Shown piece after piece: positions 1-37,863 of a DNA stretch of 37,863 bases; position 1 is the first letter of the stretch, and the number at the start of each line of letters is the position of its first letter. The DNA is from a virus, in the IMG/VR virus record IMGVR_UViG_3300032053_000215, positions 1 to 37,863 of that record. One strand, given 5' to 3'. The notes under the pieces were generated by a model, which was not told where the DNA came from, made no database searches, and saw only the letters and a list, made by a program, of their open reading frames with translations. A program made the translations under genes and the position numbers.

Positions 1-1521
1 GACGCTGACTTCTTCGGAATGGGAGGAGCAGGAGCATCCGCTGGATACGGAAACATTGATGAGTTGGGCGGTGCGAGAGGAAGTAACGGAGATGCGTACG
101 ACGGGGGAAAGGGAGGCGATGCCCCTGATGGCGGGTTAGGAGGGCAGGGAGGGACGGGTCCTGGTTCTGATGGAGAGCCGGGCGAGGCTCCTGGTGGAGG
201 TGGCGGGGGAGGAGCAGACAGCTACGGTGGTCCGGGAACGGGAGCCAATGGGAAAGTTACCCTCACGTGGGATACCCACATTGAGGTTGACAGAACTCAG
301 GGTATCTCGGTTGGTGAAGCATCTCCCATTCTCAATACTGGAAGTCTTGTCCTCGTTGCGTCTCAGGGCGTTACAGTTACAGAGTCCCGACTCGTTACGA
401 TGGAGTGGAATGTTGTTGCCACCCAGTCTGTTTCTGTTGGAGATTCCTTCCCTCTTGTTGAGTACGACTCGGCTAGTTCTCGAACCTGGGCATCCCCCGG
501 TTCGTACTCGTGGCAAGCTCCAGCGAATGTTTACTGGGTTACCTCTGAGGTTTGGGGAGGTGGTGGGACAGGAGGAAGCGGTGCGTCGGCAGGGGGCGGC
601 GGCGGTGCTGGTTCTGGTGGGAGGTCGAAGGGGAAGTTCAATGTTACCCCAGGCTCCTGGTATAACCTCGTGGTTGGAAACTCAGGAGGGGTCTCTTGGT
701 TCTACGGTTCGCTGAGTTGCTATGCGAACGGAGGGAATGACGGGGGAGATGCAGACGCAGACCTTCCTGGAAATAGAGGAACCGGGGCTTCTTCTGGGTA
801 TGGAAGTTTGGGGTATGAAGGGGGTGTCGCAGGAGCTGATGGAACCTCGAGCGATGGAGGAAAAGGCGGTGACGCTCCTGCTGGTGGGTTGGGTGGGAAC
901 GGAGGCACTCCTGGTGATAATGGAGAGCCGGGGGAACCGCCGGGTGGTGGAGGCGGCGGCGGGGGGGACGGATACGGGTTTGGAGGAGAGGGGGCGGGGG
1001 GGAAGGTCTCCTTAACGTGGGATACTCACGAAGAGATTAACCGGACCCAGGGTGTTTCGGTTGGAGAAACCGGGTCGTTCCAACTCAGCGACCTCTTGTT
1101 GTCAACCTTCCAGAATATCTCGGTCAGCGATTCCAGAATAGTTCAGCTCTCTAGTGTCCTACTCGTAACCTCCGAGGGTCTCACTCTGAGTGAGACGGGT
1201 TCCTTACTGGAATCGACGCTTCTGCTCTCGACCTTCCAAGCTGTGTCTGTGGCAGACGTTCCGATTGTTTTTGTTATCCCGAAGGTCTGCATTCACGTTT
1301 CTGAGTCGGGGGTTGTGGATGTTCTGGGGGTGGATTACAGCCGGAGAATTTCAGTATCCGAGAACATCTCCCTGACCGAGTCCGCCAGTCTCGGAGGACA
1401 CGTTCAGGTCTACGTTAAAACAATCACGGGTTGGGTCCTGGTTACCGGGTACACGAAGCAGGATGCTTCGACCTGGAAAAATGTTGATTTCTTGGTTAAA
1501 TTAGAATCCGGTTGGTGGTAG
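1..1521 (+). CDS. Glycine-rich repetitive tail/fibre-like protein (5' partial)
   Basis: The frame is open from base 1, so the gene starts upstream; the first in-window ATG is at 19. The visible part holds two tandem modules of about 250 residues (period about 756 nt). Each has a Gly-rich stretch ending in GGKV(T/S)LTWDTH, followed by short beta-like units of the type ISVGE or VSVGD. The second module begins with W-x-APANVYWVTSEVWGGGG and a VTPGSWYNLVVG segment, the pattern of the glycine-rich domain in phage tail fibres and appendages. The Val/Ser-rich C-terminal half repeats LLLSTFQ-type units. Position next to lysis genes fits a virion appendage, but the exact role is inferred. Confidence 0.6.
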   Translation, partial: DADFFGMGGAGASAGYGNIDELGGARGSNGDAYDGGKGGDAPDGGLGGQGGTGPGSDGEPGEAPGGGGGGGADSYGGPGTGANGKVTLTWDTHIEVDRTQGISVGEASPILNTGSLVLVASQGVTVTESRLVTMEWNVVATQSVSVGDSFPLVEYDSASSRTWASPGSYSWQAPANVYWVTSEVWGGGGTGGSGASAGGGGGAGSGGRSKGKFNVTPGSWYNLVVGNSGGVSWFYGSLSCYANGGNDGGDADADLPGNRGTGASSGYGSLGYEGGVAGADGTSSDGGKGGDAPAGGLGGNGGTPGDNGEPGEPPGGGGGGGGDGYGFGGEGAGGKVSLTWDTHEEINRTQGVSVGETGSFQLSDLLLSTFQNISVSDSRIVQLSSVLLVTSEGLTLSETGSLLESTLLLSTFQAVSVADVPIVFVIPKVCIHVSESGVVDVLGVDYSRRISVSENISLTESASLGGHVQVYVKTITGWVLVTGYTKQDASTWKNVDFLVKLESGWW

Positions 1522-1535
1522 AATAGGAGGTAAAC

Positions 1536-2381
1536 ATGGTAGTAGTAATTGGAGCCAGCGGACTTCTTGGTTCCGAACTCGTCTCCACGGCCCCGTGTGA
1601 TATCACAGCTCTTACCCACAAGGACATCGAAATATCTGACTACCGGAGAAGCTGGAAGCTCCTGTCGGATATCCACCCCGACCTCATTATAAATGCGGCT
1701 GGGTATACGAACGTGGACAAGTGCGAGGAGGACCCTCAGCCAGCGTTGACGGCGAACATGGTGGGTCCGTGGTATCTCTCGAAGATGTGCCGTCATCTCA
1801 ACTGCGGGTTCGTCCAGTTCAGCTCGGATTTTGTCTTTGACGGGAAAAAGGGCGGTCCCTACCTTGAGGATGACAAGGTCTTTCCATTGAGCTGGTACGG
1901 GAACTCAAAGGTCTACAGCGAGCACGTCGCCCGGAAGGTTCCGAGGCACTACACCATAAGGACGGGCGAGCTGTACGGAAAAGGGGGTCTCGGGAAGAAG
2001 CAGGACATGGTGGATACCATTGTCAAGGCGGCTCGAGTTGGTTGGGGGAATGTGCGGCTTATCTACGACCAGTTTGTCAGTCCAACCTGGACCCGTGAGC
2101 TGGCGAAGGCTACCTGGAGGCTCGTCGAGGTGGCGGAGCCTGGGACTTACCACCTAACGAGTGAGTGGTACTGCTCCTGGCACGAGTTTGGGCAAACCAT
2201 TCTCAATATCCTGGGTATCCAGGGAGAGGTCCCTCGGGTGTCTCTTGCTGAGTTCTCAAAAGGCCGAGCGGAGCGTCCGGTGTTCTCGGTGCTGGAAAAT
2301 ACGAAGGCGAAACAGCACGGTATCTTTCTCCCACATTGGCGGGAGTCAATTCAGAAGTACCTGGAGAAGAACCATGATTGA
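1536..2381 (+). CDS. NAD(P)-dependent sugar-nucleotide reductase, RmlD-like
   Basis: The product has 281 aa, about the usual length for dTDP-4-dehydrorhamnose reductases (RmlD), which reduce the 4-keto sugar to dTDP-L-rhamnose. A Rossmann glycine motif GASGLLG lies at residues 6-12, the family segment NAAGYTNVDKCEEDP at about 53-67, and the catalytic YxxxK is Y121-GNS-K125. The ATG at 1536 follows AGGAGG (1525-1530). It overlaps the RmlC-like gene by 8 nt, so the two probably act on the same sugar nucleotide. RmlA is not seen, and an RmlB-like gene lies far away at 27991. Substrate could differ from dTDP-rhamnose; the fold call is firm, the substrate inferred. Confidence 0.8.
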   Translation: MVVVIGASGLLGSELVSTAPCDITALTHKDIEISDYRRSWKLLSDIHPDLIINAAGYTNVDKCEEDPQPALTANMVGPWYLSKMCRHLNCGFVQFSSDFVFDGKKGGPYLEDDKVFPLSWYGNSKVYSEHVARKVPRHYTIRTGELYGKGGLGKKQDMVDTIVKAARVGWGNVRLIYDQFVSPTWTRELAKATWRLVEVAEPGTYHLTSEWYCSWHEFGQTILNILGIQGEVPRVSLAEFSKGRAERPVFSVLENTKAKQHGIFLPHWRESIQKYLEKNHD

Positions 2382-2841
2382 CGGAGTCTTTGTCAAGCGA
2401 CTGAAGGTTATCCCGGACGAGCGTGGGAGGCTTGTGGAGATTCTCCGGGAAGACGACCTGGGGTTTCTGGGGTTCGGGCAGGTCTACCTCTCAACGACCC
2501 TTCCCGGTGTCGTGAAGGGGTGGCACAAGCACCTGAAGCAGATTGATAATGTTGTCTGCGTTCAGGGCATGGTAAAGTTAGTTCTCTACGATGACCGAGA
2601 GGACCTCGGTGGGAAGGACAGCACTCGCTGGGAAGTGGAAGAATTCTACATCGGGGTTCACAATCCTCTACTCATTCAAATCCCGGCGGGGGTGTGGCAC
2701 GGATGGAAGTGTGTGAGTCTTGAAGAGGCTCTCATTGTCAATATCCCCACCATCGCCTACAATCGGGAGAATCCCGACGAGGTCCGCATGGACCCGCACA
2801 GCCCGGACATCCCGTACGACTGGGCGAGGAAAGATAAGTAG
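2374..2841 (+). CDS. dTDP-4-dehydrorhamnose 3,5-epimerase-like cupin (RmlC family)
   Basis: The product has 155 aa from the ATG at 2374, chosen because it couples to the stop of the upstream reductase (8-nt overlap); the frame is open further upstream inside that gene. The cupin motif GWHKHLKQ (H51, H53), then VCVQGMVKLVLYDD and QIPAGVWHGW, matches RmlC-like sugar-nucleotide epimerases, where a His acts as the base. It is shorter than classical RmlC (about 180 aa) and resembles the epimerase-related or ketoisomerase subgroup. With the RmlD-like gene it could complete an epimerase-reductase pair acting on a 4-keto-6-deoxy sugar. Confidence 0.75.
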   Translation: MIDGVFVKRLKVIPDERGRLVEILREDDLGFLGFGQVYLSTTLPGVVKGWHKHLKQIDNVVCVQGMVKLVLYDDREDLGGKDSTRWEVEEFYIGVHNPLLIQIPAGVWHGWKCVSLEEALIVNIPTIAYNRENPDEVRMDPHSPDIPYDWARKDK

Positions 2842-3132
2842 ATGGACATCCTAAGTAAGTGGGAAGGACGACGGCGGCTGATTATCGGAGGTGTTTGGGT
2901 TGCTTGTAATTATTTGACTGTCTTTCTTCAGCCGCACATGAAGCTAGACCTTTCTCTCGTTTCAAGCCTCCTTGAAAAGTCTACCTACGTTGCTGTCATT
3001 GGCATCGTCGGGCTGACTGGAACGGATGCTGTACGAACCTGGTCTACGACCAAGGCGTGTAATGGTGGAGGTGAAAAAAATGGAGGTACGAATGTCAAGA
3101 TGGCTACCGACAGACCAACGAAAGAAACGTGA
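2842..3132 (+). CDS. Small membrane protein, candidate holin
   Basis: The product has 96 aa, starting right after the RmlC-like stop. A charged N-terminus (DILSKWEGRRR) precedes a hydrophobic segment at about 13-29, and a second lies at about 47-63; the tail is hydrophilic and Lys/Gly-rich. Two membrane spans plus location just before the amidase suggest a holin that would let the endolysin reach peptidoglycan. No family motif is recognisable, so this rests on topology and context. Other membrane proteins at 20264 and 33391 are competing candidates. Confidence 0.5.
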   Translation: MDILSKWEGRRRLIIGGVWVACNYLTVFLQPHMKLDLSLVSSLLEKSTYVAVIGIVGLTGTDAVRTWSTTKACNGGGEKNGGTNVKMATDRPTKET

Positions 3133-3286
3133 TGAGACTATCGTCAAGCAGAGCAAGGGTGGTCTCTCCTACACCCAAATAGCGGACCGCTGGGGGTTGA
3201 GGAAGCAGACGATATTTATTATTCTGCGGCAAAGTCGAGGAACTTTTCAGGAGGCAACATCATGTTCGTGCCAGACAAGGTGCTAA
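3092..3286 (+). CDS. Small helix-turn-helix protein
   Basis: The product is a basic 64-aa protein. The segment SKGGLSYTQIADRWGLRKQTIFIILRQ has the spacing of a helix-turn-helix of the kind used by resolvases and sigma region 4. The ATG at 3092 has GGAGGT four bases upstream; an in-frame ATG at 3080 is an alternative. It overlaps the candidate holin by 41 nt and the amidase by 25 nt. It might regulate the lysis genes or be a small DNA-binding protein of the packaging or early region. No direct homologue is recognised. Confidence 0.5.
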   Translation: MSRWLPTDQRKKRDETIVKQSKGGLSYTQIADRWGLRKQTIFIILRQSRGTFQEATSCSCQTRC

Positions 3287-3735
3287 TCCATCATTCGGCG
3301 ACGAAGGATGCCGGGACGGTTGACTGGCAACAAATCCGCAAGTACCACACGACACCGGAATCCGAAGGTGGTCCGAAGGGTGGCCCGTGGCGGGATATCG
3401 GCTACCACGGCGGGGTCGAGCTGGTGAAGACGGGGACGCTCGAGCACTACGAAATCCTGTATGGGCGGATGTGGAACCAGGCCGGAGCACATTGTCCTGG
3501 GCAGAACGAAACCGCCCTCGGCATCTGCTTCATCGGGAACTTCTCGCTGGCTCCGTGTTCCGAAGAACAGCTCATGGAAGGGGCGAAGCTCGTCGCCATG
3601 TGGACCAAGCTCTTCCACATCCCGCCGGGGGAGATTTACCCTCATAAGGAGTTCAAGGATACCGAGTGTCCGGGGACCCTGTTCGACCTCTCTGAGCTGA
3701 AGCACCTGGTCACGTACTGGCTCGCTTTTAAGTAA
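3262..3735 (+). CDS. N-acetylmuramoyl-L-alanine amidase endolysin (Amidase_2/PGRP fold)
   Basis: The product has 157 aa and no signal peptide, the size of T7 lysozyme. Zinc ligands can be placed as H10 or H11 in LIHHS, H128 in YPHKE and C136 in TECPG; Y48 in IGYHGG matches the catalytic Tyr region. The position two before the Cys is Thr, as in many PGRPs, rather than the Lys of T7 lysozyme. It would cleave the MurNAc-L-Ala bond at the end of infection. The ATG follows AGGAGG (3249-3254). It probably depends on the holin-like protein at 2842 for export. Confidence 0.88.
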   Translation: MFVPDKVLIHHSATKDAGTVDWQQIRKYHTTPESEGGPKGGPWRDIGYHGGVELVKTGTLEHYEILYGRMWNQAGAHCPGQNETALGICFIGNFSLAPCSEEQLMEGAKLVAMWTKLFHIPPGEIYPHKEFKDTECPGTLFDLSELKHLVTYWLAFK

Positions 3736-3769
3736 TCTCTCTCCTTTATATATAGGGGTAAAAAAACGC

Positions 3770-3799
3770 TTGACACCCCTCTACCTTCTGCGGTATTAC
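3770..3799 (+). promoter_or_regulatory. Sigma70-type early promoter P1
   Basis: A perfect -35 TTGACA (3770-3775) is followed after 18 bp by TATTAC (3794-3799). The -35 lies inside an inverted repeat, AGGGGT (3754-3759) and ACCCCT (3775-3780), which could be an operator. It sits in the only long gap before the early operon. Confidence 0.6.
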
Positions 3800-3879
3800 T
3801 TTAGTCGTGAAAAATAATTTCCCTACCTGTAGAATCTCGAGTGTACAGCTTGAGAAAAAAACACCCCTAAAAATAAAGC

Positions 3880-3908
3880 TTGACATCTCTACTTTGATAT
3901 GGTAATCT
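3880..3908 (+). promoter_or_regulatory. Sigma70-type early promoter P2 with extended -10
   Basis: TTGACA (3880-3885) is followed after 17 bp by TAATCT (3903-3908), preceded by TG one base upstream (extended -10). Transcription should begin near 3915. The sequence from the -35 to +1 strongly resembles P1, so the two look like a tandem duplicated promoter. A third ACCCCT lies at 3863-3868. Confidence 0.7.
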
Positions 3909-3914
3909 TTAGTT

Positions 3915-4272
3915 GACCCTCGGGGAGGGTCAGACAGCTCCTTGAAAAGTTAGGATGGTCGGACAAAGGCGGGGGAGGCCCCAGCCCTAACAGATTCCTA
4001 ACAGAAAAAAATCACTTGGAAAAGTAGGGTGGAGGCGACTGTTCAATAAACAGCTCCCGAGGACGGAGCTTCAATAAGGCAGTCGAGAATATAACTGAAG
4101 CCTGAAAAAACCAAAGTAAGAAGTATGAACTAAGACCTCGGGGGGCGGAACGGTTCGCCTCCCCATTTAAAAGCACGTTGAAGGTGACCTCGTGAAAGAA
4201 AGGCGGCACGGATGCATACGACTGCCGTTCCGACAAGTAACGAAGCCGGATACCTTGACGTGCTTTTACCTG
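3915..4272 (+). ncRNA. Highly structured untranslated leader of the early operon
   Basis: No gene is seen between 3736 and 4304. From the predicted P2 start, the RNA opens with a GACCCTC/GAGGGTC hairpin (3915-3931). GTTAGG (3949-3954) can pair with either of two CCTAAC copies (3986-3991 or 3997-4002). CGACTG/CAGTCG (4036-4085) encloses AGCTCC/GGAGCT, with TTCAATAA on both sides. A GC-rich hairpin spans 4140-4164. A long helix, AAAAGCACGT (4169-4178) with ACGTGCTTTT (4258-4267) plus AAGGT/ACCTT, encloses a roughly 65-nt branched domain. It may stabilise, attenuate or process the early transcript, or be a separate small RNA. The structure is inferred by eye. Confidence 0.55.
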
Positions 4273-4304
4273 GGGAAATCCCAAATCTAAAATGAGGAGG
4301 TCTT

Positions 4305-4625
4305 ATGATTATCGACACCGAGAAAGTTGCACGGGACATCGGGGCGTGGTACGAGGAACTTCTTCAGAACCTCGACACCGAGGTCAAGACGGAGTGTCTG
4401 CTTCTCGTCCTGCGGAAGAAGCTCCACACCAGCCGGGACAAAGACATGGAGGCCATCTTCCGTGTCGGTCAGCTCTACCACACAGCGGTTGCCTGGAAGC
4501 TCGGAAAGGTCCGAGAGGTCAAGGCCAAAATCCGGGAGAGAGAACAGGTCGAGGCGAGAGTTCGCTACGCAAAGAAAGTCATCGCCCGGAAGGAACGGCT
4601 CGAAGCTAAAAAGGAGGTCTTATGA
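4305..4625 (+). CDS. Hypothetical early protein, helical and charged
   Basis: The product has 106 aa and is the first gene behind the early leader. The ATG at 4305 follows GAGGAGGTCTT, an initiation sequence repeated at other early genes. It is predicted almost wholly helical, with a Lys/Arg/Glu-rich C-terminal half (roughly residues 65-106) that looks coiled-coil. No family is recognised. A host-takeover role is only an inference from its position. It overlaps the next gene by 4 nt (ATGA). Confidence 0.7.
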   Translation: MIIDTEKVARDIGAWYEELLQNLDTEVKTECLLLVLRKKLHTSRDKDMEAIFRVGQLYHTAVAWKLGKVREVKAKIREREQVEARVRYAKKVIARKERLEAKKEVL

Positions 4626-4981
4626 TTATTGAGGTTGTTCTTCTGTCCACGACGGACGAGGTGCGGAACGTGGATGTTCCGCAAGCGGAAGTCGATGTCA
4701 TCCACGCTCCGCTCGGAACCGTGGCCTACAAAGAGGCTCTTTGTGACCGTGCGTTCCTGTGGGGTCAGAACGACTTCCAACCACGCCGGATGCCTTCGGT
4801 CAGCGTGGGGGACGTGGTCATTCTGAAGCGGTCAGAACCGGATACGGACGGCGAGTGGCACGACCTGTTTCGTGTCGCTAGTGTCGGCTTCGACAAACTG
4901 ACTCGGGCCGAGTTTGAAGAGTACAAGAAACTCGGGAAGGTCAATCGAGTTCGGCACGCCTACGGATTCGGCGACCTGTGA
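4622..4981 (+). CDS. Hypothetical early protein
   Basis: The product has 119 aa, translationally coupled to the upstream gene by ATGA and preceded by AAGGAGGTCTT. A segment near residues 60-85 (SVSVGDVVILKRSE, then WHDLFRVASVGF) reads like a small beta-barrel, similar in feel to ASCH or PUA-like folds, but the match is too weak to assign. No catalytic motif or membrane segment is visible. Confidence 0.65.
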   Translation: MIIEVVLLSTTDEVRNVDVPQAEVDVIHAPLGTVAYKEALCDRAFLWGQNDFQPRRMPSVSVGDVVILKRSEPDTDGEWHDLFRVASVGFDKLTRAEFEEYKKLGKVNRVRHAYGFGDL

Positions 4982-4992
4982 AGGAGGGAAGA

Positions 4993-5529
4993 ATGAACAT
5001 TAGATTCTTCCGGTGTCTGGACTGTCTCACGGTCTTCACGGTTGACTACCAGTACGACCAAGAGCTTTGGGAAAAAATGGGATGTGCGTGCGGTGGTCAC
5101 ATCGAAGACCTGGGGATGGTCAAGCAGAATCGTCTCGTTAAGACGTACGAGACAACGCCCTGCGACGACAGATGCACCTGTGCTCTCGGCCCGGCGTGCA
5201 GTTGCTCGTGTGGGGGGCGGAACCACGGGACCATGAAGCTTATCAAAGTCACGCTCGACTGCGGTCCAGTCCCCCCGGTCAACCTCGGGGTCAAGAGCGT
5301 TGAGCTGGGCAAGGCGTTCCGGGACCTGTATGACAAGGCCAATGCTTCTTGGAGGAAGAAGTACGGAGCCATTACAGAGAAGAAAGACCGGGGTTACCTC
5401 CCTCGGCCTGAGTGGGATTTCTACTACGAGGGTCTCCTGCACCACCGAAAACTCTGGAAGATTCGGAACATGAAGAGGTACGGTCTCCGGCACAAACACC
5501 TGCTCAAATTCATCGAAGAGACGAAGTGA
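4993..5529 (+). CDS. Cysteine-rich putative zinc-binding phage protein
   Basis: The product has 178 aa from the ATG at 4993, which has AAGGAGG at 4981-4987; a GTG at 4978 is possible but worse placed. It has two metal-site candidates: CLDC with CACGG near the N-terminus (rubredoxin or zinc-ribbon style), and a dense cluster CDDRCTCALGPACSCSCGG followed by RNHG at about 52-75. I recall the second signature from other phage proteins of unknown function. The C-terminal half is helical and basic. It may bind nucleic acid through the Zn sites; no enzymatic motif is seen. Confidence 0.7.
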   Translation: MNIRFFRCLDCLTVFTVDYQYDQELWEKMGCACGGHIEDLGMVKQNRLVKTYETTPCDDRCTCALGPACSCSCGGRNHGTMKLIKVTLDCGPVPPVNLGVKSVELGKAFRDLYDKANASWRKKYGAITEKKDRGYLPRPEWDFYYEGLLHHRKLWKIRNMKRYGLRHKHLLKFIEETK

Positions 5530-5533
5530 TTTT

Positions 5534-5551
5534 GGGGGCCACGTGGCCCCC
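5534..5551. repeat. Perfect 18-bp palindrome
   Basis: GGGGGCCACGTGGCCCCC lies 4 nt after the upstream stop codon. It is self-complementary and GC-rich but has no T tract on its 3' side on either strand, so it is not a classical intrinsic terminator. It could be a transcript-stabilising hairpin or a protein site. Confidence 0.6.
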
Positions 5552-5560
5552 ATGTGGGAG

Positions 5561-5695
5561 GGCTTGTTAGAAGCGTTGGAGTTCTGGGACCCGGAGCCGC
5601 AGGGGGTGCGAAACCCCCTCCTACGCCACAAGTCGTAGGCTTGTTAGAAGCGTTCTGGGAGGAACGAAGACCGCAGGGGGTGCGAAACCCCCTCC
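5561..5695 (+). repeat. Tandem tRNA-sized hairpin repeat, two copies
   Basis: Two copies about 75-77 nt apart share GGCTTGTTAGAAGCGTT (5561-5577 and 5638-5654) and a longer conserved block (5597-5621 and 5671-5695). Each has a GCTT/AAGC hairpin and an AGGGGG/CCCCCT hairpin with a TGCGAAA loop. Copy 2 also has CGTTC/GAACG between them, giving three arms in tRNA order. Flanks pair crosswise: CCTACG after copy 1 with CGTAGG before copy 2, and GGGAGG before copy 1 with CCTCCC after copy 2. It fills the 254-base gap upstream of the gene at 5784. No anticodon arm or CCA end makes it a functional tRNA. Confidence 0.6.
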
Positions 5696-5706
5696 CTCCC
5701 CTCGAG

Positions 5707-5761
5707 CCTCTGCTACACCCTGAGCCAGAAAAGGGGAGCGAAAGCTTGCAGAGGGCGGCAA
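5707..5761 (+). ncRNA. Repeated three-way-junction leader RNA, copy A
   Basis: P1 is CCTCTGC (5707-5713) with GCAGAGG (5748-5754). P2 is CCC (5718-5720) with GGG (5733-5735), closing a loop that contains TGAGCCAGAAAA. P3 is AGC-GAAA-GCT (5737-5746), a GNRA hairpin. A conserved GGCAA follows P1 and can pair with GCC in the P2 loop. It lies 22 nt before the ATG at 5784. Copies B (6561) and C (7643) keep the fold with different bases. Confidence 0.75.
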
Positions 5762-5783
5762 TTCAATCTTATGAGGAGGTCTT

Positions 5784-6014
5784 ATGTCAATCGAGAAGGA
5801 TTTGGGCAAGGCGGTGGATTGGTTCGACGACATGGTGGCGTTCGTTGAGATGGTTCGGCATAACCCGCTCACCACGTCATCCTCCATCGTCGCAACCCTG
5901 GCCCACGACATGGGCGGAATCATCCGCAAGGAGCGGTGCTTCTCACCCAGAACGTCTGGGTACACGAAGCATCTCGAGCGGAAGCTCTCCGCAGAAAAAA
6001 AGGAGGAAGCATGA
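5784..6014 (+). CDS. Hypothetical small early protein
   Basis: The product has 76 aa. The ATG at 5784 follows TGAGGAGGTCTT and the repeated leader RNA copy A. It has an acidic N-terminal helix, a central stretch FVEMVRHNPLTTSSSIVATLAHDM, and a basic coiled C-terminal tail. No family is recognised. It overlaps the next gene by 4 nt (ATGA). The complex RNA upstream suggests its expression is specially controlled. Confidence 0.65.
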   Translation: MSIEKDLGKAVDWFDDMVAFVEMVRHNPLTTSSSIVATLAHDMGGIIRKERCFSPRTSGYTKHLERKLSAEKKEEA

Positions 6015-6226
6015 CAGGGAGCATGACCCCGTTCCGGGCGTGCGGCATCATCGAAGACTTCGACGGGAACGACCATACCGAAGAGGAGTACCTGTCGGCG
6101 GTCCAGTACCTTATTGATACTGGGCTGGCGTGGACGTTCCAGGGATTCTACGGACGGCTGGCAAAGGACCTGATAGACCAGGGCCTCTGCACACCGCCGG
6201 GAAAGAAAGGAAAGGTGGACGCATGA
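6011..6226 (+). CDS. Conserved small phage protein of unknown function
   Basis: The product has 71 aa. The ATG at 6011 has AGGAGG at 6001-6006 and overlaps the upstream stop. The core YLSAVQYLIDTGLAWTFQGFYG followed by RLAKDLIDQGLC resembles a small protein family I recall from many unrelated phages (YxxAxQxLIDTGxAWxLQGxxGR), with no known function. It is compact and helical. No catalytic residues can be named. Confidence 0.7.
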   Translation: MTGSMTPFRACGIIEDFDGNDHTEEEYLSAVQYLIDTGLAWTFQGFYGRLAKDLIDQGLCTPPGKKGKVDA

Positions 6227-6420
6227 GAGTACTCGGGAAGTCGTTCAAGCGGGAGTTTTCCATGAGGTGCTACCCCAGCAAAAAGCTCGTGGTCGAAGTT
6301 GCCAGAACCGAGAGCGGTATCCCGGTGCTTCGGCTGTGGGAGAAAAGAGCCAGGAACGGGAAGGTCGAGATTCCTCTCGAGACCGTTTACCAGCGGTTGC
6401 TGGTGGGGTCAGCCCGGTAG
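6223..6420 (+). CDS. Hypothetical small basic protein
   Basis: The product has 65 aa, coupled by ATGA to the upstream gene. The sequence alternates beta-like and basic segments (KKLVVEVARTESGIPVLRLW), resembling small nucleic-acid-binding beta folds, but no family can be assigned. It is the last gene before the tRNA. Confidence 0.6.
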   Translation: MRVLGKSFKREFSMRCYPSKKLVVEVARTESGIPVLRLWEKRARNGKVEIPLETVYQRLLVGSAR

Positions 6421-6436
6421 GAGAACGCCCTGGGGG

Positions 6437-6469
6437 ACCGGAGTCACGCCGACAGACCGTGGCTCCGGT
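6437..6469 (+). other. Stable hairpin upstream of the tRNA
   Basis: ACCGGAG (6437-6443) pairs with CTCCGGT (6463-6469), and CACG with CGTG inside, leaving a loop at about 6449-6457. It ends 5 nt before the tRNA and could assist tRNA 5' processing or folding. There is no T tract, so it is not a terminator. Confidence 0.5.
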
Positions 6470-6474
6470 TCCAA

Positions 6475-6548
6475 CTGGAGATGCCGGAGTGGTAACGGGA
6501 CGGGTTGCAAACCCGTATTCGGTGGTTCGATTCCACCTCTCCAGTCCA
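6475..6548 (+). tRNA. tRNA-Cys (anticodon GCA)
   Basis: The acceptor stem is CTGGAGA (6475-6481) with TCTCCAG (6538-6544). The D arm has CCG/CGG with AGTGGTAA in the loop. The anticodon stem ACGGG/CCCGT closes the loop TTGCAAA, with anticodon GCA at 6507-6509. The T arm is GGTGG-TTCGATT-CCACC. The discriminator base is T (6545), the normal tRNA-Cys identity base, and CCA is encoded (6546-6548). It lies inside the early operon between a hairpin and leader RNA copy B, so it must be cut from the early transcript. The several Cys-rich phage proteins here may explain its retention. Confidence 0.95.
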
Positions 6549-6560
6549 TTTATCTATCAG

Positions 6561-6621
6561 CTCTCACCACGCTCTGAGCCACAGCGAAAGAGGGGCCGTA
6601 AGGCCTGTGAGAGGGTGGCAA
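6561..6621 (+). ncRNA. Repeated three-way-junction leader RNA, copy B
   Basis: P1 is CTCTCAC (6561-6567) with GTGAGAG (6607-6613). P2 is CTC (6572-6574) with GAG (6590-6592), around TGAGCC and a longer A-rich loop. P3 is GGCC-GTAA-GGCC (6594-6605). GGCAA follows at 6617-6621. It starts 12 nt after the tRNA and ends 24 nt before the ATG at 6646. All three helices differ in sequence from copies A and C but remain paired. Confidence 0.75.
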
Positions 6622-6645
6622 TCTCAAATCTTATGGGGAGGTCCT

Positions 6646-6993
6646 ATGAACAAGGAGAAAGAAAAATCTCTACGGATTCGTGAGCTGGAGCGGAAGTTCG
6701 TGAAGGCTCTGGAGGGGGTTGTCGGGCAGACGGCTGGGTTCATGGAGTATGGGAACACTACCTGCGGTGAGAAGGTCATCATGGGGAAACACATCACCAT
6801 CACCTGGCAAGCCAACGCCTACGAGAAGAGTGTCCCCAAGGCCGTCACCGAGAAGTTCTTCGAGGTGGTGAACGAGTTGTACGACGACGTTCTCCCTGCA
6901 AGAAAAGGACCCCGTCGGATGGACGTTGGTGGCGGTGGGAACATCTGCTGGGAAGTGTCCTTCGAGCTGAAGAACCAGGAGAACTGGAGATGA
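6646..6993 (+). CDS. Hypothetical early protein
   Basis: The product has 115 aa. The ATG at 6646 follows GGGGAGGTCC and leader RNA copy B. It has a basic N-terminal helix, then a beta-rich centre (KVIMGKHITITW) and a short Gly-rich turn RMDVGGGGN before a final strand. Fold and function are not recognised. It overlaps the next gene by 4 nt. Confidence 0.65.
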   Translation: MNKEKEKSLRIRELERKFVKALEGVVGQTAGFMEYGNTTCGEKVIMGKHITITWQANAYEKSVPKAVTEKFFEVVNELYDDVLPARKGPRRMDVGGGGNICWEVSFELKNQENWR

Positions 6994-7199
6994 ACGCCGC
7001 TCGGTTCTTTGTCGGTTTGGCAAGTGGAGAGTTTTCCGCTCCGGTCAAACTCCGGTACGACAGCAAAGCCCTTCTCGACAAAAGAGGGAAGCTCATCGCT
7101 GAGTTCGAGTCCCAAGGCGAATGCCTTGAGTTTGCGAAGAGCCTTGTAGCTCTCGGACGCAAACTCCTGGAAAAGAAAAGAAAAAAGGAGGGGGTATGA
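6990..7199 (+). CDS. Hypothetical small early protein
   Basis: The product has 69 aa, coupled by ATGA to the upstream gene. The Lys/Arg-rich C-terminus (LLEKKRKKEGV) also encodes the AAGGAGG ribosome binding site of the next gene. It is mostly helical, and no family is recognised. Confidence 0.6.
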   Translation: MNAARFFVGLASGEFSAPVKLRYDSKALLDKRGKLIAEFESQGECLEFAKSLVALGRKLLEKKRKKEGV

Positions 7200-7591
7200 A
7201 AATCTACCAGCACATTGCAACACGGTTGGCGGCAATCATCAACTGTGTCGAGGCCCAGAACAAAGAATGGGAGGAGAAGCACCGGGCGTTCCTCAATAAC
7301 TCCCTGATATCCTCTCCGAGTGGAAGCGGCATCGACTCCGGCACGAAGTTTGATTGGGACGGCTCCGAGCCGAACAGTCTCCGGTTTTTTACGGCGTTCC
7401 ATCACATGGACGAGGGCGGTGGTTACGATGGGTGGACCGAACACTCCATCGTTGTCCACCCGGACCTTCAGTTCGGGTTTACGCTTCATGTCTCTGGGAA
7501 GAACCGGAACGGAATTAAGGAGTACCTCGTTGATACCTACTACGAGTGGCTAAACTCGGAGGTAGACAAACTCGGCTTTTCGCTTCGATGA
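7196..7591 (+). CDS. Conserved phage protein of unknown function
   Basis: The product has 131 aa, overlapping the upstream gene by 4 nt, with AAGGAGGGGGT as ribosome binding site. The central region HHMDEGGGYDGWTEHSIVV followed by HPDLQFGFTLHVSGKNRNGIKEYLVD resembles a phage protein family I recall with the same HHMD-YDGWTEH and F-SGRNRN-IKDYL pattern. Function is unknown. It is an acidic alpha/beta protein with no membrane segment. Confidence 0.7.
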   Translation: MKIYQHIATRLAAIINCVEAQNKEWEEKHRAFLNNSLISSPSGSGIDSGTKFDWDGSEPNSLRFFTAFHHMDEGGGYDGWTEHSIVVHPDLQFGFTLHVSGKNRNGIKEYLVDTYYEWLNSEVDKLGFSLR

Positions 7592-7599
7592 CCTCGGCA

Positions 7600-7637
7600 G
7601 GGACCGAACATCCTACTTGTCAAATATGTTCGGTCCC
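7600..7637 (+). other. Long stable hairpin upstream of leader RNA copy C
   Basis: GGGACCGAACAT (7600-7611) is perfectly complementary to ATGTTCGGTCCC (7626-7637), a 12-bp stem with a 14-nt loop. It lacks a T tract, so termination is unlikely; it probably insulates, processes or stabilises the transcript. Confidence 0.6.
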
Positions 7638-7642
7638 GTAAG

Positions 7643-7697
7643 CCTCCGCTATACTCTGAGCCAGAAAAGAGGACCGAAAGGTTGCGGGGGGAGGCAA
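7643..7697 (+). ncRNA. Repeated three-way-junction leader RNA, copy C
   Basis: P1 is CCTCCGC (7643-7649) with GCGGGGG (7684-7690), including one G-U pair. P2 is CTC (7654-7656) with GAG (7669-7671), closing the same TGAGCCAGAAAA loop as copy A. P3 is ACC-GAAA-GGT (7673-7682). GGCAA follows at 7693-7697. It ends 22 nt before the ATG at 7720. Confidence 0.75.
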
Positions 7698-7719
7698 ATC
7701 AATCACAAGAGGAGGTCTC

Positions 7720-8292
7720 ATGTTAATCTCAAAGGTGAGCCAGGTCAGTCTGGGCCTGGCTATGGAAGCGGTCAACCGTCTCTACAACGGGAACATCCGT
7801 TGGAAGCGGTTCGACCAGCTTAACAAGGCGGGGACTCGCTTTCGTGTCACGCTCACCGTCAACAATTCTCACCTCCCCGGCTCTCGCAGGAGCCACCGGG
7901 GTCGGAGGATAGCGGCGGCGTGCTGGCACGTTCACGGCGAGTTCTTCGATGCTCTCCCGAAAGAGGCTGTCATCCGCCTCGGGCGGGAGGGGGTTCATCG
8001 CCCCGGAGACCCCTGGAAGGACCAGCAGGTCGGCTCCATGTTCCAGCCGATGATGTTCTCCGAGGCGTGTGAGTGCGGAGGCCGAGTCGAGAAGACGGCT
8101 CTCGGTACAGCGAAGGTGAAGCAGGTCCGCCAGGCCGACATGACGGCGGCGTGCTTCGGTGTTCAGGTCTGGGGCCTGACCGCCTGTAGTCATTGTTCCT
8201 ACAGGAACACCGACGACTGCGGCGGGAAAGAAATCCTGGATAGGATAGAGAGAGGGGAGTTCCCGAAGACGGGCCTCCCGGAAGCGAGGTGA
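7720..8292 (+). CDS. Conserved phage protein of unknown function
   Basis: The product has 190 aa. The ATG follows AGAGGAGGTCTC and leader RNA copy C. The run RFRVTLTVNNSHLPGSRRS, then GRRIAAACWHVHGEFFDAL and FSEACECGG, resembles a hypothetical family I recall from actinobacterial and other phages. Several Cys and His (CWHVHG, CECGG, CSHCSYRNTDDC) suggest a bound metal. No enzymatic assignment is possible. Confidence 0.7.
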   Translation: MLISKVSQVSLGLAMEAVNRLYNGNIRWKRFDQLNKAGTRFRVTLTVNNSHLPGSRRSHRGRRIAAACWHVHGEFFDALPKEAVIRLGREGVHRPGDPWKDQQVGSMFQPMMFSEACECGGRVEKTALGTAKVKQVRQADMTAACFGVQVWGLTACSHCSYRNTDDCGGKEILDRIERGEFPKTGLPEAR

Positions 8293-8347
8293 CCATGTAC
8301 AAGTGCATCGACAGTCTCGTCAAAGAGCGAGAGAAGGAGGATTGAGA

Positions 8348-8530
8348 ATGGATACGTACGAACAGAAAGTGCTTCTGTTCAAGGAAATCCATGACCTGGA
8401 CAAAGACATAGTCCGCCTGGTCTTTGTGGAGCAGGACCTCGCCGAACAGATTCAGAAGGCGAAGAAGAAGAGAGAAGAACTCTCTGCTCGACTGAGCAAG
8501 CTCGAGATTGAACTTCTTAATCTCGGATGA
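8348..8530 (+). CDS. Small coiled-coil protein
   Basis: The product has 60 aa. The ATG at 8348 follows AAGGAGG (8334-8340). Almost the whole chain fits a heptad pattern rich in Leu, Ile, Glu and Lys (KIHDLDKDIVRLVF-type, then KKKREELSARLSKLEIELL), so it probably forms a helical dimer. No family is recognised. Confidence 0.6.
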   Translation: MDTYEQKVLLFKEIHDLDKDIVRLVFVEQDLAEQIQKAKKKREELSARLSKLEIELLNLG

Positions 8531-8567
8531 TGCTGTGTTGGTTCAATCTTAATATTAGGAGGACAGC

Positions 8568-8792
8568 ATGAACGCTGAAAAACTACTGACGAAACTGGTG
8601 AGCTTCATCAACTCACAGACGGAGAAGACGGACGAAGAGATGAGGGAGCTTCGCAAGAAGGAGGCTCTGCTCGAGTCGATGCCCTTCCTTGAACGGGTCG
8701 AGTACCTCCAGGCTGTCGCAGAAGCCAAGGGGAAAATCGACCTTCTCGTGGGGCAGAAGAAGTTCTACGACTCTATCTCTAGCAATGCGTAG
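8568..8792 (+). CDS. Small helical protein
   Basis: The product has 74 aa. The ATG at 8568 follows TTAGGAGG. TGCTGT (8531-8536) can pair with ACAGCA (8563-8568), which would trap the ribosome site and start in a stem; this could modulate translation. The protein is helical and charged (EKTDEEMRELRKKEALLES). No function is recognised. Confidence 0.6.
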   Translation: MNAEKLLTKLVSFINSQTEKTDEEMRELRKKEALLESMPFLERVEYLQAVAEAKGKIDLLVGQKKFYDSISSNA

Positions 8793-8803
8793 GGCTGGTT
8801 GGA

Positions 8804-8832
8804 TGGTGGCGGTGCTCAATCCACCGCCACCA
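8804..8832 (+). other. 10-bp perfect hairpin before the sigma-like gene
   Basis: TGGTGGCGGT (8804-8813) pairs perfectly with ACCGCCACCA (8823-8832) over a 9-nt loop, 20 nt before the next ATG. No T tract follows, so a role in mRNA stability or local pausing is more likely than termination. Confidence 0.55.
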
Positions 8833-8852
8833 TAACTCATCGAGGAGGTGAT

Positions 8853-9380
8853 ATGCAGTTAAAAAAATGGGAGCACGAAACCATCAAGAGTGTTGCGGCA
8901 GAGCAGTTGTGTGGGGAGGTTGTCGTTGACTTCCTCGAGCTGGTGAATGTCGGGGTGCTGGCTCTTTTACAAAAGAAGTCGCAGGACAGTCGGTTCATTA
9001 GCGAGACGCTGGTCAGGAACATCGCTCGGAGGAGAATGATTGACTACAAACTCCAGGTTAAATACCTTGGAACTTCTGGGCGGGGTGGGAGTATCTATCG
9101 TCGGTACAAGACGCTCCAGGAGAACCCCCCGGACGCTCCTCTTTTTGTTCCTATCGCAGAACAGCACCCCATGGACCAACAAAAGAACACAGAAGAAGAG
9201 GCGTTTCTGAGCATGGCGATTGAGAATGCTAAAGAGGTCCTCGGAGGAGAGATGGTACACGCTCTCCTTGAAGGACAGACCAACGAGGAGATACGCTGGT
9301 CTGTTCCGGGAACACGCTGGCGTGACGTTCAGCGAATCAGACGGACGTTCCGGGAGATACTCTCGGGACATGGAATCTAA
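8853..9380 (+). CDS. Possible sigma-70-like transcription factor
   Basis: The product has 175 aa from the ATG at 8853, which has GAGGAGGTG just upstream. Residues 25-65 (FLELVNVGVLALLQKKSQDS, then RFISETLVRNIARRRMIDYKL) read like sigma region 2, where a helix ending in ARRxMIDY precedes the -10-binding part. The C-terminal segment (NEEIRWSVPGTRWRDVQRIRRTFREIL) could be a region 4-type HTH. It sits at the end of the early operon, just upstream of the first bipartite motif, as expected for a middle-gene factor. Similarity is partial; another DNA-binding role is possible. Confidence 0.45.
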   Translation: MQLKKWEHETIKSVAAEQLCGEVVVDFLELVNVGVLALLQKKSQDSRFISETLVRNIARRRMIDYKLQVKYLGTSGRGGSIYRRYKTLQENPPDAPLFVPIAEQHPMDQQKNTEEEAFLSMAIENAKEVLGGEMVHALLEGQTNEEIRWSVPGTRWRDVQRIRRTFREILSGHGI

Positions 9381-9394
9381 CAAAGGAGGTTCGA

Positions 9395-9643
9395 TTGGCT
9401 AAGATAATTTTGAAGGAAGGGAAGGAGCCGATGTCTGTCATGTCTCTGAAGGAGATGCGGGTACTCATGGAGCAAATCTTCAAGCCCCTTGAGAAGGACA
9501 TCGAGAAGATGAAGAAAGTCATTGACAGACTTCTCATCAAGGTAGCAGACCTTGAGTCCGCTCGGGGTACGCTGTCGGTGGACGGGGAGCCAGACGACGA
9601 GAGCGTCCTGGTGGGCGACCCGGACGACGAAGAGGACGACTAA
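9395..9643 (+). CDS. Small coiled-coil protein with acidic tail
   Basis: The product has 82 aa from the TTG at 9395 (AAAGGAGGTTCGA upstream, like other TTG starts in this phage). A helical Lys/Glu heptad region spans about 20-55, followed by a very acidic tail (DDEEDD at the end). Such tails can mimic DNA or bind SSB-like partners, but this is speculation. It is the last gene before a strong terminator. Confidence 0.65.
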   Translation: MAKIILKEGKEPMSVMSLKEMRVLMEQIFKPLEKDIEKMKKVIDRLLIKVADLESARGTLSVDGEPDDESVLVGDPDDEEDD

Positions 9644-9647
9644 GACC

Positions 9648-9685
9648 AAGGGGTGGCATTCCAAGGGGAGTGCCACCCCTTTTTT
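9648..9685 (+). terminator. Strong intrinsic terminator of the early operon
   Basis: AAGGGGTGGCA (9648-9658) pairs with TGCCACCCCTT, starting at 9671 and running directly into a T tract. It ends 5 nt after the previous gene's stop region begins and closes the early operon. Confidence 0.9.
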
Positions 9686-9688
9686 ATT

Positions 9689-9722
9689 TGCCAAGCTTTT
9701 TATGTTTTTGGTGACTATTATA
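9689..9722 (+). promoter_or_regulatory. Bipartite regulatory motif, copy 1
   Basis: TGCCAAG (9689-9695), a 12-nt spacer, then TTGGTGACTATTATA (9708-9722). It lies directly after the early terminator and before the transcript that carries the structured RNA at 9757 and the primase gene. The CCAA...TTGG halves form an inverted repeat. Confidence 0.75.
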
Positions 9723-9736
9723 TTGACTGTGAATTA

Positions 9737-9745
9737 TGTTATACT
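9737..9745 (+). promoter_or_regulatory. Extended -10 promoter element
   Basis: TGTTATACT (TG-n-TATACT) is a near-consensus extended -10. The only TTGAC nearby (9723-9728) is 11 bp away, too close for a -35. Transcription would start around 9752, just before the structured RNA. It is 15 nt downstream of bipartite motif copy 1, which may act as an activator or repressor site. Confidence 0.5.
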
Positions 9746-9756
9746 CAGGTTTTCAC

Positions 9757-9871
9757 GGGGAGGAGCGGTGACGCTTAAATGGCCCGAAACTGGAACCCTC
9801 CTAAATCCAGGCCGGACCGACCTTGCCTTGCACGAGATAGGCCTCCTCAATCCTAGTCACCGCTCTTCCCC
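9757..9871 (+). ncRNA. Large structured leader RNA upstream of the primase operon
   Basis: GGGGAGGAGCGGTGAC (9757-9772) pairs with GTCACCGCTCTTCCCC (9856-9871), 16 bp with one G-U. This encloses an 83-nt domain with further helices: GGCC/GGCC, CTGG/CCAG and GCCT/AGGC. Two near-identical 12-nt single-stranded candidates, CCTCCTAAATCC and CCTCCTCAATCC, lie within. The 3' strand ends 9 nt before the ribosome site of the next gene. It may be a riboswitch-like leader or a stable small RNA; it matches no RNA I can name. The 249-base gap holds no gene. Confidence 0.65.
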
Positions 9872-9892
9872 ATCATACAAGAAGGAGAAGTG

Positions 9893-10084
9893 ATGGAAAA
9901 AGAAAAGGTCGTAGAAGTACTCGCCAAGATGAAGTACGATGCCCAACTGGAAATTGGAGAGCTGAACCTCTATCTCAGCCGGGACGACATCCCGAACTGG
10001 AAAGTCAGCGAGTTGAAGGACCGGGTCCGGTCTTTGGAAACTCGTATCAACATCATCGTCGAGCTGACCCAGAAGATTTCCTAA
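9893..10084 (+). CDS. Hypothetical small helical protein
   Basis: The product has 63 aa. The ATG at 9893 is preferred because GAAGGAG (9881-9887) is best spaced to it; GTG at 9890 is possible. It is charged, entirely helical and likely coiled-coil. It stands between the structured leader and the primase, 5 nt from the primase start, so it may serve in translational coupling. No function is recognised. Confidence 0.6.
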   Translation: MEKEKVVEVLAKMKYDAQLEIGELNLYLSRDDIPNWKVSELKDRVRSLETRINIIVELTQKIS

Positions 10085-10089
10085 CCTCG

Positions 10090-10857
10090 ATGGAACGTCT
10101 CATCGAGTGTCCGGTCTGTGGCGATAAGCCGGGCCGACACCACAAGCATTGCTACATCAACGTGGACAAGGGTGTCTACTACTGCCAGCTCTGTGGAGAC
10201 AAGGGGTCCTTGAAGGACCTCGCCAGGAAGTACCCGGCGATAGGTCGGATGTTTGACTTCTGGCTGGTAACGAGTCCCCCACAAAAAAATACGAAGGCGA
10301 CGGAGTTCGCTTCTGACATCTGGTCGTACAGGAACCACCCGATAGCGAGTCGGGTTATCTCATACCTGCTCCGCCGAGGCCTCTCCCAGGAAGAGCTGAA
10401 GGAGGTCTTCTGGAGCCGGGATATGCCCACCAGGGCCATCTTCCCGTGCTTCGAGAAGGGAGCGATGGTATTCTGGGTCGGGAGGTCGTTCACGGACGGA
10501 GAGATGAAGTACCGATTCCCGAAGAACGGTGAGACCAAGTACACCCGCCGGGAAGCGGTCTTCGGACTCAACTGGTTCGAGGGTCGGAAGGTCCGGGAGC
10601 TGTGGATTGTCGAGGGCGTGTTCGATGCCTACGCCGTAGGTTGCGGAGTGGCTATCATGGGGAAGACGGCCTCGGACCACCAGCTCCGAAAGATTCTTTC
10701 CCTCCGCCCGGAGAAGCTCGTTATAGCCCTTGATAATGATGCAAAACAGGAAGCGGAATATCTTTACAACAAGGTCAAAGGTGTGATAGATTCTGAGCTT
10801 GTCTTTCCTCCGTCTGAAATAAAGGACTGGGGAGAGATGTTGGAGAGAAGGATATAA
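10090..10857 (+). CDS. DNA primase with CHC2-type zinc finger and TOPRIM domain
   Basis: The product has 255 aa. The N-terminal zinc-binding pair is C7-x2-C10 and C32-x2-C35. The TOPRIM core shows WIVEGVFDA (E175, D179) and ALDNDA (D215, D217). It lacks the C-terminal helicase of T7 gp4 and is shorter than DnaG, so it probably works with the separate DnaB-like helicase at 13410. No clear ribosome site precedes the ATG at 10090, suggesting coupling to the gene ending at 10084. It makes RNA primers for lagging-strand synthesis. A terminator follows. Confidence 0.88.
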   Translation: MERLIECPVCGDKPGRHHKHCYINVDKGVYYCQLCGDKGSLKDLARKYPAIGRMFDFWLVTSPPQKNTKATEFASDIWSYRNHPIASRVISYLLRRGLSQEELKEVFWSRDMPTRAIFPCFEKGAMVFWVGRSFTDGEMKYRFPKNGETKYTRREAVFGLNWFEGRKVRELWIVEGVFDAYAVGCGVAIMGKTASDHQLRKILSLRPEKLVIALDNDAKQEAEYLYNKVKGVIDSELVFPPSEIKDWGEMLERRI

Positions 10858-10862
10858 TGGGA

Positions 10863-10904
10863 GCACATCGGTTTCACTTCCTTTCCGGTGTGCAATCCTT
10901 TTTT
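10863..10904 (+). terminator. Intrinsic terminator after primase
   Basis: GCACATCGG (10863-10871) pairs with CCGGTGTGC (10885-10893), 9 bp with one G-U, followed after 5 nt by TTTTTT. It separates primase from the helicase transcript. Confidence 0.75.
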
Positions 10905-10920
10905 CCATCACTTCGTTCTA

Positions 10921-10953
10921 GGCGGGTCCCCTCCCCCATTGGGGGGACCCGCC
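10921..10953 (+). other. Very GC-rich hairpin
   Basis: GGCGGGTCCCC (10921-10931) pairs perfectly with GGGGACCCGCC (10943-10953). No T tract follows. It lies 14 nt before the helicase ATG and probably protects the 5' end of the downstream mRNA or backs up the terminator. Confidence 0.65.
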
Positions 10954-10966
10954 GCCTATACGCCAC

Positions 10967-12370
10967 ATGATTATGATTGAGAAGTGGAATAATTTGAGCC
11001 GGGTCGTGTCGTTTGACACGAAGGCGGAGGAGGCCGACTTCAAGGCCGCTCTTCGGTTCGATGTCCCGAATTCCTTCTGGATTAGCCGCTACCGGGGCGG
11101 GTGGGACGGGACCTACTCCTTCTTCAACCGCCGTAACTCAACCTTCCCTACGGGCCTCCTAGACACCCTCCCGGCCCCTCTCCAGGAACGCCTCGAGGTC
11201 GTAGACCGCCGGGTCCGGCCCGAGCGGAACAGCCGTCTATTGAGAATGGAGGAGCTGGTAGACATGGAGTTTCGGGACTACCAGGCAGAGACCATCAGCC
11301 GGGCTGTCGAACTGGAACGCTGTGCTATCGAGTCGCCAACCGGGTCCGGGAAGACGGAGATTGGGATTGGTCTGGTCTTTGTCCTGGCTGTGCGGACCCT
11401 CTTCTGTGTCCACCTCGAGAACCTGCTGTGGCAAGCCAAAGAGCGGTTTGAGGGTAGGGGTTTCAAGGTTGGGGTCATTAACGCCGATACCTGGGACCCC
11501 AAAGAGATAACCATCGCCATGGTCCCCACCCTCTACTCCCGGATGAGGAACGACCAGAAGTACGTCAAGGACTTCCTGGCGAAGAGCGTTGATTGCCTCA
11601 TCCTGGACGAGTGCCACCACGTCGGCTCCGCCAGCTCCTGGGAGCTTCCGGCGAAGAACTGCAACGCCTACTACCGCTTCGGTCTGAGTGCCACGACCAT
11701 GCTCAAGGACGACCTATCTAACGCCAGGTTAGTTGGGCAGACAGGACAGGTCATTACCGCTGTGGGGAAGAAGGAACTCATCGAGAGAGGCATCATCGCC
11801 CAGCCTATCATCAACATGGTCTGCAACGAAACGCTGTTCAAAAAGTACGACAATCTCAACTACCAAGCTGTCTACAGGTTAGCGGTTGAGGAGAACATGG
11901 TACGTAACTTCCTCGTCTGTCGGATAGCCTCGGAGAAGATGGACGAGGGGAAGCCCGTGCTGGTGATAGTACACACCGTCCGGCACGCCCAGCAACTCAT
12001 GGGGAAGTTCTCAGACAGGAACCTCGAGAGGGTCCGGCTTATCACAGGGGCTGTGGACGGGCAAGACCGCCAGGACCTTATCAAGGACCTGAACTCGGGG
12101 AAAATCCTGGGTATTGTTGCCACTCCCGTCTTCGACGAGGGGGCCGACATTCCAAATCTACGGGTCCTGGTTCTGGGAGGTGGGGGGAAGAGTCCTATCA
12201 AGGTCATCCAGCGTATGGGGAGGGGGATGAGGAGGAAGGCTGAGGGGAGCAACACCGTAGAGATTTTTGACTTCCTGGATGTCACCAACAAGTACACTCG
12301 GAGACACGCTCAACAGCGGATGAAGGTCTATTCTGGAGAGGGGTTTGAAGTTGGTAAGATTGTTATATAA
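10967..12370 (+). CDS. SF2 DNA helicase, UvsW-like
   Basis: The product has 467 aa. The Q/Walker A region is RDYQAETISRAVE and ESPTGSGKT (K129), the DEAD-box variant is DECHH (214-218), motif III is SAT (241-243), and motif VI is QRMGRGMRR. An N-terminal domain of about 100 residues precedes the helicase core, as in T4 UvsW and related repair helicases. UvsW-type enzymes remodel forks and R-loops and switch replication from origin- to recombination-dependent mode. ATG at 10967 or 10973 are both possible and no strong ribosome site is visible. Iteron-like repeats follow directly. Confidence 0.88.
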   Translation: MIMIEKWNNLSRVVSFDTKAEEADFKAALRFDVPNSFWISRYRGGWDGTYSFFNRRNSTFPTGLLDTLPAPLQERLEVVDRRVRPERNSRLLRMEELVDMEFRDYQAETISRAVELERCAIESPTGSGKTEIGIGLVFVLAVRTLFCVHLENLLWQAKERFEGRGFKVGVINADTWDPKEITIAMVPTLYSRMRNDQKYVKDFLAKSVDCLILDECHHVGSASSWELPAKNCNAYYRFGLSATTMLKDDLSNARLVGQTGQVITAVGKKELIERGIIAQPIINMVCNETLFKKYDNLNYQAVYRLAVEENMVRNFLVCRIASEKMDEGKPVLVIVHTVRHAQQLMGKFSDRNLERVRLITGAVDGQDRQDLIKDLNSGKILGIVATPVFDEGADIPNLRVLVLGGGGKSPIKVIQRMGRGMRRKAEGSNTVEIFDFLDVTNKYTRRHAQQRMKVYSGEGFEVGKIVI

Positions 12371-12373
12371 CCC

Positions 12374-12445
12374 ATCATGTAATACATCATGTAATACATC
12401 ATGTAATACATCATGTAATACATCATGTAATACATCATGTAATAC
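12374..12445. repeat. Six perfect 12-bp tandem repeats (iteron-like)
   Basis: The unit ATCATGTAATAC occurs six times head-to-tail (12374-12445) starting 3 nt after the helicase stop. Each junction contains the interrupted palindrome ATGTA-A-TACAT, so a dimeric DNA-binding protein could occupy every unit. Degenerate sites recur at 12481-12492, 12596-12606 and 12608-12618, on the far side of an AT-rich block. Confidence 0.9.
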
Positions 12446-12618
12446 AATACTAACAATCAGTAAAAAACCCACTACTATTTTGTGTCATACATTTCGTCCT
12501 ATTAAGAATATTAAGATATTAAGATATTACGACGGGGTAATTCAAAAGAATAACGAAGTGATTCTGAGCTATTCCGACGAACGCAAAACCACGAAATGTA
12601 TTACATCATGTCATACAT
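12446..12618. other. AT-rich block with flanking palindromes, candidate replication origin or control region
   Basis: No gene is supported in 12371-12684. The block is much more AT-rich than its surroundings and contains three TATTAAGA copies (12500, 12509, 12517) plus a degenerate fourth, resembling a DNA-unwinding element. Palindromic sites ATGTATTACAT (12596-12606) and ATGTCATACAT (12608-12618) close it. Setting between helicase and DnaB genes fits an origin; an operator or partition site is the alternative. Confidence 0.5.
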
Positions 12619-12684
12619 TTGAGTTTTTACCCAAACCCGGCAAAGCCGGGCCGCTTCGCAGGAAGACTGAAAAGGAGGAGGCTG

Positions 12685-13428
12685 GTGGAAAAAACTTACT
12701 GGAAAAGGACAAAGTGGGAGTCCCCGGAGCTGGTTCTGGAGAACGTCATTCTATTCAGGGCCTTGACCTCGAGAGACCCCCGTACCCAGTTTGCTACGAG
12801 AGGGTTCTTTAAGAAAAATCCAGACCCGTTCATCAGGATTGACAAGGTCTGCCAGGAGCTGGGCATCTCATCGAAGTTCTACTTCGATGTCATGTACTCC
12901 TCCCCTGTTGGAAAAGGGGGGGCGTTACCGTTTGCCACTCCGTTCCTGAACTTTCTGGGGTCCCCCTCGGGACGGGTGACGTTCCTGGGGAGGATTGACA
13001 AGTACCAGCAGAGGTTGGGGGCCATGGACGATATTGGGGAGTACGTGGCAACGAAATCAATCGCCAACATGGAGACCTGGTTCGGAGGGAGCTTCACCGA
13101 TGGTTACTGGCTGTTCCATCGTTTTTTCGACCAGGTGTCGTCTGTTTCCATCGACGAGTCTTTCATTATCTTTGAGGACTCGCCGGAGTTCACCAATATG
13201 TTCATTATCACCCACCCCTACTGGCAGACGTTCCTGGCGGAGAATGGCAGGACCAGTCTCGCCTCCAGCCTGAAGAAGAGGTGTGCTGGGGAGTCGGATA
13301 TTATCCGCATGGCTTCGTTGGGGATGGGTTTCTACAGGGCCAGGGTACTTTCTAGGACCAAGGCCCAGAACTACCTGGAGAGACGGCGTGATGAACGGTG
13401 GGATGCGGTATGGAAGATTCTGGGCTGA
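12685..13428 (+). CDS. Hypothetical protein in replication cluster
   Basis: The product has 247 aa from the GTG at 12685, chosen for AGGAGG at 12673-12678; the open frame reaches back to a TTG at 12619 inside the repeat region but lacks a ribosome site there. It begins with a basic segment (KTYWKRTKW). It has a segment resembling a DNA-binding helix pair (RIDKVCQELGISSKFYFDVMY) and an Arg-rich end. Position between the candidate origin and DnaB makes an initiator or helicase-loader role plausible, but no motif proves it. It overlaps the DnaB-like gene by 19 nt. Confidence 0.6.
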   Translation: MEKTYWKRTKWESPELVLENVILFRALTSRDPRTQFATRGFFKKNPDPFIRIDKVCQELGISSKFYFDVMYSSPVGKGGALPFATPFLNFLGSPSGRVTFLGRIDKYQQRLGAMDDIGEYVATKSIANMETWFGGSFTDGYWLFHRFFDQVSSVSIDESFIIFEDSPEFTNMFIITHPYWQTFLAENGRTSLASSLKKRCAGESDIIRMASLGMGFYRARVLSRTKAQNYLERRRDERWDAVWKILG

Positions 13429-14777
13429 TTAAGGTCCTGGCAAAGGACTTCCTGTCTCTCCTGCTCAAGGACAAGTCCGTCATGGAGCGGTACGGATTCG
13501 TCATTGAGCCGGACGTGTTTGATAATCCTATCCATCGAATTCTGTTCAAGATGGGCCGGGAATATTTCACCAAGTACGGGTCCCTCCCGAAGGCGGATGT
13601 GTTCCAGAAGGAGCTGGAGATTGCACTCCGGGAGGGTGGAGGAACGTGGATACCGGACGGTTTCTTCTGGGAAGAGACCCAGTCCATTCTCAATATGGAG
13701 CCGCACCGGGAGTACCTCGAGGACCGGATGGGGGAGTTTATTGTCCGCCGGGGACTCCTGACGATATCGGAGAAGGCCAAGGTCATGGCTCTGTCGCCGG
13801 ACCCGTCTCTCGAAGCCATTCGCAAAGAGGTCCAGAAGGCCTCGGAGGGCCGGGTTGGGACGGACCTCGGCTCGTTCCTGTTCAAGGACCACGCCTCCAG
13901 GGACCGGAAGAACATCAAGGGGGTCTGCATCCCAACCGGACTGCCTGAGCTGGATGATATTATGGGCGGGGGGAGAGAGAAGGGGACGTTGGGGATTGTC
14001 ATGGCTCCCACGGGGGCGGGTAAGTCTGCGGTCCTTATCACCTTCGGAGCGAACGCCGCCCGAGCACGGTTCAAGGTCGCTCATGTCACCTTGGAACTGT
14101 CCGGCCCGGCGGTTTGCAACCGCTACGAGGCCGGGTTCTCGAACGTGGCGAAGCTCGAGCTGTGGAGGCAGGAGACGCACGTTGTCAATCGGCTCGAGCG
14201 TGCGAAGAAGCTCCTAGCCCCGGCTGACATCCTGGTCAAAGAGTTTCCGGCGGGGTCCCTCGGGATGGACGGTCTGCGAACCTGGCTATCGAACATCGAC
14301 TTCTGGCACAAGTTCCAGCCGGACCTTTTGATAATCGACTACGCCGATATTATGAAGCTCAGTAAGGGCGAGAACGACGACAAGTGGGTGAAGCAGGGAG
14401 AGCTGTACACGGAGCTTCGTGGTCTCGCTCAAGAATTAAACGTGGCGGTGTGGACCGCTGTCCAGTCGAAGAAGGACGCTCTATCCAAGCCCGTTCTTCA
14501 TCTCGGAGATATCGCCGGGGCGGTGGAGAAGGCCCAGGTCGCCGACTGCATCATAGCCATGTGCCGCTCAGAAGAAGAGCGGAAGGCTCGTCAGGCCCGA
14601 TTCTTTGTAGCCAAGAACAGGGACGGGATAGATGACAAGACCATATTCTTTAGGGAGAACTTCGATATATCCAGAGTGTCCTCCCAGAGCGGGGAGGTTC
14701 CTTCGACCCGTCCAATAGATGGGGGGGAGGACGACGAGTTGGGTATCACCGGACCGGGGACGACCACCGATGATTGA
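13410..14777 (+). CDS. Replicative DNA helicase, DnaB-like
   Basis: The product has 455 aa from the ATG at 13410; an in-frame GTG at 13398 is an alternative. Residues 1-110 resemble the DnaB N-terminal domain (NPIHRILFKMGREYFTKYG). The RecA-fold core has IPTGLPELDDIMGGG, Walker A APTGAGKS (K205) and Walker B LLIIDYADIM. An acidic C-terminal tail follows. It should form the hexameric fork helicase and work with the primase at 10090 and the polymerase downstream. Confidence 0.9.
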   Translation: MEDSGLIKVLAKDFLSLLLKDKSVMERYGFVIEPDVFDNPIHRILFKMGREYFTKYGSLPKADVFQKELEIALREGGGTWIPDGFFWEETQSILNMEPHREYLEDRMGEFIVRRGLLTISEKAKVMALSPDPSLEAIRKEVQKASEGRVGTDLGSFLFKDHASRDRKNIKGVCIPTGLPELDDIMGGGREKGTLGIVMAPTGAGKSAVLITFGANAARARFKVAHVTLELSGPAVCNRYEAGFSNVAKLELWRQETHVVNRLERAKKLLAPADILVKEFPAGSLGMDGLRTWLSNIDFWHKFQPDLLIIDYADIMKLSKGENDDKWVKQGELYTELRGLAQELNVAVWTAVQSKKDALSKPVLHLGDIAGAVEKAQVADCIIAMCRSEEERKARQARFFVAKNRDGIDDKTIFFRENFDISRVSSQSGEVPSTRPIDGGEDDELGITGPGTTTDD

Positions 14778-14780
14778 TAA

Positions 14781-14814
14781 TGCCAAGCTCTTTCTATTTT
14801 TGGTGACTATTACA
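14781..14814 (+). promoter_or_regulatory. Bipartite regulatory motif, copy 2
   Basis: TGCCAAG (14781-14787), 12-nt spacer, TTGGTGACTATTACA (14800-14814). It ends just before the AGGAG ribosome site of the polymerase gene, whose TTG start is only 13 nt further on, so any transcript starting here would have an extremely short leader. Confidence 0.75.
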
Positions 14815-14827
14815 GTAGGAGACGAAT

Positions 14828-17197
14828 TTGAAGTGTGAGAATACGTCCTGCCCGTACTGGAAAGAAGAGAACAACCTCGTCCCGCCGGAGGGACCGGAAG
14901 ACGCTAAGGTCGTTCTCATCGGAGAAGGGGCCGGGGACACCGAGAACAAGATGGGCCGTCCTTTCATTGGGAGGTCGGGCCAGCTCCTTCGCCGGGAGCT
15001 GGAGAACCTCCGCATGGACCCCGCCTCGTTCCTCATTACGAACACAGTCTGGTGTCAGCCTCCAGGAAACGAAGACCCTACCCCCGAGGCCCAGGATGCT
15101 TGCACCCACTTCTACATCAAAGAGTGGGAGAAGATTTTCTCGAAGAACCGCATCTTTGTGCTGGCTGGGAAAGTGGCGACGGAGCTGTTCTACCCGCACA
15201 AGAAAGCCCGGCGGGGAAAAATATGCCGGGTCAACAACAATATCTTTATGAGCATTCATCACCCGTCGTTCATCCTCCGCAACGAGCTTGAAACTTTTAA
15301 TTTCCGGGAGGACCTCCTGGTGCTCAAGGGCATCATCGAGAACGTGGACCTCGGGCCTCTCCCCGCACAACAGTACCTCGTTGTCGAGAACCTCGAGCAG
15401 ATGAATTTCATGGAGAGGGACATCCAGAAGTCTTCCGTTATCTCGCTCGATATCGAGACGAACGGGACGGACCCGTATGCGGAAGGAGCGAAGATTATGC
15501 TCCTCTCATTCTCAACCGACAATATGAACTACGTTGTCCCGCTCGAGCTTGTCCGGCGTGGAGAGATTCGATTCCCCGACCAGTACCTGGACGGGTTGAA
15601 AAGAGTGCTCCTGTCCGAGACGGAGAAGGAGGGGCATAACGGGAAGTTCGACCTTTACTGGATTCGGGAGCACCTGGGAATCATCGTCAAGAACTACACT
15701 TTCGACACCATGTTGGCCCAGTACCTTCTGAACTCCAGGGACTTCGAGTATATCGGTCTGAAGCACCTGGTCTGGATGTACCGCCCCGAGTATGGCGGGT
15801 ACGAAGAGGCGATTGATATTGAGAATGTCGAGGGGTACTTTGAGACCCCGGAGAAGAGGTCGGACATCTACGCCTACGCCGCCATGGACGCTCTGATGAG
15901 CCGGGTTATCGCCCACGAGCAACGGGAGCAGTTGGTGCTGGAGAATCTCTACCCCATCTTCAAGAAGGTCATGGCGGACCTCTCGACGACGATGACCGAG
16001 GTCCAGTACAACGGATTCAAGGTGGACCTGGATTACGTGCAGGTCAAGTTCGATGAAGCTGTAATACGGGAAAAGGAACTGACTGATAAAATAATCGCCG
16101 ACCTCCCGCTCTCGGAGAAGAAGAAGACGACGTTCAACCTCGGGTCTCCGAAGCAACTCGGAGAGCTTTTGTTCAAGAAGATGAAGCTCGAGTCCGTGAA
16201 GACGACGAAGAAGGGGGCCGACTCAGTCGATGTCGAGGTTCTAACAGCCCTCGCCGAGCAGGGCAACCAGTTCTGCACAGACCTACTGGAGCTGAGGAAG
16301 ATTGGGAAGATTCGGGGGACCTACCTCAGCAACTTCCTTGAGATGGGTGGTCGGGATAAGGGCAACCTCATCCGATGCGACTACAACCTCGGGACTCGTG
16401 GCGGACGGCTGTCGTCTGAAAAACCCAATATGCAGAATATCCCGAAGCCGACCAGGGACTGTTTCGTTTCGAGATTTCCCGGCGGGGTTCTCCTAGAGGG
16501 TGACTTCAAGCAGGTCGAGCTGAGGGTCTGTGCGATTTACTCCAAGGACCCGACCATGCTTGCGATGATAAACTCGGGTGTGGACCTTCATCGGGCGATT
16601 GCGGTGGAGAAGAAGCGGAGGGTGGAGAAGCTCGAGGTCAAGCCCGAGGACATTACGTACGATGAGCGGAAACGTGGGAAAGTCATCAATTTCAGCCTTA
16701 TCTACGGGAGGGTGGCAGAGAGCCTGGCCCAGGAGTTTAAAATCCCTCTGGAGGAAGCCCAGGCCTTCCACCAGGCCTTTTTTGACCTCTTCCCGATGGT
16801 CAAGGTGTTCCACCAGAGGTGTATCGACACCTACAAACAGACGGGCTACATCTACTCGATGCTGGGCCGTCGGAGGTTCCTCGGAATGTACGACGAGGGG
16901 GATGCTATTCGCCGGGCGATGAACTTTCCCATTCAGTCGGTGGCCTCGGATATCTGCCTCGACACCATCAACAAGATTCAGCGATTTCTATGGGACGCTA
17001 ATTTGGAGTCCAGGATTGTGGCTACGGTCCACGACTCCATCGTTCTCGACACGCCGGAGGATGAGACAGAGCTGGTCGCTCAGACCATTCTCAATCTCGT
17101 CGATGCTTCAGCGAATCTTTTCGACGAACCCCTCCCGACCAAGTTCGAGATTGAGCTGGCTGTCGGGAAGAGATGGGGTTCTTTGGAGGAAGTGTAA
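14828..17197 (+). CDS. Fusion of family-4-like uracil-DNA glycosylase and DNA polymerase A
   Basis: The product has 789 aa from the TTG at 14828 (AGGAG six bases upstream). Residues 1-175 match a family 4-type UDG: GEGAGDTE (32-39), MGRPFIGRSG, ITNTVWCQPPGN with C76 and C92, and HPS at 145-147. C3 and C8 with C76 and C92 could bind a 4Fe-4S cluster. A 3'-5' exonuclease follows: D208/E210, N271/D275 and Y350-x3-D354. The polymerase has motif A with D559, motif B around K618/F622/Y626, and motif C HDS (735-737) instead of the usual HDE. There is no 5'-3' exonuclease. It is the replicative polymerase; the UDG part may sense or remove uracil. Confidence 0.93.
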   Translation: MKCENTSCPYWKEENNLVPPEGPEDAKVVLIGEGAGDTENKMGRPFIGRSGQLLRRELENLRMDPASFLITNTVWCQPPGNEDPTPEAQDACTHFYIKEWEKIFSKNRIFVLAGKVATELFYPHKKARRGKICRVNNNIFMSIHHPSFILRNELETFNFREDLLVLKGIIENVDLGPLPAQQYLVVENLEQMNFMERDIQKSSVISLDIETNGTDPYAEGAKIMLLSFSTDNMNYVVPLELVRRGEIRFPDQYLDGLKRVLLSETEKEGHNGKFDLYWIREHLGIIVKNYTFDTMLAQYLLNSRDFEYIGLKHLVWMYRPEYGGYEEAIDIENVEGYFETPEKRSDIYAYAAMDALMSRVIAHEQREQLVLENLYPIFKKVMADLSTTMTEVQYNGFKVDLDYVQVKFDEAVIREKELTDKIIADLPLSEKKKTTFNLGSPKQLGELLFKKMKLESVKTTKKGADSVDVEVLTALAEQGNQFCTDLLELRKIGKIRGTYLSNFLEMGGRDKGNLIRCDYNLGTRGGRLSSEKPNMQNIPKPTRDCFVSRFPGGVLLEGDFKQVELRVCAIYSKDPTMLAMINSGVDLHRAIAVEKKRRVEKLEVKPEDITYDERKRGKVINFSLIYGRVAESLAQEFKIPLEEAQAFHQAFFDLFPMVKVFHQRCIDTYKQTGYIYSMLGRRRFLGMYDEGDAIRRAMNFPIQSVASDICLDTINKIQRFLWDANLESRIVATVHDSIVLDTPEDETELVAQTILNLVDASANLFDEPLPTKFEIELAVGKRWGSLEEV

Positions 17198-17469
17198 TGG
17201 ACGCTCTTAATCGGAGACACATCGTTATCCACGAACCTGTGTGGAATAGACAGGCTGTCGGAATTGCCGAGCACAAGCTCGATAGCGACCTCGTTGTCGA
17301 GATTGATTACAAGACGAAGTCCGGCAAGAGAGCATTCCCCCACGTCTACTTCATCAAGCTCGAGAAGGCCCTCACCTTCCAGGAGAAGATGGTTGTTGGC
17401 GGAGGGACGACGGTCCGGCTGATTCCCATTCGAGCATTTGATATTCTGGAGAAGCACATTGAGCGATGA
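17197..17469 (+). CDS. Hypothetical small protein
   Basis: The product has 90 aa, starting at the polymerase stop (1-nt overlap), with GGAGGAAGT as ribosome site. It is beta-rich and basic (HIVIHEPVWNRQAVGIAEHKL, then VVEIDYKTKSGKRAFPHVYFI). It may be a small accessory of the replication complex, by position only. No family is recognised. Confidence 0.6.
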   Translation: MDALNRRHIVIHEPVWNRQAVGIAEHKLDSDLVVEIDYKTKSGKRAFPHVYFIKLEKALTFQEKMVVGGGTTVRLIPIRAFDILEKHIER

Positions 17470-17950
17470 AGAAGTCCTGACCATCGAAGAGAAGCTCGGG
17501 GATTACTTTGCTGACCTCGAGGTCAACGAGGAGAAAATTAACGAGCAGATGTCCCGGCAAGCCACGAGCTTCGTCTACTACGCTCGTATCGCCGCCCTGT
17601 GTAGGAAGAAGGTTCTCGAGAAGGACCTTGAGTTGAAGAAGTACGAGGCGAGTCAGGCCAAGGTCATTCGTGGGACGGCTGTTACGCTGGGGGAAAAGCC
17701 CACCGTTCAGTCGGTCCAGGACGAGATGAGAAGTACGGAGACCTGGGAGAGGTTGAGTCTTGAGCACATCTCACTCAAGGCCGACCTGGACCTGGCTGAA
17801 GCTATCCGAGAGGCTTTCTTCCAAAGGAAGTCGATGCTCGAGGAATTCGCCAAGTCCCTCCGCAAAGAGATGGACGGCGACACGTTCCTGAAGAAGCGAA
17901 TCGAAGACTTCAAGACAGAGCGGGTGAAGAGAGCACAGGCGGGGGAATGA
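17459..17950 (+). CDS. Helical protein, possible UvsY-like recombination mediator
   Basis: The product has 163 aa from the TTG at 17459 (GGAGAA upstream). It is wholly helical and charged. The pattern of a first helix with Tyr and Ala (RQATSFVYYARIAAL), then KKVLEKDLELKKYEASQAKVIRG and a final bundle, resembles T4 UvsY in length and layout. UvsY loads UvsX recombinase onto gp32-coated ssDNA. The neighbours are gp32-like and UvsX-like genes, which supports this. The sequence match itself is weak. Confidence 0.45.
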   Translation: MSDEEVLTIEEKLGDYFADLEVNEEKINEQMSRQATSFVYYARIAALCRKKVLEKDLELKKYEASQAKVIRGTAVTLGEKPTVQSVQDEMRSTETWERLSLEHISLKADLDLAEAIREAFFQRKSMLEEFAKSLRKEMDGDTFLKKRIEDFKTERVKRAQAGE

Positions 17951-18327
17951 CGGTGGAAGAAATTACTGCGTACAATCTTAATAAGAAAGTCCTGGAGGAC
18001 GTGGGTCTTATGGAGGCTGTCGGTAAAGTTCTAGACGAGCTTGTGCTAATCAGCTCGTACCCTATGCTTACTGCGACTCTTCAGGGCCATGCCTCGGACG
18101 GACTTTATGATATTGCGAAGTCGGTCAGCCTCGGGTACTTCAAGTGGCTGGCCTACCCCAGCGTTGCTATCTTGATTATGGACGAACCACAATCTACGGA
18201 GGTGGATTTTAAAAGGCTCTGGGTAACCTGCATTGCCGAGCACGCTTTTATATCGGAGGTGATTGATAAGGTAGCAAAAGCAAAGACGTTGGATTTTATA
18301 AAAATGTCTTCAAATCTTGTGAACTAG
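17947..18327 (+). CDS. Hypothetical protein in recombination cluster
   Basis: The product has 126 aa, coupled by ATGA to the upstream gene. It is helical and mildly acidic, with a central hydrophobic stretch (FKWLAYPSVAILIMDE) too broken for a membrane span. Its final bases and the gap carry the AGGAGGTTCAT ribosome site of the SSB gene. Function is unknown. Confidence 0.6.
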   Translation: MTVEEITAYNLNKKVLEDVGLMEAVGKVLDELVLISSYPMLTATLQGHASDGLYDIAKSVSLGYFKWLAYPSVAILIMDEPQSTEVDFKRLWVTCIAEHAFISEVIDKVAKAKTLDFIKMSSNLVN

Positions 18328-18336
18328 GAGGTTCAT

Positions 18337-19230
18337 TTGCCAACACGTTTGGAGCTTCTCCGCTCCCTAAAAGAGAGAATCAACCAGCAACTCGAACAGT
18401 CCGGCGTGCGGTACTGGAAGCCGAAGGTCGGCTCCAATTCCATCCGCATTCTCCCGAACTGGACGGGTGACCCGAGCGGCCTGTTCTTCAAGGCTATCTA
18501 CGCCCATTGGAACGTCGGTGAGAGTGAGGGGAAGAAAAAGAAGGTCATCTGCCCCAGCACCGATGGCAGGACCGACTGCCCCATCTGCCAGCTCGTCGAA
18601 GAGCTGTACAAGTCGGGTGTGGCGGAGGACGAGAAGGAAGCACGGAGCATGGCGAGGCGGGAACGGTTCGTCGTCAACGTGCTCGACCTTAACTCGCAGA
18701 ATATGTACGATGTCCTGGTCTACGAGATGGGTCCCCAGCTCTTCAAGGACATCCTGTTCATGTTCACGGATGGAGAGTTCGGCGACCTCGACAGCCCCAC
18801 GGAGGGTCGGACAATCAAAATCGAGAGGTCGGGGACCCAGCTCATGGATACCCGCTACATCGTTATGCCGTCGGCTCGTCCGTCTTCTATCGACATGAAG
18901 CTCGTCAAGGAACTCACGAACCTGGACCACGTCTTCAAGCCCCTGTCTGCGGAGGCCATCGAGAAAATTCTTCTGGGTGGTGCTCCTGACCAGGCCTCGC
19001 AGGAGGAGGAGGAGACCTTCATCCCTCTTGGGACGAAGACCGCAGAGCCGGAAGCTCCCGCCCCTGCTCCGAAACCCGAGACCCCCAAGGTCGAGGAGTC
19101 GTCTCCGGCTCCCAAGGTTACCGCCCCTCCGCCCCCGCCTCCGGCGGCGGCAGGTGTTGGAGCAAAGTCGCAGACGCAGTTCAACCTGCGTGAGCGGCTC
19201 AACAAACTGAGGACCGAGAAGAGTGGCTAA
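18337..19230 (+). CDS. Single-stranded DNA-binding protein, T4 gp32-like
   Basis: The product has 297 aa from the TTG at 18337 with AGGAGGTTCAT upstream. The core IRILPNW...FFKAIYAHW and a zinc site H57, C72, C81-x2-C84 reproduce the gp32 arrangement (H-Cx(8-9)CxxC). A basic N-terminal segment could mediate cooperativity. The long Pro/Ala/Glu-rich tail (from about residue 225) is a flexible acidic linker as in other SSBs. The usual acidic tip is replaced by a basic LRERLNKLRTEKSG end, which is unusual. It protects ssDNA and recruits the polymerase and recombinase. Confidence 0.85.
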   Translation: MPTRLELLRSLKERINQQLEQSGVRYWKPKVGSNSIRILPNWTGDPSGLFFKAIYAHWNVGESEGKKKKVICPSTDGRTDCPICQLVEELYKSGVAEDEKEARSMARRERFVVNVLDLNSQNMYDVLVYEMGPQLFKDILFMFTDGEFGDLDSPTEGRTIKIERSGTQLMDTRYIVMPSARPSSIDMKLVKELTNLDHVFKPLSAEAIEKILLGGAPDQASQEEEETFIPLGTKTAEPEAPAPAPKPETPKVEESSPAPKVTAPPPPPPAAAGVGAKSQTQFNLRERLNKLRTEKSG

Positions 19231-20212
19231 CGACAAGCTGGACGCACTCAGAAAGAAACTGAGGGTCCAACCCACGGACGTTCTCGAGCCAGTCAAAAGC
19301 CTTTCAACGGGCATTGTGGCTTTCGATGAAGTCATGGGAGGGGGCTTGCCGGAGGGTAAGGTTGTCGAGCTGTTCGGCGACTTCGCTTCCGGCAAGTCTC
19401 TTCTTGTCTATCACGCTTTGAAAAGGCTCCAGGCCGAGGGTGGCCTGGGTGTTCTGGTGGATACCGAGGACGCTCTGAACTTCGCTTGGGCGAAGGCTCT
19501 CGGACTCGATGTGGACAAGCTCATCTACGTCTCCCCCGTGACCTCTGGAGAGGAGCTGACGATTGAATACGTCTTTAAGCTCTTGGAGGATTTTGTCCGT
19601 TCGGTGGAGGCGGATGAGAAGCTGAAGAAGACCCCCTGTATCTTTGCCTGGGACTCCGTAGCGGCGACCAAGTCGGCGGAGGAGGGCGAGGAGCTTATCT
19701 ACAAGCCGGAGATGGCGAGCAGGGCCAGGGTCATTGGGCAACTCATTCGTAAAATCCCGACGCTCATCGCCGGGACCAGGATATCTTTTGTCCTGGTGAA
19801 CCAGCTCCGTGACAAGCCGGGTGTCATGTACGGAGCCAAGGAAGACACCCCCGGTGGGCGAGCCATCAAGTTCCACGCCCACCTTCGTCTTCTGATGAAG
19901 AAGGGTCAGAAGGTCAAGGACGAGGATGCGGTTACGGGGATGAACGGGACCCTGTTCGTCGAGAAGTCAAAGGTCAGCCGCCCGTTCCGTCAGGTCAATT
20001 TCCAGCTCTCGTTCGATAGCGGGATTGATAAGTTCAGCGGCCTCCAGGACCTGCTCATCAGGGAGGGGGTCGTCGAGGCTGAAAAGGCTGGCTGGTGCAA
20101 GTTAAATAAATTAAAATTTCGTAGACTTGACGAAGCCATTTGGGATAAGATAAAGAGAATCCGAGCCGGGGAGGACATAGGCGGTGACCTCCCCGAAGAG
20201 GACAGTAAGTAG
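19223..20212 (+). CDS. RecA/UvsX-like recombinase
   Basis: The product has 329 aa from the GTG at 19223, overlapping the SSB gene by 8 nt. Walker A is GDFASGKS (52-59), followed by VLVDTEDALN and the Walker B-like CIFAWDSVAA; VLVNQLRDKPGVMYG is the L2-type loop region. The acidic C-terminus (GGDLPEEDSK) is like RecA. It should pair homologous DNA for repair and recombination-dependent replication, with the UvsY-like and gp32-like proteins next to it. Confidence 0.9.
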   Translation: MANDKLDALRKKLRVQPTDVLEPVKSLSTGIVAFDEVMGGGLPEGKVVELFGDFASGKSLLVYHALKRLQAEGGLGVLVDTEDALNFAWAKALGLDVDKLIYVSPVTSGEELTIEYVFKLLEDFVRSVEADEKLKKTPCIFAWDSVAATKSAEEGEELIYKPEMASRARVIGQLIRKIPTLIAGTRISFVLVNQLRDKPGVMYGAKEDTPGGRAIKFHAHLRLLMKKGQKVKDEDAVTGMNGTLFVEKSKVSRPFRQVNFQLSFDSGIDKFSGLQDLLIREGVVEAEKAGWCKLNKLKFRRLDEAIWDKIKRIRAGEDIGGDLPEEDSK

Positions 20213-20263
20213 GTTCCCCATCGGATTTCCGTTTGGGAACGAGCTTAATGAAAGGAGAAACAG

Positions 20264-20563
20264 ATGTATGACCCCCTTGTTACTCAGGCAATCTTGGCTG
20301 GCATCTTCGGAATCATTTCCGTCGTTGCCGCCACGAACTACCTGAAGAAGCTCATCATCAAGGACACCATGTCGCCGTTCGTGAAGACGGTTCTGGGCTA
20401 CGTTCTTTCGGCCCTCGTTTCGGTGGTTATGACCGCCGTCTTCCTCATCCTCATCACCAAGACGTTCACTCTCGGGAACCTTGCGATGTACAGCTTCTCT
20501 GTGTGGTTCGTCGCCAGCGGTCTGTACGATGTTTTCCACCCCGTCAAACCGCCTGTCACGTAA
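20264..20563 (+). CDS. Small three-helix membrane protein, second holin candidate
   Basis: The product has 99 aa, with AAAGGAG upstream. Hydrophobic segments lie at about 8-25, 41-66 and 72-90, with Lys between the first two. This resembles class I holin topology, but its place between the recombinase and a nuclease gene, far from the endolysin, argues for another membrane role. No family is recognised. Confidence 0.6.
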   Translation: MYDPLVTQAILAGIFGIISVVAATNYLKKLIIKDTMSPFVKTVLGYVLSALVSVVMTAVFLILITKTFTLGNLAMYSFSVWFVASGLYDVFHPVKPPVT

Positions 20564-20615
20564 TTAATTCATGTGGCTTGGGTGTTGGTGGGTGGGCTTT
20601 AAATGAGGAGGCGAA

Positions 20616-21170
20616 TTGAAGAATGAGGTAAGGGTACGAGCTGGGCGTAAAGCTCATCGTAAGGGGAAGGCGGGGGAGTATGGAGTCAGGGACCTTCTCC
20701 GAACAGCGTTCTATCCGAATGGAGAGGGGACTGTTGAGAGAACGCCTATGTCGGGGGCCTGGCACGCACTTCCAGTTCTTTCTGGTGACCTTATCTTCAT
20801 TGTCAATGGAATGCCTGACTACACCTTCCCCTTCTTCTGGGAGGTCAAGTCCTACGACAAGAAGAAGTTCTCCCCTTATGAGATGATGCAAGGGAACGTC
20901 GCAGTCCTGGGTAAGTGGTTGGATGTGGCGTACTCGAAGTGTGCGTTGGGAGGACCTGTTATTTTTCCTATCATTGTCTGGAAGGCTACGGGATTCCCGT
21001 GGTTTGTTTTCTTTGATATGACATCCTTCGACTTAATGAACAAGCTCCTCCCTCTCGACAAGAGCACGGTAACGATGCTCTGTGTCCAAGAGGGTTGGAT
21101 TATTATGTGCTTGGAGGAATTCCTTCTGTGGGTTAGAAATCTTAAAGTGGAGGTTCATCTTGGGAAATAA
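20616..21170 (+). CDS. PD-(D/E)XK-type nuclease, possible Holliday-junction resolvase
   Basis: The product has 184 aa from the TTG at 20616 (GAGGAGG just upstream). A basic start (GRKAHRKGKAGEYGVRDLL) carries the early Glu, then SGDLIF and FFWEVKSYDKKKF give the Asp and the ExK catalytic pair of the PD-(D/E)XK fold. Archaeal Hjc-type and phage resolvases share this order. Situated after the recombinase and before SbcCD, a role in processing recombination intermediates is likely; substrate preference is inferred. Confidence 0.65.
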   Translation: MKNEVRVRAGRKAHRKGKAGEYGVRDLLRTAFYPNGEGTVERTPMSGAWHALPVLSGDLIFIVNGMPDYTFPFFWEVKSYDKKKFSPYEMMQGNVAVLGKWLDVAYSKCALGGPVIFPIIVWKATGFPWFVFFDMTSFDLMNKLLPLDKSTVTMLCVQEGWIIMCLEEFLLWVRNLKVEVHLGK

Positions 21171-21519
21171 AAGTAAGGGCATCCCGGTTGCCAGGTCGAT
21201 GAAAGAAGTCCAGCTCGAGCACCGGATAAAGGCGATGCTGGAGATGACGGTTACGTACGCAGACGCTCTGGATGAGGCCAGGAAGAAGCTGATTAATACA
21301 GGCCGTGTCCAGCAGAAGGACCCTCGGATAACGACCATCGGTCTTCAGCTCAAGACGTTGGAGGAGGTCATTAACAACTGTCTCTTCCTTCAGCCGGACG
21401 AACTCGAGGGCATCCGGGCGGGGCGGGACCAGGCTCGGTATGAGGCTCACGTCGAGAAGCTCATGGACATCATCTCTCCCATTCTCATTATCACGCCGCC
21501 GGGGTTCCGGGTCAGATGA
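21160..21519 (+). CDS. Hypothetical helical protein
   Basis: The product has 119 aa from the TTG at 21160, with GTGGAGGTTCATC upstream, overlapping the nuclease by 11 nt. It is mostly helical and basic at the N-terminus, without a recognised motif. It is likely part of the recombination operon; role unknown. Confidence 0.6.
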   Translation: MGNKSKGIPVARSMKEVQLEHRIKAMLEMTVTYADALDEARKKLINTGRVQQKDPRITTIGLQLKTLEEVINNCLFLQPDELEGIRAGRDQARYEAHVEKLMDIISPILIITPPGFRVR

Positions 21520-21707
21520 GATTTTTTAACTGGGTGGGGAAAGTCATCGTCGGATTTGTGGTGGTCTGTCTGTCCGTCCTCCTGTTCGTTCTCATTCCTC
21601 TGGGTCTCGTCCTTCTTGTTTTAGCTGGTGTGGCTGTTGTCTACTGGACCGCTGTGAAGTCGCTCTGGACGACAGCGTTCAAGGCGTACAAGGGGAAGAC
21701 GATATGA
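21516..21707 (+). CDS. Small membrane protein
   Basis: The product has 63 aa, ATGA-coupled to the neighbours on both sides. One long or two short hydrophobic helices span about 8-48, followed by a basic tail (KAYKGKTI). Embedded between recombination genes, its role is unknown; a membrane anchor or superinfection protein is possible. Confidence 0.6.
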   Translation: MRFFNWVGKVIVGFVVVCLSVLLFVLIPLGLVLLVLAGVAVVYWTAVKSLWTTAFKAYKGKTI

Positions 21708-22699
21708 GAGGTCTCGTTTTCTCGGACCCTCACATTCATCCCTACAAGGCGTTCTCCCACGTCGATAAGATGGGAGTGAACTCGAGACTCGGGCAGATTC
21801 TCGACGTGGTGGCCCGGCTAGTTCAACTAGCGTTGGAGCCGGACATCGACTTTGTTCTCATTCCCGGAGATGTCTTCCACGACAAGGACCGGGTGTACGT
21901 TCGGGCGTACGCTGAGACCATTGCCCTGCTGGGGATGATTCAGGTCCCGACCCTGTTTGTGACAGGGAACCACGACTTCGTCTCCAAAGAGAATGGGAAA
22001 GCCTCGTTCTCAGCTACTCGAATTATGAAAGAGATGGGGTCTCAGTTCTACCTCGACGAAGAGATGACCGTGACCAAGGGTGCGGAGAGTCTGACTTTCT
22101 TTGGGATACCCTACATGGAGGACATCGAGGAACAATGTAGGGCAATTAAAGCCGTCCCCAGGGACTGGGCCATTGTTACTCACGCCGAGGTTGCGTTGGC
22201 GACGGACAGGCAACATTTATACAGGACGGGGATTCCTGGGCGGCTCCTGGATGAGTTCGTGTTCTCTGTGGTCGGGCATATTCACACCCCCCAGACACTC
22301 GGCTCGAGCATCCTTGTTCCGGGGTCTCCTGTGCATCACGACTTCGGGGACGCTGGTCGCCAGGCCTACGCCTGGGTTATCGACAGCAAGCACGGGGATA
22401 CCGTGTTTACCCCGTTCGATGTCCCAGGACCGAGGTTCTACACCCTCACCAAAGAGGAGTTCAAGAGCTTCGGGAAGCCCGGCCCGGAGCAGTTCGTCCG
22501 GGTCACGGGGGAGGCTGAGGGGGAGGAGATTGAGAATGTCGTCTTCTTACCCAACCTGGGCCAGTCGGCCCTATCCGAAGGTCGAGGCGGTGTCACCCTG
22601 AGCAACTCGAAGAGGGAACTACTCGACAAGTGGCTCTGTTTCAAGGGGATTAAGAAGGACTTTGATTCCTACCTTGAGTACGGGGAGAAACTACTGTGA
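21704..22699 (+). CDS. SbcD/Mre11-like nuclease subunit (T4 gp47 type)
   Basis: The product has 331 aa. Metallophosphoesterase motifs are FSDPHIHP (D8, H10), IPGDVFHD, VTGNHD, a THAE histidine, and VGHIHTP. This is the two-metal nuclease that pairs with the ATPase encoded next (4-nt overlap). In T4 the gp46/gp47 complex resects DNA ends to start recombination. SDPH replaces the more common SDxH, which is a typical variant. Confidence 0.9.
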   Translation: MRGLVFSDPHIHPYKAFSHVDKMGVNSRLGQILDVVARLVQLALEPDIDFVLIPGDVFHDKDRVYVRAYAETIALLGMIQVPTLFVTGNHDFVSKENGKASFSATRIMKEMGSQFYLDEEMTVTKGAESLTFFGIPYMEDIEEQCRAIKAVPRDWAIVTHAEVALATDRQHLYRTGIPGRLLDEFVFSVVGHIHTPQTLGSSILVPGSPVHHDFGDAGRQAYAWVIDSKHGDTVFTPFDVPGPRFYTLTKEEFKSFGKPGPEQFVRVTGEAEGEEIENVVFLPNLGQSALSEGRGGVTLSNSKRELLDKWLCFKGIKKDFDSYLEYGEKLL

Positions 22700-24525
22700 T
22701 TGAAATCACGTTCTTCCAGGCCGAGGACTTCCTCAGCTTCGAGACCCTCGAGTACCACATCCCGAAGGACTCGCTTGTCTTCGTGGGAGGATGTGTCGAT
22801 GAGGACCTGGGCAAGAGTAACGGAGCTGGGAAATCCTCGATGTGGGAAGTCATCCCCTGGGTCCTCTACGGGAAGACCGTGAGGGGTCTGAATGGGGACG
22901 AGGTCGTCCGGCGGGGGCAGGACGGAGTCACGGGCGAGGTCCGGTTCACCATCGACGATAAGAAGTACCAGGTCCAACGAGAGAGGGCCAAGGGTCGAGG
23001 CAAGCTCCGGCTGATTGAGAATGGGAAAGAGGTTCAGGGTGTGGATATCCGGGATACTCAGCGTATCCTCGAGGGTATCTTGGGAGTCAGCTACGACCTG
23101 TTCATCAACTCCGTTGTCTTCGGTCAGGGTCTGAGCTACCGATTTGTACAGGCTCCTGATTCGGAGAAGAAGGAGATATTTGAGCAGTTGCTTGACCTCG
23201 GCTGGTTAAGCGAGGCCCACGCTCGGGCGAAGGGAGCGTACTCTTCTGCCAAGAGTCTCTCCGATGAGACCGCCAGGAAGAGTGAGACCCTCTCTGTCCG
23301 TATCCGCAGTCTCGAAGAGGAGGAGAGGTGGTTGCTGTCCAGCAAGACGGAAACGGCTGACGTTCTTCGTAGTCGGATATCCGGGTTGGAGTCTAGCATT
23401 TCTACGGAGACGACGTTGGCTGAGACCAAGGAATCGGAGATGCAGGTCCTGGACGAGCGGATGGATGAGAAGAACAACTCCTTGGTTCTCTATCGAGAGC
23501 TTCGCACAGGTCTTCTCCATCTCTCGCAGAGCATCTCGGGCGAGGTTGCAAGGATGGTCCGGCGGGTTTCTCATCTCAGCGTGAAGTCGAGTGAGATTGA
23601 GGGTCTGGCAGGGAAGCCGTGTCCGACCTGCCTCCAGCCCATACCCAAGGACTACCCGAAGTCTCTGGATGTGCAGTTCGCAGACGAGCGGGATATCCTT
23701 TCCGGCATGGTCGAGTTCGACGGTTGTCTTAACAACCAGGTGCTCGGAGTCTACAACGTGGTGGACCGGGACATCAAGAAGGTTGAGGAGGATATCTCCG
23801 GCATAGAGCTGGCCCGGAGGACTCGGAAGAGGGAGCGGGAGGACGCTCTTCGTTCCATCTCTGAGATGAGGGCCAGCATCGCTGGGCTGACAGCGGAGCA
23901 CGAATCCCAGGTTGGGCGTGCGGCCCGGCTGGAGACCGTTCAGAAGAGTGTCCAGGAGGCTCTTGGGAACCAAATGGAACTCGACGGCGAGGCCTCTGAC
24001 GCACTTCAAGAGATGGCTTTGGCGGAGTTCTGGATGGAGGGCTTCGGGAACCGGGGGGTGAAGTCCCTGGTTCTGTCGAGCGTGCTCGAGTGGGTGAACG
24101 AGGCCAGCAGGTTCTTCTCGGTCAAGCTCACGAACGGAGAGCTTGTTCCATCGTTCTTATCTACCTCAGTCAAGGCAGGAGTGGAGAAAGAAGTCCTGTC
24201 TGTCACCATTCAGAAGGGTCCAGATACGATTGATTACAGAACTCTGTCCGGCGGAGAAAAGCGACGGGTGGACGTTGTGGTTCTGCTGACGCTGTGCCGT
24301 CTCATGGGTGCTATTTCGGGACGGGAGGTCAACCTCCTGGTTTTCGATGAGGTCTTTGAGAGTCTGGATACAACAGGTATCGAGAGCGTCATCTACGTTC
24401 TAAAAGAGTTCGCCAAGAACGGGAAGAGCGTGTTCGTTGTCTCCCACCAGGAGGAGGCAAGCTCGTCGTTTGAGCTGGGTGTCCTGGTTCATAAGGATAG
24501 TCTGGGTGTCTCTAGGATTGTATGA
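22696..24525 (+). CDS. SbcC/Rad50-like ATPase subunit (T4 gp46 type)
   Basis: The product has 609 aa from the GTG at 22696, overlapping SbcD by 4 nt. Walker A is GKSNGAGKSS (K46), the Q-loop is VVFGQG, the zinc hook is CPTC (C309, C312) between coiled coils, the signature is LSGGEKRR, Walker B is LLVFDEVFESLD and the H-loop is VSHQ. It is about the length of T4 gp46 and far shorter than SbcC, meaning short coiled-coil arms. It drives DNA end processing with the SbcD-like partner. Confidence 0.92.
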   Translation: MIEITFFQAEDFLSFETLEYHIPKDSLVFVGGCVDEDLGKSNGAGKSSMWEVIPWVLYGKTVRGLNGDEVVRRGQDGVTGEVRFTIDDKKYQVQRERAKGRGKLRLIENGKEVQGVDIRDTQRILEGILGVSYDLFINSVVFGQGLSYRFVQAPDSEKKEIFEQLLDLGWLSEAHARAKGAYSSAKSLSDETARKSETLSVRIRSLEEEERWLLSSKTETADVLRSRISGLESSISTETTLAETKESEMQVLDERMDEKNNSLVLYRELRTGLLHLSQSISGEVARMVRRVSHLSVKSSEIEGLAGKPCPTCLQPIPKDYPKSLDVQFADERDILSGMVEFDGCLNNQVLGVYNVVDRDIKKVEEDISGIELARRTRKREREDALRSISEMRASIAGLTAEHESQVGRAARLETVQKSVQEALGNQMELDGEASDALQEMALAEFWMEGFGNRGVKSLVLSSVLEWVNEASRFFSVKLTNGELVPSFLSTSVKAGVEKEVLSVTIQKGPDTIDYRTLSGGEKRRVDVVVLLTLCRLMGAISGREVNLLVFDEVFESLDTTGIESVIYVLKEFAKNGKSVFVVSHQEEASSSFELGVLVHKDSLGVSRIV

Positions 24526-24541
24526 CATTACTAAATAAATG

Positions 24542-24575
24542 TGCCAAGCAGTAGTCCCTTTTGGTGACTATTACA
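24542..24575 (+). promoter_or_regulatory. Bipartite regulatory motif, copy 3
   Basis: TGCCAAG (24542-24548), 12-nt spacer, TTGGTGACTATTACA (24561-24575). It sits in a 64-nt gap, 14 nt before the TTG start of an HTH protein. The spacer differs completely from the other copies while its length is identical. Confidence 0.75.
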
Positions 24576-24589
24576 AGTAGGAGGTTCAT

Positions 24590-25138
24590 TTGAGAAAACG
24601 AATGACGTGGGCGGACTACAAGGTCCTGCTCAATAAGACAGGATGGAATGCCACGGCTGTCGGGAAGTCCCTGGGAGTTTCCTCCTCGGTGATGTCCCAG
24701 AGAATGACAGCCCTGGGCATAGACTTCAGAAAAGAAAAGGCCGCTCACCTCGAGCAGGTGCGGCTTCTTCGCCGGGAGATGTTCAAGAAAGAGTTTGTCC
24801 GTTCGGGTTACTCTGTCCCGGTGATGGCGAAGAGGGTGGGTGCGTCACCGACAGCCCTTCGTTTCAGAACGGGTCTGTTCGGGTTTAAGAGAAGCGGCTC
24901 GGAGGAGTCGGTGTCTTATGCGGTCAAGGTGGACGATAGTTCCATCGAGCGTCTGAGGGACTATCTCAAGACCATCAAGGAAGACACGGGGATTGAGTTC
25001 ACTCTCCATGAGGCTATGCGGACCGCTATCTACGGCTTTTCCAGAAAGCCTCGAAAACGGGTTTACACAGACTGCCTGGCGGCACGAGGAAGGTCCTGGA
25101 GACTCGGACGGAAGCCACGAAGCGATGCGAAAGAGTGA
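24590..25138 (+). CDS. Putative DNA-binding regulator (HTH plus possible RHH)
   Basis: The product has 182 aa from the TTG at 24590 with TAGGAGGTTCAT upstream. Residues 6-45 (LLNKTGWNATAVGKSLGVSS...RMTALGI) resemble a Fis-type HTH. A second HTH-like unit is SGYSVPVMAKRVGASPTALRFR. The region near 105-145 (VDDSSIERLRDYLKTI...TLHEAMRTAIYG) looks like a ribbon-helix-helix. It is directly behind motif copy 3, so autoregulation through that motif is a testable idea. It is strongly basic. Confidence 0.6.
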   Translation: MRKRMTWADYKVLLNKTGWNATAVGKSLGVSSSVMSQRMTALGIDFRKEKAAHLEQVRLLRREMFKKEFVRSGYSVPVMAKRVGASPTALRFRTGLFGFKRSGSEESVSYAVKVDDSSIERLRDYLKTIKEDTGIEFTLHEAMRTAIYGFSRKPRKRVYTDCLAARGRSWRLGRKPRSDAKE

Positions 25139-25334
25139 GGGACTGAGTAAGGTCCAGTCTGTTCGGATTTCTGGAGAGCACCTCCATGAGATTGAGAACA
25201 TCCGCCGGATTCTGAATGCCTCTGTATGGAAACCAAACACCGGGGATGTGTTCCGGTTGGGTGTTTTCGTTCTGGCTAAGTTGGACAAGGAGACTCTTTT
25301 AGAACAAGCCAAAGAACTGTGGGAGAAAAAATGA
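25125..25334 (+). CDS. Small ribbon-helix-helix-like protein
   Basis: The product has 69 aa, its start overlapping the upstream regulator by 14 nt. VQSVRISGEHLHEIENIRRIL followed by a second helix FRLGVFVLAKL fits the RHH pattern of a short beta strand and two helices. It echoes the C-terminal part of the preceding protein. It may be a partner or repressor for the sugar operon that follows with an ATGA overlap. Confidence 0.5.
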   Translation: MRKSEGLSKVQSVRISGEHLHEIENIRRILNASVWKPNTGDVFRLGVFVLAKLDKETLLEQAKELWEKK

Positions 25335-25807
25335 GCGTGGCAAAGTTCTTCCCGTGTTCTTTAATCGGGAAGCTCTGCTGGGAGTTGAGGGAGAGCGGGG
25401 AGAGAATCGTCTTCACGAACGGATGCTTCGACATTATCCATGCGGCCCACGTCAGCCTTCTGACCTACGCCAGGACCCTCGGAACGAAGCTCGTTGTTGG
25501 ACTCAACTCAGACGACTCCATCACCAGGCTGAAGGGGGCGGGTCGCCCCATCTTCAACGTCGATGCGAGGCTCACGGTTATCTCGGGGTTGGAGTCGGTG
25601 AGCCTCGTGACTGTGTTCTTCGAGGACACGCCGGAGGACCTCATCAGGACCATCAAGCCGGATGTCCTGGTCAAGGGCGGTGACTACTGGACGGACAACA
25701 TTGTCGGAGCGGAATTTGTTAAGAGCTGTGGTGGGAGGGTCGTTGTGTACCCTCGGATTGCTGGGTACTCGACTTCAGGAATACTATCATGCAAAGACAA
25801 GAAATAA
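25331..25807 (+). CDS. Heptose-1-phosphate nucleotidyltransferase, HldC-like (RfaE domain II)
   Basis: The product has 158 aa from the ATG at 25331 (ATGA overlap); GTG at 25319 is less likely. The cytidylyltransferase-like motif TNGCFDIIHAAHVSLL has HxxH with Ala in place of the usual Gly. GLNSDDSITRLKG, GRPI, a following R, and KPDVLVKGGDY match RfaE C-terminal domains. Such enzymes join heptose-1-phosphate to a nucleotide, giving ADP- or GDP-heptose. The kinase half is separate at 26667. Confidence 0.85.
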   Translation: MSVAKFFPCSLIGKLCWELRESGERIVFTNGCFDIIHAAHVSLLTYARTLGTKLVVGLNSDDSITRLKGAGRPIFNVDARLTVISGLESVSLVTVFFEDTPEDLIRTIKPDVLVKGGDYWTDNIVGAEFVKSCGGRVVVYPRIAGYSTSGILSCKDKK

Positions 25808-26670
25808 AAAACCGTCCATCAAAGGTTGTAACGGCTGGTTCGGCTAAGGTCGTTTGCCAGACCGATACCATTCAGAAGTTCTTGCACAGCCTCCCGGATT
25901 ATCTGGGTGGAGGGGACTTCAAGATTCTGGTTGATGTGCTACGTAGGGCTAAGAGGGAGAGGAAGCCGATTATCTGGGGGTTTGGTGCTCATGCCATCAA
26001 GGTCGGACTCACGCCAGTTCTACGGAATCTCATTAAGCAGGGTTGGGTGAGTGGTCTGGCTGTGAACGGGGCGTTCGCCATCCACGACTACGAGCTTGGG
26101 ATGTTCGGGAGAACGTCTGAGTATGTGGAGAGCGTGAAGAGCGGGGAGTTTGGAACGACATCTGAAATTGATACCCTGAACCTCGCCGCCACAAGTGGCT
26201 TTATACGGTTCTTGGGTTTGGGAGAAAGTCTCCCTCCTCTCTTTCATCCAGCCAGCGTTATTGGGACGGCCCATAGCTGTAAGGTTCCTGTAACTATTCA
26301 CGCCGCTATCGGAACGGATGTAACTATCCTGGGTGAGTGCTACGACGGAGCGGCCTGGGGACGTGGTTCCAGCGTTGACTTCGAGCGTTTTACTAAACTC
26401 GTCAGGTTGCTTGAGGGTGGCGGGGTGTACCTCAATGTCGGCTCTGCTGTGGTCATGCCCGAGGTCTTTCTGAAGGCGGTTGCGACTGTCCGGGCGAGAG
26501 GGGGGAAGCTTGATTACTTCTGGACGGCTGTCCTGGACTTCTTAAAGATGTACAGACCCCTGGAAAACGTCACCAGGAGGCCTCTGGGAGGCCGTGGGAG
26601 GGGTTTCTACCTGGTAGGCCAGCACGAGCTACTGGTCCCCCTCCTGGCGGCGTGCCTGGTGCGAAAATGA
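25789..26670 (+). CDS. Uncharacterised protein, deoxyhypusine-synthase-like fold suggested
   Basis: The product has 293 aa, overlapping the nucleotidyltransferase by 19 nt and the kinase by 4 nt. Key segments are IIWGFGAHAIKVGL, LAVNGAFAIHDYELGM, VPVTIHAAIGTDVTILGE, DGAAWGRGSSVDFERF and GVYLNVGSAVVMPEVFLKA. They recall a bacterial family found next to heptose genes, with a Rossmann-like layout faintly similar to deoxyhypusine synthase. The usual His-rich stretch after GTD in relatives seems replaced by ILGE. Tight coupling suggests a step in sugar activation. Function unknown. Confidence 0.65.
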   Translation: MQRQEIKNRPSKVVTAGSAKVVCQTDTIQKFLHSLPDYLGGGDFKILVDVLRRAKRERKPIIWGFGAHAIKVGLTPVLRNLIKQGWVSGLAVNGAFAIHDYELGMFGRTSEYVESVKSGEFGTTSEIDTLNLAATSGFIRFLGLGESLPPLFHPASVIGTAHSCKVPVTIHAAIGTDVTILGECYDGAAWGRGSSVDFERFTKLVRLLEGGGVYLNVGSAVVMPEVFLKAVATVRARGGKLDYFWTAVLDFLKMYRPLENVTRRPLGGRGRGFYLVGQHELLVPLLAACLVRK

Positions 26671-27617
26671 CGAAGTCGGTAGCCAGGGAGCACTTCCGCT
26701 GGTTCAAGGGTCTCGAGGTCGTTGTCCTGGGCGATGTGATGCTCGATGAGTACGTTTACGGAGACGCTGACAGGCTCTCTCCCGAGGCCCCTGTCCCAGC
26801 CATTCGAGAACAGCGTCGAACGTATATGCTGGGAGGAGCGGGGAACGTCGCCAGGAACATCGTCAGCCTCGGAGCGACGGCTCGTCTTGTTGGCGTTGTT
26901 GGAGACGATGGAGATGGAAATCGTGTCTATGACCTTGCTCAGGGATTCTCTGAGATGGTCACGGACCCATCCAGAACGACGACCAAGAAGACGAGGATTG
27001 TGGCGAATCATCAGCACGTCTGCCGGATTGATAAAGAGACGACTCATCCTATCTCCGGCGATATACAGGACCAGGTTATCGCACGGGTGAGATACCGACA
27101 GGCTCACGCTCTTATTGTCTCGGATTACGGTAAGGGTCTTTTCGGGGGGGAGTTGTTCTACAAACTTTCAGAGCCGGGGACCCCCTCTATGTTCATCGAC
27201 CCGAAGGGGACAACCTGGAGGAGATTCCCGTACGCCCAGTTGATTGCTCCGAACAAGAGCGAGGCTGAGAAGATGACGGGTCTGAGACTCCTGGATGATT
27301 TGGACTATGAGGAGGCGGCGGGCATCCTGTTCCAGAAGCACAGGTCACATATGGTGATGATAAAGAGAGGGGCTGAGGGCATCAGCTCATTCGAGAGTGG
27401 GGAACCTCCCATTCACGTACGTTCTACTGCACAGCAGGTCTTTGATGTATCAGGAGCTGGGGACACGGTCATCGCTATGACGACCCTGGCTCTTCTTGCC
27501 GGGGCTTCTTTAGAAGAGGCTACGACTCTGGCTAACATCGCCGCCGGGGTTGTCGTAAGCAAGATTGGAACGGTGGCGGTAACACAAGAGGAAGTTCTGG
27601 ACGCTCTGGAGGATTGA
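26667..27617 (+). CDS. Heptose-7-phosphate kinase, HldA-like (RfaE domain I, PfkB family)
   Basis: The product has 316 aa from the ATG at 26667 (ATGA overlap). PfkB/ribokinase motifs are VVLGDVMLDEYVYGDADRLSPEAPVP, MLGGAGNVARNI, the nucleotide-side SDYGKGLF and IAPNKSEAE, and the catalytic FDVSGAGDTVIA. The SPEAPVP segment is typical of the RfaE N-terminal domain. It phosphorylates heptose-7-phosphate at C1. With HldC-like 25331 it represents a split version of HldE. No GmhA isomerase is seen in the window. Confidence 0.88.
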   Translation: MTKSVAREHFRWFKGLEVVVLGDVMLDEYVYGDADRLSPEAPVPAIREQRRTYMLGGAGNVARNIVSLGATARLVGVVGDDGDGNRVYDLAQGFSEMVTDPSRTTTKKTRIVANHQHVCRIDKETTHPISGDIQDQVIARVRYRQAHALIVSDYGKGLFGGELFYKLSEPGTPSMFIDPKGTTWRRFPYAQLIAPNKSEAEKMTGLRLLDDLDYEEAAGILFQKHRSHMVMIKRGAEGISSFESGEPPIHVRSTAQQVFDVSGAGDTVIAMTTLALLAGASLEEATTLANIAAGVVVSKIGTVAVTQEEVLDALED

Positions 27618-27619
27618 TA

Positions 27620-27991
27620 ATGAACTACGATTTGTCCTATGCTATTGGCGTTCTTTGGAGGCAGAGGGGTGTGCTGAAAGAGAAGATTTCTAAGATGAAG
27701 AGCAGTCAAAGAAAGGACCTTCTCGAGGACCTCGAGAACAGGAAGAAGGTCTTGGAGAAGGCGGCTAGGATTCTGACAAAAGGTATGAAGAAGGAGGAAG
27801 TAAATGCGGTGTCCGTTCAGAGTGGTGGTGTGGGCTTCGACGGTCCACGAGACGGAGTTCAAAGAGTGCTACCAGGAAGAGTGCATGGCGTACGACAAAA
27901 CGATATTCCCTCCGTGTCACAGGATGAGGGGCCACAGGGACGGTTTCTCCCTTTCCCCAAAGAGGAAACAAAACCTGGTGGAGGACGCTGA
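27620..27991 (+). CDS. Small helical protein with a long out-of-frame overlap
   Basis: The ATG at 27620 follows the kinase stop (TGATAATG junction). Residues 1-62 are a plausible helical, Lys-rich protein (RGVLKEKISKMKSSQRKDLL...KKVLEKAARIL). After about 27804 the chain becomes Gly/Pro/Arg-rich and looks like a shadow of the gene that starts there in another frame. Either the frame really runs to 27991 or a base change removed an earlier stop. Function is unknown. Confidence 0.45.
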   Translation: MNYDLSYAIGVLWRQRGVLKEKISKMKSSQRKDLLEDLENRKKVLEKAARILTKGMKKEEVNAVSVQSGGVGFDGPRDGVQRVLPGRVHGVRQNDIPSVSQDEGPQGRFLPFPKEETKPGGGR

Positions 27992-28007
27992 TGACAATTC
28001 CAAGTAG
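27804..28007 (+). CDS. Small cysteine-containing protein
   Basis: The product has 67 aa from the ATG at 27804, which has AAGGAGG shortly upstream. The sequence CPFRVVVW...ECYQEECMAYDKTIFPPCHRMR has CP, C-x4-C and C/H positions like small phage zinc-knuckle proteins. It overlaps the upstream frame by 188 nt and the dehydratase by 17 nt. No named family. Confidence 0.55.
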   Translation: MRCPFRVVVWASTVHETEFKECYQEECMAYDKTIFPPCHRMRGHRDGFSLSPKRKQNLVEDADDNSK

Positions 28008-28986
28008 GGGACTCTACCACAAGCGGGTCCTGGTCACGGGTGGCTGTGGTTTCATCGGGTCCCACTTTATAAATCACATCAGCAAGAACCCGCTCCAGGT
28101 TTGGAACCTCGACAAGCTGACCTATGCGGCGGACCCGAGCAATGTGGAACAGCACCTGGATTACAGGCTCTTGCACGGGGATGTCTGCAACGCTTTCGAT
28201 GTCCAGTCAGCAGTCCGTGCCAGCGAGCCGCACTTCATAGTTCACTTCGCCGCTGAGACGCACGTAGACCGTTCTATTGATGACTCGAGAGAGTTTATGA
28301 GAACGAACGTGCTGGGGGCGGATATGATGATGAGCTATGCCAGGGGGTGTCCTGACCTCGAGCTGTTCATTTACATCTCAACAGACGAGGTCTACGGACC
28401 GTCCAAGTCGGCCTCTGATGCAAAGCTGGAGACCGACCCCATGGCTCCCAGTTCTCCATATGCCGCAAGCAAGGCTGGGGCGGACCTTCTGGCTCGAGCG
28501 TACTTCAGGACGCACAACCTCCCGGTTGCTGTCGTTCGTCCGACCAACAACTACGGACCCAGACAGTTCCCGGAGAAGGTCATCCCTGTTTTCACAACGA
28601 ACGCTCTTGAAGGCAGGTCCCTGCCGCTCTACTCCAAGGGCGACAACAAGCGGGAATGGCTCTACGTTGATGACTGTGTCAGGGCGATTGAATACGTCCT
28701 GCTGAAGGGCAGGGGCGGGGAGAGCTACAACGTCGGCTCTGGGGTCTACACGTCGAATAGACGGTTGGCAAAGGACATTCTTGGCGTTCTAGGGAAGCCC
28801 CAGAAGCTCATCAAGAGCGTCCCGGATAGGCCAGGGCATGATTTTATGTACGCTGTGGACAGCACAAAGATTCGAGGACTCGGGTGGAAGCCCGTGACCT
28901 CGTTCAAGACAGGACTGATGGACACAGTCAACTGGTACAAGAATAACTCAACCTGGTGGAAGCAAAGAAAGGACAAACTGAAATGA
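27991..28986 (+). CDS. dTDP-glucose 4,6-dehydratase-like SDR enzyme (RmlB-like)
   Basis: The product has 331 aa. Motifs are TGGCGFIGSH (NAD binding), HFAAETHVDRSI, STDEVYG carrying the Thr-Asp-Glu catalytic set, YAASKAGAD (YxxxK), RPTNNYGPRQFPEKVIP and KREWLYVDDC. This is the classical RmlB pattern, which makes the 4-keto-6-deoxy sugar used by RmlC and RmlD. Those partners lie at 1536-2841, so the pathway may be split over the genome. It starts with ATGA at the end of the upstream frame. Confidence 0.9.
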   Translation: MTIPSRGLYHKRVLVTGGCGFIGSHFINHISKNPLQVWNLDKLTYAADPSNVEQHLDYRLLHGDVCNAFDVQSAVRASEPHFIVHFAAETHVDRSIDDSREFMRTNVLGADMMMSYARGCPDLELFIYISTDEVYGPSKSASDAKLETDPMAPSSPYAASKAGADLLARAYFRTHNLPVAVVRPTNNYGPRQFPEKVIPVFTTNALEGRSLPLYSKGDNKREWLYVDDCVRAIEYVLLKGRGGESYNVGSGVYTSNRRLAKDILGVLGKPQKLIKSVPDRPGHDFMYAVDSTKIRGLGWKPVTSFKTGLMDTVNWYKNNSTWWKQRKDKLK

Positions 28987-29954
28987 AGAATGCGTTAGTC
29001 TGTGGGGCAGGTGGATTCATTGGTCATCACATGGTGCGGAGGCTGAAGAGCGAGGGGTACTACGTAGTAGGAGCGGACCAGAAGTACCCGGAGTTCTGCG
29101 ACGACGAGACCGACCAGTTCTATCTCGCCGACCTGCGGGACCCCTTCGTATGCCGGACCATCTGTGAGAGGACTCACTTCGACGAGATGTACCAGTTCGC
29201 CGCTGACATGGGCGGGGCTGGCTTCGTGTTCACGGGACTCCATGATGCCGCCATCATGCACAACTCGGCATTGATAAACCTGAACATGGCGAGGCAAGCC
29301 GCAGAGAAGCAGATAGGGAAGGTGTTCTTCTCCAGCTCTGCCTGTGTCTACCCCGCCTTCAATCAGGTGGACCCCGACAATCCCAAGTGTGATGAAGCCT
29401 CGGCGTACCCGGCCTCCCCGGATAGTGAGTATGGCTGGGAGAAGCTCTTCAGCGAGAGACTGTGGCTGGCATCTGCCAGGAACCAAAAGCTCAACATCAG
29501 AATCGCTCGCTACCACAATATCTTTGGACCCGAGGGGACCTGGGAGGGTGGTCGTGAGAAGGCTCCTGCCGCTCTGTGCAGGAAGATTGCTTTGGCTCGG
29601 GCTGAGGATGAGATAGAGATTTGGGGGGATGGGAAGCAGACCAGGTCGTTCCTCTACATCGACGAGTGCATCGAGGCTACAAGAAGGCTCATGCAGTCGT
29701 ACCATACTGAGCCTGTCAACATCGGTTCCGAAGAGATGGTGTCCATCAACCTGCTCGCCGGGATGATAGGGGACATTGCTGGAATCCCATTTGGGATAAA
29801 GCATATCCCTGGACCGCTGGGTGTGCGTGGCAGGAACTCGGACAATACGATTCTCCGCAAGGTCCTGGGTTGGGAGCCGACGATGCCCCTGGCTGATGGC
29901 CTGGAGAAGACGTATGCGTGGATACACAAGCAAATATACGAGAGGAAGGATTGA
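28983..29954 (+). CDS. GDP-mannose 3,5-epimerase-like SDR enzyme
   Basis: The product has 323 aa from the ATG at 28983 (ATGA overlap). Motifs are GAGGFIGHH, FAADMGGAGF, SSSACVYP with the catalytic Cys, YGWEK (YxxxK), RYHNIFGPEGTWEGG followed by REKAPAALCRK with the second catalytic Lys, QTRSFLYIDEC, VNIGSEEMVS and GVRGRNSDN. These match plant and bacterial GDP-mannose 3,5-epimerases, which convert GDP-mannose to GDP-L-galactose and GDP-L-gulose. All catalytic positions appear kept. A GDP-manno-heptose substrate is conceivable given the heptose genes upstream. Confidence 0.92.
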   Translation: MKNALVCGAGGFIGHHMVRRLKSEGYYVVGADQKYPEFCDDETDQFYLADLRDPFVCRTICERTHFDEMYQFAADMGGAGFVFTGLHDAAIMHNSALINLNMARQAAEKQIGKVFFSSSACVYPAFNQVDPDNPKCDEASAYPASPDSEYGWEKLFSERLWLASARNQKLNIRIARYHNIFGPEGTWEGGREKAPAALCRKIALARAEDEIEIWGDGKQTRSFLYIDECIEATRRLMQSYHTEPVNIGSEEMVSINLLAGMIGDIAGIPFGIKHIPGPLGVRGRNSDNTILRKVLGWEPTMPLADGLEKTYAWIHKQIYERKD

Positions 29955-29956
29955 TA

Positions 29957-30166
29957 ATGGCTAAGAAGAAGTTTGTCGAGAAGCAGGGTCCCTGCCTGTG
30001 CTGTGGGAACGGCATTCCTGTTCTTGTTCGCTTGATTCGTCTGAACAGAGTCCCCGTGAAAAGGTACGAGTATGAGTATCAATGGCTCTGCCCCACCTGT
30101 CGTGTTGCACCATTCTATAGAGGGAAATTTACCTATGCCAAAAAAGAACCAAAGCGTCATCTGTAA
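29957..30166 (+). CDS. Small zinc-ribbon protein
   Basis: The product has 69 aa from the ATG at 29957 (TGATAATG junction with the upstream stop). CLCC and CPTC pairs, 33 residues apart, form a zinc-ribbon. It is basic and Tyr-rich between them. It may bind nucleic acid or protein; no family is assigned. Confidence 0.6.
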   Translation: MAKKKFVEKQGPCLCCGNGIPVLVRLIRLNRVPVKRYEYEYQWLCPTCRVAPFYRGKFTYAKKEPKRHL

Positions 30167-30416
30167 GCCCACTCCTCCAGGAACTCCAAAGAGGTCTATC
30201 GAACTGGACTTTGGAGAGCTGAGTTGCATTGTTGGTTCCATCGAGTTCCTCTACACATCGACTCACAAGGACAAGTACTCCGTTACGTTCAAGGGTGGAA
30301 CGTCTGAAGAGGTTGTTGTAGAGGGGATGCTCCCGGACTTGTACAAGAAGCTGAGAGCTGTGGTGGACAGCATGGAGACGGAGCTGTTCCCGCCGCCCAA
30401 GGGGGGACTCTGCTAA
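30135..30416 (+). CDS. Hypothetical small protein
   Basis: The product has 93 aa from the ATG at 30135, overlapping the zinc-ribbon gene by 32 nt. A basic start is followed by a beta-rich centre (ELDFGELSCIVGSIEFLY, KYSVTFKGG) and a Pro-rich end. No family is recognised. Confidence 0.55.
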   Translation: MPKKNQSVICKPTPPGTPKRSIELDFGELSCIVGSIEFLYTSTHKDKYSVTFKGGTSEEVVVEGMLPDLYKKLRAVVDSMETELFPPPKGGLC

Positions 30417-30511
30417 TGCTTCGAGGTGCAGGAGGGATAATATTTTTATCCCTCTGGACTGTTCTTTTTCTCTACGTCATAGACGGGGGGAGAAAGGGAG
30501 TCAAAAAATAG
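30416..30511 (+). CDS. 31-aa single-span membrane microprotein
   Basis: The ATG at 30416 overlaps the previous stop by 1 nt, and the frame ends at TAG 30509-30511. The peptide has a short basic start, one hydrophobic span (GGIIFLSLWTVLFLYVI) and a basic Arg/Lys tail, as real membrane microproteins do. Its DNA also forms GAGGGATAA (30432-30440)/TTATCCCTC (30446-30454), so the hairpin rather than the peptide may be what matters. Confidence 0.4.
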   Translation: MLRGAGGIIFLSLWTVLFLYVIDGGRKGVKK

Positions 30512-30512
30512 T

Positions 30513-30546
30513 TGCCAAGGCTTTCCTGTTTTTGGTGACTATTATA
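30513..30546 (+). promoter_or_regulatory. Bipartite regulatory motif, copy 4
   Basis: TGCCAAG (30513-30519), 12-nt spacer, TTGGTGACTATTATA (30532-30546). It lies in the 69-nt gap before the DUF6166-like gene, 34 nt from its start, and immediately after a membrane microORF. Confidence 0.75.
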
Positions 30547-30580
30547 GTGTACCCGATAAGGTACTAAAAAAGGAGGTAGC

Positions 30581-30901
30581 ATGAAAGTCTACTTCGGTAA
30601 GAAAGTCGAGGTTGGCCCGGCTGACATCATGGTCATGGGGAACGACGGCTCCAGTCATCTCCTTCCCCACATTGTCAGGCACTCGCCTGATGGATTCCAA
30701 TGGGGTTACGGCGGCTCCGGTCCGTCCGATTCAGCACTCAGTATCCTCACCGATTTCGCTGGGAAAATAATCGCCGAGAGATACTACATGGACTTCAAGG
30801 CCGAGTTCCTAGTTCCAGCCAAGGGCGACCTGAACATCAACGGCGAGGATATCATGGCCTGGCTGAAGCTGAAGATGAAGGACAATGGGGGATACCTGTG
30901 A
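30581..30901 (+). CDS. DUF6166-like phage protein
   Basis: The product has 106 aa with AAAGGAGGTAGC upstream. SPDGFQWGYGGSGPSDSALSIL followed by YYMDFKAEFLVP, and a C-terminal I-x2-WL segment, match a small domain (DUF6166-like) seen in many phages and mobile elements. Function is unknown. It is the first gene behind motif copy 4. Confidence 0.7.
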   Translation: MKVYFGKKVEVGPADIMVMGNDGSSHLLPHIVRHSPDGFQWGYGGSGPSDSALSILTDFAGKIIAERYYMDFKAEFLVPAKGDLNINGEDIMAWLKLKMKDNGGYL

Positions 30902-31074
30902 GTCACAGAGCTATCTACCCGCTGTACATCCAGAAGATTCTCAGGAATAAAGAGGACGCTGGCAAAAAGGGAGTGGTGATGTTTTTCTTAGCAATGCTTA
31001 CTCTGTTCGGTCTGACGTTGTTCCTGATATTCCAGCCATGGGACCACCCCAGGAACAAGAAGAGGAAAAAGTGA
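30898..31074 (+). CDS. Small membrane protein
   Basis: The product has 58 aa from the GTG at 30898 (GTGA overlap). One hydrophobic helix (VVMFFLAMLTLFGLTLFLIF) is flanked by Lys-rich segments. It is coupled at both ends to its neighbours. No family is recognised. Confidence 0.55.
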   Translation: MSHRAIYPLYIQKILRNKEDAGKKGVVMFFLAMLTLFGLTLFLIFQPWDHPRNKKRKK

Positions 31075-32060
31075 GTCGTCTCTACGATAGAATCATGGCG
31101 ATGGAGGACAAGGAACAGCCTCTGAACAAGAACGTGCTCGACAACATGAAGCTGTCCGAGGTCGTTGTTGCGGACAACGTCTGCGACTATTACTACTTCG
31201 GGACGACTCAAGAGTACTGGCCTGTCGAAGAGTTCGTTCTACAGGTTCCTCCATTCAGGTCCATGTTCATCGAAATGAGACCGCCTAACTTTACCCGTTC
31301 GGAAGAGTTCGGCGTGCGGAGGTGGGGGTCTCTAGACAAGGGGCCAGCACCCAGGGCGTGGGGGGCGTTGGTCCAGTCGGTGGACAGGAAGAGCTTTCGT
31401 GGATACGACGGGTTCGAGTTCAACCTGGACGGGGAGCGAATGATGAAGCTCCCAGACTCGACACGCTGGGTCGTCTCGATGGGTCTTGTCCTAGAGTTCG
31501 AGAAGTACAGGCCCGGCTCTTTCGACTATGCCTTCTGCCTCTTTGTGGATGAGGACGGGACTATCACAAGGACGGCTGACGGGAAGCCGCACATCATGGC
31601 TCAGTTCCTTCCTGGTGCTGTTCTGAAGAACCCTGCGTCTGAGCTTCCGCTGGAGCAGGGGAAACAACTCGCTGGGCAGTTGTGCTCTTTCATCCATCCA
31701 ATCATGTTGACCATCTCATTTATGAATTGCAAGAACGTATCGACCAGCTATGTCGAGTCTCCGCCTAAACTGAGCAGGAGCTTCGAGAAGGAGCACGGGG
31801 TCCCTCTTGTTCGGTACAAGGTCCTCGAGATAGGGGAGATGAGGCGGTACATCCATCAGCAGGGAGAGGGTCATACAGCGTCCAGCGTCAAGAAGGCTCT
31901 CCACATCTGCCGGGGACACTTCAAGACGTTCTCAGAAGAGAAGCCCTTGCTGGGGAGAGCTACGGGTACGTTCTGGTGGTCCCAACAACTGCGAGGCTCG
32001 AAGGAATCGGGTCTGGTGGTGAAGGACTACAAGATGAAAATACCGGAGGTGTGTCCATGA
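31071..32060 (+). CDS. Hypothetical phage protein with a C-terminal HxCRGH motif, AcrVA2-like
   Basis: The product has 329 aa from the GTG at 31071 (GTGA overlap, GAGGA upstream). The N-terminal two thirds resemble a phage family with a MALLH/NCKNV-type hydrophobic helix (SFIHPIMLTISFMNCKNVS). The C-terminus (ALHICRGHFKTFSEEK...FWWSQQLRG...VVKDYKMK) carries a H-x-C/R-RGH pattern also present near the end of AcrVA2, a phage protein that lowers Cas12a by acting on its mRNA. The likeness is limited to layout and that motif, so the function is a hypothesis. Confidence 0.6.
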   Translation: MSRLYDRIMAMEDKEQPLNKNVLDNMKLSEVVVADNVCDYYYFGTTQEYWPVEEFVLQVPPFRSMFIEMRPPNFTRSEEFGVRRWGSLDKGPAPRAWGALVQSVDRKSFRGYDGFEFNLDGERMMKLPDSTRWVVSMGLVLEFEKYRPGSFDYAFCLFVDEDGTITRTADGKPHIMAQFLPGAVLKNPASELPLEQGKQLAGQLCSFIHPIMLTISFMNCKNVSTSYVESPPKLSRSFEKEHGVPLVRYKVLEIGEMRRYIHQQGEGHTASSVKKALHICRGHFKTFSEEKPLLGRATGTFWWSQQLRGSKESGLVVKDYKMKIPEVCP

Positions 32061-32383
32061 TGAAGCTCAGAATCCTGGTGGACATCGACGGAGTGCTCTG
32101 TGAAGAAGGACGCTCAGAGGACATCGAGAGCCTCGGGACACGGCGTGCAATCATAGCGAATGTCGCCGCTGTCAATGAGCTTCACGAACTGGGACACAAG
32201 GTCATCATCTTTACGGGGCGGAAGGGCATGGAGCAGGAGCTGGTCACAGTTCTGTGGCTGACCCGGCACGGGGTCCAGTATGATGAAATCATCTTTGGCA
32301 AGCCCAAGGCTGATATCTATGTGGACGACAGGGCCGTCCCCTCGCTCGAGCGTGTGGCGTTCCTGCTGTCCAAGCTGAAATAG
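32057..32383 (+). CDS. HAD-superfamily phosphatase, polysaccharide-cluster type
   Basis: The product has 108 aa, ATGA-coupled upstream; ATG at 32060 is an alternative. LVDIDGVLC gives the DxD nucleophile, IFTGRKG the Thr motif, and GKPKADIYVDDRA the Lys and Asp motifs. Small HAD proteins with GKPxADIYxDD usually occur in capsule or LPS gene clusters. It could dephosphorylate a sugar phosphate, possibly heptose-1,7-bisphosphate from the HldA-like kinase, but it is smaller than GmhB and this is inferred. Confidence 0.8.
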   Translation: MMKLRILVDIDGVLCEEGRSEDIESLGTRRAIIANVAAVNELHELGHKVIIFTGRKGMEQELVTVLWLTRHGVQYDEIIFGKPKADIYVDDRAVPSLERVAFLLSKLK

Positions 32384-32393
32384 GAGGAGAGAG

Positions 32394-32879
32394 ATGAAGA
32401 AAATCACAATCGCTGTTCTACTACTTATTGCTATCTGGAGCTGTAGTGGGCCATCGACACCCGAACTTCCAAAAGCGGAAATCCAGATTCTAGAATTTGA
32501 GGCGAGCGGTGTTCCTTGGGGGACATCGGCGTACTACAAGTTGAGGTTCGAGGTTGTCGAACGGGGAGGTGTGGCGGTAGTAATCGACAAGATTACGATT
32601 GATAACTACGATGCCGCTGGTACGAACTACGCCTTCATTGAGCTAGATGTGGTGGAGACGATGGGGGCGAACAGGATTCTTGCTAGTCAGGCTCGATGGG
32701 GTAGCTCTGACTTCTACGGGCTGGACAACCATGCCGTATCGGTGAAGATGAAGATAACTATAAACTGGAACGACGATAACAAGCACACGGGTGTTTCATC
32801 TGCAACGTGCAACGTGGTGAATCTCCTGCCCAGCCAGGTGAGTGTTTCTCCCACGGCTCGAGTAATGAGCATTCGGTAA
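32394..32879 (+). CDS. Putative lipoprotein
   Basis: The product has 161 aa with AGGAGAGAG upstream. KK, a hydrophobic core (ITIAVLLLIAIW) and SC at residue 17 form a lipoprotein signal, though Trp in the -2 position is unusual. The mature part is beta-rich (YYKLRFEVVERGGVAVVIDK, VKMKITINW), like an immunoglobulin-type sandwich. Phage lipoproteins often block receptors or DNA injection by superinfecting phages; that role is inferred. Confidence 0.6.
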   Translation: MKKITIAVLLLIAIWSCSGPSTPELPKAEIQILEFEASGVPWGTSAYYKLRFEVVERGGVAVVIDKITIDNYDAAGTNYAFIELDVVETMGANRILASQARWGSSDFYGLDNHAVSVKMKITINWNDDNKHTGVSSATCNVVNLLPSQVSVSPTARVMSIR

Positions 32880-32883
32880 GAAC

Positions 32884-33072
32884 ATGAGCATTGTAGAACG
32901 CTGGATTCAACGTCCAACGGGCATGATACGGCTGGAGACGGCCCTGGAGTTCGCTGGGAGCGACCAGGAGCGTCTCCGCATCATCGACGAGTACACATCC
33001 CAGCAGACACAGAAGAGCGATGTCACGGAGCCTCCTGACCCTCGTCAGCTCAGGCTCCCATTTCCTGAATAG
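32884..33072 (+). CDS. Hypothetical small protein
   Basis: The product has 62 aa, starting 4 nt after the lipoprotein stop without a clear ribosome site (possible coupling). The N-terminus is helical and basic-aromatic and the tail is Pro-rich, ending RQLRLPFPE. No family is recognised. Confidence 0.5.
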   Translation: MSIVERWIQRPTGMIRLETALEFAGSDQERLRIIDEYTSQQTQKSDVTEPPDPRQLRLPFPE

Positions 33073-33083
33073 GAGGTATCAAA

Positions 33084-33350
33084 ATGTCGGTCAAAGTCGA
33101 ATCGTATGTTTCAACGAAGGGCGGCAAGGTGACTCAGGTCCCTGCCCACGAGAGAAGCGATTGGGGGTCCAAGCCCAAGAGCGACAAGCTCAAGATGTCC
33201 TTCCGTCGTGCCGGGTGGGAGGTTCGCAAGGGGAACGGTTCCTGGAAGCTCCTCTTCACCGGGGACCTCACCGAGGAGCAGGTCAGGGCGAATCTGAGCC
33301 TGTCCTACCCGAAGGTCAGCGTTTCCCGCTGGCGTAAAGACGCAGACTAA
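33084..33350 (+). CDS. Hypothetical small basic protein
   Basis: The product has 88 aa with AGGAGGTATC upstream. It is Lys/Ser/Trp-rich with alternating strands (RAGWEVRKGNGSWKLLFTGDL), suggestive of a small beta domain such as a nucleic-acid or polymer binder. No family is recognised. Confidence 0.6.
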   Translation: MSVKVESYVSTKGGKVTQVPAHERSDWGSKPKSDKLKMSFRRAGWEVRKGNGSWKLLFTGDLTEEQVRANLSLSYPKVSVSRWRKDAD

Positions 33351-33390
33351 TTATGACGTTCTTTCTTTATCCTGAAGTGCGGTAGCAAGC

Positions 33391-33783
33391 ATGAACGACA
33401 AGATTCTGGAAGCTCTGAAGACCCTGGCAGACAGGCTGGGGACAACGGCTGAGTATCTCTGGACGGTCCTGGTCAAGCAGGGAAAGGTGGACTTCATCCA
33501 GTTCGGTATCCTGGTCATCTTGGGCCTCGTCTTCTCTGTGTACTTCTTCTATTCGTACAAGAAGAGCCAGGCGAAGGTGGGGAAGGAGAGGGGGGAGGGC
33601 AAGTACGGGGAGATGAAGTTCGTCACTTGGGAGAACCTGCCTCTGGACATCCTCAAGCTCGTTATGCTGGGTATGGTGGCTCTCTCCTTCGCTGTGGCGG
33701 CTGGGGCTACGATGGGGGCTGGCATTAACGGTCTACTCAACCCCGAGTACTCCGCCCTGAGTAAAATCCTGCGGATGCTATGA
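33391..33783 (+). CDS. Membrane protein with two spans
   Basis: The product has 130 aa. A helical N-terminus precedes a span at about 37-54 (FGILVILGLVFSVYFFY), a Lys/Glu loop, then a span at about 90-112 (LVMLGMVALSFAVAAGATMGAG). It resembles a spanin- or antiholin-like topology, but there is no lysis gene nearby. It overlaps the next gene by 4 nt. Function is unknown. Confidence 0.6.
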   Translation: MNDKILEALKTLADRLGTTAEYLWTVLVKQGKVDFIQFGILVILGLVFSVYFFYSYKKSQAKVGKERGEGKYGEMKFVTWENLPLDILKLVMLGMVALSFAVAAGATMGAGINGLLNPEYSALSKILRML

Positions 33784-34277
33784 AGACCCTGACCTATTTC
33801 CATACGACTCCCACGCCTTTGTGGGAGTCGGGCATAAACAAGTATGGACTCGAGCCATACTCCATGAGGGAGGATAACAAGGTCTCCCTCCAGGAGGCTT
33901 GGCCCGAGCTGGAGAAGGGTATCTGGCTGTGGATGAGGATGGACCACACGCTGGCTCACGAGAACTATCTGTGGCAGAGGACGAGGAAGGACAACGTACT
34001 CGATATCATGGTGCTGGCTTGCGATGTGGACGAGGGGTGGTTGCTCCACCCCAGGGCTGTGAAGAGGTGGGCCAAGCTGGACCGCCATGTCAATACCTTC
34101 AAGCACACCCTGCACGTTGGTGTTCATGGGGTGGACTACAGGGTCGTTCACGAGGAGCCTTTCGACATCTGCCTCGAGCCTATCCCAGCGTCTAGGATTA
34201 CGCCCTTGTTCCGGGTCAAGGAAGAGCTGACTCAGCTCAATGACAGGTTCCAGCAGACATTCGTGAGGATGCCGTGA
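33780..34277 (+). CDS. Possible ADP-ribosyltransferase-fold protein
   Basis: The product has 165 aa, ATGA-coupled upstream. It opens with YFHTTPTPLWESGINKYGLEP, close to the H-T-(x)n-I-x-x-xGL pattern that begins PARP-, Tpt1- and DUF4433-type NAD+-binding folds. IWLW follows where such proteins have a YL strand, and DIMVLACDVDEG resembles their core beta strand. Phage ADP-ribosyltransferases modify host RNA polymerase or toxins. The later catalytic Glu cannot be placed with confidence. Confidence 0.45.
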   Translation: MKTLTYFHTTPTPLWESGINKYGLEPYSMREDNKVSLQEAWPELEKGIWLWMRMDHTLAHENYLWQRTRKDNVLDIMVLACDVDEGWLLHPRAVKRWAKLDRHVNTFKHTLHVGVHGVDYRVVHEEPFDICLEPIPASRITPLFRVKEELTQLNDRFQQTFVRMP

Positions 34278-34474
34278 GAGAAGCAGATACGGCGAGGTGC
34301 TCGGATACGGATAAGCACCATGGGTATAAAGACCATTGTATGGTGTGCCTTCCATACTGGGATTCATTCCCGCTCTGCCCGGACTGTCATAGAAAACTAT
34401 CGGAGGGGGCAAGCGGAAGGATTTACACCTGTAGGGTGTGCCGGAAGAGATTCTTATGGACACGGAAAGGATAG
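34274..34474 (+). CDS. Double zinc-ribbon protein
   Basis: The product has 66 aa from the GTG at 34274 (GTGA overlap). CMVC, CPDC and CRVC pairs with nearby His residues suggest one or two zinc sites. It is small and basic. It could interact with nucleic acid or a host protein; no family is assigned. Confidence 0.6.
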   Translation: MREADTARCSDTDKHHGYKDHCMVCLPYWDSFPLCPDCHRKLSEGASGRIYTCRVCRKRFLWTRKG

Positions 34475-34478
34475 AACC

Positions 34479-34790
34479 ATGATAGAAGTCATCCCTGGAA
34501 GGACGTACAGGATAAGGCCGGGCATTCCCTACTTCGTCAAGAAGTACGGCGAGGACAGCCCGACCATCATCATCGAGAACAGGGCAAGGGTCCTTTTCTC
34601 TTTCCCCCTGCCGCTGTGTTGGGCGTTGACTGGGAACTGGGCGGCAAGGCTGTTCCTGGAGCGTATAGGCCACAAGCCTGGGGACTACTTCGACGACAAG
34701 GACGTGTTCTATGGGAAGGTGAGGGGGCTGGGGGAGTGCGTCATGCAGGAAGAGCTGGTGGAAGAGGTGGTTGATAATGTGGAATATTAA
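34479..34790 (+). CDS. Hypothetical small protein
   Basis: The product has 103 aa from the ATG at 34479. A beta-rich start (MIEVIPGRTYRIRPGIPYFV) is followed by a hydrophobic, Trp-containing middle (FSFPLPLCWALTGNWAARLF) and an acidic tail. It overlaps the YopX-like gene by 14 nt. No family is recognised. Confidence 0.55.
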   Translation: MIEVIPGRTYRIRPGIPYFVKKYGEDSPTIIIENRARVLFSFPLPLCWALTGNWAARLFLERIGHKPGDYFDDKDVFYGKVRGLGECVMQEELVEEVVDNVEY

Positions 34791-35208
34791 GTTCAGGGGC
34801 TGGGGGGTTAAGGACAAGGTCATGGTCAGCGTGGGGGAGCTATCCTGGACGGTGGGCGGACTGCGTGCTCTGGGTCCTGGGTGCTATATCAATGTCAACA
34901 ACCCCTACGTCCAGGAGAACAACATCATCCTCATGGTCAACACGGGCCTCCAGGATTCTCTAGGACAGGATATCTACGAGGGGGACATCCTCGAGGTCGA
35001 AGGAGGGGCGGGTCCTTTCTTCATGGCTGTGAAGTTCGAGAACGGGTGCTTTGTGGCTGACGCTCCCTGGGTCGATAAGGGATTCCTGCCTGAGTTGAAG
35101 TACTACATCGGCAAGGAGTTCTGCACGACCAGGGTCATCGGGAACATCTACGAGAACCCGGAGCTGGTTGATAATAAGACAGGAGGTAAAGGTGAAAGCA
35201 AAAAATAA
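34777..35208 (+). CDS. YopX-family-like phage protein
   Basis: The product has 143 aa from the ATG at 34777. It begins IKFRGWGVKDKVMVSV and contains NTGLQDSLGQDIYEGDILEV, AVKFENGCFV and TRVIGNIYENPELV, which are the YopX (PF09643-type) signatures (FR-W, TGLKD-G-IYEGD, VIGNIYENPEL). It is found in many phages; function is not established. Confidence 0.85.
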   Translation: MWNIKFRGWGVKDKVMVSVGELSWTVGGLRALGPGCYINVNNPYVQENNIILMVNTGLQDSLGQDIYEGDILEVEGGAGPFFMAVKFENGCFVADAPWVDKGFLPELKYYIGKEFCTTRVIGNIYENPELVDNKTGGKGESKK

Positions 35209-35848
35209 GGTAATCAAGAAAATGGGGAAGGACACGTGCGACGTTCTGGGTCCAAGAACTCCTGACCCCGACTGGGAAAGACATCTGGCTATGCTGGAGA
35301 AGCAGAGGAAGGAAGCAGAGCTGGCACAGCAGATACGGGAGACGGCTGACATCGTCATGCGATGGAAGGACCTCGAGGGCATACTTGCCGCCTACATCCA
35401 GCCTGTCCTATCCCAGCTCTCCAGGCTCGAGGACAGCCTCGACAAGCTGAAGCACGACCTGGTCATGCACCAGGCTGAACAGAGCGTCAAGCTGTTTAGG
35501 GACAAGCTCAATACCTTATTAAGCAGAAGTCCACAAAGTACTACGTTATCTACATCTTTGAGCACGCAGAAAAAGATACCGTCCCAGACTCTCCGAGGTT
35601 TGAAGGAAAAGACGAAGGGAGGGAAGCTCAAAGGTACGTGGACTGTGACTGTCAAAGGGAAGAACAAGATTACGAGCAAGGGGAGGAACTACGCCTGGAA
35701 GAAGCCGAAGGATAGCATAATCGCTGTCCAGGTTCACGCCTCGGGTGGTTCGGGCGGGTCTTTGCCCGAGGGTCCCAACAGGGGTAATCTGAGGAAGCTC
35801 CTCGAGAAGACCTACGGACGAAAGAAGAAAGGGAGGGGGAAGAGATGA
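35192..35848 (+). CDS. Coiled-coil, basic-tailed hypothetical protein
   Basis: The product has 218 aa from the GTG at 35192 with AGGAGGTAAAG upstream, overlapping the YopX-like gene by 17 nt. A long helical heptad region spans about 35-115. A Ser/Thr-rich linker follows, then a highly basic Lys/Arg C-terminus ending KKKGRGKR. Such a layout suits a nucleic-acid-associated scaffold, but no family is recognised. Confidence 0.55.
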   Translation: MKAKNKVIKKMGKDTCDVLGPRTPDPDWERHLAMLEKQRKEAELAQQIRETADIVMRWKDLEGILAAYIQPVLSQLSRLEDSLDKLKHDLVMHQAEQSVKLFRDKLNTLLSRSPQSTTLSTSLSTQKKIPSQTLRGLKEKTKGGKLKGTWTVTVKGKNKITSKGRNYAWKKPKDSIIAVQVHASGGSGGSLPEGPNRGNLRKLLEKTYGRKKKGRGKR

Positions 35849-36240
35849 GCAAGAAGCTGAAGCCTGTGCCGTGTCCGTTCTGCGGGGTGCTCCCCAAGTA
35901 CAAGGAACAGTGGGAGCTGTGGCATCGTTTTGAATGCTTCCTCGAGAACACTCGGCTCATTGGAGATGATGAACGCCTCGTCGTCTGGAATAAAAGGAGG
36001 AAGAGCGGGGAGATTCCAGACAGGGTGGACGTGCTCCTTCTTGAGCTGAGAAGGACGCAGAAGGCGGTAGAGAGGCATAAGGCGAAGGTCCAGCAGAAGA
36101 AGGAAAACGTGCTGGAGGCTCTGTCTAAGGCGGAGGAGGATAATCAAAGGGAAGTCATGGGGAGGAGAGTGGACAAGATGATGTCCAGGCTGGGGTGTAG
36201 TACCAGACCATATAAGAAACGTAGAACAGCGTGCCAGTAG
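35845..36240 (+). CDS. Lar-like zinc-finger protein (restriction alleviation family)
   Basis: The product has 131 aa, ATGA-coupled upstream. It starts LKPVPCPFCGVLP and later has HRFECF and VVWNKRR, the CPFCG...C...WNxR pattern of Lar restriction-alleviation proteins and their relatives. A long coiled-coil extension (about 60-115) is fused behind it, which classical Lar lacks. In Lar-type systems this domain reduces type I restriction; here the role is inferred. Confidence 0.6.
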   Translation: MSKKLKPVPCPFCGVLPKYKEQWELWHRFECFLENTRLIGDDERLVVWNKRRKSGEIPDRVDVLLLELRRTQKAVERHKAKVQQKKENVLEALSKAEEDNQREVMGRRVDKMMSRLGCSTRPYKKRRTACQ

Positions 36241-36298
36241 ATGTGGAGGCTGTGCTTAATCAAAAGGGGACGGGAGAGGGGATGGATGTGGCTGGGTC

Positions 36299-36328
36299 TT
36301 GACACAATAGCATGAGATGTTGTAGAGA
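36299..36328 (+). promoter_or_regulatory. Weak sigma70-type promoter
   Basis: TTGACA (36299-36304) lies 18 bp from TAGAGA (36323-36328), a poor -10. It sits in the 130-nt gap before the compositionally distinct gene at 36371. Confidence 0.35.
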
Positions 36329-36370
36329 TAGGGTAGGACGAATGGTTGAATAAGTGTAAGAGGTCATGTC

Positions 36371-37327
36371 GTGTTAGAAGAACTGCCTATTCCTGAGAAG
36401 CACAAATACCTATTTGACATATACTTTCATTTGGGATTAGGGCGTAATGCCATGAAACTGGCAAAGGTCAGTATGCCCAGGCTGTACCCTGAATTGGAAG
36501 CGGGAACTAAGGATTATCAAAGGCGGCTCAAGAGCACGTATACGAGGTTCAGTAGGTGGATAGCAAGAGAGGGCTGGGAGAAGGCAGTCTCAATAAGGGA
36601 GTCGAGTAGCCGCCGACAGACAGACGTGCTCGTAAAACAAGAAGAGCAAACCCTATTAGACACAGTCAAATTATATCGTAGGGGCGTACGATATGTGCTG
36701 AACAAATTCCTCGAGAACGTGGCTAACGACCTCGTGGACATAAAAACTCCCAAGGAAGCTAAGATGTTGATGGAGCTAGATATGTATCTGTCAACAGTCA
36801 TAGAGAAAAGGCCCAAGTTAATCAACGCTAAAATCTTTGAGCTGATGTCCGAGGATGAGCGTAGGCAGTCGGATAAGGTATTCGAGTACATACGCAGACA
36901 GGCCCAGAGGGAAGAGGTTATTCAAGATATAGAAGGGGTCATAGACGTAGAGCAGGACGCTATAGAGGCCCAGCAGACAGCACAATTACTGCCTAGTGGG
37001 GCTGTCCCTATTGCTCCTATAGAGCTTAAAGAGGCAGAGCCAGGTCCTGTACAGCAACGATTCATGCACCTGCCAGCATTCCTAAAACCTATCGGCACGC
37101 CGGACCCTTCCGATGCTCAAATAGAGGGGAAGGAAGTGAGTCGCATAAGTAGTATTATGTCAACTAAGGGCATTTCTACCCTGGAGGGGGATGCTCAGGA
37201 CATGAGCGATGAAGAGGCTGATACGTGCGTGCTCATGGGCGGGAGCATAGCAGAGGACGAGCCATTGAGTCAAGCAAAAACATTTGATGAGCTGATTGCT
37301 GGCGACGGCGAACAAAATAAAAAATGA
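36371..37327 (+). CDS. Possible terminase small subunit, AT-richer than its neighbours
   Basis: The product has 318 aa from the GTG at 36371, with AAGAGGT upstream. The N-terminal region (DIYFHLGLGRNAMKLAKVSMPRLY...RFSRWIAREGWEKAV) reads like a small-terminase HTH. It is followed by a helical oligomerisation-like middle, with a basic stretch and a long Glu/Ala-rich C-terminus. Codon use differs from neighbours (more ATA, TTA, TCA), suggesting recent transfer. A large terminase could be next, outside the window. The call is tentative. Confidence 0.35.
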   Translation: MLEELPIPEKHKYLFDIYFHLGLGRNAMKLAKVSMPRLYPELEAGTKDYQRRLKSTYTRFSRWIAREGWEKAVSIRESSSRRQTDVLVKQEEQTLLDTVKLYRRGVRYVLNKFLENVANDLVDIKTPKEAKMLMELDMYLSTVIEKRPKLINAKIFELMSEDERRQSDKVFEYIRRQAQREEVIQDIEGVIDVEQDAIEAQQTAQLLPSGAVPIAPIELKEAEPGPVQQRFMHLPAFLKPIGTPDPSDAQIEGKEVSRISSIMSTKGISTLEGDAQDMSDEEADTCVLMGGSIAEDEPLSQAKTFDELIAGDGEQNKK

Positions 37328-37459
37328 AACTCGAGCTGGCGATTCGTTTTTTTCTCGGTGTGATAACAAAAAAGGTGGGAAAGTCGCCTCGGGGGATATC
37401 AACCTATGCCCCGGCAATTTCTGAAAAATTTTTTTGGGTACATTTTTAGGAAGTAACAG
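37328..37459 (+). other. AT-tract and hairpin region, possible packaging or terminator site
   Basis: It contains a T run (about 37350-37356), an A run (about 37369), a CGGGG/CCCCG hairpin (around 37389-37413), and an AAAAATTTTTTT tract near 37430. No gene fits. Its position beside a small-terminase candidate makes a pac or cos-type site possible; evidence is weak. Confidence 0.35.
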
Positions 37460-37863
37460 ATGGCTAAGACCAAGACGTGCGGAAGGCAGGAGAGGCACGA
37501 CGACCTCCTCGAGCTTTGCATCGGCAGGGCCGTTGTCGAGGTGGATGGAACAACCGTGGACCTGAAACCCTTCTGGCAACGGAAGAGGCTCCGCAAGGCC
37601 CTGGCTGGAATCATCAACGAGGACAACCCCGACCTCGTTCGGGTGGGGGGATTAATGAAGGAGGACAAGAAAGACCTCATCGAAGACCTCCCGAATATCG
37701 TCCCGGACGCTTTTGCGATAGTGCCGGATATCGGATTCGTCTTCTGCCTCGAGGTCGGTCACCTCTTCCACCAAAGCGGAACGGGGATTGCTAGGATGGG
37801 GCTTTACAGCGACCTGTTCTGGGTCATGGATGCTGTTGGCTGGCAGGTGGAAATCATCCATTG
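37460..37863 (+). CDS. Hypothetical protein, 3' partial
   Basis: The ATG at 37460 follows AGGAAG; the frame stays open to the window end (134 codons seen). It starts with basic residues (KTKTCGRQERHDDLLEL). PDAFAIVPDIGFVFCLEVGH resembles a nuclease-like PD...E-V core, but without a proper K after E it is not an assignment. Return to the local codon use shows the gene belongs with the main genome. Confidence 0.6.
   Translation, partial: MAKTKTCGRQERHDDLLELCIGRAVVEVDGTTVDLKPFWQRKRLRKALAGIINEDNPDLVRVGGLMKEDKKDLIEDLPNIVPDAFAIVPDIGFVFCLEVGHLFHQSGTGIARMGLYSDLFWVMDAVGWQVEIIH

Follow-up and report, generated by a model that had tools for sequence, protein, structure and literature searches.

We showed that the same small three-way-junction RNA precedes three early genes of an unclassified bacterial virus, and that its fold is itself under selection, as judged from the pattern of base changes. 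The window, which is the whole stretch of DNA analysed (37,863 nucleotides, IMG/VR record IMGVR_UViG_3300032053_000215), encodes a phage-type primase, helicases, a DNA polymerase, a UvsX-like recombinase and SbcCD. The most probable role of the fold is protection or control of each message. The RNA may act in cis as an intercistronic module structuring the 5' ends of processed early messages, with an effect on stability, translation or both, and we give this reading a probability of about 0.36. If it functions as proposed, it would be a compact modular 5' leader reused by the phage on unrelated genes, a testable case of cutting, protection or co-regulation of early phage messages, and possibly a three-way-junction pseudoknot countering RNA decay in a DNA phage.

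The three copies (A, B and C) and their parts are listed below.
5707-5761, + strand: copy A, three-way junction; P1 5707-5713/5748-5754, P2 5718-5721/5732-5735, P2 loop GAGCCAGAAA at 5722-5731, P3 5736-5739/5744-5747 with loop GAAA; candidate pseudoknot GCC 5724-5726 with GGC 5757-5759; GGCAA 5757-5761
6561-6621, + strand: copy B, three-way junction; P1 6561-6567/6607-6613, P2 6572-6575/6589-6592, P2 loop GAGCCACAGCGAA, P3 6593-6597/6602-6606 with loop GUAA; candidate pseudoknot GCC 6578-6580 with GGC 6617-6619, extendable to GCCAC/GUGGC; GGCAA 6617-6621
7643-7697, + strand: copy C, three-way junction; P1 7643-7649/7684-7690, P2 7654-7657/7668-7671, P3 7672-7675/7680-7683 with loop GAAA; candidate pseudoknot GCC 7660-7662 with GGC 7693-7695; GGCAA 7693-7697

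The order in all copies is P1 (7 bp), a 4-nt joiner YAYR, P2, P3, P1', 2-3 nt and GGCAA; P2, P3 and P1' abut without linker, the sole joiner being that between P1 and P2. The P2 loop (10 nt in A and C, 13 in B) contains GAGCCA, and the ATG lies 22, 24 and 22 nt after GGCAA in A, B and C. A first-pass annotation had proposed this repeat, and its coordinates, P1, the GNRA loop, GGCAA and the distance to the ATG all hold. Its P2 helix also stood, with a length of 4 bp in all copies (CCCU/AGGG in A, CUCU/AGAG in B and C) instead of the claimed 3 bp, while its P3 hairpin (given as AGC/GCT, GGCC/GGCC and ACC/GGT) had to be extended to 4 bp in A and C and 5 bp in B, with a closing G.U pair and a GNRA loop in all three. 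The GCC-GGC pseudoknot is a plausible candidate pairing resting on complementarity and conservation; its columns are invariant across the three copies and therefore lie beyond the reach of covariation.

The fold was evaluated in a model-based, structure-aware alignment, which replaced RNAalifold on a MAFFT alignment, where P1 is misregistered because P3 and the loop of copy B are longer. In this alignment, which is biased towards the structure and holds three sequences from one virus genome, all 55 of 55 countable pair cells were standard and none was broken. Two-sided changes were found in 8 of the 19 pairs (5 in P1, where A versus B is also readable as one indel per arm, 1 in P2 and 2 in P3), and one additional stem change yields a U-G pair. 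The paired cells amounted to 100% compared with 89.6% in shuffles, and the 8 two-sided changes compared with 3.0 in shuffles, being reached in 1 of 500. When partners were slid by 1-3 columns, paired cells dropped to 39-57%. When equal numbers of stem changes were placed at random in a simple simulation, the share of trials that preserved as many pairs was 1.2%, 0.5% and 0.2% in the three comparisons. Since the paired bases changed together, we read the fold as selected, and the covariation that the first-pass annotation had called real was borne out. The covariance model proposed there, when built from A and C only, recovered copy B (32.8 bits, E=4e-9); no further convincing copy was found with it within the window, where the next match had E=0.6. 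A loose structural descriptor, with sequence free except for GNRA, the GCC of loop 2 and the GGC behind P1, gave 11 background matches in 2.9 Mb (both strands), corresponding to ~0.15 expected per window versus 3 seen.

The first genes behind the copies and the start modules are as follows.
5784-6014, + strand: next gene 3' of copy A, product of 76 aa with a weak phrog_19420 match (function unknown)
6646-6993, + strand: next gene 3' of copy B, product of 115 aa without match
7720-8292, + strand: next gene 3' of copy C, product of 190 aa; its relatives in actinobacteriophages have no known function
5762-5786, + strand: start module of copy A, with AAUC-containing spacer, SD GGAGGU at 5775-5780 and ATG at 5784
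6622-6648 and 7698-7722, + strand: similar start modules with junction, at copies B and C
4286-4316 and 4603-4633: start modules without junction, the second of looser likeness

The three downstream genes are mutually unrelated (not paralogous), and the RNA is therefore a reusable module that moves independently of protein. The start modules follow the pattern AAUC...GAGGAGGUC..AUG, and the SD sits 13-15 nt 3' of the structure, outside it. Copies A and C share 81% identity over 95 nt, SD included.

Each copy starts 5-14 nt past a hairpin or a tRNA gene.
5555-5697, + strand: two repeats GGCUUGUUAGAAGCGUU...CCGCAGGGGGUGCGAAACCCCCUCC adjoining copy A upstream, hairpins without U tract, z -3.0
6475-6548, + strand: tRNA-Cys (GCA), ending 12 nt before P1 of copy B
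7600-7637, + strand: perfect 12-bp hairpin GGGACCGAACAU...AUGUUCGGUCCC without U tract, ending 5 nt before P1 of copy C

The repeats at 5555-5697 can be described as GGCUUGUUAGAAGCGUU...GGGGGUGCGAAACCCCC, ending in GGGGGUGCGAAACCCCC, with T-arm-like hairpins. Between the upstream hairpin or tRNA and P1 there is no room for an ordinary promoter. TTGACA promoter-like sites were recognised by eye far upstream, near 3770 and 3886, and a promoter consensus scan gave a site count about equal to chance. The first clear terminator with a U tract is at 9648-9681. No U-tract hairpin was found 3' of the copies, which rules out attenuation by an intrinsic terminator. From the missing promoter space, the promoter-like sites far upstream and the terminator at 9648-9681, the copies look intercistronic, within one early transcript. 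Because they directly follow a hairpin or tRNA-Cys, a processing or insulation role is favoured over a promoter-proximal leader. The stretch at 3735-4300 has ~550 nt without obvious gene, in which the TTGACA sites are followed by a strongly folded ~370 nt (z -3.7); it had no Rfam match and is a possible structured phage RNA.

From this arrangement we infer transcription as one unit, cutting, protection and an effect on translation. A long early transcript would be cleaved where the tRNA or hairpin precedes each copy, and the three-way junction would then be the 5' end of each daughter message. The GCC-GGC pseudoknot would probably lock the compact junction, which may shield the message from 5'-end-dependent decay and insulate the SD downstream. 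The upstream hairpins without U tracts were counted as support for processing. In vitro, a flaviviral three-way-junction RNA stops bacterial RNase J1, and this depends on its fold (PMC5760640); Bacillus messages are stabilised by 5' roadblocks (PMC3997798). Counting against this reading, GAGCCA, AAA and GGCAA are conserved although unpaired, which suggests that they make a specific contact, a feature not needed for simple end protection; in longer contexts the predicted P1 probability falls to ~0.5 in B and C, and a helix of 12 bp is short for RNase III. The junction pseudoknot could be a DNA-phage counterpart of exoribonuclease-resistant RNA (xrRNA) that halts 5'-3' decay by the host where processed early messages begin or end, a version that we consider doubtful.

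A translational operator is possible and almost as likely as the processing module; the junction would then be bound by a protein of phage or host origin that regulates the three mini-operons together. Conserved unpaired bases (GAGCCA loop, GNRA loop and GGCAA) among freely varying helices usually mark a site for a protein or ligand, and one module recurring before three unrelated genes resembles a regulon. The T4 gp32 pseudoknot and RegA sites are precedents, being RNA targets that lie, as the window RNA does, 5' of phage cistrons. RegA-type sites, however, overlap the SD and start codon, whereas here the structure and the SD are 13-15 nt apart and binding would have to act sterically; moreover, no candidate binder was identified. 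The absence of any present RNA function is quite unlikely, although a start cassette duplicated twice and drifting, with pairing by chance or from a DNA-level palindrome, would agree with the likeness of A and C including the SD and with the unremarkable single-sequence folding energies (z -0.6, -1.0 and -1.8). Against such drift stand the eight pairs changed on both sides with none broken, and the 0.2-1.2% of random placements that keep as many pairs.

The first-pass annotation had left riboswitch-like, protein-binding and ribozyme functions open; a riboswitch or ribozyme is less likely than the module and the operator. For a ligand- or temperature-sensing switch, the 5' strand of P1 (CCUC-like) would alternate between P1' and the SD, with which it is predicted to pair in all three copies (-8.7, -7.3 and -12.4 kcal/mol), and pseudoknotted junctions, common in riboswitches, were counted in its favour. 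However, the SD is constant while the P1 5' strand drifts (CCUCU, CUCUC, CCUCC) with P1' and not with the SD, which weakens this explanation; with no Rfam riboswitch match, no terminator behind the copies and no recognisable pathway shared by the downstream genes, we regard the switch as improbable. A small self-cleaving ribozyme making the 5' ends itself would suit a compact, possibly pseudoknotted junction with a conserved unpaired core recurring at message boundaries, but no Rfam model, ribozyme families included, matches at E<=5, and to our knowledge the part order fits neither hammerhead, HDV, twister nor pistol, making it very unlikely.

In the Rfam 15 search at gathering score, the tRNA was the sole match in the whole window; at E<=5 over 5500-8900, no family matched at the leaders, known riboswitch and ribozyme models included. 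Relatives were searched in the viral contig collection using two core patterns and one looser pattern, and the matches listed included chance matches only, as judged by pairing and model score. The strict pattern had no match in the genome contig collection, and blastn searches of phages with each copy returned short chance matches at best. Among 81 loci, nearly all around DNA-polymerase relatives (25-31% identity), no model match was better than E=3. Among loci around relatives of the copy-C gene, the best match (L250, E=0.011) pairs P1 only and was not accepted as a relative. L009 was rejected as an independent relative, since it is a piece of this very virus with 100% identity. No relatives of the copy-C gene were found in the genome contig collection. 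The junction RNA thus matches no Rfam 15 family and, on present sequence searches, is a cis-acting phage leader RNA variant with one virus as its sole source so far.

Of described phenomena, the nearest that we found is ESAS (extended start-associated sequences), known from cluster K mycobacteriophages (PMC3203893), likewise a repeated inverted-repeat element just 5' of the starts of many small unrelated genes, with unknown function. The arms of ESAS, an imperfect inverted repeat of 17 bp, are conserved in sequence (PMC3203893), whereas the window RNA, by inspection, forms a three-way junction whose arms vary and whose loops are conserved, with a candidate pseudoknot. The flaviviral xrRNA also combines a three-way junction with a pseudoknot between a hairpin loop and sequence 3' of the junction (a candidate here), but the window RNA would use the loop of its first hairpin, differs in helix lengths and sequence, and has no Rfam match. 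The RNase III-processed early mRNAs of T7 and the SP82/Bacillus 5' stabilisers resemble the arrangement proposed for the window, in which hairpins separate groups of cistrons on a polycistronic early transcript; those systems use simple hairpins or polypurine SD-like stabilisers, whereas the window has a repeated junction.

The copy-C gene has a homologue in Mycobacterium phage Fowlmouth, gene 42. In Fowlmouth and its relative MrMiyagi, the order of tRNA-like minihelix, variable-stem hairpin, SD and small gene is repeated 11 times each. The 11 acceptor/T-arm minihelices of Fowlmouth, without anticodon arm, extend from 33.7 to 40.7 kb, and mononucleotide shuffles give 0.27 T-arm motifs.
33793, 34477, 35003, 35868, 36145, 36912: minihelices, as record positions, in MH834613.1 28000-69660 (L256)
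37659, 38047, 39468, 39965, 40588: minihelices, as record positions, in MH834613.1 (L256), continued

The same series is present in MrMiyagi (L257), and the hairpin after each minihelix has a variable stem and a conserved-looking loop. ARAGORN and Rfam, when applied to Fowlmouth, detected a real tRNA-Gln alone and missed the minihelices, which are unannotated in the phage record; a literature search of limited coverage found no published description of them, which is weak evidence. They are possibly RNase P/Z processing sites between genes. Their sequences are unrelated to the window junction while the part order is similar, and this similar layout was counted as support for the processed-message reading.

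Other repeats were observed in the window. TGCCAAG-N10-TTTTGGTGACTATTAYA occurs in four copies, at 9685, 14777, 24538 and 30509, upstream of gene blocks, and is a likely phage middle or late promoter. A tandem 12-bp repeat ATGTAATACATC at 12353-12460 is possibly an origin-like or binding array. A 160-nt direct repeat with 71% identity (159-318 and 909-1068) lies within a long reading frame.
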